Positions 1 through 64,000 of a DNA stretch of 64,000 bases are shown here, one piece after another (position 1 is the first letter of the stretch; every line of letters begins with the position of its first letter). The DNA is from Antedon mediterranea (lineage: Eukaryota; Echinodermata; Crinoidea; Comatulida; Antedonidae): positions 32,909,795-32,973,794 of the forward strand of contig NC_092670.1 in the NCBI RefSeq assembly GCF_964355755.1, written 5' to 3'. The notes beneath the pieces were generated by a model that saw only the letters and a list, made by a program, of their open reading frames with translations, did no database searches and had not been told where the DNA came from. Both the position numbers and the translations under genes were made by a program.

Positions 1-596
1 AATGTTTATGAAATGTAAGGTTATAAGCTTCGTAAGCCCCCCGTAGGCCTACTAAAGTAGGTATGCCTAAATGATAAAATTAAATGTCAAAATAAGCTAT
101 ACTGTATGGTATAAAGTAAATGACCTACTAATCCTATGTAAATTTAGTAGCTATAATATTTATAAATAAACAATTTTTTCAAAATGTTTAAGGTAAAATC
201 ATTGACCTAGTAATCTCTGGGTGGGAGGGGTGTGGGCGCAGTGTTCAGAAATCAATCTGCTGCAATGTCTGTACTGTATATGCTATGTTTTTAGTAGTAG
301 TAAGACTATTATGCAAATTGATTTAAAGGATAATTTTATTTTATTATTTTCAATACATTCTTACACCAAATTCTTTATGGTTTAAGAGATAATTGGGATC
401 AAAGTTGTAAAATGGCAGCCATTTTGATTTTATGCAAATTAGGTAATTTTTAATGGGCAGATCAGGGTAGATTTTGGATATGATAATATCTACATATAGT
501 TGAGCATGTTTCAGCAAAAAAACAAACTGTTGCAATTTGTTTTACTTAACGCCTATTTTTCATCTATGTTTAGATTTTTTATTATTGTGAAGCTGT
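1..596. other. Intergenic, no gene seen
   Basis: AT-rich sequence with short reading frames only, none with recognisable similarity, splice context or codon bias. It lies left of the LTR remnant. Confidence 0.5.
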
Positions 597-1118
597 TTAA
601 AGTGTTTACTCGATCGTTGAAAGTTGAAGTTGATTTAAATTAAAGCTTTGTTTTTGAGTTATTTTACAATTTTGTGAATTTTATGTCACAAGGGAGTTCC
701 TAAAGTATTTCAACCGCTCGAAAACATACGTAAAGGGAGTTAATGACCTAATTTGGTGGCAGCGGTGTTCGACCTAATTTGTTGGCAGCGGTTATTTCTA
801 TCTACTGTTCGATCGATTTAACTGTGGATTTATCTAAAGTTGTGATATTTTGTGGTAGCAGTGCTTTTTATCTACTGTATTGTGCCATAGATTGGTGGCT
901 GTTTTAGGATCAACTGTACAGTTATTGATATATTTTGTGGAAACGGTACTTACGATACTGTGATATTTTATGGAAGCCGAGGTGCTACGTTTTGTTTAAT
1001 CGTAAGTACACAAACATTGTCTTAAGAACAGTACATTATTATATTTGGAATAGTAGACTTGTGAACGTCTCGGTAACTACGATTAACTAGTAACAAGACC
1101 CCCATCCAGATTTAAAAT

Positions 1119-2706
1119 ATGGCTGATAAACAATCAACAACAAGATCCAGTAGAGAATACAGCGGCGGCGATGAATCTTATTCTGATGTAGAATCGGTCC
1201 AGGCATTACAACCTGAACAGCAGACACAAGAGTCTGGACCAACCAGTGGACATAACCCTACAGGGGCTGACTCATTTTCAAAATATGTTTTGTTGTTGAT
1301 GCAGAAGATGATGGAACACACCCGAGAACGTATTACGTCGGGAAGATATTGAGAAACAAGAACGTTTACGTCAAGAAGATAATGAAAGACGTTGGGAAGA
1401 TATTGAGAAACAAGAACGTTTACGTCAAGAAGATATGGTAAAACATAAAGAAGAAATGGAAAGACAAGAACCTTTACGTAGAGAAGATATGGAGAAACAG
1501 CAAGCAGTACTAGTAATGGCGTTAATGGATAAGATTGCAAAACTTTCTGATAGTGATGATATTGAAAATTAATTATCTTACTACGTTTGAACGAATTTCT
1601 AGCACCTATGAGTGGCGAAAAAACACTGGGTAGTAAAACTGATACCACATTTGACAGGCAAAGCAAGAGCAGCCTATGCATAACTACCAGTGACAGAAAG
1701 TAACCAGTACGACATAGCGAAGAAAGCAATATTACAAAGGTATGACTTAACTGAAGAGACATAAAGGTTTAGGTCAATTAAAAAGAAAAGTGAAGAAATT
1801 TATAGAGAAATGTTTGTTGGGTTGAAAGATTTATTTACAAAGTGGGCTAAGCCTGCTGATATAAGCAAAGATGATTTAGCAGAAATTATTATTTTAGAGC
1901 AATTGATAGATATTATGCCCACAGGGGTACAAATATGGGTTAAAGAACATAAACCAGATTCTGGATTAAATGCTGCGGAATTAGCAGATAATTATTTTCA
2001 AGCTAGGAAAGGTATCGATTTTGAGGAAAAGTTTCAAAATAGAAAACACGAAAATAGAAACAACCAGGAGAAAACAGTGAAAGGCACTCCTGAAGTTGAC
2101 AGTAAGGGTAATAATAATCCCCCGGATAACTTTCAGAAATTACAATCTGACGCTAGACAACCTCTCGTTTGTAGACGGTGCAAAAAAATAGGCCATATTG
2201 AACGATTTTGTCGAAGTAAGGATGGCTTTTTGTCGACAAAGACAGATACTGTTTCAAAACCATGTACACCTTACATTTGTAGAGGCATAGTTGAAGGATG
2301 TGATTGTGAAATTTTGATAGACTCTGGATGTGACATGACACTTGCTCATTTTGATTTAGTAGCGGCTAAGAAAATTAATCACGCGAAGCAAGCTAAAATT
2401 ACATGCAGGTGCGTTCTTGACCATGTCCAAACTTATCCTACTGCATTCGTAAATATTAAGGTTAATAACGAAGACCATCATTTGTGGGTTGGCGTTTTCA
2501 GCTATTTACCAAGAGATGTAATTCTTGGTAGAAACTTGCCTAATTTCGGAGAGTTGCCTAATTTTGGAGACTTATTATGGAAGGTGAATAAGCATCATGA
2601 TAGGCATAATTTTGTTGCCACTAGAGTTCATGCCAGTAAAGAAAAATTAAGAGATGGAAACGAATTAAATTCGGAAAAAGCTTCTGGGGTTATTCCACGT
2701 CAGTGA
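1119..2706 (+). pseudogene. Gag and protease remnant of the Gypsy-type element
   Basis: An opening ATG at 1,119 starts a hydrophilic gag-like frame that shifts near 1,340. The adjoining frame to about 1,572 repeats a charged 15-codon unit (1,335-1,500), likely a coiled coil. A second frame, 1,810-2,706, carries a CCHC zinc knuckle of the CRRC...H....C type around 2,160-2,205 and a retropepsin active site, LIDSGCDMT, around 2,310-2,335. Order is gag coiled coil, zinc knuckle, protease, as in Ty3/Gypsy elements. At least two frame breaks make it a pseudogene. Confidence 0.7.
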
Positions 2707-2941
2707 TGTCAGATGATGTGGTTAATTTTCAAGAAGAATTTGGACATTTAGACGGCCAACTACTCAGTGACAACCCTCCCAAGAAAGAAGTTCATAAAAC
2801 CAGTGAAAAACGAAAAGTTAGGAAAGAGTTTGCAAAGCTAAATCTAGCCAAGATAGTGAATTAGACATTTTAGATATTGGCAGGGATAAAATTAAGGATT
2901 ATCAGGTTAAGGATAGAACTTTAATTCAACTTCAAGAACAG

Positions 2942-3220
2942 ATGTTATTACAGAAAGATGACGATTCTATAAAGATAGTCTGTAAGGATGGAATTTTATT
3001 TAGGCAGGTTTTTACTAAACACCTGACAGAACGAATAGAGCAATTAGTAGTTCCATACCCTTGCCGTAATAGTGTTTTAAAAGTTGCACATGATATTTCA
3101 TTGACAGAGCATTGTAAAGCCTCAAAGTATAAAACTAAATTTAAGGACTTTATGATTCCTATGTCAGTAATTAGTGAACCATTCCGACAAATTTACATGA
3201 AAATTATTAGTTTTCATTAA
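2942..3220 (+). pseudogene. Integrase zinc-binding domain fragment
   Basis: A 92-codon frame ends in an HHCC-like stretch (AHDISLTEHCKASKYKTKF) resembling the N-terminal zinc-binding region of Gypsy integrases, which usually reads H..H.G..KT. The catalytic DDE core is absent and the frame ends at 3,220, just before the 3' LTR. It is a leftover of a pol gene whose RT, RNase H and integrase core have been lost. Confidence 0.55.
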
Positions 3221-3990
3221 TAATTATGTTCTATGTTATTATGGCGTATCTAAGTTTTATAGAGTAGGAGTGGGTTAACTTTTGCCACGTCCGTCTATAC
3301 TAGCCCCTCAAAACTCCAAGAAAGAGTTTTGAGCTCAAAAAGAGGGGGGAGTGTAATAAATTACCATTCCTAACAAATACACAGTAGCATATTGTTTACA
3401 TGAACATTCTAGAATAAGAGTATGTTTAGATTTAAGAAACGATGTATAATTATTATAAGAACAATCAGGAACATACCAGAAGTGCTATTAATAGAAACTG
3501 TAATCCAATAGAGTAAGAAGTATAAGGAATGATCTAGAAGGTTATGAACATATTGTATATAAGGGAAGTATGACAACAATTGTAAGAAGTGAGAAGGATT
3601 TTTGATTGAAGCATTTATTTTGAAGAAGGTTGGATATTAGAAGTTGGATATTCGATTGTAAAAGTTAAAAAAAAGTTTTAAGTGCTTACTGGATTGTTGA
3701 AAGTTGAAGTTGTTTGAAATTAAAGCTTTTTTTAAAATTTATTTTACAGCTTTGTAGATTTTTTGTGTATATTTTATGTCACAAGGGAGTTCCTAACGTA
3801 TTTTCAACCGCTCGGAAACATACGTAAAGGGAGTTAATGACCTAATTTGGTGGCAGCGGTGTTCGACCTAATTTGTTGGCAGCGGTTATTTCGATCTACT
3901 GTTCGACTTAACTGTGGATTTATATAAAGTTGTGATATTTTGTGGTAGCAGTGCTTTTGATCTATTGTATTGTGATAATATAATAAGATA

Positions 3991-6030
3991 AGTTATATAG
4001 GAAGCAAAGCATGATTACAGTTTTAAAAGGAATTTTAGTTGTACATTATACATGTATACTTAAATTTAATGTGTATACAAATATAACACCATAAGAATGT
4101 GTGTGTAAGTTAAGAAGAAAGTGTAAAAAATCTATATTCTCTGAATGTATGTATAAATGGAAAGAATAAAGGTGGGACACACCCACCAAAGAGACAAAAA
4201 AGGGAGTAAATGCTCATCAAATTGTAAAGAAATAGTTTTTATCCAATGAAGGAGTTAAGTGATTGATACATGTACGGCCAACGGGTAGAACAATTATCAT
4301 TATTATAAATGAAATCAGCGAAAAATAACTCTGTTTCTACTTCTACAACCAGAACAGATAATAAATTCCACTGAAATAAGGTACAATGAAATTAATATGA
4401 TCTCACTCACTTTTCGACGGCATATCCTTAACATGCGTATCAAAAAAACAGCTATATTGAGAAATGAACAACACCACCACCAACAACAACACTATCTTAA
4501 AAACCAACAACTATAACACTAACAACAACATTTATATGTATTTAACATAATGTTATAGAATAAGAAGGCCATATATGGATGCAGTCGCGTGCTCAAGTTA
4601 GTGTTTACCGACCAACCGACCGACAAACCGACCGAGATAGTGAGCTGTAAAGTCACGTTGCATGCGACTAAAAATTGAACTATCCAGCTATGAAGAGAAA
4701 TGAACAACGTGGACAACGACAACACCACCACCGACACCACCACAACCAACATCACCAACAATAGGGGCTTTTCGTTAAAAGACTGTTCATGGTCAGGGCT
4801 TTTTGTCGCCATAATGGGACGCAATGGTGTTGCATGATTCATTAATGTTAAGTAAAATATCGTATGGTGGCCAGTCCTTATATGGAAAGTCTATATTGAG
4901 GACAATATCGCTCTCAACGGTCTATATCAAACCACTATTGGACATTTTTTTTTTGCAAATGGTCACGTAGCAGATGTATTGGTGACTCTGTAGCATGTAA
5001 CTAAAACAATTACTCCTGATTATCAGTTCATTTGTACAATTAATTATTTTGCACACGTTTACATACATTAAAAGGTCGACTTTATTACGTGATGAACAAT
5101 TTTTATTTTAACAAACACCATTTTAATAATCTTTAAAATACTCACCTCAGCCATAAGCATAACTGGTTGAGAAAATTATATGTTCCTAAAACTGCAATAT
5201 ACAGAACTGATTTCAAATATGATTTCAAAAGATGGATCCTATTTTAAGTAAGTAAAACTTCTATTCTGTTGTTATTAGAGAAATAAAATAATGAAAGATT
5301 GCAACATACCTTTACGGTTTGTTTTTTTTTTTTTTAACTATAAACAGTAATATTGAACACTAGTTATAAGTAATACAGTTCTTGTGATTTTTCTAGTTTA
5401 ACAACTTGTTTACCCTTTCAAAATAATTAAGGTTCTAATTAGATAATTAAAAAATGTATCGTTATTCTCCCGGCACCCCACGGGTGCTGGGGAATTTAAA
5501 TGTATGTTTATGTTGTGATTTCAACAGTTTTTCTTCATCAAAATGAGCTATTCGACAGGCAGTGGTACCATTCTGGATTTTCTGGATTAAAACACAAAAA
5601 AAAGATTATTATAAATGATTATTTGATATCAGAAACTCAGCAAACATAATTGCGATCATTACCGTCACAACGCACACTCTTTAGAAAAAATACCCATCTA
5701 GTAATAAAACCCCCATTGTAATTTACAGCCATGTCAGCAACTATCACCATCCCTCATCATAAATACAATCGAACCGCAACAATCACAACCAGTCACCTGA
5801 GCCTCTTCAATCAACAACACATCCAGGACAACATTAGGTTTAAAATTCAGCGAGTTTGATACGACGAAAATACTTCCTAACCATCTTTGGACTAAAACAG
5901 CCTTTCTAAAATCTAGACTCATCCACCACTAACATCATCCCTTGGTATCTGCAATTAACATCCATTGATATCCCATCATCAATGCAATCAGCATCCAACC
6001 AGCTTAAAGAGACGGGGATGGGTCCTCTAA
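3991..6030. other. Intergenic with low-complexity CAA/CCA stretches
   Basis: No supported exon. Contains CAACAA/CACCAC low-complexity runs (about 4,460-4,530 and 4,710-4,760) and one copy of the GACCGACC dispersed repeat (4,568-4,648). It also holds a small hairpin near 5,468-5,490 (CGGCACCC/GGGTGCTGG). This is the 3' side of the minus-strand lectin gene, so untranslated sequence may lie here. Confidence 0.5.
4568..4648 (+). repeat. Dispersed repeat with GCAGTCGCGTGCTC and ACCGACCGACC
   Basis: Reads GGCCATATA, then GCAGTCGCGTGCTC, TAGTGTTTACCGACC, several ACCGACC units, then ATAGTGAGCTG. Related copies occur at 8,363-8,443 (plus) and at 50,272-50,340 and 59,896-59,976 (minus). No coding capacity. 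Confidence 0.7.
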
Positions 6031-6036
6031 AAACGT

Positions 6037-6151
6037 ACCTGTTTTGAAGGCGTCGCAGCGTCTTTGATACGCGGATAAACGACGTCACATTGATGCCACC
6101 AGATATCGATCTTTGACACTGGGAGTGTCTGCTTCTTAATGTTCTTCTTGC
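6037..6151 (-). CDS. Possible downstream exon of the lectin-HYR gene
   Basis: Bounded by TTATTAGCAG on the acceptor side and GTACGT on the donor side. Open in the phase left by the last HYR exon. It encodes a basic stretch rich in R, S and T without a recognised domain. It could be a tail exon or chance. Confidence 0.3.
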
Positions 6152-6331
6152 TGCTAATAATAAGATCAATGTTAAGAAGAAGCACGTTTAGAGATTAACA
6201 ACATATTTATATATCAATGTTGAATATTAAATCGGTAACAACAAGAAATGTAACTATTATCAGTCCGTGGATATCAAATCGTCAACTGAACTCTCAGTCT
6301 CTTGATTTATACTTGGTAGTAAATTACACAC

Positions 6332-8922
6332 CTTCAACCATAATCAAGAAATTGCAGCTTCCACTATTTCTAGATGGATCCTTAACATCGAACACAAACC
6401 GGTGACTTCCAATCTCAAGAACAGCGGGAAATACATCTACTGGATCTGGAGAGATTTTCAATGGATTGTCTGAGTTGTCAGTTGCAATTATATCGGCTGA
6501 ATAATCAACAGTGGCCGTGAGTTTACCGAAATCAGTGACTACAGTAACATTTTCATTCGGACATGTCAAACTTGGCCTTTCCATATCTATGAAAACAAAA
6601 GAAAAATAAACAAATGACTTGATTTTAATACGGTGTATATCCATCCTAACAAAAAATATATTAGGTAGTATTTTACTATACCTTGAACCAATATTGTAAA
6701 ATTGCAGCTCCTTCTGTTATTAGAAGCATCCGTAACACTGAATAAAAACAAATGACTTGCAATCTCAAGAACAGCGGGAAATACATATACTGGATTTGGA
6801 TAGATTTTCAATGATTCGTCTGAGTTGTCGGTTGCACTAATATCGGTTGAATAGTCAACGGTGGCCGTTGGTTTACCGAAATCAGTGACGACAGTCAAAT
6901 TGTCAGCCGGGCATTTCAGAACAGGATCTTCCGTATCTATGAATGCAATTTATAATAAATGAAATTTAAACACATTATACGATGTATATATAAATCCAGT
7001 CTAGCAACAACAATACTAGGTAGTGTTTCACTGTACCTTCAACCAATATTGTAAAATTACAGCTCTCGTTATTGTTACAAGCATTCTTAACGTCGAATAC
7101 AAACAGGTGACGTCCAATCTCAAGAACAGCGGGAAATACATCTACTGGATTAAGAGAGATTTCCAATGGTTCGTCTGAGTTGTCAGTTGCAACAATGTCG
7201 GTTGAATAGTCAACAGTGGCAGTTGGTTTACCGAAATCAGTGCCTACAGTCAAATTGTCAGCCGGGCAGGTCAAAACAGGCTTTTCGAAATCTAAACAAA
7301 TTACAAATAATTCAGAGTTTGTCCGGTACGCCTATATGAAAGAAACACATTTTTTAAACGATTGACGTGGTAAAAATTAGCGGATTTGTTAGACGACAAA
7401 ATTAGTATGATAATTTTATGAATGGGTGTACTTACACTTTTCACATATAGCTATCCTATTATCGGAACATGATATATCATTCCAAGTACCATTTTTATTT
7501 TCCACTATAACAACACAATCTTCACCACCTGTTTTGTCGTTTGGTTCATAAGTAAGCCTATACCAATCTAAAGGATCGGATAGTGTTGAATAATAACTAG
7601 AGGATTTTGCGCTCAAATGTTGACTTTTAGTCCCACATATAAACTTTTGATGTTGAAAGGAAACTTCGTAGTAAGTACTGTTTATTTTGTATCTTATATA
7701 TCTTACTAGATGGATTAAAACGGCAAATAAAATATCTATATATAAGGATCTATAACTATAACGTTTGAAAATAATATTTTTGTTAAATATCTTATTTGAC
7801 TTTTCTGACGCAAAAAAAAATTATTTTACAAAATACATGCAACATACTTGTATAATTTAAACTGCTTCCTGACAACCATACAAATTCGCCTTCTGTTTTG
7901 ATGTCATTGTAGCCAATCCAAGCAGCGTTTGGCGTAGAATTTTCAGCAGCTTCAAGTCGTGCAAGTATCCACGAGTTTTCGTTTTCATTTGCAATTTCTA
8001 CCAAATCACCATTGAAACTCTGGCATGTATTTCTCATTGAATCCATTGTACCAACTGTACATGTAATCAAATAGCATTTAGTGGTTTCATCGTAATAGCT
8101 CCATCCATTTTGACACCCTGAAAATGGAATTGTTCTAATAGTTCTACATGACCCTACTATTTACCTACGAACATTACTATAGACTAGTCAGTATACATTC
8201 TTTTAAGAATTAGATAATACAGTAATACAAGTGACAACATGAGACTAAACCGTTTTTCGACCTAATAAAATACTATGTATCACAAACATATGCATCCCTT
8301 AAAAAGATAATTTCTTGGCACATATGAAGTTTCATACATGTAATACTAAACAATTTATACAAGGCCATATACATGGCTGCAGTCGCGTGCTCAAATTTGA
8401 GTTAGTGTTTACCGACCGACCAACCAACCGACATAGTGAGCTGTAGAATCGCGGGACTAAAAATGAAGACTGGTTGAACAACACAGACAAAAACAATAAT
8501 TACAGACATGGTGCAGGTCTAGTGAAAATATGTATTATTTAAAATTTAGAAGTAGTAGAATAAAAACTTTAATTTTCCTGTTTTAGATTTATCTTGCTGA
8601 TCGAAAAGCTTAGAAATTTGAAAATTAGTAGAGAATACATTTTTGTTTTATGCCTAAATTTTAGAAGCATTTTAAAAGTTTATAAAAAAGATACAGAATG
8701 GATTTTGGTTCAAACTTCACAAAAAATGTAAGTGACATTGTTGACAAGGTCTCACCTTTAGTTACACTAAACTAGGATTATAAATGCAATAAGACAAACG
8801 TTCGGAGGCATAGTGGGCTCCTAACATAACATTTAATAACCATTATTTCAAAACTCACCATCACAAATGACGTAATGTGTAACAAACAAAATTAGCAGTA
8901 ATATACGTCCTCTTGGTCCCAT
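6332..8922 (-). CDS. Secreted C-type lectin with three HYR domains
   Basis: Minus-strand exons: 8859-8922, 7848-8117, 7436-7567, 7037-7291, 6682-6936, 6332-6586. All junctions are GT-AG and phase 1. Exon 1 encodes a signal peptide (MGPRGRILLLILFVTHYVIC). Exons 2-3 form one C-type lectin domain with the calcium/sugar motifs EPN (YEPND) and WND (GTWND), which in this family favour mannose or GlcNAc-type ligands. The next three exons are each exactly 255 bp and each encode one HYR module, with TCPADN at the start, ATDNS in the middle and ESCNFTILVEG-like ends. About 410 residues are accounted for. No membrane segment is seen in them. A possible basic seventh exon lies at about 6,037-6,151, in phase, but the true 3' end is not clear. 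Likely a secreted recognition or adhesion protein. Function is inferred from domains. Confidence 0.85.
8363..8443 (+). repeat. Dispersed GACCGACC repeat, copy 2
   Basis: Same order of motifs as at 4,568: GGCCATATACATGGCTGCAG, CGCGTGCTC, GTTTACCGACCGACC, ATAGTGAGCTGTA. It lies in the first intron of the lectin-HYR gene. Confidence 0.7.
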
Positions 8923-9275
8923 TTTTACAACTAAAATACTTCATAAATGTCAGATGAAGACAATATAACACCGCTATTGGATGGAAATAAAATTATACTT
9001 AATAAAACGTAAATAACAATTAAAAATATTATACTATATTGTCATTAATTTTATTTATGAGAGATCTTCTTCTTCTAAAGTTACAATATCCACGCCACAT
9101 CAGCTCATATCATTCTATTAATCACATTAGTAAAAATATGATTGCAACAGAAGAATTGATAACACAATTACTACACCATTTAAATTTTACAAAATTCATA
9201 TTAGTGTATCTGTTCCATCAATAATTTAATAATAGTCCAGGAGACACACTCACCGGTAGAAATCTAATAGCAAGC

Positions 9276-10249
9276 ATCTATATATAAATCATGGTTAATT
9301 CTTACATGGGCGAGCGCAATGGAAAATCTTCCTATTTGATTACCTACCTTATATATCTCAGATGTACCGCGAAACGTAGATTTTATAACAATAGTTTCCA
9401 CTATTACGATATTGTTCCATATTTCTATCTTAGGAATATATTATAAAGGGTTTTAACACTGAATTTCTTATTTCCTCGGTAGACTTTCAATTAAATTTCA
9501 ATTGTGCGCGGTCCAAGTAATTTCCGGGTTTACGATGAGTTCACCGTTTACGGATCTTCATCTTGCCACTTCCTGGTTCAACTAAGTTGGCTGTTACTGG
9601 CTATAGCCATTTTAGTTTTTGTTTACTTTCGGATCGGACCGGGCGTGTGAAGATACAGTAGTTTAAAAATAAAAATTATAATGAAAATTAATAAAGATCA
9701 AATTAAATATACGCCATAAAGCATCGGAGTATATTGTGGGGAATAGTATTATAAAATTACATAGGGAGATCTAATGATAAGCGTCTTTCTTTGTGGGCCG
9801 AAACGGCCCACTCTGTCGCGGAAGTTAGTTACAAAAGATGTTTAAATTAGATAATGTATTAATTATTAGGATGGTATTTGAATAAACGCCCAAAACGTCC
9901 CCAATAAAAATATTACTTTGAATAATAACGCCCTCACCTCCAATCCAACTAAATAATAAACACTATATTTAAAATGTTATTATTCATCTAAGACACTGTG
10001 AAACAGAGTAGGTTTAGTTTTACGAATCCTCCGCACTATAAAAGGGCCCTACCAAACAATAAACACTATACTTTAAAATGAATAGGTTTAGTTTTACGAA
10101 TTTTAAGCATTTTCAATAATGGTAAACCGATAGAAAACGTACAAGGAGAACGTCCTACTAAAACCTTTTTACCCGAATCATTATCATTCCGAGAACCATC
10201 GTCTACACTTCCTAGAGAGGGGAGGGAGCGAAGTGATCTTACCCTCTAG
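9276..10249 (+). mobile_element. Non-autonomous Helitron-like element
   Basis: Begins TCTATATATAAATCATGG after an A and ends in ACCCTCTAG followed by T. The AG-rich, GC-containing block before the end resembles the hairpin seen in better copies. The 5' TC, 3' hairpin then CTAG, and insertion between A and T are Helitron hallmarks. A second long copy at 61,036-62,365 has the same ends and shares much of the interior, which supports the boundaries. No Rep-helicase frame is present. An internal duplication of the GTTTAGTTTTACGAAT segment is visible (about 10,007 and 10,084). Confidence 0.65.
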
Positions 10250-10614
10250 TGTATGTAATTATTGATAACCGTCGTTCAAATAAAAGGTGAGACTGAACCT
10301 ACACAAACGAGTTGTTCTGTTAAGTGTATTTCAATACTTCTCACTTATAGAAGCTTCGGAAGTTTAAAACATTAATGAGTAAGTAGTATTATTCTGAGTA
10401 AAACAATAGTTATGCCAACTGGTCTTTTAACTTTTCGAATGGATTCTGTCAACGCTAATTTGGCTGGAGTGTCCATCGGAAGCCTTAGCATGTCCGGTCC
10501 ATTTGTATTTTCTTTTCCTTATTATGTTTGACCATTTCAGTTCTTCCCTAGGTTGGTTCTTTACATTTTTTTTGGTAAATGGTAGATAACAGTGCGATGA
10601 ATTCTACTACAAAT
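10250..10614. other. Spacer between Helitron-like element and RAG1-like element
   Basis: No gene seen. The last 45 bases (about 10,573-10,618) match, in reverse complement, a segment inside the second Helitron-like copy (about 61,970-62,015). They also resemble 54,070-54,115. Confidence 0.5.
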
Positions 10615-10618
10615 AGTA
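10615..10618. repeat. Target-site duplication AGTA (left)
   Basis: AGTA precedes the left terminus CACGGC at 10,619. The same four bases follow the right terminus at 16,385-16,388. Confidence 0.65.
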
Positions 10619-10656
10619 CACGGCAGTTTCAAACGCGATATCCGAGACAAAAAGTG
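10619..10656 (+). repeat. Left TIR with RSS-like layout, 21-bp spacer
   Basis: CACGGCA (10,619-10,625), a spacer of 21 bp (10,626-10,646), then ACAAAAAGT (10,647-10,655). Shares CACGGCAGTTTC and GAGACAAAAAGTG with the right end. The middle is 9 bp longer here than on the right. Vertebrate RSS consensus is CACAGTG, 12 or 23 bp, ACAAAAACC. The CAC is kept and the nonamer agrees at 7 of 9 positions. Confidence 0.8.
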
Positions 10657-11279
10657 TTTACAACGCGCTTTTGATTGATACGCCTGGCGCGAGCCTTGAG
10701 CAGCTATTTATAGCCCACCAACATCGAGCGAAATGTTTACATTAGCTAGCTATAAACAGAGAGTGTATCATACGAAGTAAATACAGTCTTACAATGACAA
10801 ATTAATAAAGTTTTCCTCGAATCTTACAGTGTTTGCTTTATTATTGTATTTTGTATTAGGGAAAATTGTCTAGGATTAAAAAATATTATTAAAAAAGCGA
10901 AATTTTAACGATGTTTGCGATAGTTTCAAAAGCTGAAAATATACATAAATAGCGCCCTCACGGCGAAAGTTTATCGTCGCGGTAAGTTCAAGCTTTTGAT
11001 CGTCTGATAGCAAATCTCTGCAATTTTTTCGAGCAACACCGTTAATTCCAAGTGAAAGCGGAGACTTTATTCTTTATTTAGCTCAAAATTCAGGCTGACG
11101 TCTACTTTCAAATTGATTTGAGCTAAATTTGAAATTGACTTATTTCTGTTCAAAATTCCAGTGATTTTATAGGTAAAAATAGGCCTAGGGCAAAGTTAAT
11201 TATATATTTTTTAAAGAATTGTGTATTGGTTTTGCATTGACTGTATGTGGTATGTTACTGTTATTTATTGTCTTGTGAA

Positions 11280-14200
11280 ATGGAGTACCATACATATGCA
11301 TTGAGTAATTTATGTCGTGTATGTGGTGTCAAGTTAACACGAAATCAGCGAAAATTTGACCTAACTAAAGTAAAAGATAGCGTCCTGACATTTTTAAATA
11401 TCGATTTAACCCATGAAAACAAAGATGTACATCCACCATTCATTTGCAAGAACTGCCAATTTTCAAGCTATAACAAGGTTAGCACAACTCAAAGGTACAT
11501 CTGGAGACAACACACACAACAATCATGTTTCACATGTTATTTATTATCAGAACAGTCAAAACCAGGTAAGAGACTAAAACAAGTAAAACTCAACACATTA
11601 TTTTCTGAAACAGAATGTGACGTTATTCCATCAAAATTTACAGTCAATGACAAAATCAATTCTGAACCTTTCATTTGCCAAATATGCAACTCGATTTTGT
11701 CTTTCAACAGTCTTGAGTCAAACTGTTCACATCACTATTGTTCTAGTTGTATGTATAATTTGTTTAGTACCCTCCATGTTAACGTATGTTCATGTCTTGT
11801 GTGCGCAAAGCCAATGCACATGCTGGAATTTAAACCCGCCTCCCAAATTGTAATAGAGTCTCTAAAATCACTAGAATTACAATGCTCGTGCAATAAGTTC
11901 ATAAAATACTCTCAACATCAGAGACATATTTGTGAACACCAGACAACTAAAGAAGTGGTTTATCATAATGTTTCAAAAGCTGTATCAGTGTTAGAGAAAT
12001 CACTAGAAGATAGTCATGTCTCCCAAACAATACAAACGTTTGCAGAAAAAGTTGTTTACAATCAACTAAAGAAAAGTAAGGAAATGCTGATTGCAACAAA
12101 TGGTCGGGTGAGTGCTTTAAAACAAATTCTGTAATTATCATATTGCATGTTATAAAAAGTAGATTAATATTATTATAACAGAATTGTTAGCATAAAACAT
12201 ACAAATACAATTCCTATCTACAGCCAGCAAAGATTGCTATCATACCAAACACCAAAGTCTCAAGTGATAAGGCCAGTTCTCGAACTGTTTCAAGACGAGC
12301 AAATAGCATCAGCAGCATCATAAAATCAGTTGGCAATAGTGAGGCTGGTGATTTCCATCAAAAAGTGTACTCAGCCAAACATATGAGTCAAGCGGTCTTA
12401 AAAGCAGCCAACATAGCATCAACTTCGTCTATAGATACAGATAAGGCTCTGGCAATGGTGTCAGACTGCCATCTGGCATGGAACCAGCTACGAAAGCTAA
12501 GAAGGTAAACAAACAATTATGTGATTAAATAAAACCATGCATGAATACAGGCATTTTAGACACAGTCAAGTATGTCTAGTAATAAAGCGAGACTACATTA
12601 TTAATCCTTTTTATGTACTAGATATGTGGAGAAGGGGACAATACCATCAGAGAAAAGGATGCGGCAGCGGCAAAATGATCTCATTGGGGATTATTTTGAA
12701 TCCACAATGGAAATGCTATGTTTTAGGTCTGAGACGTCCCCAGACGGGATAGAATTAAGATCAACGCCTACTGTCAAACTGAAAAACATTAAAAAAGTTG
12801 TATTTTCATATCTTGATGAACACTCAAGGTACGCTGAAGTTAAATTTTAATATGTGCTTACAAAGTGTAGAACTTACTTTTTAGGACTTTACTTTTGTTC
12901 CTATGGATTTGCTATGGAAATAAAAGTTAAAAGAAATTAATTAAAAACTGAATTAATATTTACTAAATTTTTTTACAGACTGAACAACCTATCTCCCAAT
13001 AATAACGAGATTTGGATAAAGTTTGGCGGGGATAAGGGAGGTGGAAGTACCAAATTTGAGGTACAGATATGTAGCCTCGCCAAACCAAATTCAATTAACA
13101 ACATCATCGTCGTACTAATATTTGATGCCCCTGACATGATGTTTAATATTAACCGGACTCTTCCGGAAGTGGCCCACCAAGTTGTTGCTTTGAACGGGGA
13201 AAAATGGCGGTAAGAATACAACTAGTATATCAACTTAATTATGTGGATGCGTATACAAGTAATAAAATAAAAATATATGTATAATTTCTTTCAGCAATTA
13301 CACACTGAGAGTTTTCTGTTTTGGGGACTATGAGTATCTAACAAAACTCTATGGATTAAATGGACCAAATGGTAAACTATTAAATTATTTTATCATTATT
13401 TAATTTATACAAAATCTTTCTAAGCCAATTAAAAAAATGCTAAAATATGCAGTAATACAGTATAAATAAAATTTTTATTTATACTGTATTACTGCATATT
13501 TTAGCATTTTTAAACATTGTGAAAAAATTTGAATACTTTTAGCTCGATACTGCTGTCTCTTTTGTGAAAAACCAAAAGCAGAAATGCAATTAAAGGCACC
13601 ACCCGCCAAACAGCGATCATTGGCTTCAATCAGAGCCAACTATAGAATGTTTATGGAAGATGGCGGAATTGAAAGCCGATCTAAGGATGTTTCCATGAGC
13701 GTTGTTAATAATCCCTTAGTATCAATTGAGGTAGATCATGTAAGTACATCAGTTTTGTTTTTAATTATCTTTATATTAGAGAAACAAATGTACTTACTTC
13801 ATTATATGGCACTGTTGGTATTAAAATTTATATCTTTTAGGTGTCTGTTCCTAGCCTGCACTTGTCATTGGGCATATTCAAGAAGCTCTTTGATATGCTT
13901 GAGACGGAGGCGCACAGCATAGATTGCCTCATATATTCCCTAAGGAAAAATGGAGAACTTGATGACACTTCTGAATCAAAGTTTGATAAAATAATTCAAC
14001 ATCAGATCCAAACACAAATTGATATCAAAGAAAAGATTGAAGAAAAGAAATTAAAGTTGACTGAGATGGAGGATGCAATGCCATTAATCTATCTTAAAGG
14101 AAGTGTTGATGGTAGCATCATTACCAATGTGGGAAAGATAGTCAAATTGAGAGAAGAGATTGAGTCACTGGTAAGTTACTCAAACAATAAATGACATAGA

Positions 14201-15204
14201 TGCGTCTTGCCAGACACATACTCTAAAGACAAAACTTGTATTATATTTTATTTTACAGACAAAATGCATGGAAAATGGGCTTCCATTTGGAACGGGTCCA
14301 ATTGTCACATCACTGGAGCGTGTGCTACAAAAAAATCGCATCCAACGGCAAGCCTATCATGGTAAATCATTTATTGGTAACCATGTTCATAAATGTTGTC
14401 AGGTAAATTAACTATTCTTTTAATTGATATTGTTTCAACTGTTAATTATTAAAATTGTAGTTTTTAAAATGTATATTTGTTTTTAATAGGACCATGTTAG
14501 GAATGAACTAGTGAATGCTCCACTACATGAAATGAAAATTCAAGAAGCTGAGATTCCTATCGGAAAAATTCAGCTAATTGACAAAAGAGTAAAAGAATTG
14601 GTCACCAAGTACGATGCACTCCTTTCAAAATTTTCTAGGGTTCACAACAACTTGAATCATTCAAAACCTGTCACAGATGTTGATATTCAAGGAAATGGTA
14701 ATGTAATTATGCTTACCTTTCAAGGTATTCCTTAGACATGCCATTGTTTCTTTTCCTACAACACACTGCAACTGTTTCTTTTCTCTTCTACAAAAAAAAT
14801 TCAGATGAAGCCATAAAAGACTTTATGGAGGAATATCGAAAAACCAACAAAAGTATATCTCCAAAATTACATATGCTCGAGGAACATGTCATTCCCCAAT
14901 TAAAGGCTTGGAGATTTGGTCTGGGACTGGTTAGCGAGCAAGGTGGGGAGTCTATTCACGCCGCGCTTAATAAAAGGAAAAGAACAGTTGCTGGGATGCA
15001 TGACAGACTTGGACAGTTAACATCCATGATGCGGTCACATGCAATTACCACTCAGCCATGCATAATAGAAGAAATAGTTGAACCCAAAAGAAGAAAAATT
15101 GGTAACAATTTACACTTTATTGATTACACTATTTGTGCTTTTTAGCTCCCTGCTCACCAAAAATTAAATAAACCTGTTTATATTTTTCAGAAAAAGAAGA
15201 ATAA
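11280..15204 (+). CDS. RAG1-like transposase, 11 exons, 937 aa
   Basis: Exons: 11280-12107, 12224-12504, 12622-12828, 12979-13209, 13295-13371, 13543-13739, 13841-14170, 14259-14402, 14490-14697, 14805-15101, 15191-15204. They sum to 2,814 nt, in frame throughout, with GT-AG introns. I chose the ATG at 11,280 because it lies just before the first conserved cysteines; an in-frame ATG at 11,247 is possible. N-terminus: CRVCG (12-16), FLNIDL, HPPFICKNC (51-59), W..H....C..C (75-86). RING: C133, C136, C149, H151, C154, C157, C172, C175, then a ZFA-like C/H stretch to 220. An NGRP motif (274-277) sits where RAG1 has its GGRP nonamer-binding hook. Core: D457 in GGDKGG, D527 in FGDYEYL, C546/C549, H857/H862 and E883 in GGES. 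These parallel RAG1 D600, D708, C727/C730, H937/H942 and E962. Family knowledge: RAG1 and Transib proteins cut DNA at CAC ends by hairpin chemistry. Activity here is inferred. Confidence 0.88.
13433..13511. repeat. Perfect 39-bp palindrome in intron 5 of the RAG1-like gene
   Basis: Left arm 13,433-13,471, one-base centre, right arm 13,473-13,511, no mismatch found by eye. Core reads ATGCTAAAATATGCAGTAAT and its reverse complement. It ends 31 bp before the exon 6 acceptor, so an RNA hairpin would form close to the splice site. It may be a tiny palindromic MITE. Confidence 0.85.
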
Positions 15205-15314
15205 AGTACACGACAATGAATGCGAAATAAAAGAAAATATAGGCTTACTGATAAATCTGACGGAGTGCCATCTTCTTCTTTATTATGGATTCTCTTATGA
15301 ACCACACTTGCATC

Positions 15315-15320
15315 AATAAA
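15315..15320 (+). promoter_or_regulatory. Candidate polyadenylation signal AATAAA
   Basis: AATAAA lies 111 bp after the stop codon of the RAG1-like gene, inside the transposon, at a plausible distance for its 3' end. Confidence 0.5.
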
Positions 15321-16355
15321 GTAGTCGTACTTGTTTGTGTTGGTGGTATTTTTGGAACCTGTAGTACAATTTTTGAATTATAAATATTTATCATCATTAT
15401 TTAAAAAAATGGTGGACTAGCGATTGAAATACATGATGAAATATTATATTATAATTAGGACTATACTGTCAAAATTAAAATCAAAATTTTATTTTTTATT
15501 CTACAAATGCAATGCTGTTGCTGCCATAGTTTAGTAATATTCAAGCCATAGGAAGATAGACTATGATATTTTCACATTTTCTACTGTAGAATAACTTAGG
15601 CCCTCATGAAAGCTAGTTAGTAAGTATACCTATCCTCCTAGGCCTACCTATGTCTTGATGGTACCATATTAAAAAATTAGGCCTAGCCTAGCTAGATAGA
15701 GCTGTTACTAAAGCCTGGCCCTGCTGATTTCCCCTCTTAACGACATATACTTGGGCTAGGCCTACTAAGAGTATATTATTCTTATTCTAGGCCTAGGCCT
15801 ATACAGTATTTATTTTTCGTGGCTTAAACCTAGTACTAGGTGACAAACCTTTGTTAGGCCTAGGCCTTTAGCAGCACACCCACGTGTGCAAAACAGGCAA
15901 ATGGGCCCCGACTTTCTGTGTATATAATTATTAAACTGGATTAGACGTCAGCGAGATTTTTTAAATATTGTTTATCAAGTTTTTGAATTTTCACATCGAC
16001 TAGGCGCCGATGTTTATGTAAATTGCAAAAAAAATATATAACCTCACCATTACCCTGTAATTAAACTGCTATTTTTTACTGTTTTTTGTCGCAAAATAGA
16101 CGTAAGATTTCAATACTCATATCTCGTGAAGTCTTGAGAAACGGAGTGACCGCTGGCTTCGAATATCAATTACACGCCTTCTTCTTCGAATATAACATGA
16201 ATATTCATTAAATTTTCAATTATGACACTGTCTATTGGTCAGTTTATTCCCTCTCTTTTACCAGGGTATTAAAAATAGTCTTCCGGGTATTTAAACTAGC
16301 GCCCTCTATAACATAAAATAAGAAAAAGCGAGCATCGAAACTATAGAGGGCTCAC
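15321..16355. other. 3' non-coding part of the RAG1-like transposon
   Basis: No open frame of interest on either strand. Contains a cluster of TAGGCCTA/AGGCCTAGGCC motifs (about 15,600-15,870). The repeat AGCGCCCTCTATA near 16,294 is partly mirrored by CTATAGAGGGC near 16,341. Confidence 0.55.
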
Positions 16356-16384
16356 CACTTTTTGTCTCGCTGGAAACTGCCGTG
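16356..16384 (-). repeat. Right TIR with RSS-like layout, 12-bp spacer
   Basis: Read on the minus strand: CACGGCA (16,384-16,378), spacer of exactly 12 bp, then ACAAAAAGT (16,365-16,357). It matches the left TIR in its first 12 and last 13 bases. The two ends differ in the length between them. Confidence 0.8.
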
Positions 16385-16388
16385 AGTA
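16385..16388. repeat. Target-site duplication AGTA (right)
   Basis: AGTA directly follows the right terminus CCGTG. Following bases TCATTGTGTTA resemble the sequence after AGTA at the unoccupied paralogous site near 61,960 (read in reverse complement). Confidence 0.65.
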
Positions 16389-16497
16389 TCATTGTGTTAC
16401 TAAATAGGCCTATATAAGCCTATAATACAATATTGTGTGTATAAATGTTGCGTGGTTTCGGCGACGCGAGACACGTGTGTCAGATAGGCGATAGCGA

Positions 16498-17612
16498 TAC
16501 CCTTTTTACACTATCGACTGAGAGAGGAACACGAGTTGAACTCGGAGGCAATTTCCATTTACACTAGCCAAAAAAACTGCGAGATGAACTCGAGTTGCGC
16601 CCATTTACACTACATCAATCACCCCGGTGCTGTCAATCAAATTACTATTGCAAGCGCACACGTGGAACTTAACTGACTATGGTTTAAACGTTTAAACACT
16701 GGAACATATCGACAAATCTCATATAAAAACATAATAATCCGAATTTACACACAATTTATTTAATTTTGAATATAGCACAGTGTTATATTTCTTTGTGGCT
16801 ATTAAGATTATAATTTATTATTTTAAAAATTAGGGCCTAAAAATTATTTTTCTTTTTAAAATGACTGCATTTCCGCCTTGTAGACTGCACGTACATTAAA
16901 TAGGCCCTAAATTGTTAGGTTGCCGTAAAAATAGGTAAGTATTTAAAATAAAAAATGTATTTGTTAATTAGCATAACAATCAATGAAGGAAAATTATTAT
17001 ATGGTACTTTTTCAGTTCCTAAAAAAGATATCATTTTCATCCATTGAGACGTCAGTATTATATATATTTTTCCCTTTTTCAATAATTAAGCCTACATAGA
17101 ATCGGCCACCAGGGTAGAGTTACACAATATTACATTATTTTAGGCTTTCTGGTAAGGTAGAATGCACACGAACATTTCAATATTTTCAGTAGAAAAGAAA
17201 AGTCATAAATTTTTTTGTGCCTTTAAAAGAAAATAACGAACAGCACAACATATCGTACAATTATTGTTTTAAGCAAAAAAGGTGTATTTTAAGCAAAAAA
17301 ACCTATTTTGTTTGCATAATATATTGTATTTCTGTGACAACATGTTAAATTTTCACGTCAATGACCTTTAACAGCTCGGTGTTGAACCACAAAAACCGTT
17401 TACACTTCGTGTCTCCGATGTAGATTCGACTACACCGGAGAAGGTACACCGGAAAACATTCAGCTTCGTTTCACCCCGGGGAGAGCACACCGGGGTGGTT
17501 GGATTTCCCATTTACACCAGTCAATAAAAACCACAACACCGGAGTTTAACGGCCCGGTGTACTAACAACTGCGGGGTTACACCGCTGTTACGGTGATAGT
17601 GTAAAAGGGGTA
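16498..17612. mobile_element. Non-coding TIR element, 3-bp duplication CGA
   Basis: Left end TACCCTTTTTACACTATC (16,498-16,515) and right end GATAGTGTAAAAGGGGTA (17,595-17,612) are inverted repeats matching at 17 of 18 positions. CGA flanks both sides (16,495-16,497 and 17,613-17,615). The interior has no coding frame but repeats variants of ATTTACACYAGYC near each end, for example 16,558 and 17,510. The superfamily is not clear to me. Confidence 0.7.
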
Positions 17613-17879
17613 CGAGACGTGTGTTGTACTGTGTTAATGCTGATCCGATAGTCGTTAAGTTGTACTGATTTCGAGTACCTGGTGATCTGATCCCCCCAAA
17701 AAATACTTTTTTTAAATCAGTATTAATATTATTATTTTAGATAGATGCCTAGCTTTAAGAGATTTAATTTGACAAATTTAAGTGTTCTCATACATTACAT
17801 AAGAAACTATCCACATAGACCTACAGTACCGGTATACATTTAACAACAGCCTTATTATAGAATATTACTCATTTGATAA
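17613..17879. other. Spacer, nothing recognised
   Basis: AT-rich sequence between the TIR element and the Helitron-like fragment, with no gene evidence. Confidence 0.4.
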
Positions 17880-18236
17880 GAAGAATATTTAATTACCAAG
17901 CATTAGTTATTCTTTTTTACCACTTTTCGAATATATATTAGAGGATTTTATTTGATTATAAATGTTACACTATTATTAAAATTTAAAAAACATATTCCTT
18001 AAATAAGCACCTCCCTCAAATGAACTCCGCCTCCCCATCTCAGCCCGATAAGGGCCCTACCAAACAATACACACTACATGTCTACTTTAAAATGTTAATA
18101 ATCATCTCATCAGACACTGTGAAACAGAGTAGGTTTAGTTTTACGAATGTTAAGCATTTTCAATAATAGTAACCAACAGAAAACGTACAAGGAGAACGTC
18201 CTTACCCGAGTTATATCATTCCGAGAACCATCGTCC
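17880..18236 (+). mobile_element. Helitron-like fragment lacking its 3' terminus
   Basis: Matches 62,010-62,325: ACCAAGCATTAGTTATTC, AAGCACCTCCCTCAAATG, GGGCCCTACCAAACAATA, GACACTGTGAAACAGAG and GAGAACCATCGTC. The terminal hairpin and CTAG are missing. The match stops at CCATCGTC and is followed by CAGTGGCGGATCTAG, a sequence reminiscent of hAT-type termini. Confidence 0.6.
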
Positions 18237-18509
18237 AGTGGCGGATCTAGCGCCCCCCCCCCCCCCACCTATCATTTCGACGGTAATCAATCACCGATGG
18301 TTTGCACATTTTTATAGTGAAAATATTACGTTGTACATTGATAAAGCACATCGTCAGCTTGTTCGCATTCAACCAAGCTTGTACGTCGACATCCTTTGTG
18401 TACTATCAATCTCTAGTGTTAGGCTACCAACGATCAATCACAGTTAAGAAGTGTAAAAGTAGCAAGTTAATAAAAGACACGTGGTGAACTTGGTGGTGTT
18501 CTAGCAGGT

Positions 18510-21500
18510 TAGGCTAGTCAATCTAGCAAAAAAAACAGCCCAAAGTGAAACAAATTGCAAACAGAGATTTTTCTTTTTTAAATGGTCATATATGATGAGG
18601 AGATCAAAATTTGAGCATCACACCTCTGTCACTCATCCCGATGATATGCAAATTAGCTTAAATATGCAAATTAGGGTGAAATTACAAGGTTACCATATCT
18701 CAAAAACTACTAGTCCGAGAGAGTTGATTTTTTCACTGATCTATTCAAAATGTATATATTTATATTTACTCTAATGAAACATTTTACGAAAAAATGACCG
18801 GAAGTACAACATTTGACCTTCGACCTCATTTCTCAATGTTTGCATATACAATGTGACTAAAATGTCTGTAGAGACTTTATTTTGCCCTCAAATGACCCAG
18901 ACATAGGTTCCTAATAGCCAGCATAGGATCACTTTGTAATTCCCAAAATCACACCTTTGTCACACACCTCGAAAGTATGCAAATTAGTAGTACAATTTAA
19001 ATAAAATATGCAAATAAGGAGAAAAAATTACAGTTGTCCTATATCTCGAAAACCACTAATGCTAGAGAGCTGATTTTTTCACAGCCGTATTCAAAATGTA
19101 CATATTTCTATTTGCTCCAATGAAACATTTTACAAAAAATTGACCGGAAGTATGACATTTGACCCTCGACCCCATTTCTCAATAATGCATGAAACTAAAA
19201 TGTCTGTAGAGACTTTGTTTTGCCGTCAAATGACTCCGATACAGGTTTCTAATAGCCAACATAGGACTGTTTAGTAGATCTCAAAATCACACCTGTATCA
19301 CTCACCTCCAAAGTATGCAAATTAGTACAAGTTACATGAAATATGCAAATTAGAAGGTGAAATTAAAGGTTCCTATATATCGAAAACCACTAAGGCTAGA
19401 GAGTTGATTTTTTTAATAACTTGTTCAGAATGTACATATTTATATTTACTCTAATGAAACATTTTATGAAAAAATGACCGGAAATACAACAATTGACCCT
19501 CGACCCCATTTATTAATGTTTGCATACATAATGCGACTAAAATGTCTGTAGAGACTTTGTTTTGGACTCAAATAACTCGGATATATGTTTGCTATAGTCA
19601 GCATAGGACCGCTTTGTAATTCCCAAAATCACGCCTTCGTTTTGGCATGGTTGGAATTCCCTTTTTTCGTATTAGTTTATGTACAGCGCTTAGAGGTTAC
19701 ACAACATTAGGCGCTATATAAATCCAGGATATTATTATTATTATTTCTCAATATTTACATATAATGCAACTAAAATGTATGTACAGACTTTGTTTTGGCC
19801 TCAAATGACTCGGATACAGGTTTTATATAGCCAGTATAAGTCAAGCACCTCGAAAGGATGCAAATTAGTAGTACAAGCTATATGAAATATGCAAGTTACA
19901 GTGAATTGCCTTATGTATCTCGAAAACGCTAATGACCGAGAGAGAGATATGGCAACTTTCTTGTACTACTGATTTGCATACTTTCAAGCGAAGTAACAGA
20001 GGTGTGATTTTGAGAATTACTAAACAGTTCTATGCTGGCTATAGAAAACCTGTATCTGGGTCATTATTGAAAAAAAAAATTATCAAAAGTATGACATTTG
20101 ACCCTCGAACCTATTTCTCAATATTTGCATATAATGCAACTAAAATGTATGTACATACTTTGTTTTGGTCTCAAATGACTTGGATACAGGTTTTATATAG
20201 CCAGTATAGGATCGTTTAGTAATTCCAAAAGTCAAGCAACTCGAAAGTATGCAAATTATTAGTACAAGTTATATGAAATATGCAAATTACAGCCTTATGT
20301 ATCTCGAAAAACGCTAATGACCGATAGAGATATGGCAACTTTCACCTCTTGTACTACTAATTTGCATATTTTCTAGGGAAGTAACAAAGGTGTGATTTTG
20401 AGAATTACTACAGTTCTATGCTGGCTATAGAAAACCTGTATCTGAGTCATTTGAGGCCAAAACAGTCTGTACAGATATTTTAGTTGAATTATATGAAAAT
20501 ATTGAGAAATAGGGTCAAGGGTCAAATGTCATAATTCAATCAAGACAATTTTTGCATAAAATGTTTCATTACAGCGAATATAAATATGTACATTCTGAAT
20601 CAACTCTGAATTCAAATCAACTCTCTAGCATTAATGGTTTTCGAGATATGGGAAGACTGTAATTTCACCCCTAATTTGCATATTTCATGTAACTTGTACT
20701 AATAATTTGCATACTTTCAAGGTATGTGACAAAGATGTGATTTTGGGAATTACAAAGAGGTCCTATGCTGACAATAGGAAAACTGTATCCGAGTCATTTG
20801 AGTCCAAAAAAATTATCTACAGACATTTTAGTCGCATTATGTATGCAAACATTGATAAATAGGGTCAAGGGTCAATTGTTGTATTTCCGGTCATTTTTTC
20901 GTAAAATGTTTCATTAGAGCAAATATAAATATGTACATTCTGAACAAGTTTTTGAAAAAATCAACTCTCTAGCGGTTTTCGATACATATAGGAACCTGTA
21001 ATTTCATCCCCTAATTTGCATATTTCATGTAACTTGTACTAATAATTTTCATACTTTGAAGGTGAGTGATACAGGTGTGATTTTGAGATTTACTAAACAT
21101 TCCTATGTTGGCTATTAGAAACCTGTATCCGAGTCATTTGAGGGCAAAACAAAGTCTCTACAGACATTTTAGTTTTCATTATATATGCAATATTGAGAAA
21201 TGGGGTCGAGGGTCAAATGTCATAGTTCCGGGAATTTTTTTGTAAAATGTCTCATTACAGCAAATATAAATATATACATTTTAAATATTTTGGTGAAAAA
21301 ATCAACACTCTAGCATTAGCTGTTTTCGAGATATGGCAACACTGTAATTTCACTCCCTAATTTGCATATTTAATATTACTTGTACTACTAATTTGCATAC
21401 TTTCGAGGTGCGTGACGAAGTTGTGATTTTAGGAATTATAATACAGTTCTATGGTGGGTATTGAAAAACAATATCCAAGTCATTGAGTCCAAAATAAAGT

Positions 21501-21852
21501 CTCTACAGACATTTTAATCACATATTTATGTAAATATTGAGAAATGGGGTCAAGGGTCAAAATCTGGTACTCCCGGACATTTTTATGTAAAATGTCTCAT
21601 TAGAGCAAATATAAATATATATATTCTGAACCAGACTGTGCAAAAATGAACTCTCTACGATTAGTAGTTTTTAAGATATGGTAACCCTGTAATTTCACCC
21701 TAATTTGCATATTTAAGCTAATTTGCATACCTTCGGGATGAGTGTCAGAGGTGTGATGCTCAAAAAATAATCACCTTATCATATGTAACCATTTAAAAAA
21801 AAAAATCTCTGTTTGCAATTTGTTTCACTCAAAATGCTAGATTGACTAGCCT
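18510..21852. repeat. Palindromic satellite-like block
   Basis: Converging arrays of a unit of about 330-380 bp. Each unit carries TATGCAAATTAG, TATCTCGAAAACCACTAATG, GAGAGTTGATTTTTTCAC, ATGAAACATTTTA, TGACCGGAAGTA, CATTTGACCCTCGACCCC, and CTAAAATGTCTGTAGAGAC. The left half is mostly in one orientation and the right half mostly in the other, with switched pieces near 19,940-20,080. The outer edges GGCTAGTCAATCTAGC (18,511) and GCTAGATTGACTAGCC (21,836-21,851) are exact inverted repeats. No credible coding sequence. Confidence 0.75.
19636..19745 (+). mobile_element. Short retroposon tail inserted in the satellite
   Basis: GTACAGCGCTTAGAGG, then TTAGGCGCTATATAAAT and an ATT-repeat tail. This resembles the conserved 3' tail of certain LINE/SINE families in invertebrates. 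It interrupts the satellite unit and lengthens one period. Confidence 0.5.
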
Positions 21853-22006
21853 AGGTCTGTATCTTTGTGATCGCACTCCCGTATTGTAGAGTAGCGGTAC
21901 CTCCGACGATCAATCACAGTCTTCTTCTTCTTCTTTCCCTTTTCAGGGAATTTATTGGTTCAAAGTATATTGGCCTTTGGCCCTAATACAAACAAATACA
22001 AATTAA

Positions 22007-24469
22007 CTATAACTTAAGATAATGGTTTCTTCTTTCAAAAGCAAAGTAGACGTATTTTCCTAAATTATAAGTAAAATTTGTGTTGGAAAGTAATAAACAA
22101 AGCTTATTAATAGAAGGAAAAACACGAATAAATCTTGGAATAAAACTTTTTTTTAAATCATTGTAAAATGTGCATTGCAAAATAAAATGATATTCATCCT
22201 CAACAATGTTCTTTTTACATAATTTACACGTTCTCTTATATCTTTCTACACCCTCCCATCTGCCCTTTTCAATTTCTAGCTCTAATATCCCTAAACGTAA
22301 CTTAGTTAATAATCTTCTTTGTTTAAAATTAATGATGTTGGTCAAGTGATAACTTAAACATATTTCTTTTTTATAAAGAGAAAAGAGCCTTAACTTATTA
22401 TGTGAACTAAATTTTTGAATGCATTTTTGTTTTTCAATATCACATAAGCGCAACTTAAATTCTCTCAAAAATAAACCTTTACTATTAACATATTGTTGTA
22501 ACCATATATAACCAAAACCAGTAGAAAAGAGTAAGTGTTTGACCTGTTGTGCCCAACAATTCTCATTACGGTTAACTTTTCTAAGTTGAAATTCATAACA
22601 CTTAAAAATGAATCTGTCATGATCTAAAGTAATAATATGTAACCAAAATCTTATAACTGTAACTAAACAATCCACAGAAAGTGGTAATCTACCTAACTCA
22701 GAAGTAACAGCGGCATTTGGTGCATTTTTTCCAACTTGCAATAAATATCTACAAAATTTAGTATGTGTTTTTTCTATAATGTTTGTGCTATCTGACATTC
22801 CCCAGATTTCGCTTCCATACGTTAAAATAGGAAGTATTTTCACATCAAAAATATGGTTCCATGTATTAATTGGAAGAAAAGATAAGTTACGATAAATGAA
22901 TGATTTTAAGCAGAATAAACTTTGATTTGCTTTTTGTTGATTATGTTGCATTGAGTTGTTCCATGCACCATTTGAACTAAAAATAACACCAAGATAATTA
23001 TACGAATTAACAATTTTTAATTGAATATTTTTATACTTCCATTTTTCAATGTTCCTTAAATTGCGGCCATTTTTAAAAACCATAATTTTGGATTTTGTAG
23101 TGTTTACAGTAAGTTTCCAAGTATCACAATAAAGTTCAAGTTTATTTATTAATTTTTGGAGACCTTTCACCGTATCACTAACAAGCACTAAGTCATCTGC
23201 ATAAAGAAGATGATTCATATGACAATCTCCAATTTGAATGAAATCGTTTACCTGATTAAGTATACCACTCAAATCATTAATGTAAATATTAAAGAGTAAA
23301 GACGACAACGGAGAACCTTGTTGTACTCCAATCGAACAATTAAAAGATGGACTAAGTTTGTTGCCAATTTTAACATGAGCAGATAAGTTTTGGTATAAGG
23401 AATTTATTATGTGTAACATTCTGCCTGAAACACCGATACATTTCAACTTATGTAGTAAAAGTGTATGATTTATAGAGTCAAAGGCACGTTTAAGATCAAC
23501 AAAACAAACAAAAATCCTACCCCGCTTTTTATCTAAGTATTTAGAGATGAGGGTATCTAAAATGAATATATTATCTGTCGTTCTATATCCCTTACGAAAG
23601 CCTGCTTGTTCCTCATGAATTAACTTTTTACTATTTGTAAATTGTGTTAACCTAGAATTAAGAATATTTAAAAATATTTTTCCTAGGATTGGAATTAAAG
23701 AAATACCTCTATAATTTTCAGGTTTGTTTTTATCTCCATTTTTAAAAATTGGAACGATTAAGCTTGTTGCCCATTGTTTGGGAAATTTTTCAACTAGAAA
23801 TATGGCGTTAAAAAGAATTTTTAAATAATCAAAAATAATGTTGGGGGCGTTTAGCAAAAATTCAAAATTCATTCCATCAATGCCGGGAGCTTTTCCACTA
23901 TTTTGAGAATTAAATGCTTTTTTTATTTCATCCAACGTTATGTCGTGGTCTAAATTATCATCGTCTTCATTCTGTTGGCATTCTGTGATTTTTGGCAACT
24001 CAGCGCTACCAATAGACTCATCGTTTTTAAATAGGTTCTTAAAATGAATATAACATTGATTAATAGAAAGTTCGCAAGATAATTTCTGTTTTGTCTTCAA
24101 CTTCATCCAAAACGTTTTGCTATCCTTTGTATTGAGTGAATCGATAATTTGTTTGCGTATTCTTTTATGAAAGTTATTTTTTTTGCATTTTAATAGCGAT
24201 TTATATTGCTTTTTTATCTGAATATAATTATTTAAAAAAGGTTGAGTGCGCATAATTCTAAATCTCTTTAATGATTGTTTAACCTGCATTTTAAGGTTCT
24301 TACAATCTTTATCAAACCATTCGTTTCGTTTTGTAGAAGTTGAAGATTTACTTGTTTGTGTATACTTAATTCCTTTACATACGTATTCAAAAATTTTACA
24401 TAAATGTGAAACTGCCTCACATTTATGTAAAATTTTTGAAAAGTGCATCATTAAAACTGCATTTGACAT
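22007..24469 (-). CDS. LINE ORF2 fragment: reverse transcriptase plus C-terminal zinc knuckle
   Basis: An uninterrupted 820-codon frame. Residues 1-130 are the charged linker after the missing endonuclease. The RT palm carries KAPGIDGMNFEFL, ENYRGISLIP, FVDLKRAFDSI, GVQQGSPLSSLLFNIYINDL and the catalytic LLYADDLVLVS. A thumb-like region follows with YNYLGVIFS and LTYGSEIWG. The C-terminus has a CKLC...EDEYHFILQC zinc-binding motif typical of several animal LINE clades. The apurinic endonuclease domain is absent, so the copy is dead on arrival despite its open frame. The first residues, up to about 35, come from the inverted 5' junction and are not native. The clade is uncertain. Confidence 0.8.
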   Translation of the reverse strand: MSNAVLMMHFSKILHKCEAVSHLCKIFEYVCKGIKYTQTSKSSTSTKRNEWFDKDCKNLKMQVKQSLKRFRIMRTQPFLNNYIQIKKQYKSLLKCKKNNFHKRIRKQIIDSLNTKDSKTFWMKLKTKQKLSCELSINQCYIHFKNLFKNDESIGSAELPKITECQQNEDDDNLDHDITLDEIKKAFNSQNSGKAPGIDGMNFEFLLNAPNIIFDYLKILFNAIFLVEKFPKQWATSLIVPIFKNGDKNKPENYRGISLIPILGKIFLNILNSRLTQFTNSKKLIHEEQAGFRKGYRTTDNIFILDTLISKYLDKKRGRIFVCFVDLKRAFDSINHTLLLHKLKCIGVSGRMLHIINSLYQNLSAHVKIGNKLSPSFNCSIGVQQGSPLSSLLFNIYINDLSGILNQVNDFIQIGDCHMNHLLYADDLVLVSDTVKGLQKLINKLELYCDTWKLTVNTTKSKIMVFKNGRNLRNIEKWKYKNIQLKIVNSYNYLGVIFSSNGAWNNSMQHNQQKANQSLFCLKSFIYRNLSFLPINTWNHIFDVKILPILTYGSEIWGMSDSTNIIEKTHTKFCRYLLQVGKNAPNAAVTSELGRLPLSVDCLVTVIRFWLHIITLDHDRFIFKCYEFQLRKVNRNENCWAQQVKHLLFSTGFGYIWLQQYVNSKGLFLREFKLRLCDIEKQKCIQKFSSHNKLRLFSLYKKEICLSYHLTNIINFKQRRLLTKLRLGILELEIEKGRWEGVERYKRTCKLCKKNIVEDEYHFILQCTFYNDLKKSFIPRFIRVFPSINKLCLLLSNTNFTYNLGKYVYFAFERRNHYLKL
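24386..24440. repeat. Perfect 24-bp inverted repeat at the LINE 5' junction
   Basis: TTCAAAAATTTTACATAAAT plus GTGA, a 7-base spacer AACTGCC, then the exact reverse complement. It marks where the LINE copy folds back on itself at its 5' end. Confidence 0.8.
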
Positions 24470-24944
24470 ATTAAAAATAATTTAAAAAGAAATAAATATT
24501 ATACATTACATGGTTAAACCATTACATGGACGTATAATTACATCTCGTCTTCTTATAACGAACACTATAGGCCTACCAAGCAGCATGTTGCGAACATGTG
24601 CATGGGGGAGGGCCATAAGAAAGCTTTACATTTCACACATGCATTGTATACGGTCAAACCTTCTCACCCGCCGCTGAAAAAGGGGCCGTTTTGACCTGGT
24701 ATTTCGTGTGCTAATCGAGTCGAATGCAGTTTTAATGATGCACTCTTGGCGTTCCATATCTGTTCGTTTGTTCGTGTCGACACATTCAGTATCAAATGTC
24801 AAATGGCGATATTTCTGTATTTTTTCAATCAATTGCTTGCTTGCGAGTATTAGGCCTATATAAGGTATGGTTTAATTAAAGATCTTTGGTTATGTTCGGC
24901 TTCGGGATGTTATACCATACTTAGGCCTAGGCTAGGCTATTATA

Positions 24945-25045
24945 GGGGTCGTCGGTTTCGTGTTATGGGTCGTCCAATTCTAGGTCGTCCAATTCGAGGT
25001 CGCCCGGGTCGTTGGGGTCGTCCAATTCGAGGTCGTCGCTTTCTA
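24945..25045. repeat. Minisatellite of about 15-17 bp units
   Basis: Imperfect units of GGTCGTCCAATTCNAGGTCG type repeated about six times. Read on the minus strand it would encode RPRIGRP-like repeats, but no gene context supports translation. Confidence 0.6.
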
Positions 25046-25206
25046 CACACCCATCGAGACTGTTGAAATATGAAATAAGGTAGGCCTACATAATACCACC
25101 ACCGGCACACAACAGGATTCACACACAACAGACAGGGCTACACCACTACACAGAACAGGACATGGTCTGGGTGGGAATTAAATCAAATTATATCCGCGTA
25201 ATATTA

Positions 25207-25239
25207 AATCAGGGAGATGTAAATTACATCTCCCTGATT
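25207..25239. repeat. Palindrome, 16-bp arms, 1-bp loop
   Basis: AATCAGGGAGATGTAA, one A, TTACATCTCCCTGATT. No terminator role is implied. It could be a MITE scar or cruciform. Confidence 0.75.
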
Positions 25240-25487
25240 AAATGATCCATATAAAATCCTTTCTAGCCTTCAGAAACTTTCATCAATGTACCCAAGTACA
25301 CATTGTTTAAACGTAACATAGCGCATGCGTACCATCTTATTTGTTGAGTCTTTGAAATTCTGAAATATGAATATTAAAACGGTGTACGAGTGAGTAGCCA
25401 ATCGCATGCAGCTGAAACTAGTCAACCGGATAATCTATACACCAAGAATTCTTGGTGTCAAACCACTTGACTTTTGCGTGTTTTTCC

Positions 25488-25585
25488 CCAGACGGAGTAT
25501 CCAAACTCAAATAATACACGTATGAAACGCCATATGTGCAAAAATATTTATATTTTTACTAATATTAAGAAAAAACTCCGTCTGG
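25488..25585. repeat. Short inverted-repeat unit CCAGACGGAGT
   Basis: CCAGACGGAGT at 25,488-25,498 and ACTCCGTCTGG at 25,575-25,585 enclose 76 bp of AT-rich sequence. Could be a small MITE. No flanking duplication is clear. Confidence 0.45.
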
Positions 25586-25589
25586 AGCC

Positions 25590-28500
25590 CAGACTATAAT
25601 TAATACATCATTTAATCGACTTACAATGCGCTAGAACGCCAAAGTTTCCAGGGGCCGTCGGCCCCCACCCCCACCCCTTCGCGGCCCCCTGGTCCTTCAG
25701 CCAATGTTTGCTCGCTTCACTCGCGAAGGTACGCCCCCTATTCAAATATCCTAGATCCTGAATTCGTCTACACTTCAGCGAAGCGAGCTCACACACCCTC
25801 TAGTTGTAAGTAATTAACAGTAAAATTCAACATTTATTTATTTATTTATTTATTTATTTGGAATTACACCTTTAGATCGGTGGCACACTTAGCACAAAGG
25901 TGCATCCTTCACACAATAACAATATTATAAAATATAACAATTAACAGAAAAGTCAACCCCATCCTACCCCCCCCCCCCCATTTACATCGATACGTACAGT
26001 AGATCATTACTTTACACAAATGAATACAAAACAAAATATAGTAAAAGTGTATTAAATAAAATCACCTGACTAAACACAGGTTATTACGTAAACCCACCAA
26101 CCCCCTCACCTACCCCTTTTCAATTTACTTAATGTAGCAATGTAGATAACAGCTACAGTTGGAATAGGATAGGATGACCTCTTGTAGAATCCAATGCCAT
26201 TGGCTGTTTAATAAATTTACAATACTGTACTGTCTGAGAAGGTGGAATTTGTATTTATAACAGTTGAGTTTGCCTTTCTATCAGCAACTTGTATTTTTAT
26301 CAGCTTCTGAACTCGGAATTTTACTATAATTCTGGTAAGTGCAGCTTTTCTTTATTAGTATTTATCGGATATCCATACATTAGCCGTTTTCAAGCAGGCC
26401 TACTAGTACTTGTTATTAAGACATAATATATTAGCAAGAAGGTCATGTTCGTCATTTTGTAAGTATTTCAACTCTGATTCAGCTTAAATTTCAAACTACT
26501 GTGAGTAGTAGTAAATCTGTGAGTTCTTTTTATTCTATTTAACTTTTCTTTTTAATAGCCTGTTTTATCATGTTTTTTTATATATTATATTCCTTCTACC
26601 AAATAGGGAAAATACCCGATTGTCTCTGTGACCATTCACAAACAGCGGGAGCTCACGCTGAATTCTCGCACCGTCATTTTGTTTAAAAAAAATGGATAAT
26701 TTGTTTGTCTTTACAACGGCATAACTCATGAAATACTAATCTGAAAATGTCCCCAGACTACATCAAAGTTCAAATAATATAGTGGTGGATGTTATGATAT
26801 ATATTTTAACATAATCAGAGGAAAAAACCGTCACATTTTGCTTAAAAAAACTACTTGGTCAACCTATAAAAGCGTAGAGGCCACGTTTTTATGATTTAAA
26901 TTCATCCTTGGCGTCACTCAATAGATATAATTGATACATAAGACTGCCTCTCACTAAAGACTACATTGTTTCTGTACATGTCAAAATTATGATTTGCTTA
27001 AAATTGACAATCCAATTATCGCGCGAACATTGTTATAGTTTGGAATTCACCATTACCGTGAATGACTGAATTGTGGTCGAAGAAATCATATTTGCTTGTT
27101 TACGAGTAACTGTTATAATAAAGAATAATTAAAATTAGTTCGAAATAAAATTACTGGTGCCATGTAAAAAAAATTCTTTGAACACTATAGTTTTGATAAA
27201 TTTCATGTTGAAAACATTCTACCCATATTATAATGGACGATCCAAGGCAGATTCCAAATAATGCCTCATTTTACGAGGGATTGGCAAATTTAGGGCTATA
27301 TATAGACTGTTTGTTTAAGGAGGTATTATTATTATTAGGTTGAAAATAAAAAGGGAAGAGATCCAAATAGAAGTATTTAATATTGTTTACGGTAATTGAC
27401 ATTACAATTTGTTTTATGTACCCAAAAATCCGGGCGATTTCCGCTAAACGGCACGAAATCACCGAAAAACAGCTATTTTTTTGAGTTTTTTTCAATGTAA
27501 CTTTGTTATTAATTGACCGATTTTTATGGCTGTTTCGACATTGTAATGCCTAATTAAGTACCTACGATGTCATGTTATTTTTAATTTAAAAAAACTTAAA
27601 ACGTCGTCGGTATTGATTTTTAAAGTTAGTTGATTTGAAATTTGCCCTGTGTTAAAGAATAGGCTTGTTTTGCCAATTTGTTGAGATCTTTACAAAAACG
27701 TTCATAACGTTTGACCTAGTTATCCAATGATATTGGCTGTTCTACCATGCAAAAGCTAATCAATCAAGCTTTCTAATGACCTAAAGTAAAATGTGATTGG
27801 TTCAGATACTTCGTCGGCACAGCCCCTTTTTTGAAGGAGTGTTTGGTTTGTCAGTGACCGGCTAGTGTTAAAGGATAGGCGAAAGTTCTGAGCAGTCAGA
27901 ACGTAACGTTACAACTAAAATTACAGTTGCTAAAAAACAACTTATCCAAAACGCTTTATTTTTTCACGAAAGTTAAGAGTTATTATCCCTTATTTGTAAT
28001 ATGTAAATGTATTTAAGATAAGGCAACAGAATTTGTTATATAAGTAGTTTTAAAACACTTGGTTTATTTGAAAACCACCAGTGTGCTTTTGCCGTATTGG
28101 CGAACTCGTCCATTTTACTAATAGGAAAACGATTGTAGCACAAAACGTTGGATTTGACCTATATGGTTTCCATTTCTGTTTTCTAATGTCAAATTAATAT
28201 TATATAATTAGTATCTCTATGTAATATATAATATATTCATATTGTACTAGTTAGCATTTACATACCGTTATACTGCACTTTAAATTTGTTTTGGTGATTT
28301 TTCAATGAATTGTATACACAGGGAGTTGGTATACCATTGGTTCTACTAAAATTATTATTACTTTTATTTGTTTGTGAAATATTTGAAGATTGCTACAAAA
28401 ATAGAAATAATTTAAATATAATATATTAAACAGATTAAGTGTACGCACTATGCCTATGGAACAGATTACCTATCGGGCGTAGTTCAGTATGATATTCTAT

Positions 28501-29832
28501 TATTATCTTCTGTATCAGCCTCCGCCCTTTTGGGCTTTTTTTTCTACACAATACTTATTGTTAATGTACCATAGTTATTTTAATGGGAGTACTCTCCTAA
28601 TAAATAGTTCTTAGCACTCTAAAATTGTTCTTTTGTACCTATTGTATTGTTTTGTTTTCTTTTATTAAAAGCTTTTGTTAAAGTGGAACGACCCAACATG
28701 GTTAATTAAACACCACTGTGTTAGGGAGCAGATTGAGATCAACTGATAAGAGCCCGACGCACTAAAATTAAATAGGCCAAAAAAAAAAAAAAAAAATTGT
28801 AATGTTTATTATACTGGTTATTACAAATTTCATTATACATTTATTATGTTTAGTTGTTAATAATAATCACTAAATTGTTTCTAAATTACCACTTTCCTAG
28901 ACGCAAGTCACGTCTTAATATAATTATTATATCTAAGTTAGATTAGACATGTCATGTACAGTGTTCTGCTGCTGGGGACGATTCTACGTGACGTGTATAA
29001 TATTTTGCCTAGTAAAATGCTACTGCTGTAGAAATAATTGTAACCTTTGTCATGTTTTAGATATGTTTACTAATATGTTGCAGCTGGGTGCAGTGGGTGG
29101 CTATTGTTTACCAATGTACTGCTTGCATTACTGCTTTCCCAGAACATCCTGTATTTTATTCATCTTGTTAAGATTATGTTTTAATCTTTCCATTTGTTTA
29201 AATAATTAATTGGGAAGTCCTAATTTGAAAATTGACCAATCGGTCTGTTTACCCCTCTCTCTTTTGCCTGTTAACAAGAATGGACCAATAGGGGTAAATC
29301 ATTGCTTAGATAATTTGGCTATCATTTATTTTGTTTTGCCTTTTGCCATCGGACGTGCTGGTCACTCCAAATTTATATACGTTTATGTATGCTTTTTAAA
29401 TTTTTAACACGTTAACGCTGATCTAGTTTTAGTATATTTCTAAGGATATTGACTCTCTATTTAAGGTGAGTGTTTAAATACTGATAGTATATTGTTTTTT
29501 AGTAGTCTAGATATACCTCTGTCTGTATTTCCTGAAGACAGCTGTGGAAGCACATCCGCAATCTAATTTTGTTTTTAACTCAAGCGAACTGCTAAACTGG
29601 CACATTTTAGGATTTTAAATTAAGTACCGATTTCTTTTTATATATATTTCTTTTTATATTTTAGTTTCTTTTTTTATTGTATCGAACAAGAGTGTTTCAG
29701 ATTGCTGACCTTTCATTACAGCAACATTTAAAATTCCATCTTAAATTCTGTATGTATTTTTATTTTGCTTCCAAATTGAGGGAGGCTAAACCTGGGTTGC
29801 AATTGCATACCAAAACAATGTCACATATAGTA
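25590..29832. other. Long intergenic stretch without recognised genes
   Basis: Contains a Helitron-type 3' end near 25,770-25,802 (GCGAAGCGAGCTCAC, CCCTCTAGT). It also has a TTTA tetranucleotide run (about 25,832-25,860), a poly-C run (about 25,968-25,979) and a poly-A run (about 28,780-28,796). Short cysteine-rich frames near 28,950-29,210 have no family match I can recognise and no splice support. Confidence 0.5.
25832..25860. repeat. TTTA microsatellite
   Basis: About seven consecutive ATTT units. Confidence 0.85.
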
Positions 29833-30100
29833 TGTTGAGCTGTGGCTTGGTGGTTATGATGCTTGGCTACCAATCTAAGGGTTCTACTGTAGTTTCAAGT
29901 CCAGTCATATGTCAGGGGTTTTTTCTCATGACAATTTACAACTCCACTCCCAAAGACTTAATAATAAGTCTTGTTTATGTAGAGCATCTTGTTTGTTTGT
30001 CTTGTGAATGGGATTGCCGCCTTTGAGAAGGATAGTGAATGAATTCACTTGTGGTTATCCTTGGCAATTTACCTAAAATGAGAATAAAAAAAAAATTACT
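29833..30100 (+). mobile_element. tRNA-derived SINE
   Basis: The head GTGGCTTGGTGGTTATGATG followed by GCTTGGCTACCAATC and GTTTCAAGTCC resembles RNA polymerase III boxes A and B of a tRNA-derived promoter. A non-tRNA body follows, ending AATAAAAAAAAAATTA. Length and A-rich tail fit a SINE. Confidence 0.6.
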
Positions 30101-30165
30101 GTATGAGATTTATTTAGTTTGTTTATTTTGCAATCCTATGTATCTATATATAAATTAGGGTTTTT

Positions 30166-30363
30166 TTACCCTACCAAACAAAAAACACTATACTTTAAAA
30201 TGTTAATTATGATCTAAGACACTGTGAAACAGAGTAGGTTTAGTTGTACGAATGTTAAGCATTTGCAATAATGGTAACCAACAGAAAACGTACAAGGAGA
30301 ACGTCCTTCTAAAACCTTTTTACCCGAGTCATTATCATTCTGAGAACCATCGTCATCCTCTAG
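30166..30363 (+). mobile_element. Helitron-like 3' fragment
   Basis: Matches the last 200 bp of the elements at 10,249 and 62,365 (CCTACCAAACAA, GACACTGTGAAACAGAG, GAGAACCATCGTC). It ends CATCCTCTAG then T. The terminal hairpin has been deleted to a short remnant, yet CTAG is kept. Confidence 0.6.
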
Positions 30364-31400
30364 TTATTGTAATTTTTGCTATTCTATGTATTAGAATATT
30401 ATAATTATATAACAGCATATCGAAATCTAAACTAAACAAAATTTATAAAAAGTATACATGAATGATTTGCATTTGTATAGGTCGCCTTTGTCTTACAATT
30501 CCGTCTACACCCTGAGTTGACGTGATTTCTTTGTTTAACATACCTAGGCATATTGTTCCATTGTGGCAGCACAGCAAACACATAACGGTTTTTTAACGTT
30601 ACTGTTTGGTTAATGTTAGGTTCACTAATAACCGTTATTTTATTAGATTTCTATAACGTAAAAAGAAACATTCAGATAACGTTTTTAGGTTAGCATTTAA
30701 AAAATACATAACGCTATAAAAATTATTAGATCATTTCTATCATTTATTTGAATGATGATCTTCCTTTATTTTGTTAATACAGTACTGTACTGACCTAATT
30801 ATTTAGAGAGATTTGGATATACTAGGCGTTAGGCAGCTACGTCTACATTATTATATCATATGTATAGGCGCGCACTAAAACATTTGTATTGTTGTTGGAA
30901 CTCGATCATGTTACAAGGCGGTAGGCCGGGAACCAGTCATTGGTCCAGATTTAGTTATGATTTGTTTTAAAGTAGTTTTATATTGTATTTTGATTTTTTG
31001 TACGGTAGCTCACGCGTGCTGATTGCTCTTCTCTGATTATTTCAATCAATCAAAAGTGACAGTTCAAATTATTCGTCGCTTGTGATTGGTTACATTATTA
31101 TTACGCGCAATTTGAATCACAATAATCAATTCAAATTGCGCAGAAGATTTCAAACTAAGCCTAAGTATTTTTACTTTACATTTCCTAAGCCTACATAGAT
31201 AAATAATGGAAGTTATTAGTAACAACTAACATAAATTTGTTGTGTGAACCAATGGTCATTCAGATATTTTTTTTATCAAGGTTAAAGTTATTTACTTAAT
31301 CTTCCGATTAAATTACCCAAAACTACTGATCATCGTGGTCATGAGGAATGGGTTGATTATTTTGTAAGGTAAATTTTACTTTTTTCTTCTTTTTATTTAG
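30364..31400. other. Intergenic, AT-rich, small hairpins
   Basis: Contains repeated AACGTTA/TAACGTT motifs at 30,590-30,720. A 13-bp inverted repeat GCGCAATTTGAAT/ATTCAAATTGCGC lies at about 31,104-31,141. No gene. Confidence 0.45.
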
Positions 31401-31420
31401 TTTTGCTTCAAACAAACAAA

Positions 31421-31973
31421 ATGCACAGGAGTACAAAGAGTGGAAAAAATAATGCACAACAGGTTCGAAATTATTTAGATAACAAAGATAATGAACAGCA
31501 GACAAATATGCACCTTTCTAGATGTGAAGTACAGAAAAATAGTACCGCAGAGAAACCAACAATTGACCAAACAAGTCACGAGTCAGTTAATGCAGGTAAT
31601 GAAAATATTGCAATATGTGTATACAGCCGGTACATGTACGGTAATGGCTAGCACTCTAATTGCCAAACTGATGTTGATTAATTTTCTGATCATAATGATT
31701 TAAATGATTTTTTAGATAATACTAGTAACTTGCATGGTGAACCACGAACATTTCAAGCTGATTTAGCCGCCTGGGCTGTGGATTTTAGTGTGCCACTTCC
31801 AGCACTTGGTGACTTATTACATATTATTAAAACCTGTACCAATAAGCATCCAGATCTACCAACTGATCCAAAAACATTGCTTCGAGCTGTACCTAAGTAA
31901 GGGATATGTGTGGAGGTTCGTATCATCATCTTGGACTACAATCTTCTTTTATTCTGTCAAGAAACATTAAAGC
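31421..31973 (+). pseudogene. Decayed transposon-associated gene, 5' exons
   Basis: Exon 1 (31,421-31,594) starts with ATG and ends at GCAG/GTAATG. The following exon starts after TTTTTTAG at 31,716 in matching phase. It encodes a stretch (DLAAWAVDFSVPLPALGDLL, then HPDLPTDPKTLLRAV) that resembles a helix-rich segment seen in many unnamed transposon-linked proteins of invertebrates. One base is lost or gained near 31,893. The GGSYHHLGLQ motif after it lies in the neighbouring frame. A 133-bp TIR unit then interrupts it. The family assignment is from memory of similar proteins and is not named. Confidence 0.45.
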
Positions 31974-32106
31974 CACTAGGGCGAATTTTTTCAAGCGAAT
32001 CAAAAGCGTCATTATTATACGTAGGGAGAGAATTAGAAGATGGTAACACGAACACGCATGCGTATAAGCTGGCGCTTTTGATTCGCGCAAACAAAATCGC
32101 CTAGTG
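31974..32106. mobile_element. 133-bp MITE with CACTAGG ends
   Basis: Ends are imperfect inverted repeats of about 35 bp: CACTAGGGCGAATTTT on the left, CACTAGGCGATTTTG on the right read inward. Both continue with GCGAATCAAAAGCG. It sits inside the pseudogene exon. Duplication at the target is unclear. Confidence 0.65.
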
Positions 32107-33044
32107 AAAAGGTGACACTTTTACTGATTAATGTGGATGACTTGCTAGTATACAACAGTGAAATTAATCATTCAATGTTGGCTGCATGACATTTGTTGGT
32201 TTACACAATAATAAACCATTTATAATTGCGTTGTTTTTGGTGCATAAAAAGCCAACATCGTTGAATAATGAGGCCTGGAAGGAGGGTATCATATTTCCTA
32301 ATAAGAAAACATGAAATAATAATCAATATGTAAAATGCTACATAGGCTATACAATATATTCCATTCATAAAAAAAACAACACATGTCACCCTATAGACGT
32401 TGCGTAAACAGTTTAACCTTATAATGACCTTGAACATTAATTAATGAAGCTACTGTAATACACATAAATATTTATAAAGGCTGGTTTCCACATCACAAGT
32501 TAATGTAATCGAGGAAAAATTTTATTTTCCTCTATTATGTAATCAAGCACAATAGACGAATCATCAAAGAAGTCAATTTTTGTGCATGCGATACATGTAA
32601 ATACTTTATAGCGTCCTGGTAAGAACCAAGCTGAAGCTGTTCAGTTTATGCCCCAGACAAGAAGTTTAATATTATATGTTATTTTAAAAGAATGTTTTTA
32701 ATGAAGTTTTTTCTTGTAGGTAGAAGGTGAAAATTGAATTTGACTGATTAGTATTTCCTGTAAACAGACTTAGACGAATTTTAGACTTAGAAACTTAGAC
32801 TTAGACACTTTATTGCAAAAGTTTATATTTAAACTAAACACTGGGCATGTTATTCCCGAAGCGACCCATTATTTATTAGACAACTAAAACCTATATATTT
32901 CTCGAAGTTTAAACATGCAACTATCTCACGTCTTGTAAAGAATGTAACCGACTGTTTTAGCCAATAAACACATGGCTAACTTACATCATAGTTTTATTCC
33001 TCTAAAAATACACACAGTGTATCCCATTCACCTGTTTTAGTTAT
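32107..33044. other. Intergenic, nothing recognised
   Basis: AT-rich, with a short hairpin GAGGAAAAATTTTATTTTCCTC at about 32,511-32,532. No gene evidence. Confidence 0.45.
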
Positions 33045-34790
33045 AATAATAATATTTATTCGGTCATGAATGTAAAAATAACCAGGAATGAGAATAGGCT
33101 AAAGCCCAAACAGATTCTGCACTCACTCCATACAATACAATCAGTTAAAGATAAAACCATATACAAGAAAAATACAAATAAATTATACATAACATGAAAT
33201 ATAGTGTTTTGTTAGAGCAGCCTTAAATATTGAAATTGTTTGTGAATCTTTTATGTCATTTGGTATTTGCTCCCATAGTCTAGGAAAGGAAACAAATACA
33301 GAATTATGAAAAGTATTGCCTTTCGAATTCCAACGTAAAAGCCTACCCCGACATCTTTTACTAGTTTTAATATACTCATTGAAAGAATGGGGACAGTAAC
33401 CTTTCAACACCTTAAATCCTAATGAAAGTCTATGTAATTTAAACAAGTCATCAATAGATAATAATTCAAGCAATTTCAACCTATGAAAATAAGATGTGTC
33501 CCAGGAACCTTCCTTTCTAAACATTATTATCCTTGTTGCTTTCCTTTGTATACTTTCTATTCTATTAATATATGATTTCTCAAATGGTGCCCACATTGAA
33601 CAACAGTAGGTAACCACTGGAAGTAATAGAGCTTTGTATAAGTTCAACATAGCTAACCAGGACATATTTTTACTACATTTTGAAATGAAACCAAGCAATC
33701 TGCTTGCTTTACAACATATATAATTAACTTGTGTATGACAAGACAACGAACTATTTACATAAACACCTAGAAATTTGAATTCTGTAACTTTAGGAATATT
33801 GTCTGATTCTATGGTATAATCCCAGTTAACTATCTCTTTACATCTTGTAACATGCATTACGGCGCATTTGACAGGATTTAAGGGAAGTTTGTTTACATTT
33901 GCCCATTTAGCAATTAAATCTAAATCCTTTTGAAGCAATTTACAATCATTATTGTTATAAATAGGACGTGATAATGTGTGATCATCAGCAAATTGAAAAA
34001 GTGAAGAAGAAATATTATTTACAATATCACTTACATAAATCAAAAATAAAAGAGGGCCCAAAACTGACCCTTGTGGTACCCCTGAAGTAACATTTACCCA
34101 CTCTGACTTTTCTCCTCTGTAAATAACCCTTTGGCGTCTATTTGAAAGACAATCTGTAATCCATGCATTAGTGTTTCCACCAATGCCACAGTTATTAAGT
34201 TTCTTAATTAATCTTTTATGAGACACCTTATCAAATGCAGACGAAAAATCAAGAAAAATAATATCAATATTTTTACAACCTTTAAGTTCTAAGCTCTGTG
34301 CCCATGAATGAAAAACCTTTGAAAGTAAAAGTTCAGTACTATACATTTGTCTAAACCCAAACTGATTTTCTGAAAGGATATTATTATATTCTAGATATTC
34401 CCTTAAGCGATAACAAAAGCAATTTCTCAATAATCTTACAAATTATGGGAGTTAAGGACACTGGACGATAGCTTTTCATTTCGTCTTTGGGGTTTCCATT
34501 TCTTTTGAAAATAGGTACAACATTTGCATCCTTCCATTGTTTTGGTAAAATACCTTTTTGTAAAGTTAAATTAAAGAATGTACATAAAACATTAGACAAT
34601 TGTGTGTTACATGACTTTAAGAATATTGGAAGCAAACAATCAGGTCCTGGTAATTTGGATACATTTAACTGTGAGAGGGCATAAAATACCTCAGGCATCA
34701 CAAAGGGTTCACATTCAAAGTTGGTAAGACAATCTATTGTATCCAAATCACAATGCTGATCATTATCTATGCAAAAGTTGTTTACAAATT
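33045..34790 (-). mobile_element. LINE fragment, Jockey/CR1-like
   Basis: Minus-strand LINE ending in an AAT/TAT-repeat tail (about 33,045-33,062). The reverse transcriptase is present in two overlapping frames. The 5' end is truncated within the region before RT. Confidence 0.7.
33183..34746 (-). pseudogene. LINE reverse transcriptase with one frameshift
   Basis: The upstream frame (34,746-34,384) carries KLPGPDCLLPIFL, KQWKDANVVPIF and MKSYRPVSLTPIICKIIEKL. It shifts into the second frame (34,430-33,183) with ENQFGFR, IIFLDFSSAFDKVSHKRL, SGVPQGSVLGPLLFLIYVSD and the catalytic FQFADDHTL. A C-terminal region of the usual LINE type follows (FLGVYVNSSLSCHTQ, LLPVVTYCCSMWAP). The catalytic FADD box and surrounding motifs are intact. 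The frame break is near 34,400. Confidence 0.75.
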
Positions 34791-36390
34791 GTGTATTGAT
34801 AAACTCTGCATAGCAATTAATCTTATACTATTTTACTTATATAATACTAATGATTTCATCCCTAAATGAAAAATTCAAATTCAAAGCCACTAAAACAAAA
34901 ATGGAAACATAAATTAGATTTCATTTTATAACTTATCTTATAATAATGTGTTTGTTTTGTTTTTAAGTTGTTATGTGCTGCGTTGTATTATTATAGAACA
35001 AAATAATATGTATGTATGTAATGAAAATGTACAGTGCAGTATTCATTTTTATTCTCTCTGTATTTTTGTTTAATGTTTAACACGAAGTTTATGATCATGA
35101 TACAAGGTAATCAAAGCAAGGCAATCTAACAACAGGACACTGAGCTCGACTTTCCTAGATAGGAACAGTCCTATGATCTTAAGTCTAGCTGCGACAAATA
35201 CCAACAGTACTGTACTATGTACTGTAAAGGGGCGTGAAACTGATCGCGTCTCAGCCATAAATAAACCATTTGATCTCCGGAGCTCAAAAACATAACAAGT
35301 TTATACTTGAAAGTTGTTACAAGCAAATATTGTATAGAGCGCTATAACAGTACTTATATCATGCCAATTTCTTAGATAACCTACTATGATACCTTTTGAT
35401 TATTATTTCAAAGTATTGTCTAGGTGCAAATCAAAATTGGATTGCTTAATTAATGAAATGCTTTGGATGAAAGAGTTTAAACCGTCTCTTAACAAACAAA
35501 AATCAATCAAAGCCAAATGTAATGTCTTTGACTAAACTAATTGTTTAAGGTATTTCCTGTCACCATTTGATGCTTTGTATTTTGCGTAGTTGTACATTTT
35601 ACTCATTTGTTTTTGAGAATGGTTCAGAAACGTCGATCTTTTTGTCATTAAATTTTATTTTCAAATTCCAAATTTTATTTTCATAATTATTAGGAAGATT
35701 AACCTATTACACATTAGTTGTAATAGTTCTACTTGTACTGATTATTTTGCCATTAAACATAATAAAAACATTGACCGTAAATAGACCACATTGACATTTT
35801 AAAAGTAGATTTACCAAATGTGTTGTAATGTTAACATTCTAACGAGTGAGATATGATGTCATTCGGTGCATTTTTTAGCAGAGTGCCAATATAAGTGCGT
35901 CAAGGTCAATTTACACCGACGAGCGGTAAAGGTAAACGGAAAACCGCGTAGCTTGTCACATTCACACAGCCCGCGGAATTCGCAATCAGTGTTGTGGAAA
36001 GTAGGTGTGCTTGTAGGCCTGGAGACTAGTGTATGGCACGCCAGGACGGACAAAACGATTTCAAATGCCAATCCCTAGCTGTTGAGTTTACAAATCCCTA
36101 CTAGTCGAGATCGACTAGACACATACCTATCGGTCGAGTTTACCACATAGCACTAGTAGTTAATGACAAACTATACACATCACTAATAGTCGAGATTTAC
36201 ACATCGCGCTACCGGTCGAGTTTTAAACACACATCGCTACCGGTCGAGTCGAGGTTGTTCATCACATGTTGAGAATTATTTTAGTAGACATGCGCAATAA
36301 GGGTTTGTAGAACGCCACCAACGTTCAGAAAAGTTAAATATATTTGTTGCGCCCAGACAAAACCCAAAGTAGGATCATTTTGGTGTTCGC
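34791..36390. other. Intergenic, nothing recognised
   Basis: No supported exon. Around 36,080-36,250 a short theme (ACTAGTCGAGAT, ACCGGTCGAGTT, with ACACATC) recurs four to five times at irregular spacing. Confidence 0.4.
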
Positions 36391-36396
36391 AGCAAA

Positions 36397-36479
36397 ATGA
36401 CGGATCGTAATTTAAGTGAAATATTTGACCAATATGCACGCGAAAATTTAAGGGAACAAGAAATTGAAAGGTTGTTTAG
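36397..36479 (+). CDS. Candidate first coding exon, unknown protein
   Basis: ATG at 36,397 opens 27 codons (MTDRNLSEIFDQYARENLRE and onward) ending at a good donor, AG/GTAAGA. The peptide is charged and helix-prone. No downstream exon can be tied to it; the fold-back element begins 430 bp later. Could be a real 5' exon of a gene whose remainder is lost or in the fold-back's centre, or chance. Confidence 0.3.
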
Positions 36480-36565
36480 GTAAGATAATGTTTTACCTCA
36501 ATCTATATATGTAATATTAGGGCTATCCTAGAGTATTAACTATGTTGAGGCATTGTCTAATTAGA

Positions 36566-36648
36566 GTGAGTGAGTGGCCGAGCGGTTAAGACAATGGAAC
36601 CGTAATTACGTAGCCATAACATCGGCAGGGGTTCGAGGCTCACTCACT
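36566..36648 (+). mobile_element. tRNA-like SINE head (Ser/Leu type)
   Basis: GTGGCCGAGCGGTTAAGAC is a strong box A of the Ser/Leu class and GGGTTCGAGGC a box B. GTGAGTG and CACTCAC pair as an acceptor stem. The anticodon arm does not fold into a standard 5-bp stem and 7-base loop, so a SINE head or tRNA pseudogene is more likely than a working tRNA. Confidence 0.5.
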
Positions 36649-36907
36649 AGGACTCGATGGACTCACGAAAAAAGTTGTTGATAGCTGACGATCATTTCGT
36701 TAATTGGCCAAAGTCTACAATTACCGCACTGTATTTTCACAACATCGTTTCTATCCTGATCGGATTTCCTCTCAACCGCCCGTCCGCCTCCGCGTTCTGT
36801 GTAAATGGTCATAATAAATAAAATAGATTTTTATGCGTTTTCAGCCGCTTACCGTTAATGTTCGTTTGTGTAAATTGGCTCATAGAGATATCGGGGGCGT
36901 TGGCTAG

Positions 36908-38380
36908 GTACGGAAGCCCGTTCGAGCCACAAGTTAACTATATTTTAAAAGCTGTTATCTGGCGGCGCCACTTAATTATCTGGTGGCCGCAGATAATTAA
37001 GTGGCGGCCGCCAGATAATTAAGTGACGCCGCCAGATAACCCGTCACGTGACATATACGTGCATTGGATCAGAGGCGATGTTGCATATGGAACGCCATCG
37101 CTTCCTCCGGCAGCAAACTTTAATTCTATTCGGCTCTTTTAGCATTCGGCGCATTTCTATTCGGCCCATTTACCATTACGTTCGGCTCTTTCAGTATTCG
37201 GCGCATTTCTATTTGGCCCATTTACCATTACGATCGGCTCTTTCAGCATTCGGCTCTTTTTTATTCGGCCCATTTACCATAATACATTCGGCTCTTTCAG
37301 CATTCGGCTCTTTTTTATTAGGCCCATTTACCATTACGTTCGGCTCTTTTTGATTTGGCCCTTTTTTATACGGCGCAATTAAATTCTCACCTTTTACATG
37401 GGGGTCAATGGGAAGAATCAACGGCTGGAAATGAGTTTATGAAAAGTTTACAAAACATATAGATGCAGCATGGTAGAGTGTTTGGTTGGTTGAATTAAAT
37501 GAATTTGAAGGCTATTTCAATATGACTAATCATTTTATTGACATGATTAATGTGTTAGAGAACTTGCAATTGTCCCACCTTATTGACCATTTTGAGAAAG
37601 AAAAGGTTTGATTTATGGCCTAGGTTAGCTAGGCCTAGCCTAGTGTCAGCCTAACATAATAATAATAATTTACCCTTTCTCTCTCAAAGTTTGTTAAAAG
37701 ATGAATTAATTTTAGGTTATTCAACACATCTTTAATCGGTTGGCTACTCATGGTTGGCGCCATGATGATAAAATGTTTGTAAACTTTTCATAGACCCATT
37801 TCCAGTCGTTGATTTTCTTCCATTTGACCCCATGTCAAAGGTTAGATTTTAATTGCGCCATATAAAAAAATGCCAATTTTAAAAGAGCCCAACGTAATGC
37901 AGAAAGATCCGAATAAAAAAGGGCCGAATCATAAAGAGCCAAACGTAATGGTAAATGGGCCGAATAAAAAAGAGCCGAATGCTGAAAGAGCCGAACGTAA
38001 TGGTAAATGGGCCAAATAGAAATGCGCCGAATGCTGAAAGAGCCGAACATAATGGTAAATGGGCCGAATAGAAATGCGCCGAATGCTAAAAGAGCCGAAC
38101 GTAATGGTAAAAGAGCCGAATAGAATTAAAGTTTGCTGCCGGAGGCAGCGATGGCGCTCCATATGCAACATCGCCCCGGACCCAATGCACGTACATGTCA
38201 CGTAACGGGACATGTACTAATAATTAAGTGGCGGCCGCCAGATAATTAAGTGGCGGCCGCCAGATAATTAAGTGGCGGCTGCCAGATAATTAAGTGGCGG
38301 CCGCCAGATAATTAAGTGGCGGCCGCCAGATAACAGCTTTTAAAATATAGTTAACTTGTGGCCCGAACGGGCTTCCATAC
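36908..38380. mobile_element. Fold-back element with long inverted arms
   Basis: Arms of roughly 600 bp start GTAYGGAAGCCCGTTCG and continue AAGTTAACTATATTTTAAAA, GCTGTTATCTGGCGG on both ends. Inside are repeated 22-bp units on GCGGCCGCCAGATAATTAAG (two to three left, five right). A ladder of CGGCTCTTTCAGCATTCGG and CGGCCCATTTACCATTACG units follows. TAG flanks both ends (36,905-36,907 and 38,381-38,383). Only about 260 bp in the centre is unpaired, and no transposase is encoded. Confidence 0.75.
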
Positions 38381-38709
38381 TAGGCTACAATATACATATT
38401 TCAGAGCGAATCTATAAACTACAATAAAATGTGTAGGTGAATAATTATTGTTATTTCAATCCAATTAAGCATATGGGACAGATTTTGCGAACAGTGCATT
38501 AGCATTGGAAAATTCAGCAAACGCTTTCAAGTTATCAAGTAATTTGTGTTGTCACCGTTGACGTAGTAATTCGGTTCTTCTTAAACCTCTTCTTAAAACA
38601 TTCGTTTGTCTATAAAACGACAAAACATACCAATATTATTATATATACAGGTTCAGTGCATGTTATCGTACATCGAATTAGGTTGTTATATTTGTTTGTC
38701 ATGCGCCAC

Positions 38710-41700
38710 CTATTTAGCCTGTTGTATGACAGTACGTTTTAATCTTACTGCAGGTCTAAACAGCAATAATGATGATAATACCTCGTTATCAAGTAGACAG
38801 TAGATGACGAATATAAATAAGCCTTGGCATCCGTTCAACACGTTGAATATGTAATCAACAAATGTTGTATCAGAACTGACAGCTAATGGTCCAATGAGCC
38901 ACGTGGTACCCATTAGAGGTAGAAGCATTGCAGTTCCTTTGGCTGCTTTCCTGTACATTTTAATAAGACTTGTAATTAATTGGATTTCTAACGTATATCT
39001 AACCAACAATATTCTAAAAAGTTGATAATTTAAAGGACATTGTAATTTCAAAATTATTTCTAACCTCAGCTGTTTAAATGTAGTTTTCTCTCCTGTTGAT
39101 TTTCCTACCATGTTTCCAGATCTTTTGTAGATTGTCAAGACAACGTAGATCAAAATAGCTGTATTAATCTGAAAAAAAATTGTACAGTTGATTTTGAATA
39201 TGAGGTTTGGATTTCATAATAAAAGCAACATTAGTGTATAGGCCTATTTGTTTTTGGTATTGACCACGAAATAATTACGCAGTAATGGTGCGGTGTTTGG
39301 TTTATTTCGCATGACCAAAGAAAACAGGTTAAAATCTTATTCGAAAGACGGTATGATCTCAACAAATTATGTTTTGTCTCCAGTGATCTTTCTCCCTCGC
39401 CATTTATGCATACATACATTTAACTGTCATGTTAATTGGTCTTACCAAAGCAATACATGCTGCGGGTGCTACAAACGTCCATATCATGCCTGTTTCTGGA
39501 CTGAGCCAACATCTAGAAAAACAATTTAAAAAAGAACATTTAAAATAACACTACACTAAGAACTTCAGTGATGCATTGGTCATCACTACCTAATTAAGTA
39601 AACATAAACCATTATATAAAACTAAAACTTACAGGTTATTGACATTAAACTTAGAAGCAAATGATCCAACAGAAATCGCAACGATCACGAAGGAAACTCC
39701 ATAACAGAATATGAAATAATACCTAAGTAGGTAGAAGTTGGCGTTACTTGACATAGAAAGCTTAGACTGTAAGTACACTGCTTCTGCGCACATCCAAGTG
39801 AATGTATTAAGTGATGTGAAATGAAGAAGAATACTTATGCATTTACAAACAATCTGAAAAACGATATTAAAATGAAACATGTTGGTTTAGTTTAAATGAA
39901 AAGTTTTATTTAAACATTCTTACAAGACACACCGCTTGACTCATTGACAGTTTTAATTATTGTTTTTCCTTCAATAAATTATGCTTTTATTGATATTTCA
40001 TTTAATTAATTAAGAAACACTGAATATTATCAATACTTTTTGTAAACATCTGAAATGCTCTATTTGGTTACGTCGTTAATTTATGTAATGTGCATAGACG
40101 TTCATGGGGGCTGAAGTGCCTATTGTATTATTATCAGCAGATTTTTTCATAGACTCTCTTCTTCTAGATGTGCTTTTATGTGCACGCATACCCAGTCCGA
40201 TTTCACAAATTACCATTTTTGAGGAATAAAAAGTAAAGTAATAATTTTGTATAATTTAAACGAATAAAGAAAAAAAGTTACCTCATTTTCTGTTTTGTCT
40301 ATTCCAAACAAGAACAGAGATTGCATTATAATCATATTAATCACCAAGTTCTTATGAATTGAATTGCGCACAGATTTCCACAACTCTCTAAGAATTAAAT
40401 GTCAAATTATTATGTTCGTTTACGAATATACTACGTTGTTAAAATATGCCTTACACATTAAAAATATAATAAAATTGAAACTTACGAAAACGAGAAGTAA
40501 ATGATGAGTGTTATCACCAAAGAAATAATTGATAGTGATACACACACTGTTGACATTAAGCTTAGCGTTTCATTGTTTTCATAAGAAACCTTTATGGAAA
40601 AATATTTTATTATTAAGCTATTAAATTAAATTTGAATAAACTACAACATTGTAAGATTATTAGATACATTTTAAAGCAAACTTGTCGCGTATTATTTTAC
40701 TTTTTGCAAATATGTAATCTTTGCAATCGTATGGTTGTTAAAAATGTGTGATACACACTCATTGAGTTAAATATTATTTGGACGGAAGCACTCGAAAAAT
40801 AAAAAATCGCCACAAACAGTTTCCATTATTTTGGTAGCTTACATTTTCTGTTGTAACTTTCATTAACACGCTAAAACTCGTTAGATGTTCAGAATAGCAC
40901 GAAACTTTGTCCTGAGAATACGACGTAGTGACCATACCGGCATCACTCCAAGTACTGTACAAGAACAATACCAGCATTGGTGAGTGACGAAAAAAAAAAT
41001 GTTTAGGAAAAAAACATTTTATAAGCACTGAAGAATAGAACATTTTCATGTGTTTGATTCTAGAAAATAGAGATTAATTGAACACGCAGTAAGACATTGT
41101 CAGGAACACAAAACTGTGTACGGAATTACACCAGAATATTGTGAAAATATACTGTAACAGTTAACTGCATATACACTGCATAAACTTACCTTCGTGTTTC
41201 ATCGTAGAACACGCAAAACATCTCCCATTCTTCCTTATTAGTCACCGAGGAACTCTAAAAGAAGATATATAAGAAGATAATAACTTAGTACATCTTTTGA
41301 GAACAGTAGGAGGTTACCCCGGTGTACTAGTACACATACAGCCACTGATCATAATTGGACCCTCTCTGGGAGACCAGTCTTTGACTGAATAGGTTGCCCA
41401 GTATAAAATTTAAGTAATCACTAATAGTATAATGTAAGAAATTCTAAGTTGTACTTACAACTTGCATGGTCATGGTGAATTCTATTTTTGCATCCAAATG
41501 CATTTGGTCATTGAAATCGTAAACAATAGAGGAAAATACCATTCCGTTGAAATATCTAAATGCAATGTTTGCATTAGATCTGATGGAAAGTAATGCAGAA
41601 AAGTAAGATATAGGATTTGTTTTAAAGAGTAAAGTAAAAAAGAAATATTCTCATTTCATCAAATGATGACTATTACTTTATTTGTCTTTTGAATGTATAT

Positions 41701-42731
41701 TACCTTACCATGCAATTCAGCAGATTTGCTGCCAATTGACTTGTTTTTAATAAAAAAAAAATAAAGAAAAGAATCATTTTATAAAATCCACATATTTAAT
41801 AACACTTTATATAAAGAAATAACTTACAAATTAGAAATATCAACATTTTCATTAACAGATTCATTCTCGCCCATTGTGTTGTTACTGTAAGATGCTATAA
41901 TTAGCATATCACCTTGAAGAAAAATTAATTAAAATTACAAATAATATTTACCAAAATAAAATATCGAATCTATATTTAGTCATAAAAAGAACATATAATA
42001 TAAAATATAGAGAAAAGAAGAATGAATATGTTTTATCTTTTTCAGAATTTGGTCAAGAAGTGCTATAAGTCGTATGATTATTTATTACTACCAAAATACA
42101 AGAAGAATGAATGTATGAAGTGTCATTTGTAATATAAAGTAATAACAAATAACACATAGAAATAAATTTAATAGAGAAAAAAAAAATGAGTTTCATCTAA
42201 TTAGCAACATCATTGCAATTGGCTTTTGGCTAAATTCAATTCGAATTACTATGCTATTCATAGTCCTATCATATTAAAATATTGTAATTGTAAGAATGGC
42301 ACGATCTCCATATTTGGGAAAAATCTCCAATAAACATAAATAGATAGCAAGTGAAGGGTCTAATCAAACCTGTATTTTCAGCTATAATTTTCAGATCAAA
42401 ATCCAGCTGATTATCGTCATGTTCCAGACTGCTATTAACGGATATCTTGCTCTCAATCACTACTAATCCAGCTACAAAAAAAACCATAAATATATCATCA
42501 TGTCTTTTCTAACAACACTACAAGACACTTCCAAAAACCTGATTGAATATTTATTTAGTTTTGATTTGAATATATACTTTTTAGGAAGCTCAAATTTGAA
42601 TCTCAAATAAATAAGAACTTGCCATATGTTTCTTCCTCATAAACTGTCCGCTCCATTGCTTGTAAGTTTGATATTTCGGATAAAACTCCTTGTTCAAACT
42701 CATGGAATTCAGTTATGAATAATTCCATTGT
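38710..42731 (-). CDS. Adhesion G protein-coupled receptor (GAIN-GPS-7TM), 5' end not found
   Basis: Minus-strand exons: 42623-42731, 42370-42471, 41828-41912, 41459-41579, 41190-41254, 40843-40954, 40486-40589, 40282-40387, 39633-39853, 39446-39512, 39065-39168, 38710-38968. From 41,254 to the stop every junction keeps frame. Early exons look like a GAIN domain. The GPS has WEMFCVFYDE, then SCYSEHLTSFSVLM with the HL/T autoproteolysis site. Seven membrane helices follow. TM2 reads RNSIHKNLVINMIIMQSLF, TM5 begins CWLSPETGMIWTF, and TM6-7 carry KGTAMLLPLMGTTWLIG and NGCQGLFIFVIYCLL. These are hallmarks of the adhesion (B2) class, nearest latrophilin-like members. The tail after TM7 is short, about 30 residues. 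The first listed exon uses a GC donor (GCAAGT). The extracellular N-terminus is not identified; it may lie beyond 43 kb or the gene may be truncated. Confidence 0.85.
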
Positions 42732-43378
42732 CTAAAAAAAGAATTAAGTATGTTACACTTTACAACTAAAACTAAATCTACTAACGGAATTATTCTTATT
42801 CTCTAACGATCATGCATAGATTGGAATTATTTGTTTTAATTGTTACCTATTGTGTTCATAAATACGAACTATTTACGAAAAGTACTCTAAATTTGTTAAA
42901 AGAGAAGGGAATGAAAATAAAATATCATTAAGTAAAAATAGTATGTTGTAAAAAAATAAACTGTAATCATCCTACCATTTCTGTTTCTGAAGATTCCAAA
43001 TCGAAGCAAAAAAAAAAAAACAATAATGATAAGCTTATTAAAATGAAAATAATTATATAAATCAGCATAGTTAGTTTATTAACACAGCTAAAAATCTACC
43101 AGGCTGGGAGTAAACAAGGAAAATTCTAAAAACATAGGCTGAGAAAAGCATTTTTCAGATTGAAATGTGGCTTACAACAGTTAGTAGAACTTTTGTGGGT
43201 TTAGGCCTAAGTTTTTGGAATAGTTTTAAAGCTGTTAGATTTAGTAATGAATAACTTATTGTTAAGAATATGAGATTCATCGACGAATCATTGCATCATA
43301 ACAGCTATGATTTAAGACTTCCTTCAGTTTTTTTTTGTAGACCATTACACTCAAGCAACACAAACATCTATATGGTAA
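42732..43378. other. No exon firmly recognised upstream of the GPCR
   Basis: A weak candidate exon end (AACAGAAATG/GTAGGA on the minus strand near 42,975) is too short to support. Otherwise AT-rich. Confidence 0.4.
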
Positions 43379-44704
43379 GGTATGGATATACAGATATACC
43401 AAAAAAAAAATTAAGGAAGAATAGGGGGTGGGAAAAATGTTTGGGGGGTGTTAAAGGTCATTGACCTCATTTTATAATACTAAAATTGTATCTTCGCAAC
43501 AAAATATGGTATATGGTTGAGCTTGGTGTCGAAATGCACACACTTATGCCAGGAATTAAATAAAATTAAATTGGACCCATATGATCATATCTTGACCCTA
43601 AAAAATCAGGTCAAAGGTCAACATACCCATTTTTTGGGGTTAACACATACTTATAAATACACTATCAAGTCAAATATTACATTATAAAGTGCATGTCATC
43701 TGATTTGTGTAGTTATGGGTATACAGATATACCAAAAAGAAAGTAAGGAAGGAAAATTCTTTTTTTTTGTGTTAAAGGTCATTGACCTAAAAATCTTTGC
43801 AACAAAGTATGATATAAGGTTGATCTTGGTGTCAAAATGCACAGATTAGAAATGAACCACAAATATTGCTCCACTATGACTATATCTTCACTGTTACAAA
43901 TGAGGTCAAAGGTTAATATACCCATTTTGTGTTTTCCACATAAATTAGGATAGTCTATCCTGTCCAGAATTGCATTATATTATATATAAAAAAAAAACAC
44001 TCACTAAATTATTTATGACTTCAGGTCTGAGAGAAAACAAGTGGAAACATGTTTTTTTTTTATTAAAGGTCATCTAACAGATTGTGTTAAATGATTGATA
44101 CCTGTATATTTATAATACATACAATTTGCATAAATAATAAAAACATAATGATAATAATGATACACATGCTACTTATTGGTAATCAGTTCCTCTTCATCAC
44201 TAGGTTCGTTTGCACTTGAACCATTCGAGCAGTGTCAACATCACACCCCATATGCAGAAACGCATGATAATCCTACCTTAATACAGCTGCATTTAAGTCA
44301 TTGACTCTGCCTATCGCCTTCTTTGCAGTTGCAGCATATTCCTTTTAGAAGACCATCTGGTGTGATCTCCATGTAATCATTTTCCACCTTAGATGTCCGT
44401 TACTATCCAGATCCTATTCTCTTCCAACAGGCTCAAGAACGGATTTGTTCAGAATACAACTTGTACATGAACCCGAAAAGAGTGCTGTGTAGCTGCATTT
44501 TCTGTTGGTGGTAGACGGTATGGGTCAATTTTACCCTTTAATTGCTGCTTGTTTTTGAAACTTTTCATAACGAGTCTTTTCAAGAAGTGTATGTTGGTTT
44601 CCATATGTAACCTGCCTTGCTATTAACCCTGCTCTTTGGGTGGCGTTATCAGTCGACCGCATATTCGTAAATGTAGTGTAGACAGTATTGGGAAACTTGC
44701 ATTT
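43379..44704 (+). repeat. Left arm of a giant inverted repeat
   Basis: About 1.33 kb whose reverse complement recurs at 46,681-48,023. Each arm has two or three subunits of about 310 bp. Each subunit carries TACAGATATACCAAAAA, AAAGGTCATTGACC and TATGATCATATCTTGACC-like motifs. Beyond them lies a segment derived from a transposon protein gene. In this arm that reading frame is broken. Confidence 0.8.
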
Positions 44705-45376
44705 ATAGATTGCACATTAATTGGTGTGGCCATAAATGCAAGAAACCGTGTCTTTTACTGACCAACCATACTTAAACAGAAACTCTTCCTTCTCACCCAT
44801 TTTAGATATATCATAGAGGTCAACAGCATCTCCGTCATCTTCTGCTTGATGCACACAGATATTGTAATATTTATTTTTTATTGTTATTTTCAATATTTCT
44901 ACATAACAAAAAAATATAAAGTATAACAGGGGAGTAGCGGAAAAGCAAAAGTAATAAAACTGTCATCTTGTGATGTGCTTGACCAGCCCCTGTCAACTAG
45001 GACGATACAATAAAACCGACATTAACAAATTTAGAAAAATACATAAAAAAATATGCAATAATAAAATGTTAACAAAAGTGTTATAAAATGCAATTGCTAT
45101 CTGAAAATAAAATAAAATGTAATTCATAAGCTCAGTAGTTATCATCTTGATTAGTGAAGATTTGTTCTTTTCATTTACTAGAAAGACCTCCCTGTCGCAA
45201 GAAATGATCAATTCTGGTGTTATTCGTAGTGTCTGTGAAACTTTTTTCCCTGTCATCCGACGTTTATGTTCGTGGTATTTTGTTGAAGGTTTATTCCCAT
45301 AGCCATCGAAGACTACTGTGATTTTTACACCCTAGTTGTCATAGTAGCACAATACACGGATAACTGTACTAGTATA
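44705..45376. other. Left part of the spacer between arms
   Basis: AT-rich, no supported gene. It continues the left arm's outer sequence beyond the palindrome and then meets the 5'-truncated LINE. Confidence 0.4.
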
Positions 45377-46680
45377 GTGTTACTATGTTATCATCGGCCT
45401 GGCAACTGTTTTAATCTATTTCTACAATCAGATGCTGATGGTCTCTTGATATATCTAAAAAAGATATCGGTGACAAAGAAGAGTTTCTGTTTAAGTATGG
45501 TTGGTCAGGAAACGACACAGTTTCTTGAATTTATGGCCACATCAAATGTGCAATATATAAATGCAAATGATCATAGGCATCTTGGTGTAATGCTTAATGC
45601 AAAACTCAAGTGGGATTCCCATATCCAATCTGTAATTAACAAAGCGTCTTTATCTTTAAATATGCTACGTCGTGTCAAACATATTCTACCTCGACAGGCT
45701 CTCTGTCACATTTACATATCACACGTTAGACCATTAATGGAATATGCAGCTCCTGTTTGGTGTAATATTCCAGATAAATTATGTGATGAACTAGAAAATA
45801 TCCAGATTTCTGCAGGTAGAATATGTACTGGTGCGTGGAAACATACAAGTCATAATGCATTAAGACAAGAATTAGGCTGGTTATCATTGGAAAAACGTAG
45901 ACAATTTCTTAACCTAATACTGTTTTTTTTAAATTATTCATAAGTTAACACCAGTGTATCTTTACTCCTTATTTAATTTTTCTGACAATATTGAAGTTTA
46001 TAACTTGCGTAACATCCGAAATATAATAATTCCATTTTGTAAGACCACATCATATCGTTTATCTTTTGTCCCATCTATTATAACACATTGGAATGAGTTA
46101 AATAATGAAATAAAAAATTCCTCATTTCTTGTTGAGTTTAAAAAATTGCTACTGAAATCCAATTTGTTTGAAACAAAAAAAACGTTCTTATTATGATACA
46201 GGTGATAAGAAGATTAACCAAATTCACACTAGAATCCGACTTGGTTTCAGCTGTCTCAATTCACATTTATTCTTACATGGACTTCGGGACAATCCAAATT
46301 GTACTTGTGGCTTTAATGTTGAGAATCCGCTTCATTTCTTATGTTACTGCCCTAATTATAATACACAAAGAGATATTCTACTTGTAAGCGCTAACTCAAT
46401 TATTGAGGATATCTTAGCTAAGGATTTTTCTTTAACATTTAATTTTACATTTTTAAGTGAAATTTTTATTTTTGGTTCCGATCTTCTTTCGAATTGTGAA
46501 AATGCTTTATTATTTTATTATGTACAACAATTTCTTGTTAATTCTGGAAGATTTAATTGATGTTTCTGTTAGTTGTTTTAAAATGTTGTATTTGTTAATC
46601 TGAGGCGCCTTGAAGTTAAGATGGTTCCATCTTGTAAGGCGCCTCTGTGTAATATACTGAATAAAAAAAAAAAAAAAAAA
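45377..46680 (+). pseudogene. LINE 3' fragment with poly(A)
   Basis: Plus-strand remains of a LINE ORF2 C-terminus. HLGVMLNAKLKWDSHIQSV and LCHIYISHVRPLMEYAAPVW mark the region after the RT palm. A further frame has TSYRLSFVPSIITHWNELN, and the last one NCTCGFNVENPLHFLCYC with a terminal zinc-knuckle-like motif. Three frames are needed, so it is broken. AATAAA followed by a run of about 21 A ends it at about 46,660-46,682. The palm motifs are absent (5' truncation). Confidence 0.7.
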
Positions 46681-48023
46681 AAATGCAAGTTTTCCAATAC
46701 TGTCTACACTTACATTTACGAATATGCGGTCGACTGATAACGCCATCAAAACAGCAGGGTTAATAGCAATGCTGGTTACATATGGAAGCGTAAATACACT
46801 TCTTGAAAAGGCTCGTTATGAAAAGTTTAAAAAACAAGCAGCAAAGGATAAAATTGACCCAGACAGTCTACCACCAACAGAAAATGCAGCTACGCAGCAC
46901 TCTTTTCGGGTTCATCTACAAGTTGTGGTCTGGAAACATCTGAACACATCCATTCTTGAGCCTGTTGGAAGAGGATGGGATCTTGATAGTAACGGAATTC
47001 TAAGGCCGAAAATGATTACATGTAGTATCACACCAGATGCTCTTCTAAAAGGAATATGCTGCAACTGCAAAGAAGGCGATGGGCAGTGTCAATGACTTAA
47101 ATGCAGCTGTATTAAGGTAGAATTGTCATGCGTTTCTGCATATGGGGTGTGATGTTGGCACTGCTCGAATGGTTCAAGTGCAAACGAACCTAGGGATGAA
47201 GAGGAACTGATTACCAATAAGTAGCATGTGTATCATTATTATCATTATGTTTTTATTATTTATGCAAATTGTATGTATTATAAATATACAGGTATCAATC
47301 ATTTAACACAATCTGTTAGATGACCTTAATAAAAAAAAACATGTTTCCACTTGCTTTCTCTCAGACCTGAAGTCATAAATAATTTAGTGAGTTTTTTTTT
47401 TATATATAATATAATGCAATTCTGGACAGGATAGACTATCCTAATTTATGTGGAAAACACAAAAATGGGTATAGTAACCTTTGACCTCATTTGTAACAGT
47501 GAAGATATAGTCATAGTGGATCAATGTTATATGTGGTTCATTTCTAGTATAGTTCTGTGCATTTTGACATCAACATCAACCTTATGTCTTACTTTGTTGT
47601 GAAGATACAATTTTTAGCATTTTTAAACAAGGTTAATGACCTTTAACACGAAAAAAAAAAAGAATTTCTTCACCCCCAATCCTTCCTTACTTGTTTTGGT
47701 ATATCTGTATACCCATACCTACACAAATCAGTCGACATGTACTTTATAATGTAATATTTGACTTAACAGGTATAGGTATATTGACCTTTGAACTGATTTT
47801 TGAGGGTCAAGATATGGTCATAACGGTTCAAATTATTATTTTTTAATTCCTGGCATAATTGTGTGCATTTTGACACCAAGCTCAACCATATACCATATTT
47901 TGTTGCGAAGATACCATATTTTGCATTTTAAAATGAGGTCAATGACCTTTAACATCCCCAAAAAAATGTTCCCCACCCCCTATCCTTCCTTACTTTTTTT
48001 TAATATATCTGTATACCCATACC
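46681..48023 (-). repeat. Right arm of the giant inverted repeat
   Basis: Reverse complement of 43,379-44,704 with scattered differences. The outer end TATATCTGTATACCCATACC mirrors the left arm's start. It contains the better preserved copy of the transposon-associated reading frame. Confidence 0.8.
46724..47095 (+). CDS. Transposon-associated protein, C-terminal fragment
   Basis: A 123-codon frame in the right arm with ENAATQHSFRVHLQVVVWKH, GWDLDSNGILRPKMITCSIT and LLKGICCNCKEGDGQC. This pattern resembles the C-terminal region of a widespread family of unnamed proteins linked to transposons in invertebrates. In that family the QHSFRVHLQVQ stretch and CNC...C motifs precede a cysteine-rich tail. 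The tail is cut off at the stop. The left-arm copy is frameshifted. The function of the family is unknown to me. Confidence 0.4.
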   Translation: MRSTDNAIKTAGLIAMLVTYGSVNTLLEKARYEKFKKQAAKDKIDPDSLPPTENAATQHSFRVHLQVVVWKHLNTSILEPVGRGWDLDSNGILRPKMITCSITPDALLKGICCNCKEGDGQCQ

Positions 48024-48251
48024 TACACAAATCCATTTAAATCAGCTTCTTTGCAAGTTTTTTGCAGATATACCATTATTTTGATTATTATGGTTACTAG
48101 TTGAATAATGTTAGTATACACATTAATGCGACACTGCAAATTCAACGAGATTGTCTAAGGAACTAATTCGACCAAAACCACAATCAATCTTATTTTTAGT
48201 TCGAAACCCGAGCTAATAGATGAATGTGGTGTGTATTGACTGTGCTTATTA

Positions 48252-48540
48252 GTGACCACTACATGGTATACGGTACCCAAAATTGGAAACTTAATAAAAA
48301 AGAAAGCCGTTTTGTTGATTTTAGATATAGATTATGATTCGTTCCAATTAAAAACCCCATGGCAAAATGTTTTAAACTACCATAGGGTTGAGGAAGCATT
48401 GACTCTATGGCACTCCCTATTTATGGGTGTCAATAACAAACATGCACCTATAAAATCGAAACGCGTCCGAAGTACTTCCTTACCTTGGCTTGATGTTGAA
48501 ATAACCCGACTTATGCGTCTCATCAATAATTTCCCCTAGG
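48252..48540 (+). pseudogene. LINE fragment: linker between endonuclease and RT (plus strand)
   Basis: Encodes a stretch around VEEALTLWHSLFMGVNNKHA and STSLPWLDVEITRLMRL, typical of LINE ORF2 after the endonuclease. The RT that should follow is found next door in the opposite orientation. Confidence 0.6.
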
Positions 48541-48599
48541 CATTTACAATTCGTTTCTCTTACATTTACAGTATTGTTAATAGCAACATTAAATTGTAC

Positions 48600-49760
48600 A
48601 TTGGAAATTTACTTTTTGGATCCAATGAGCATGGATTTACTCTTGTTTGAATTTATTGTAAGTTTGTTTCTAATGGCCCAACTGTTAACTGTGTCCGTGG
48701 TATGTTTAAATTATCTTCAATATCTTTAACGCTGGAGGAACTGTACGTGAGTCATCAGCATACATAAATAAATTACAATTTACAGGGATACAATGTGGCA
48801 GATCACTGGTATAAATGCTAAATAACAGTGGTCCCAGAATGGATCCCTGTGGTACGCCAATGTTCAATGGCAGAGGTTTTGATATTTTACCACCGATATT
48901 TATGGATTGACTTCGATCACTTAGGTACGATGTAAACCATTTATTTACAGAAGTTGACATTTGTACATTTTTAAGTTTATCTATTAGGATTGCGTGATCT
49001 ACCGAGTCAAACGCTTTACTGAGATCAATGAAAACAGTGCCGGTCATTTCTCCCCGTTCCATAGCATGGAAACACGCATTAGTCAAATCATGCAATGTCG
49101 TTTCTGTTGAATGTAACGGCTTAAGTCCAGATTGGCAACGTGGAATTATACTATTTTCATTCAAAAACGAATAAATTACAAAGTGCACCCATCTTTCTAA
49201 AATCTTCGATATAATCGGTAGTATTGAAAAAGGCCTATAGTTGTTTCTATTGCATTTGTCTCAGCCCTTGTGAATGTGTGTGACCAATGCATGTTTCTAA
49301 TCTGCGGGATATCGTTCACATTGTATTGAGAGGTTCAATACATGCGTTAACGATTGTATGATAGGTCCATTATACGGAGATGTTATTTTAAGCATTTTCA
49401 CACAAACTCCATCTGGACCTGTTGCTTTACTATGGCAAACATGGATATTATTTGCTTTCGAACAAAATCTTCCGTGATATTAGGCAGTATACACGGTTGA
49501 GGTGGTTCGTAACGTGGTAAATTACGGACATTGTTGTCCATATCAGGTTCCGGTACTAAGTCGTCACTATTTGCCGGCCATGCGATGTCCAATTGTTGAA
49601 AAATATTCATTGAACGTATCAGCAATGCCAACATGATCGTCAATGTTCTTTCCATCTTTGGAAAGGATTGAATTTGGGATAGATGTTTGTTTGTTCGGAA
49701 GAACCTCTTTTAGTTTCTTCCACAGCATTGAAGAATCACTTCTGTTAGCTTCAATGGCTG
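48600..49760 (-). pseudogene. LINE reverse transcriptase segment, inverted relative to its flanks
   Basis: Minus-strand pieces. 49,188-48,706 has CQSGLKPLHSTETTLHD, TVFIDLSKAFDSVDHAIL, IGVPQGSILGPLLFSIYTSD and NLFMYADDSRTV. Upstream pieces to about 49,760 contain the pre-RT region (ILSKDGKNIDDHVGIADTFN-like and FSTIGHRMAGK-like) with several breaks. The catalytic YADD box is present but the frame ends soon after. Confidence 0.6.
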
Positions 49761-50271
49761 ATGTGAAATATTCCCGTTTCTTTATACGGATGTTGTTGGT
49801 TACACTATTCCGTAGTTTTTATATAGTTCACTTTGTCGGTCGGTCGGTCAGTCTGTCGGTCTGTCTGTCGGTCCGGTGTCACTATGCGTTTTATCGCTTT
49901 CTGACCTTATCTTGATATCAGTTTAATCTAGCTAAGTCAATTCAATCGGTGTGGTTATGTTTTCACGGTGTGCAATAAAAAATTACGCGGTCTACGCACG
50001 ATTTAACGAAATCACGTTTGTAATCATATCTTCACAACCATGAATCACAATTAAATAAAATGTAGTACTCATAAATTTCAGGGCATAAATCATCATATGG
50101 CAATACAATTACATGCGTAGCGCATGTAACGCATGCGTACGCGCGCTTAAAATTTTCAAAATTTATTTTCGATGAAATACGTTTCAGACAATTTTAAGCG
50201 TTTACAAAATTGCCATGAGTGCGCAGTTGCGCGCGCACTGCGCGTTAAATGTTATTGCGCACTCTATTTTG

Positions 50272-50340
50272 GTAAGTTGGTAGGTTGGTCGGTCGGTAAA
50301 CACTAATGAGCACGCGACTGCAGCCATCTATATGGCCTTG
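50272..50340 (-). repeat. Dispersed GACCGACC repeat, copy 3
   Basis: Reverse complement of the 4,568 unit: GGTTGGTCGGTCGGTAAACA, GAGCACGCGACTGCAG and TATATGGCCTTG. A degenerate GGTCGGTCGGTCAGTCTGTC tract lies nearby at 49,838-49,875. Confidence 0.65.
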
Positions 50341-50373
50341 TTTTAATGCATTCCAATCTATTTCTAAATTAGA

Positions 50374-51125
50374 TTGTTTTGCGATTGCATGTGCACGATC
50401 ACGTTGACGTTAAGTTGGACGCCACATGTTGAACATGTTAAGAAAACAGTTTCATCTAAACTGGGTATGTTAAGCAGAGTACAGAGCTGTGTCTCCCAAC
50501 GAAGTCAAAACACACTCTATGTAAGTTTAGTTAGGCCAACGTTGGACTGCTGCTGTACAGTATGTGGAGGTCGGTACATATCCCACAATACTTTGCTTAA
50601 CAAGTGTATGAAAAGAGCAGCTAGAATAATATTAAAGTGTGATTTTCTTACCCCGTCATCTGATGATGACCATACTGGTTTTTAAATGTCTCAACAATTT
50701 GGCACCCCCGGGCATGACAAACCTATTCACTCCATTACTTCAAACTCAAACGAGGCAGTCAACAACTATGAAGTTGAAGGTCCCTTTTGCGAAAAAGGAA
50801 AGTTACCTCACGGGTTTTTGTGTAGGCCTAAGTGGGACAAATATATGGAACAATTTGCATATCGACTTGAGAACCGAGACGTCTGTAAATGTTTTTAAAT
50901 CTAATTTGTATGATATAATGCCTTAAGTACAATTAAGACCTTACTGTGTTCAAAATGAGAGGAGCTACGTTGCCCTCAAATTGTAATTGTATCCGAATTT
51001 ATTGTTGTATTATTATTGATTTTTTTTCCATATTTTTATTGTAATACATTATTAACTGTGCAGGGTCCCAATAGAAACCAGTTTTTAACTGTTTTGGCCA
51101 CCCTGGGAAAATAAATGTAAATAAA
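50374..51125 (+). pseudogene. LINE 3' part after the RT palm (plus strand)
   Basis: Two overlapping frames carry LSWTPHVEHVKKTVSSKLGM and LRPTLDCCCTVCGG-like sequence, then MTNLFTPLLQTQTRQSTTMK and GTNIWNNLHIDLRTETSVNV. The latter is the usual ORF2 C-terminus (NxWNxLP-like). The 3' untranslated part ends in AAATAAATAAATAATA near 51,115-51,132. Confidence 0.6.
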
Positions 51126-51190
51126 TAAATAATAAGGGCCTATTCAGGAAAAGATTAGAAACCTTTATTTTGTTAATACAGCTAACTAAC

Positions 51191-52126
51191 CTTCAACTTT
51201 TATTGTAAAACTGCAGCTCTCTCTGTTATCATAAGAGTCGGTTACATTGAACACAAACAGGTGCCTTCCAATCGCAAGAATAGCGGGAAATACATCTGTT
51301 GGATTCGGAAAGATTTCCAAAAGTGTTTTCGAGTTGTCAGTTGCAATAATATCGGCTGAATAGTCAACGGTGGCCGTGGGTTTATTGAAATGAGTTAGTA
51401 TCAAATTGTCCGACGGACATGTCAAAACAGGCTTTTCGATATCTATGGAAAATTGATCAATCTGTTATGTTCTTGTAAACAAATGGAGACATCATAATGA
51501 TGTATCCGTACGTGACGATAGTGTTTCACTAAATATAGACAATTATTGTAAAACTCAAGCTCCCTTATTGACACAAACATATGTCTTACATACTTACACA
51601 TTTCACATATAGCTACAAAATGAATTTCACAGTTGCAATCATTCCAACTTTGTCCATTTCGAAGCAAAGCCACGCAATCTTCGTTATTGTCCCAATTGTT
51701 TGGTTCATTGAAATTCCAATCTAAATGATCAATAAAACTATAAAACAAACAAGCAACATCGTCATCGTCGCCGTCGTCAACGTCGTTGTCGTTATCATCG
51801 TCGTCATCGTCATTACCATCATCATCATCAGGAACTTTTAGATTTTCACGTCGACTATGTCAACTGATACCCTATGACGTCATCAAAATATAATTATGCG
51901 CATGCATACTGCCAAATTTAAGAACTTGTTCAATGGCATTTTTCCGTTCGCTCGTGAAGCGATTGAAGTATGACGTGATAACACTGAACAAGTTTATCAA
52001 ACTCACCATCACCATCATCGTCATGTATCGCCGTGCTTAAAATAAAACGAGGCGCATTTGGGCTAGGAAGGTTGTGACAGTAACTCCATTACGGGGATAT
52101 AATAATGTACACACACACACACACAC

Positions 52127-52216
<90 letters not shown>

Positions 52217-53225
52217 TGATTGTGAGGGCGTTTGTTGTATGAGAGAATGTATCTGGTGGGTGAAAATCTGTGATAATACCATACATGGCTCTGTGGTCTA
52301 GTGGTATGATACTCGCCCTGTAAGCGAGAGGTTGCAGGTTCGAATCCAGCCAGAGACATTTTTTCATACAACTACAAAATACGGAACTTTCGCCAATGAG
52401 CTATGCTCGACGCGATTATTAGATCATGTTCCGAATATGAGCACTGTTTCTATAATTTACAGTATGATTTATATATAATTTACACAGTGCTACGCAACAT
52501 CATTGATTTACATATACACAATATTATTTAAAAACCGTTGCGAATTAAAGTTGGAATTTATTCTGACTTGTTAAGCCTCCACTGATTGTGAGGGCGTTTG
52601 TTGTATGAGAGAATGTATCTGGTGGGTGAAAATCTGTGATAATACCATACATGGCTCTGTGGTCTAGTGGTATGATACTCGCCCTGTAAGCGAGAGGTTG
52701 CAGGTTCGAATCCAGCCAGAGACATTTTTTCATACAACTAAAAAATACGGAACTTTCGCCAATGAGCTATGCTCGACGCGATTATGAGATCATGTTCCGA
52801 ATATGAGCACTGTTTCTATGATTTATATATAATTTACACAGTGCTACGCAACATCATTGATTTACATATACACAATATTATTTAAAAACCGTTGCGAATT
52901 AAAGTTGGAATTTATTCTGACTTGTTAAGCCTCCACTGATTGTGTGGGCGTTTGTTGTATGAGAGAATGTATCTGGTGGGTGATAATCTGTGATAATACC
53001 ATACATGGCTCTGTGGTCTAGTGGTATGATACTCGCCCTGTAAGCGAGAGGTTGCAGGTTCGAATCCAGCCAGAGACATTTTTTCATACAACTAAAAAAT
53101 ACGGAACTTTCGCCAATGAGCTATGCTCGACGCGATTATGAGATCATGTTCCGAATATGGGCACTGTTTCTATAATTTACAGTATGATTTATATATAATT
53201 TACACAGTGCTACGCAACATCATTG

Positions 53226-53275
<50 letters not shown>

Positions 53276-56200
53276 CCATAGGCCTACTTGTATAGTTCGA
53301 CTTGCTTCCTGACAACCACTCAAATGTTCCTTCTCTCTCTAAATCAGTGTATCCAATCCAAGCATCGGTTAGTGAATTCACGATAATCAACTGGTTATAT
53401 ATCCACAATTCTTCGCGTGCACTGGAAATTTCAACCAAATTCCCACTAAAATTATGGCATACATCTCTCCCGGAATTCCACGTACCAGGTTCAACGGTGA
53501 GATGGTAGCATTTTAAAAACTGAGAGCTATAGTGCCATCCAGGTGGACACCCTACAAACAAAATGTATTCATACTATTGTGTATTGCGAACAAATACATT
53601 TGCCTACAGTCTACTGTAGGCTTAATTCTATTCAATAAAAATGCGAATTATTAGGGCGAATTAAATAAGAATAAGATGTTACTAGAGGGTGAGCTCGCTT
53701 CGGTCGCTCATCCTCTAGTAAGTGTAGACGATGTATATCATAATTTCAATTAAAAACCTCACAGAAGGACGTTCTGGCCTATGTCAGTTTTTGCCATCTC
53801 CGGTGGTCGGTTGCCATATAATTATTGAAATACTTCTATTCGTAAAATAAAATTTATATCTCAGTTCCTTAGATTGAGATGATGAATATAACATTTTAAA
53901 ATGCCATGTTTATTATTAAGGGGAAGTAGCAGGGACCTATCTAATTTGTAAGTCCATTGTTGTTGTAGTAAAAATAATATGCATTCTCCCAGATATAACC
54001 AAATACAGCATCGTAATTAATATAATCAAGAAGTGATAACACAGTAAACAATTGTATTAAAATGCTTGTTAAATTGTAGATATAGCAGTAAATGAATTCT
54101 ACTACAAATAGAATTGTGTCATAATTACAATATTGTGAGTAGAATATATGTGACGGGTCGATTATTCTGTATTAGAGGTGGAGGTTGAATATTTCAAATT
54201 ATGTTTTATGGGGGAGGGGCGATTCAAATAAACGCGGTGGGCCAAATTGGTATTAGCAATACCTTATTTAGTTGTTTGTTTTATTTTCGATTTCTTACAT
54301 ATTAATCTTATATACTGATTTTACTATATACTCCGATGATTTTTGAATAGGCCTATATTTGATTTGAACGTTATTATCTTTGCAGTATAAATTTGTTTTG
54401 CAAATTTTACCCGTCGCCGTCAAAGGTGTAGATCTGTACAACAGTTTTTGCATTTTGTCTCCCTATTTTAGAATTAAGCATAATTTTATAGATAAATTTA
54501 TATATAGATGTACATTGATCAACTGTACTCTACTTTAAATGTGATACAATGCCTTAAAATGTCCCAGACTTCGTATCAGTTTCATTCCCTTTAAAATATA
54601 AAAATTCGCACCCAATTTTAATCCTACGTACAGCTGTGTAGACCTAACAGTTATTTCAACAACGAAATAGATGTTATCCATTTCTATATTAGATGCCCGT
54701 GTATACTTAATAACCATAAACATTGTCACATATGTTCTGTTAATATGCTAATTATATTTGTTTGTTATTTGCAAATTATGCAAACTACGTTACGCTCGGT
54801 GAAGTAATAAAAACAGTAGTTGAATTAAAAGAACCGTGTTGACGAGTCACACTTGTAATATGGTGTCAGAATAGTGGAAATTCACTCAAAATGGAATCGT
54901 TGAAATTTAAGCCGCCTCCACCCTTCGATTTTGATGGTCCTAGTGTGTCTGCTGCTTGGAAAAGGTGGAAACAGAGATTTACATTCTTTCTGAAAGCGAC
55001 TGGCAGTGCACGTAAAAGTGGTGAAATAAAGGTAGCAATTTTAATTACTACACTGGAAGGGCGTGGCTTAGATATTTACAACAACTTTACGTTCACTGAT
55101 CTTGTAGGCGAACCGGGTCAGGAAGATTATGTCCCAGTAGAGGACAATAATGATTTTGATACAGTAATGTCAAAGTATGATGAATACTGTAATAAACGGG
55201 ACCCGATAATGGCGTTACGAGCGCAATATTGGCAATATGAACGACCCGAAGGTCAGGGTTTGGATGAGTTTGTGAATGACTTAAGAACAATGGCGGTGAA
55301 TTGTAAATTTGTGGATCAAGACGGTACGATTCGTGATAAGCTTTTCTTCAGTGTAACAAATCCAGTGATGAAAATGAAAGTTATGGGCGATGATGGCAAC
55401 GCTACACTTGATACTGTGATACACCGAATGAGAACTTTTGAGAGTTCTAGACGCGAGCTTGAAATGGCCGGTGTTGCAAGTGATTATAAGCCGAAGGTTC
55501 ATGCATTGAGAAGAACCAAATCACATAAACAGACGCCAAGGGTTAGTGGTCAACAGAATCATCAGTTTACGGATGCAGCCAAAATTAAATGTAGCAGGTG
55601 CGGTTCTTCACATCTACCTCGTCAGTGTCCAGCTTATGGTAAAACATGCTACGGGTGTAAGGGTTTGAATCATTTTCAGTCTGTGTGCACCAAACGTTTT
55701 TCCCGAGGACGCGGTCGTGGACGTGGAAGAGCTGTACATACAATGGATGAACAGTATATTATTGCCGAAGGTGTAAGTGATCCTAATGACTTATACATTG
55801 ACACTTTAACTGTTAAAGATAAAAATGAGTACTTTTATATTGACACTCTAAGAGATAATGATGACAAGAACGCTTGGTTCTATGATGTGTTTGTGGGAGG
55901 TAATGTGTTAAAGATGAAGCTTGACACAGGAGCAGGTGTTAACTGCATACCACTGGAAACATTTAGAAAGTTACCAGGACATAAGAACATTAAAGTATAT
56001 CATTCTAAAACTAACCTATATAGTTATAGTGATGAAATTGTAAAACATATTGGTAAAGTTACTCTAAATGTAAAAGTTGATAACATCCAAAATGATTATG
56101 ACTTCTTTATTACTAATGTTGATGGTCCACCTATACTTGGATTGAAAGCCTGTAGGGAGCTTGGTCTGATCAAACGTGGTAACAATATGATGTGTAGTGA

Positions 56201-59200
56201 TAATGTGATAAATAATAAATATGTACATGCACTAACTAAAGATTCTTTGATTCGAGAGAATCGTGATGTATTTACAGGTTTAGGTAAATATCAAAAGTAA
56301 ATTAGACACGATATATCACATTCTCATAAATAAATAATATTACTTTTCCTTAAACATAAATTGTTTCTTAGATCACATTCATATGTTTCAAATTGTTTCT
56401 TAGATCACATTCATATGTTTCAAATTGTTTCTTAGATCACATTCATATGTTTCATACATTATAGGATGGTTTGAAAATAAACATAAAATGAAGTTAATTA
56501 TTGATACATTTATTTATAATCCAATCGATCCGGTGGACGACTAACACGATCGTGTAAATATCAAGATCCTTATGACATCAAGTTGAAAAGTGGTGTTTCT
56601 CCAGTAGTCCATCCACCCCGCAGGGTGCCACTTAGTCTGCATACCAAGCTGAAAGAAAAACTTGACGATATGGAGAAGAGGGGCGTGATTAAACGGACCG
56701 ACAAACCAACAGATTGGGTCAACAGCCTAGTGATAGTGGAGAAACGAGACGGATCCTTGAGGTTGTGTTTGGATCCACGTGATTTGAACAAAGCCATTAG
56801 ACGTGAACATCATATGATACCGACCGGTAAGGACGTAGTGAGTCAGCTGTCAGGTAAAACACTTTTCACTGTCTTTGACCAGAAAGATGCGTACTGGCAA
56901 GTTCCTCTTACTGACGCTAGCGCAGATATATGTACATTCAATACTCCTTTTGGACGATACAGTTTTCTAAGAATGCCATTTGGTATCTGCAGTGCTAGTG
57001 AGGTGCTACAGAAACGAAACCAGCAAATATTTGGTCATATACCTAACGTACACATAATATCTGATGATATGATTATAGCTACAGGTAGTGAAGCAGAGCA
57101 TAATGCAACAGTACAGAGGGTGAACAATGCCAAATTCAATGGAAGCAAGCTTAAGTATAAACAGTCTGAATTGGTGTTCATGGGAAACGTGGTGAGTGCC
57201 GATGGACAGAAACCAGACGAAGAAAAGGTTAGAGTTATCAAAGAAATGCCTGACCCACAATGTAAATCTGACTTGCAACGTATAATGGGGATGCTTAATT
57301 ATCTGTCACAATTCATACCTAATATGTCCAATGTGAGTGCACCTCTCCGGGAATTGCTCAAGAAAGATGTTGCGTGGTTTTGGGGTCCAGAACAAGCAGA
57401 ATCCCTGAGGCAGTTAAAGGCGTTGATTAGTAGCAAACCAGTCTTAAGTTTCTTTGATCCACAGAAGCCAACCATTATCCAATGTGATGCATCATCCACA
57501 GGGCTCGGAAGCTGTTTGCTTCAAGAGGGTCATCCGGTTGCGTTTGCCTCTAGGTCGTTAACATCAGCTGAAGTTAATTACTCACAAATTGAGAAGGAGA
57601 TGTTGGCGATCTGCTTTTCTATACACAAATACCACCAATATGTATATGGCCGAGCTGTTGAAGTTCACACTGACCATAAACCACTCGAAACAATCACACG
57701 TAAACCACTCCATAAAGCTAGTCCTAGAATACAACAAATGCTGCTCAAATTGATAAAGTATGAGCTTGATGTTAAGTATGTTCCTGGAAAGTACATGTAC
57801 ATAGCTGATGCTCTCAGCAGAGCATATCCTGATAAGGTTGATCGTGATGCCCAACCCCTTGAACAGTTGAAATATAGGGTGCATAGTCTAGACGAAATAT
57901 TGCCCATGAGTAAAGCAAAAATTGAAGAAGCAATACGAGCTACACATGCAGATGTGATACTCCAAACTCTAATTCTAACATGCAAAAGCGGGTGGCCTAA
58001 ACATAGATGGGGTGCACCGGAGCAAGTTAGGCAGTATTGGCATCTTCGTGATGAGATACATGAAATTGATGGTCTTGTGTTTTTAGGTGAGAAGTTGATT
58101 GTTCCTAGCCAAATGAGAGCAGATATGCTGAATAAAATTCATGAAAGTCACCTTGGGATGGAGAAGTGTAAGGCGAGGGCCAGGTCTATTTTGTATTGGC
58201 CAGGTATGACCAACGATATAGAATCAGTAGTGTCAAGGTGCCCTGTTTGTGTAAAGTTCATGCGTAGAAATCAACGGGAGCCGATGATTCCACATAAGGT
58301 TCCTATGAGACCATGGGCTAAGCTGGGCGCGGATATATTTACATTCGCTGGCAGAGATCATCTTATTGTAGTTGACTATTTTTCCAAATACCCGGAAGTA
58401 GTGACACTCACTAGCAAAACGGCTGGAGAAATCATCAAAAAATTGAAATCTATATTCTCAAGACATGGCATCCCTGAAATATTAATGACGGATAACATGC
58501 CGTTCGCCAGCTACGAGTTCAAACAGTTTGCTAACCAGTGGGGGTTCGATTTAGTGACGTCCAGTCCGACATATGCCAGAAGTAATGGGCAAGTTGAACG
58601 TTTCGTCCAAACCATTAAGCAACTCATGAGGAAGTCCGTTGATGAGGGAAGCGATTTTCATCTTGCTCTACTAGACTATCGTGATTCACCTATTGCAGGG
58701 TTGAATTGTTCTCCTGCTCAGTTGTTGATGAGCAGAAAGTTAAGGTCAACACTTCCAGTCACACATACATTGCTGCAACCACAAGTTATTGTCGGAGCTA
58801 GAGATTTCCTTCAGTCACGTCAACAGTCTATGACAAAATATTATGATCGTGGTACACGTGTATTGACGAAACTAAGAAAAGGGGACAACGTGAGAATATT
58901 GAAAGGACGGCAATGGGAACCTGCTGTTGTGGCTAATGAACATGAGCTACCCCGTTCATATGTAGTGATGACCGAAGATGGAACGTCGTACAGACGGAAT
59001 CGACAACATTTATTAAACACTCAACAACCGGATACTTTGCAGAAGGGCGTACCAACTTTGCAGAAGGTACCGGAAGCACCACCCTTACGTAGAAGTGATC
59101 GTGTTAGTCGTCCACCGGATCGATTGGATTATAAATAAATGTATCAATAATTAACTTCATTTTATGTTTATTTTCAAACCATCCTATAATGTATGAAACA

Positions 59201-62200
59201 TATGAATGTGATCTAAGAAACAATTTGAAACATATGAATGTGATCTAAGAAACAATTTGAAACATATGAATGTGATCTAAGAAACAATTTATGTTTAAGG
59301 AAAAGTAATATTATTTATTTATGAGAATGTGATATATCGTGTCTAATTTACTTTTGATATTAATTTTTAAAAAAAAGATAAAAATTAAACTTTAGAAATT
59401 TATTTTGTTAGAAAAGGAAAGATGTCACATATGTTCTGTTAATATGCTAATTATATTTGTTTGTTATTTGCAAATTATGCAAACTACGTTACGCTCGGTG
59501 AAGTAATAAAAACAGTAGTTGAATTAAAAGAACCGTGTTGACGAGTCACACTTGTAATAAACATTGTATTGTATTTGTCCCAAAAGCTACAAACGCGAGA
59601 AAGCTTAATAAGTAGTAGGTAGGCCTACCTAATAACTAGTAGATAGGCCTACCTAAACAGACATATTACATGTCGACATCAATCGTCATTGAAAAACACC
59701 GATACACACTGCCTTTCATTGTACTGACTGCCGCGGAGGCTGCTAGCCTCAGGTTTTAATCAATCTTCATTCAAAATTTGCATACATATTTACATGTGTA
59801 ACTAATCACTACAATCATCATGCAAATGTAGGATATTTCGTGGTTAACCACCTTACATTTTCATACATTTTCTACCTTTTTAGTCGCGTGCAAACGGCTC
59901 ACTATGTCGGTCGGTTGGTCGGTCGGTAAACACTAGCTAAAATTTGAGCACGCGACTGTCCATGTATATGGCCTTGTTTTTTTCTTACGTAATAGGCATT
60001 GGGAAAAATGGACTTACAAATTAGATAGGTCCCTGCTACTTCCCCTTAATAATAAACATGGCATTTTAAATTGGGAAATGTGACGGAGCTGACCGTGACG
60101 GAGATGATGTATTTAGCATTGGACAGCCTAGGATCACATCGTAGGCATGTCTGACATTCAATAAAGGTACGCAGCTGTAATTTTTCTAAAACCTCGTTTT
60201 TTTTTAGCTTTTTTCCTCTTTTATTGAAAATGATGTGCGGCTAGTTTAATTTCAATATCTTCGTATGTTTACAACGCACAGTCAATTTTTTTCACCGCCA
60301 TTCATTAAACTGTAGACGGTACATTTAAATTATGTGACGGAAATGACACAAAACTGCGGGACAAGCTTTTTCCAAACAAAAACTTTAAAGTTTGAGATTT
60401 AATGTATGTAGAGATGTATTTCGAAGAATATAATCGCATGAAATCATGATTAACTAACTTTTTACAATATTTTCGATAACAAAAGTCCTGTTATCAAATA
60501 TATACGGCGATCATAAAATTAAAGATGTACGATCGGGACATAGGATTTTAGGGGGTTGCCTGAAACATTTTTATAAAAATTAACAATATCAATGTAATTA
60601 TCTTTGTTTTATGTAATTAATTATATTTACAATAATGTTGATTATGATTTAAGTCAAGAATTTTTATTTTTTAATGATGAATTTTCAGTCTCTATCCTAC
60701 CAAAGTATCGGGACACGATTTTAGACACTTACTGAAGAATGACCCGCCTACTGTATTCTGTTTTTGTATCCTCTTTAGTATTATTTTAACACATAATTAT
60801 TTCATACTTATATTAATACTAATAATACTTTCGATAGTATTTATGTTAAATCATATCTATTATATCTACCACATTCAAGCAATGCTAACAAACAGACATG
60901 ATTTTATATTTATAACATAAGTGTAACATTTAAGCGGTTTTATCTTAATGAATATATTTGTAGTGTTTAATTATATTATATATTATACAAACATGTTCAC
61001 CTTAGGAAAATATATCATTTTTAAAGAATACATAATCTATATATAAATTATGGTTAATTCTGACATAGGCGAGCACAATGCAAAAACTTCGGTACAAATC
61101 TCCGCCTTGGATACCTACCTTATCTATCCGAGATGTACCGCGAAACGTAGATTTGATAACATTAGTGTGCACGCCGACGCTATTGTTCCATATTTATATC
61201 TTAGGAAGATATTATAAAGAGTTTTTTAACAACATTTATGATTTCAACATTGGATTTTCCTCTCAATTTCAATTCTTCCCGGTCAAAGTAATTTCCGGGT
61301 TTAAGATAAGTTCACCTTAGTTTCAAATATTTTCTCTCTTTTATACACAAGGGAGCAGTTAAAATAATAGATTTGACCCTAAAGGTGACTGGAAACAGGC
61401 ACTTTTCATCAATCAATACAGTGTCCCTTTGGAAGACGAAAAAAAAATTGGCCATTAATTATAGCCATTTCAGTTTTTTGTTTATTTTAAAACATACCAC
61501 ACGTGTGTGAATGTACAGTAGTTAAATAATAGGAATTATACTGCAAATTAATAAAGATCAAATTAAATATACGCCATAAAGAATCAGAATATATTGTGGG
61601 GAATAGTATTATAAAATTACATAGGGAGATTTGATAAGACATTTTTCGAGTGAAATCCCGATAGCTGAGTTTTATTGAGTAAGCTTGCAGGAATAACTGT
61701 AGGCTATCTTCCTGTGTCCCGTTAGGACCGAGATGTCTGCCCATGTTGCAAGCCGTAATGTCTTCTTTCTTGGGCCCACTCTGTCACGGCAGTTAGTTTC
61801 AAAAGATGATTAAATTAAATAATGTATTAATAATTATTAGGATGGTATTCATTTGAATAAACGCCTCTCCAATAAAACATCACTTTGAATAATAACCCCC
61901 CCCCCCCCACCCCACACAACCCAACTATCTAATAAACGTCCATTCACATATTTATAATAACACAATTATACTATTTGTAGTAGAATTCACCGCACTGTTA
62001 TCTGCAATTTACCAAGCATTTGTTATTCTTTTTTACCACTTTTCATATCTATGAGAGGATTTCATTTGATTATAAATGTTACCATTATTATTAGAACTAA
62101 AAAATTTAACATATATCCCTCGAATAAGCACCTCCCTCAAATGACCTCCGCCTCCCCAAAGGGCCCTACCAAACAATAAAAACTATACTTTAAAATGTTA

Positions 62201-62678
62201 TTAACCATCTAAAACACTGTGAAACAAAGTAGTTCAGTTTTACGAATGTCAAGCATTTTCAATAATGGTAACCGACAGAAAATGTATAAGGAGAACATTA
62301 TCATTTCGAGAACCATCGTCTACACTTCCTAGAGGGGGAGCGAGCGAAGCGAGCTCACCCTCTAGTAATTTTAAATTTTCTTCGCCTCTTGTAATTTACA
62401 TTATCATGCAAATGTAAGATGTTTATTAGCCGTGGTTAACATGTTTTGAATCATAGAGCCATGGGTTCAGAATTTATCGACGACTAGTTAAGTTTGAGTA
62501 GGCCTATGTGGAATGTTGGATATGTGTACAACAACCCGATACTTCCGGGTAATAATTATGGTACAAAAAATACTGCTATACTAAAATAGAAATAATTATT
62601 TTCAAACTCACCAGCATCACAAATGACGTAGTATGTACCAACCAAAATTAACAGTAAAATACGTTCTTTTGGTATCAT
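51191..62678 (-). CDS. Second C-type lectin-HYR gene
   Basis: Minus-strand exons: 62612-62678, 53288-53551, 51598-51720, 51191-51442. All junctions are phase 1 and GT-AG. Exon 1 encodes a signal peptide (MIPKERILLLILVGTYYVIC) close to that of the 8.9-kb gene. Exons 2-3 form the lectin domain with EPN (NEPNN) and WND (SWND). The last exon (252 bp) is one HYR module. Intron 1 would be 9.06 kb and holds an LTR retrotransposon and a Helitron-like element. Intron 2 holds three tRNA-like units. Joining exon 1 to exon 2 over 9 kb is inference from phase and paralogy. Further HYR exons, three in the paralogue, are not found to the left, where LINE debris begins, so the gene may be cut short. Confidence 0.65.
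51755..51833. repeat. GTC/ATC low-complexity tract
   Basis: Trinucleotide-like run of CATCGTCGTCATCGTC type in intron 2 of the lectin gene. Confidence 0.75.
52111..52213. repeat. CA then TA microsatellite
   Basis: About 26 bp of CA repeats followed by about 76 bp of TA repeats, directly before the first tRNA-like tandem unit. Confidence 0.9.
52287..52358 (+). tRNA. tRNA-like, anticodon UGU (Thr), copy 1
   Basis: Cloverleaf of 72 nt. Acceptor GGCTCTG pairs with CAGAGAC with one mismatch. The D arm is GTCTAGTGGTATGAT, and the anticodon stem CTCGC/GCGAG encloses loop CCTGTAA. The T arm is GCAGGTTCGAATCCAGC with one mismatch. TTTTTT follows, a Pol III stop. Position 33 is C instead of the near-universal U. 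Either a tRNA pseudogene or SINE head, or an odd tRNA-Thr. The body resembles tRNA-Pro more than tRNA-Thr. Confidence 0.55.
52653..52724 (+). tRNA. tRNA-like, anticodon UGU (Thr), copy 2
   Basis: Same 72-nt sequence as copy 1, including C at position 33 and the two stem mismatches, followed by TTTTTT. Confidence 0.55.
53007..53078 (+). tRNA. tRNA-like, anticodon UGU (Thr), copy 3
   Basis: Same 72-nt sequence as copies 1 and 2, followed by TTTTTT. Identity of all three copies argues for recent duplication or homogenisation. Confidence 0.55.
53228..53273. repeat. TA microsatellite
   Basis: About 46 bp of TA repeats between the last tandem unit and the lectin exon at 53,288. Confidence 0.9.
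53682..53735 (-). mobile_element. Helitron-like 3' terminus
   Basis: On the minus strand: CATCGTCTACACTTACTAGA, GCGAAGC-like hairpin, GAGCTCACCCTCTAG then T. Matches the ends at 10,249 and 62,365. Only the terminal 50 bp remain. Confidence 0.6.
53736..54718. other. Intron 1 sequence of the lectin gene, no exon seen
   Basis: Contains a copy (54,070-54,115) of the segment flanking the RAG1-like element (AATTCTACTACAAATAG). It also carries CTAATTTGTAAGTCCATT near 53,941, whose reverse complement TACAAATTAGATAGGTCC recurs at about 60,016. Confidence 0.4.
54719..54723. repeat. Target-site duplication AACAT (left)
   Basis: AACAT before the 5' LTR, repeated after the 3' LTR at 59,560-59,564. Confidence 0.8.
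54724..54860 (+). repeat. 5' LTR, 137 bp
   Basis: Starts TGTCACATATGTTCTG, ends ACTTGTAATA. No difference from the 3' LTR found by eye. Confidence 0.88.
54891..56300 (+). CDS. Gag and aspartic protease of the LTR element
   Basis: 469 codons from ATG at 54,891, 30 bp after the 5' LTR. The capsid-like half starts MESLKFKPPPPFDFDG and contains WKRWKQRFTFF and an MALRAQYWQYERPEGQGLDE stretch. Two CCHC-like zinc knuckles follow around residues 234-268 (CSRCGSSHLPRQC, CYGCKGLNHFQSVC), then an RGRGRGRGR basic tract. A retropepsin site, LDTGAGVNC, lies near residue 343-351. The frame ends at GLGKYQK and a stop created by the inverted insert at about 56,290, so pol is no longer in continuous frame with protease. 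Gypsy elements of this type often encode one long gag-pol frame. Confidence 0.85.
   Translation: MESLKFKPPPPFDFDGPSVSAAWKRWKQRFTFFLKATGSARKSGEIKVAILITTLEGRGLDIYNNFTFTDLVGEPGQEDYVPVEDNNDFDTVMSKYDEYCNKRDPIMALRAQYWQYERPEGQGLDEFVNDLRTMAVNCKFVDQDGTIRDKLFFSVTNPVMKMKVMGDDGNATLDTVIHRMRTFESSRRELEMAGVASDYKPKVHALRRTKSHKQTPRVSGQQNHQFTDAAKIKCSRCGSSHLPRQCPAYGKTCYGCKGLNHFQSVCTKRFSRGRGRGRGRAVHTMDEQYIIAEGVSDPNDLYIDTLTVKDKNEYFYIDTLRDNDDKNAWFYDVFVGGNVLKMKLDTGAGVNCIPLETFRKLPGHKNIKVYHSKTNLYSYSDEIVKHIGKVTLNVKVDNIQNDYDFFITNVDGPPILGLKACRELGLIKRGNNMMCSDNVINNKYVHALTKDSLIRENRDVFTGLGKYQK
56290..56566 (-). repeat. Inverted copy of the element's own 3' region at the PR/RT boundary
   Basis: This segment is the reverse complement of about 59,096-59,360. 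It holds the last codons of pol, a triplicated unit with CATATGAATGTGATCTAAG, and downstream sequence. The junctions show AAATATCAA on both sides (56,286 and 56,556). That suggests microhomology-driven template switching during reverse transcription. Confidence 0.85.
56583..59138 (+). CDS. Pol of the LTR element: RT, RNase H, integrase
   Basis: 851 codons. RT: KRDGSLRLCLDPRDLNKAI, FTVFDQKDAYWQVPL, LRMPFGICSASE, and the catalytic box VHIISDDMIIAT, in which serine replaces the usual Y/V before DD. RNase H: IQCDASSTGLGSCLL, FASRSLTSAEVNYSQIEKEM and VHTDHKPLE. Integrase: zinc domain HESHLGMEKCKARA...CPVC, then LGADIFTF, MTDNMPFAS and GQVERFVQTIK, giving D, D and E of the DDE core. The C-terminus is basic (RRSDRVSRPPDRLDYK). 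Codons upstream of the listed ATG are open to about 56,558, so the native start was inside a longer frame now separated from gag-protease. No stop interrupts it. Confidence 0.88.
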   Translation: MKSGVSPVVHPPRRVPLSLHTKLKEKLDDMEKRGVIKRTDKPTDWVNSLVIVEKRDGSLRLCLDPRDLNKAIRREHHMIPTGKDVVSQLSGKTLFTVFDQKDAYWQVPLTDASADICTFNTPFGRYSFLRMPFGICSASEVLQKRNQQIFGHIPNVHIISDDMIIATGSEAEHNATVQRVNNAKFNGSKLKYKQSELVFMGNVVSADGQKPDEEKVRVIKEMPDPQCKSDLQRIMGMLNYLSQFIPNMSNVSAPLRELLKKDVAWFWGPEQAESLRQLKALISSKPVLSFFDPQKPTIIQCDASSTGLGSCLLQEGHPVAFASRSLTSAEVNYSQIEKEMLAICFSIHKYHQYVYGRAVEVHTDHKPLETITRKPLHKASPRIQQMLLKLIKYELDVKYVPGKYMYIADALSRAYPDKVDRDAQPLEQLKYRVHSLDEILPMSKAKIEEAIRATHADVILQTLILTCKSGWPKHRWGAPEQVRQYWHLRDEIHEIDGLVFLGEKLIVPSQMRADMLNKIHESHLGMEKCKARARSILYWPGMTNDIESVVSRCPVCVKFMRRNQREPMIPHKVPMRPWAKLGADIFTFAGRDHLIVVDYFSKYPEVVTLTSKTAGEIIKKLKSIFSRHGIPEILMTDNMPFASYEFKQFANQWGFDLVTSSPTYARSNGQVERFVQTIKQLMRKSVDEGSDFHLALLDYRDSPIAGLNCSPAQLLMSRKLRSTLPVTHTLLQPQVIVGARDFLQSRQQSMTKYYDRGTRVLTKLRKGDNVRILKGRQWEPAVVANEHELPRSYVVMTEDGTSYRRNRQHLLNTQQPDTLQKGVPTLQKVPEAPPLRRSDRVSRPPDRLDYK
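59139..59409. repeat. 3' region with three direct repeats
   Basis: GAAACATATGAATGTGATCT occurs three times at 38-bp spacing (about 59,187-59,285). The whole region is copied in inverse at 56,290-56,566. Confidence 0.8.
59410..59422 (+). promoter_or_regulatory. Polypurine tract
   Basis: AGAAAAGGAAAGA directly before the 3' LTR, the expected plus-strand priming site for reverse transcription. Confidence 0.75.
59423..59559 (+). repeat. 3' LTR, 137 bp
   Basis: Same sequence as the 5' LTR as far as I can compare. Followed by AACAT. Confidence 0.88.
59560..61035. other. Intron 1 sequence of the lectin gene, no exon seen
   Basis: Contains TAGGTAGGCCTACC repeats (about 59,613-59,655) and a GACCGACC dispersed repeat (59,896-59,976). 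No supported coding exon on either strand. Confidence 0.45.
59896..59976 (-). repeat. Dispersed GACCGACC repeat, copy 4
   Basis: CTCACTATGTCGGTCGGTTG, GGTCGGTAAACACTAG, AAATTTGAGCACGCGACTG and ATATGGCCTTG, the reverse complement of copies 1 and 2. Confidence 0.7.
61036..62365 (+). mobile_element. Non-autonomous Helitron-like element, longest copy
   Basis: Starts A/TCTATATATAAATTATGG. It ends with a GC-rich hairpin (GAGCGAGCGAAGCGAGCTC, 62,338-62,356), then ACCCTCTAG/T. Shares both ends and most of the interior with 9,276-10,249. It contains a stretch (about 61,951-62,015) absent from that copy. Read in reverse, this stretch looks like an unoccupied version of the RAG1-like element's target. 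No helicase is encoded. Confidence 0.68.
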
Positions 62679-64000
62679 TTTGAAACCAAAATACTAAAAT
62701 CAGTGTAAATACAAGCAAAAATGTCACTGAACTTATTCCACTGATGGTAATTTTGATTTGCACTAAATAACTAATACGAGAATAAACTAACGAAATGCCA
62801 ATGATAAAATTAGACGTGTTATGACGTCTGACATTGTTATATCAAATGTACTATAAAATAATATTATTTGTATCATGTTTCAAAAGGTACTTCACATATT
62901 ACTTCACATCGTTGTATTAATAAAACTATAATTAGCAGAAGAATACAACTGACACAGTATAATATATCGTTTACAGAATGAATGAAATGTATACACAATG
63001 CAATTACAATACATAGCTGTCAAATATCTTTTCAAACTCACAATCGAGCTATGACTAGACAATAATACAACAATGAGACAGAAAACCTTCTTTCTTTTTA
63101 TTTTTGGAGACATTTCTTCAAGTTTAGGCCTATTTGTAGTTCATATTACTAATATTAGCTTAAAGATGTATTGTCCCCAAAACATGAAATAAAGATTCAT
63201 TTAAGATAACTTTAAATAGGCCATTTCACAGTTTTAATAATGTTAATAACTTCCGTAAAAAGGAAAAAAATTGCTTTCAATTATGAAAATACACATTTTT
63301 TCCAGTTGATATGTCAGGCAAATATCTGTTTTCGATTCAAATTTAGATAGAGTGAATAGCTATTATGTGACATTAAAATGGCATATTCAACAACAACAGT
63401 TTAAACAAATATTATTTCTTTAGGGGGACAAATAATTTCTTTAAGATTTTCACTCATGAAAACTATTTAAGATTGTAACCGTATTGATTTCAACCCAGAA
63501 GAAATGTGCTTCAATGTTATTACTAATAAACAAATAAAAAAAAACACAAAAATTAACTTACATTCCTAATTTCATCATCATAATTAGTGATACAATACAT
63601 TGTCATTAAACTAATACACAGTAGATATGTAGGTTCTGCTTGTAAGAATTATGTTTCCAATATGCACAACAACATTATTCAATAAATACATTGACCGAAC
63701 AATTGATTGATATTTTAAAATTAGATTGAGCAAATCTCTTTCTGACACATATTATTCATACCATAACGTTTTTTCTTTAATATGTAGGTTTTAACTAAAT
63801 AAGTGTAGTGCTATTATATACATTTTAGTTTAATATTATGTAAATTATTTATAAAAAATGAATAAATACAATTTTACATTATAAGTGCATTTATTTATAC
63901 AAATATAATCTGATGTGTGACAAATGCAGAGTATGAAAAAAATATAATTCTAGAGCCACGAAATATCGAAAACGAAACTGAAATATCTTTTAGTATTGCA
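62679..64000. other. Upstream of the second lectin gene, nothing recognised
   Basis: Likely 5' flank or untranslated leader of the minus-strand lectin gene near 62,680-62,760. Beyond that AT-rich, with no reading frame I can support. Confidence 0.45.

Follow-up and report, generated by a model that had tools for sequence, protein, structure and literature searches.

Organisation of the element and its gene

A DNA transposon in the genome of the crinoid Antedon mediterranea encodes a protein whose N-terminus resembles that of RAG1, which raises the question of whether this element represents a distinct branch relevant to the origin of RAG1 or belongs to a transposon family that is already known. 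We regard it, with a probability of about 0.93, as a Chapaev DNA transposon of the kind that carries Chapa and RING domains, autonomous and mobile in the recent past. In the window (the whole stretch of 64,000 nucleotides that was analysed), the intact element occupies positions 10619-16384 (5,766 bp). Its terminal inverted repeats are of the CAC...GTG type, with CACGGCAGTTTC at 10619, the complement ending at 16384 and a 14-bp block common to both, and AGTA flanks both ends as a 4-bp target site duplication (TSD). The matched repeats and the duplication described in an earlier reading made from the letters alone (the sequence-only reading) are thus exact at both ends.

Features (positions in the window, strand, description):
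10615..10618, no strand, left TSD AGTA
10619..10656, +, 5' terminal inverted repeat, long form: CACGGCAGTTTC, 12 bp, CGAGACAAAAAGTG
10647..10655, +, 5' A-rich 9-mer ACAAAAAGT, 21 bp inward of the terminal 7 bases at the 5' end
11280..12107, +, exon 1: pre-RING cysteine module, RING, then zinc region (about aa 131-225)
12224..12504, +, exon 2: GRP motif (aa 275-277) straddles exons 1/2
12622..12828, +, exon 3
12979..13209, +, exon 4: within the DUF1280 region; likely first catalytic Asp D457, codon 13031
13295..13371, +, exon 5: likely second catalytic Asp D527, codon 13326
13433..13511, no strand, perfect inverted repeat of 39 bp in intron 5
13543..13739, +, exon 6: C(2)C motif C546/C549
13841..14170, +, exon 7: LH motif L613/H614
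14259..14402, +, exon 8
14490..14697, +, exon 9
14805..15101, +, exon 10: H(4)H motif H857/H862; likely catalytic Glu E883, codon 14948
15191..15204, +, exon 11, with the stop codon
16356..16384, -, 3' terminal inverted repeat, short form: CACGGCAGTTTC, 3 bp, CGAGACAAAAAGTG
16357..16365, -, 3' A-rich 9-mer ACAAAAAGT, 12 bp inward of the terminal 7 bases at the 3' end
16385..16388, no strand, right TSD AGTA

The predicted 11-exon chain encodes 937 residues with zero internal stops, and a protein-to-genome alignment script returned the identical exon set, which bears out the spliced protein proposed earlier. Ends, TSD, this open frame and further full-length copies with the same end bases likewise uphold the description of the transposon as intact. 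The longest non-exon stop-to-stop frame in the element measures 88 aa (another frame inside exon 1), and neither upstream of exon 1 nor downstream of exon 10 does any frame exceed 82 aa; these frame lengths agree with the earlier statement that the element is without RAG2.

Copies, relatives and recent mobility

Counting genomic copies with the same ends, as had been suggested, gave three further full-length copies in the same genome, which have identical end bases and their own 4-bp TSDs (ATCT, GACC, GTGC). Empty target sites were found for two of these three, the joined flanks matching unoccupied sites over 300 bases; the genome also contains segmental duplicates of the element. In the seven other near-identical copies the reading frame is preserved at all positions for which sequence letters are available. 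On the evidence of these genomic comparisons the element is recently mobile. An intact frame is also what one would see if a Chapaev transposase had been domesticated as a host gene, and the nonsynonymous/synonymous substitutions between the window copy and other copies (2/2, 2/2 and 8/6), which are too few to gauge constraint, leave room for this explanation. However, several copies with intact ends, TSDs of their own and empty sites make domestication extremely unlikely.

A relative (L064) is identical to the window protein in 394 of 946 alignment columns (42%), has no stop and agrees with it in the residue position and phase of each of the 10 introns. Relatives show TSDs GTCC and TCCT and CAC/GTG ends, in a scan preset to 4 bp and CAC/GTG; the TSD is 4 bp long in 6/6 elements, and in each of them the fifth base differs between the two sides. 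As a separate observation, the window copy contains, at the inverted repeat of intron 5, 44 bp that are absent from L055-L057. Searches for RAG1-like genes elsewhere in this genome gave no match, a result that carries no weight because it had no positive control.

N-terminal zinc modules

Searched as a profile against the PDB, the pre-RING module found RAG1 as its best match (21wb_A, N-terminal domain; E 0.001), and RAG1 was also the best match of the RING/zinc region (E 6e-6). The Pfam family RAG1_imp_bd reached E 1.9e-4 in L064, just short of the Pfam cut-off, and E 0.0086 in the window N-terminus, and is not among the Pfam matches of the whole window protein. At the level of sequence profiles, RAG1 is thus matched both by the RING region and by the cysteine module that precedes it. 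The same RAG1 N-terminal and RAG1_imp_bd similarity is the means by which a Chapa-type module was recognised, and the order of pre-RING module followed by RING, found by these RAG1 matches, is that of Chapa plus RING. A structure prediction of exon 1 was uninformative (mean pLDDT 34.5). By analogy with RAG1, the RING region might contribute dimerisation or ubiquitin-ligase activity.

A RAG1-like pre-RING module and RING would also suit a RAG-like (ProtoRAG/RAGL) or Transib element whose RAG2 was lost or never present, and which would then be a distinct RAG1 branch; the transposase core bears directly on this possibility.

Transposase core and family assignment

The core was assigned to DUF1280 (PF06918; aa 300-510, E 6.4e-18, 65.6 bits versus a cut-off of 25), a domain detected in 5/5 family members scanned. 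D457, D527 and E883 are unchanged across the 5 aligned members, in which C546/C549, L613/H614 and H857/H862 are likewise invariant. The sequence-only reading had taken the core for a divergent RAG-type DDE core. Instead, Pfam gives DUF1280, with PF12940 absent from the matches of the window protein at E up to 1; a PDB search with the core alone, admitting E values up to 10, retrieved no RAG1 chain; and when the core was compared, without preselection, with the entire core of mouse RAG1, 12/60 shuffles scored as well as it did. Core fragments fared better against RAG1 (scores reached by 2/100 and 0/100 shuffles), but they had been chosen because they already aligned, and we therefore rely on the unselected comparison. 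On these grounds a RAG-type core is not supported; in these comparisons the core is not clearly recognisable as RAG1-like by sequence. Overall, the sequence-only reading is supported in part, namely for the intact transposon, the N-terminal zinc modules and the RSS-like ends, but not for the core.

Some features of the core do fit a RAG-like or Transib element, namely weak collinear segments versus RAG1 with the motifs in register, Asp-to-Cys and His-to-His spacings (19 and 5) equal to those of mouse RAG1, and a His-to-Glu spacing of 21 versus 20. Against this stand the DUF1280 assignment, the failure of the core to find RAG1 or to outscore shuffles, a first-to-second Asp spacing of 70 versus 108 in mouse RAG1, and a TSD of 4 bp in all six elements, whereas RAG, Transib and RAGL elements typically duplicate 5 bp (PMC7204232). 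We consider a RAG-like or Transib identity highly unlikely.

The assignment to Chapaev rests on Pfam family, motifs, TSD and termini. DUF1280 has been equated with Chapaev transposases (PMC3985635), and the available part of PMC4079192 gives as Chapaev hallmarks a 3-4 bp TSD, 5'-CAC/GTG-3' termini and the motifs C(2)C, LH and H(4)H. All hallmarks named there are present in the window element, and TSDs within this range flank both it (AGTA) and the three further full-length copies (ATCT, GACC, GTGC).

Comparison with known systems

The single gene would encode a DDE transposase that recognises the two unequal ends of the element, excises it and integrates it with a stagger of 4 bp, its catalytic role being predicted. 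Chapaev transposons with Chapa and RING were reportedly described by Kapitonov and Jurka in 2007. They are also reported in the portion of PMC4411706 (Kapitonov and Koonin 2015) that was available, so the domain order is not new and, together with the TSD length, speaks against the idea of a distinct branch that joins a RAG1 N-terminus to a RAG core. As far as the available parts of these sources go, Chapa plus RING Chapaevs share with the window element a DDE core of the DUF1280 type, the motifs C(2)C, LH and H(4)H, CAC/GTG ends, a TSD of 4 bp and a zinc module that precedes RING, and no protein difference between them and the window element is demonstrable. The latter is thus a Chapaev with a known domain order, yet it is intact, multi-copy and recently moved, and the role of a RAG1-type N-terminus in transposition should therefore be directly assayable.

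Vertebrate RAG1 shows the same order of N-terminal zinc module, RING, GRP motif and DDE core, the C(2)C and H(4)H motifs included, and a similar tip-to-A-rich-block spacing near 23/12. It differs in that the window element is without RAG2, has 11 exons and a 4-bp instead of a 5-bp TSD, and possesses a core not recognisable as RAG1 by sequence, with the Asp spacing given above. ProtoRAG/RAGL elements share RAG1-type N-terminal zinc modules in a transposon and CAC tips, and ProtoRAG also has unequal ends (27/31 according to the available part of PMC8355894, versus near 23/12 here); unlike them, the window element has no RAG2-like gene, a 4-bp TSD and another core family. Transib shares CAC tips, C(2)C and H(3-4)H (PMC12730594), and some Transibs have 12/23 ends, but Transib lacks the RAG1 N-terminus, has 5-bp TSDs and belongs to another core family (PMC8355894, available part). 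N-RAG-TP of Aplysia similarly carries RAG1 N-terminal-like sequence in a transposon; by its description in the same part of PMC8355894 it is wholly RAG1 N-terminal-like, whereas the window element has a full transposase core.

Asymmetry of the two ends

In three related families, 21-23 bp separate the CAC tip from the A-rich block at the 5' end, against 11-13 bp at the 3' end (21/12, 22/11 and 23/13), a difference of roughly one helical turn of DNA. All end pairs found (47/47) are long/short, and the long end is the 5' end in 12/12 gene-bearing elements with the end located, which agrees with the earlier description of the ends as RSS-like. Ends were not located for L062, L063, L065 and L067-L071, some of these stretches being too short or masked; an end candidate in L063 was dropped, as it had only 11/16 repeat bases and 3/4 TSD bases. 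The spacing resembles the 23/12 of V(D)J signals, a likeness at the sequence level that may, but need not, reflect function or homology.

Many transposons have unequal ends. The long/short spacing might be a historical indel without function, its nearness to 23/12 being coincidental, an explanation to which we give about even odds. It is favoured by modest agreement with the RSS consensus (heptamer 4-5/7, nonamer 3-7/9) and by the fact that copies within a family are not independent, so that the evidence counts as three families (with sub-variants), all of them related. On the other hand, the difference of 9-11 bp has persisted in spite of divergent spacer sequences and shifts of 1-2 bp at each end, and neither the long/short arrangement nor the 5' position of the long end has an exception among the pairs and elements counted above.

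The GGRPR motif functions in the nonamer-binding domain of RAG1, and by analogy the GRP motif of the window protein may contact the A-rich block; one long end would pair with one short end. Tentatively, and as a reading less likely than not, we suggest that RING-bearing Chapaevs have a working 12/23-type rule of their own: their transposase, whose N-terminus has RAG1-type zinc modules and a GRP motif like that of the nonamer-binding domain, would preferentially bring together one long (21-23 bp) and one short (11-13 bp) end in synapsis. If so, the RAG1 N-terminus, A-tract reading and the unequal-end rule would be older than RAG2 and the V(D)J system and common to a wider Chapaev/Transib/RAG group. 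We found no mention of this fixed asymmetry for Chapaev in the available parts of the literature searched, and outside RAG a 12/23 asymmetry is known only from some Transibs according to the available part of PMC8355894; if functional, the asymmetry would mean that a 12/23-like rule exists beyond RAG and Transib, and such near-23/12 ends could make part of the origin of RAG1 testable. The A-rich block itself varies: at L055-L057 the 5' 9-mer reads ACACAAAGT where the window copy has ACAAAAAGT, and the commoner left 9-mer in the window family agrees with the RSS nonamer at 6/9 positions.

Structure and coding capacity of the element

The Chapaev-type element in the window is 5,766 bp long (10619-16384); it starts with CACGGCAGTTTC, ends with the complement of CACGGCAGTTTC, carries a second block, CGAGACAAAAAGTG, exactly at both ends, and is flanked by AGTA on either side. 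This agrees with the sequence-only reading of a unit with matched terminal repeats and a 4-bp duplication. In the whole window, exact copies of both blocks are confined to the two element ends, and end-block matches elsewhere are near chance level (14-mer with three mismatches, 9 matches vs 6.72 expected; 12-mer with two mismatches, 4 vs 1.85; the two ends included). The spliced protein of 937 residues proposed earlier is encoded by 11 exons with GT..AG splice sites throughout, and identical exons were recovered by a purpose-written spliced protein-to-genome aligner. The longest non-exon frame in the element comprises 88 amino acids, with none above 82 amino acids upstream of exon 1 or downstream of exon 10; a RAG2-like protein is therefore not encoded in the element, as had been suggested.

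Ten further loci of the same genome (L062-L071) were aligned to the window gene. L064 is identical to the window protein in 394 of 946 columns, contains no stops, and matches all 10 introns in residue position and phase; L065, L067 and L070 have 8, 8 and 9 of these introns in common with the window gene, with a single frameshift each in L065 and L070. Stops, frameshifts or both were found in L062, L063, L066, L068, L069 and L071. Some of the apparent stops and frameshifts in the relatives may represent introns read through by the aligner. Taken together, the alignments indicate that the 11-exon gene model is real.

Copy number and recent mobility

In the genome (354 Mb, 18 contigs, window included), the left 102 bases of the element have four matches at 98-100% identity, counting the window. 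Four full-length copies with the same ends, a count of which was called for earlier, were identified, each with a perfect 4-bp duplication.

Full-length copies and their 4-bp duplications
Window copy: AGTA, perfect
L055: ATCT, perfect; sits in a simple repeat
L056: GACC, perfect
L057: GTGC, perfect

Relative to the window copy, L055, L056 and L057 show 13, 17 and 37 substitutions and 50, 56 and 73 gap columns, respectively, the coding part being free of gaps. A stretch of 44 bp in intron 5 of the window copy is absent from all three; most of it is the reverse complement of neighbouring sequence, forming a perfect 39-bp inverted repeat (window 13433-13511). Four additional, partly masked copies (L058-L061) at about 30.87-31.32 Mb on contig 2 are mutually 99.9-100% identical over the letters given, and two of them have the same right flank; this cluster likely consists of segmental duplications. 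The frame is intact in all seven near-identical copies across the letters given (checked from residue 180 for L060 and residue 276 for L061). Using joined flanks with one duplication copy taken out as query, we found seven unoccupied sites for L056 (98-100% over 300 bases; 27 matches listed) and at least 13 for L057 (97-100% across 299-300 bases, from the 40 candidates scored out of 107), with further, more diverged unoccupied sites among the 41 matches listed for L057. The sequence evidence indicates that the element is mobile, and recently so.

The transposase core

Pfam detected DUF1280 over residues 300-510 of the window protein (E 6.4e-18) and in all five family members scanned, and the genome contains at least 53 DUF1280 matches, element copies included. 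DUF1280 corresponds to Chapaev transposases, and it shares one small clade (II) with RAG1 within the RNase H-like superfamily, according to the accessible text of PMC3985635. Every Chapaev hallmark named in the accessible text of PMC4079192 (target site duplication of 3-4 bp, CAC/GTG ends, C(2)C, LH and H(4)H) was found in the window element.

Conserved motifs of the window protein
C(2)C motif: C546/C549
LH motif: L613/H614
H(4)H motif: H857/H862

D457, D527 and E883 likely constitute the catalytic triad, and the element would transpose by a DDE cut-and-paste reaction with a 4-bp stagger.

Similarity to RAG1

With a five-member full-length profile, RAG1 was the top match in PDB (E 6e-6, profile positions 130-222), falling in the RING and the following zinc region; the window sequence alone matched RAG1 with E 0.0015. 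Because other RING proteins rank close behind (LNX, E 7e-5), the RING match alone is only modestly specific. For the N-terminal cysteine module preceding the RING (six sequences), RAG1 (21wb_A) was again the top match (E 0.001, against 0.021 for the next other protein), and the cysteine pairs align in register. RAG1_imp_bd matched residues 1-102 of L064 (E 1.9e-4; 21.6 bits, below the cut-off of 23.3) and, only at E 0.0086, the N-terminal part of the window protein, and is absent from the Pfam matches of the whole window protein. The core alone (six sequences) found no RAG1 chain in PDB at E up to 10, and against the whole mouse RAG1 core its local score was 20.3 compared with a shuffled mean of 18.1, 12 of 60 shuffles scoring equally high. 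The best alignment keeps C(2)C and LH in register; H(4)H and the Glu are in register in a second alignment, collinear with the first. Asp-to-Cys (19) and His-to-His (5) spacings are the same in both proteins and His-to-Glu nearly so (21 vs 20 in RAG1), whereas the first and second Asp are 70 residues apart in the window protein and 108 in RAG1. The core likeness is compatible with the published distant RAG1 relationship, although it is not established by the present comparisons. The likeness to RAG1, earlier extended from the N-terminus to the core, is supported for the pre-RING module and the RING; the claimed RAG-type core is not supported, the core being DUF1280.

Between RING and core, where RAG1 has GGRPR, all five aligned members have GRP (residues 275-277); L066, outside that alignment, reads GRV in its modelled protein, probably an artefact of an unmodelled intron. 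From this position, GRP might read the A-rich block of the ends, and the zinc modules may act in dimerisation or as ubiquitin-ligase parts. The accessible text of PMC4411706 describes Chapa followed by RING in two Chapaev subgroups and places Chapaev in the Transib superfamily as a distant clade; this protein architecture has therefore already been published, as has its bearing on how RAG1 was assembled.

Asymmetry of the ends

The ends resemble RSSs, as had been proposed: an A-rich 9-mer, ACAAAAAGT, is separated from the first seven bases by 21 bp at the 5' end and by 12 bp at the 3' end, and scores 7/9 against the nonamer consensus; the 5' 9-mer of L055, L056 and L057, ACACAAAGT, scores 6/9. 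Two other families with located ends have spacers of 22/11 (L064) and 23/13 (L066), with the 9-mer frame anchored on AAGT and the spacer letters diverged. That long and short ends differ by about one helical turn is firm; the absolute closeness to 23/12 is suggestive only.

Across the genome, 53 matches were found for the tip CACRGCWGTTTC with AAGTR behind it (4 for the reversed control), with lengths of 28-30 in 18, 38-40 in 22 and others in 13 (25, three; 31, 34 and 42, one each; 50, seven, six of which are one other repeat). A different repeat with the element's tip CACGGCAGTTTC occurs at G000 C1:26780382 and five more places, near-identical and of length 50; the repeat is unrelated to the element past the tip. 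The tip CACRGCTGTTCC gave 47 matches (control 1), 46 of length 30, and a pattern lacking the A-rich block gave 146 (control 0), with 37 bases in 51 and 47 bases in 49 of the 100 matches listed. Convergent neighbouring ends formed 10 pairs in the CACRGCWGTTTC-AAGTR search and 37 among the 100 listed matches of the pattern lacking the block; all 47 pairs combine a long and a short end, the other ends having no partner among the matches listed. Since copies within a family are not independent, this evidence amounts to three related families and sub-variants, not 47 events. A listed long end lies beside an exon in 12 of the 53 DUF1280 matches, in pairings picked by hand, and always on its 5' side, at distances of 0.6 to 8.2 kb. 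One long end may synapse with one short end.

Outside RAG, 12/23 asymmetry is known only from some Transibs, and ProtoRAG ends show 27/31, according to the accessible text of PMC8355894. In the literature searched, including the accessible text of PMC4411706 and PMC12730594, we found no statement on Chapaev end spacing; a description in the 2007 Repbase Reports is possible.

Some L064-type end pairs are merely 2.3-2.8 kb apart (G000 C2:11881650-11883933 and four similar places), and 16 of 37 L066-type pairs among the matches listed are 3.7-3.8 kb apart; both are probably non-autonomous derivatives. Three stretches of the 3.7-kb class (L072-L074) match each other about 470 bp out of register at about 554-1474 (90-93%), the pattern expected of an internal tandem duplication.

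Other frames in the window, named by eye
54843-59138 (+): long retrotransposon-like gag and pol frame pair, 485 and 872 aa
22007-24481 (-) and 33183-34827 (-): LINE-type reverse-transcriptase-like frames, 824 aa and shorter
6324-8160 (-) and 51443-53573 (-): exon frames resembling HYR and C-type lectin; taken with GGCCTA-rich noncoding sequence, they may point to a marine deuterostome host

The noncoding sequence of the window is, by eye, rich in GGCCTA.
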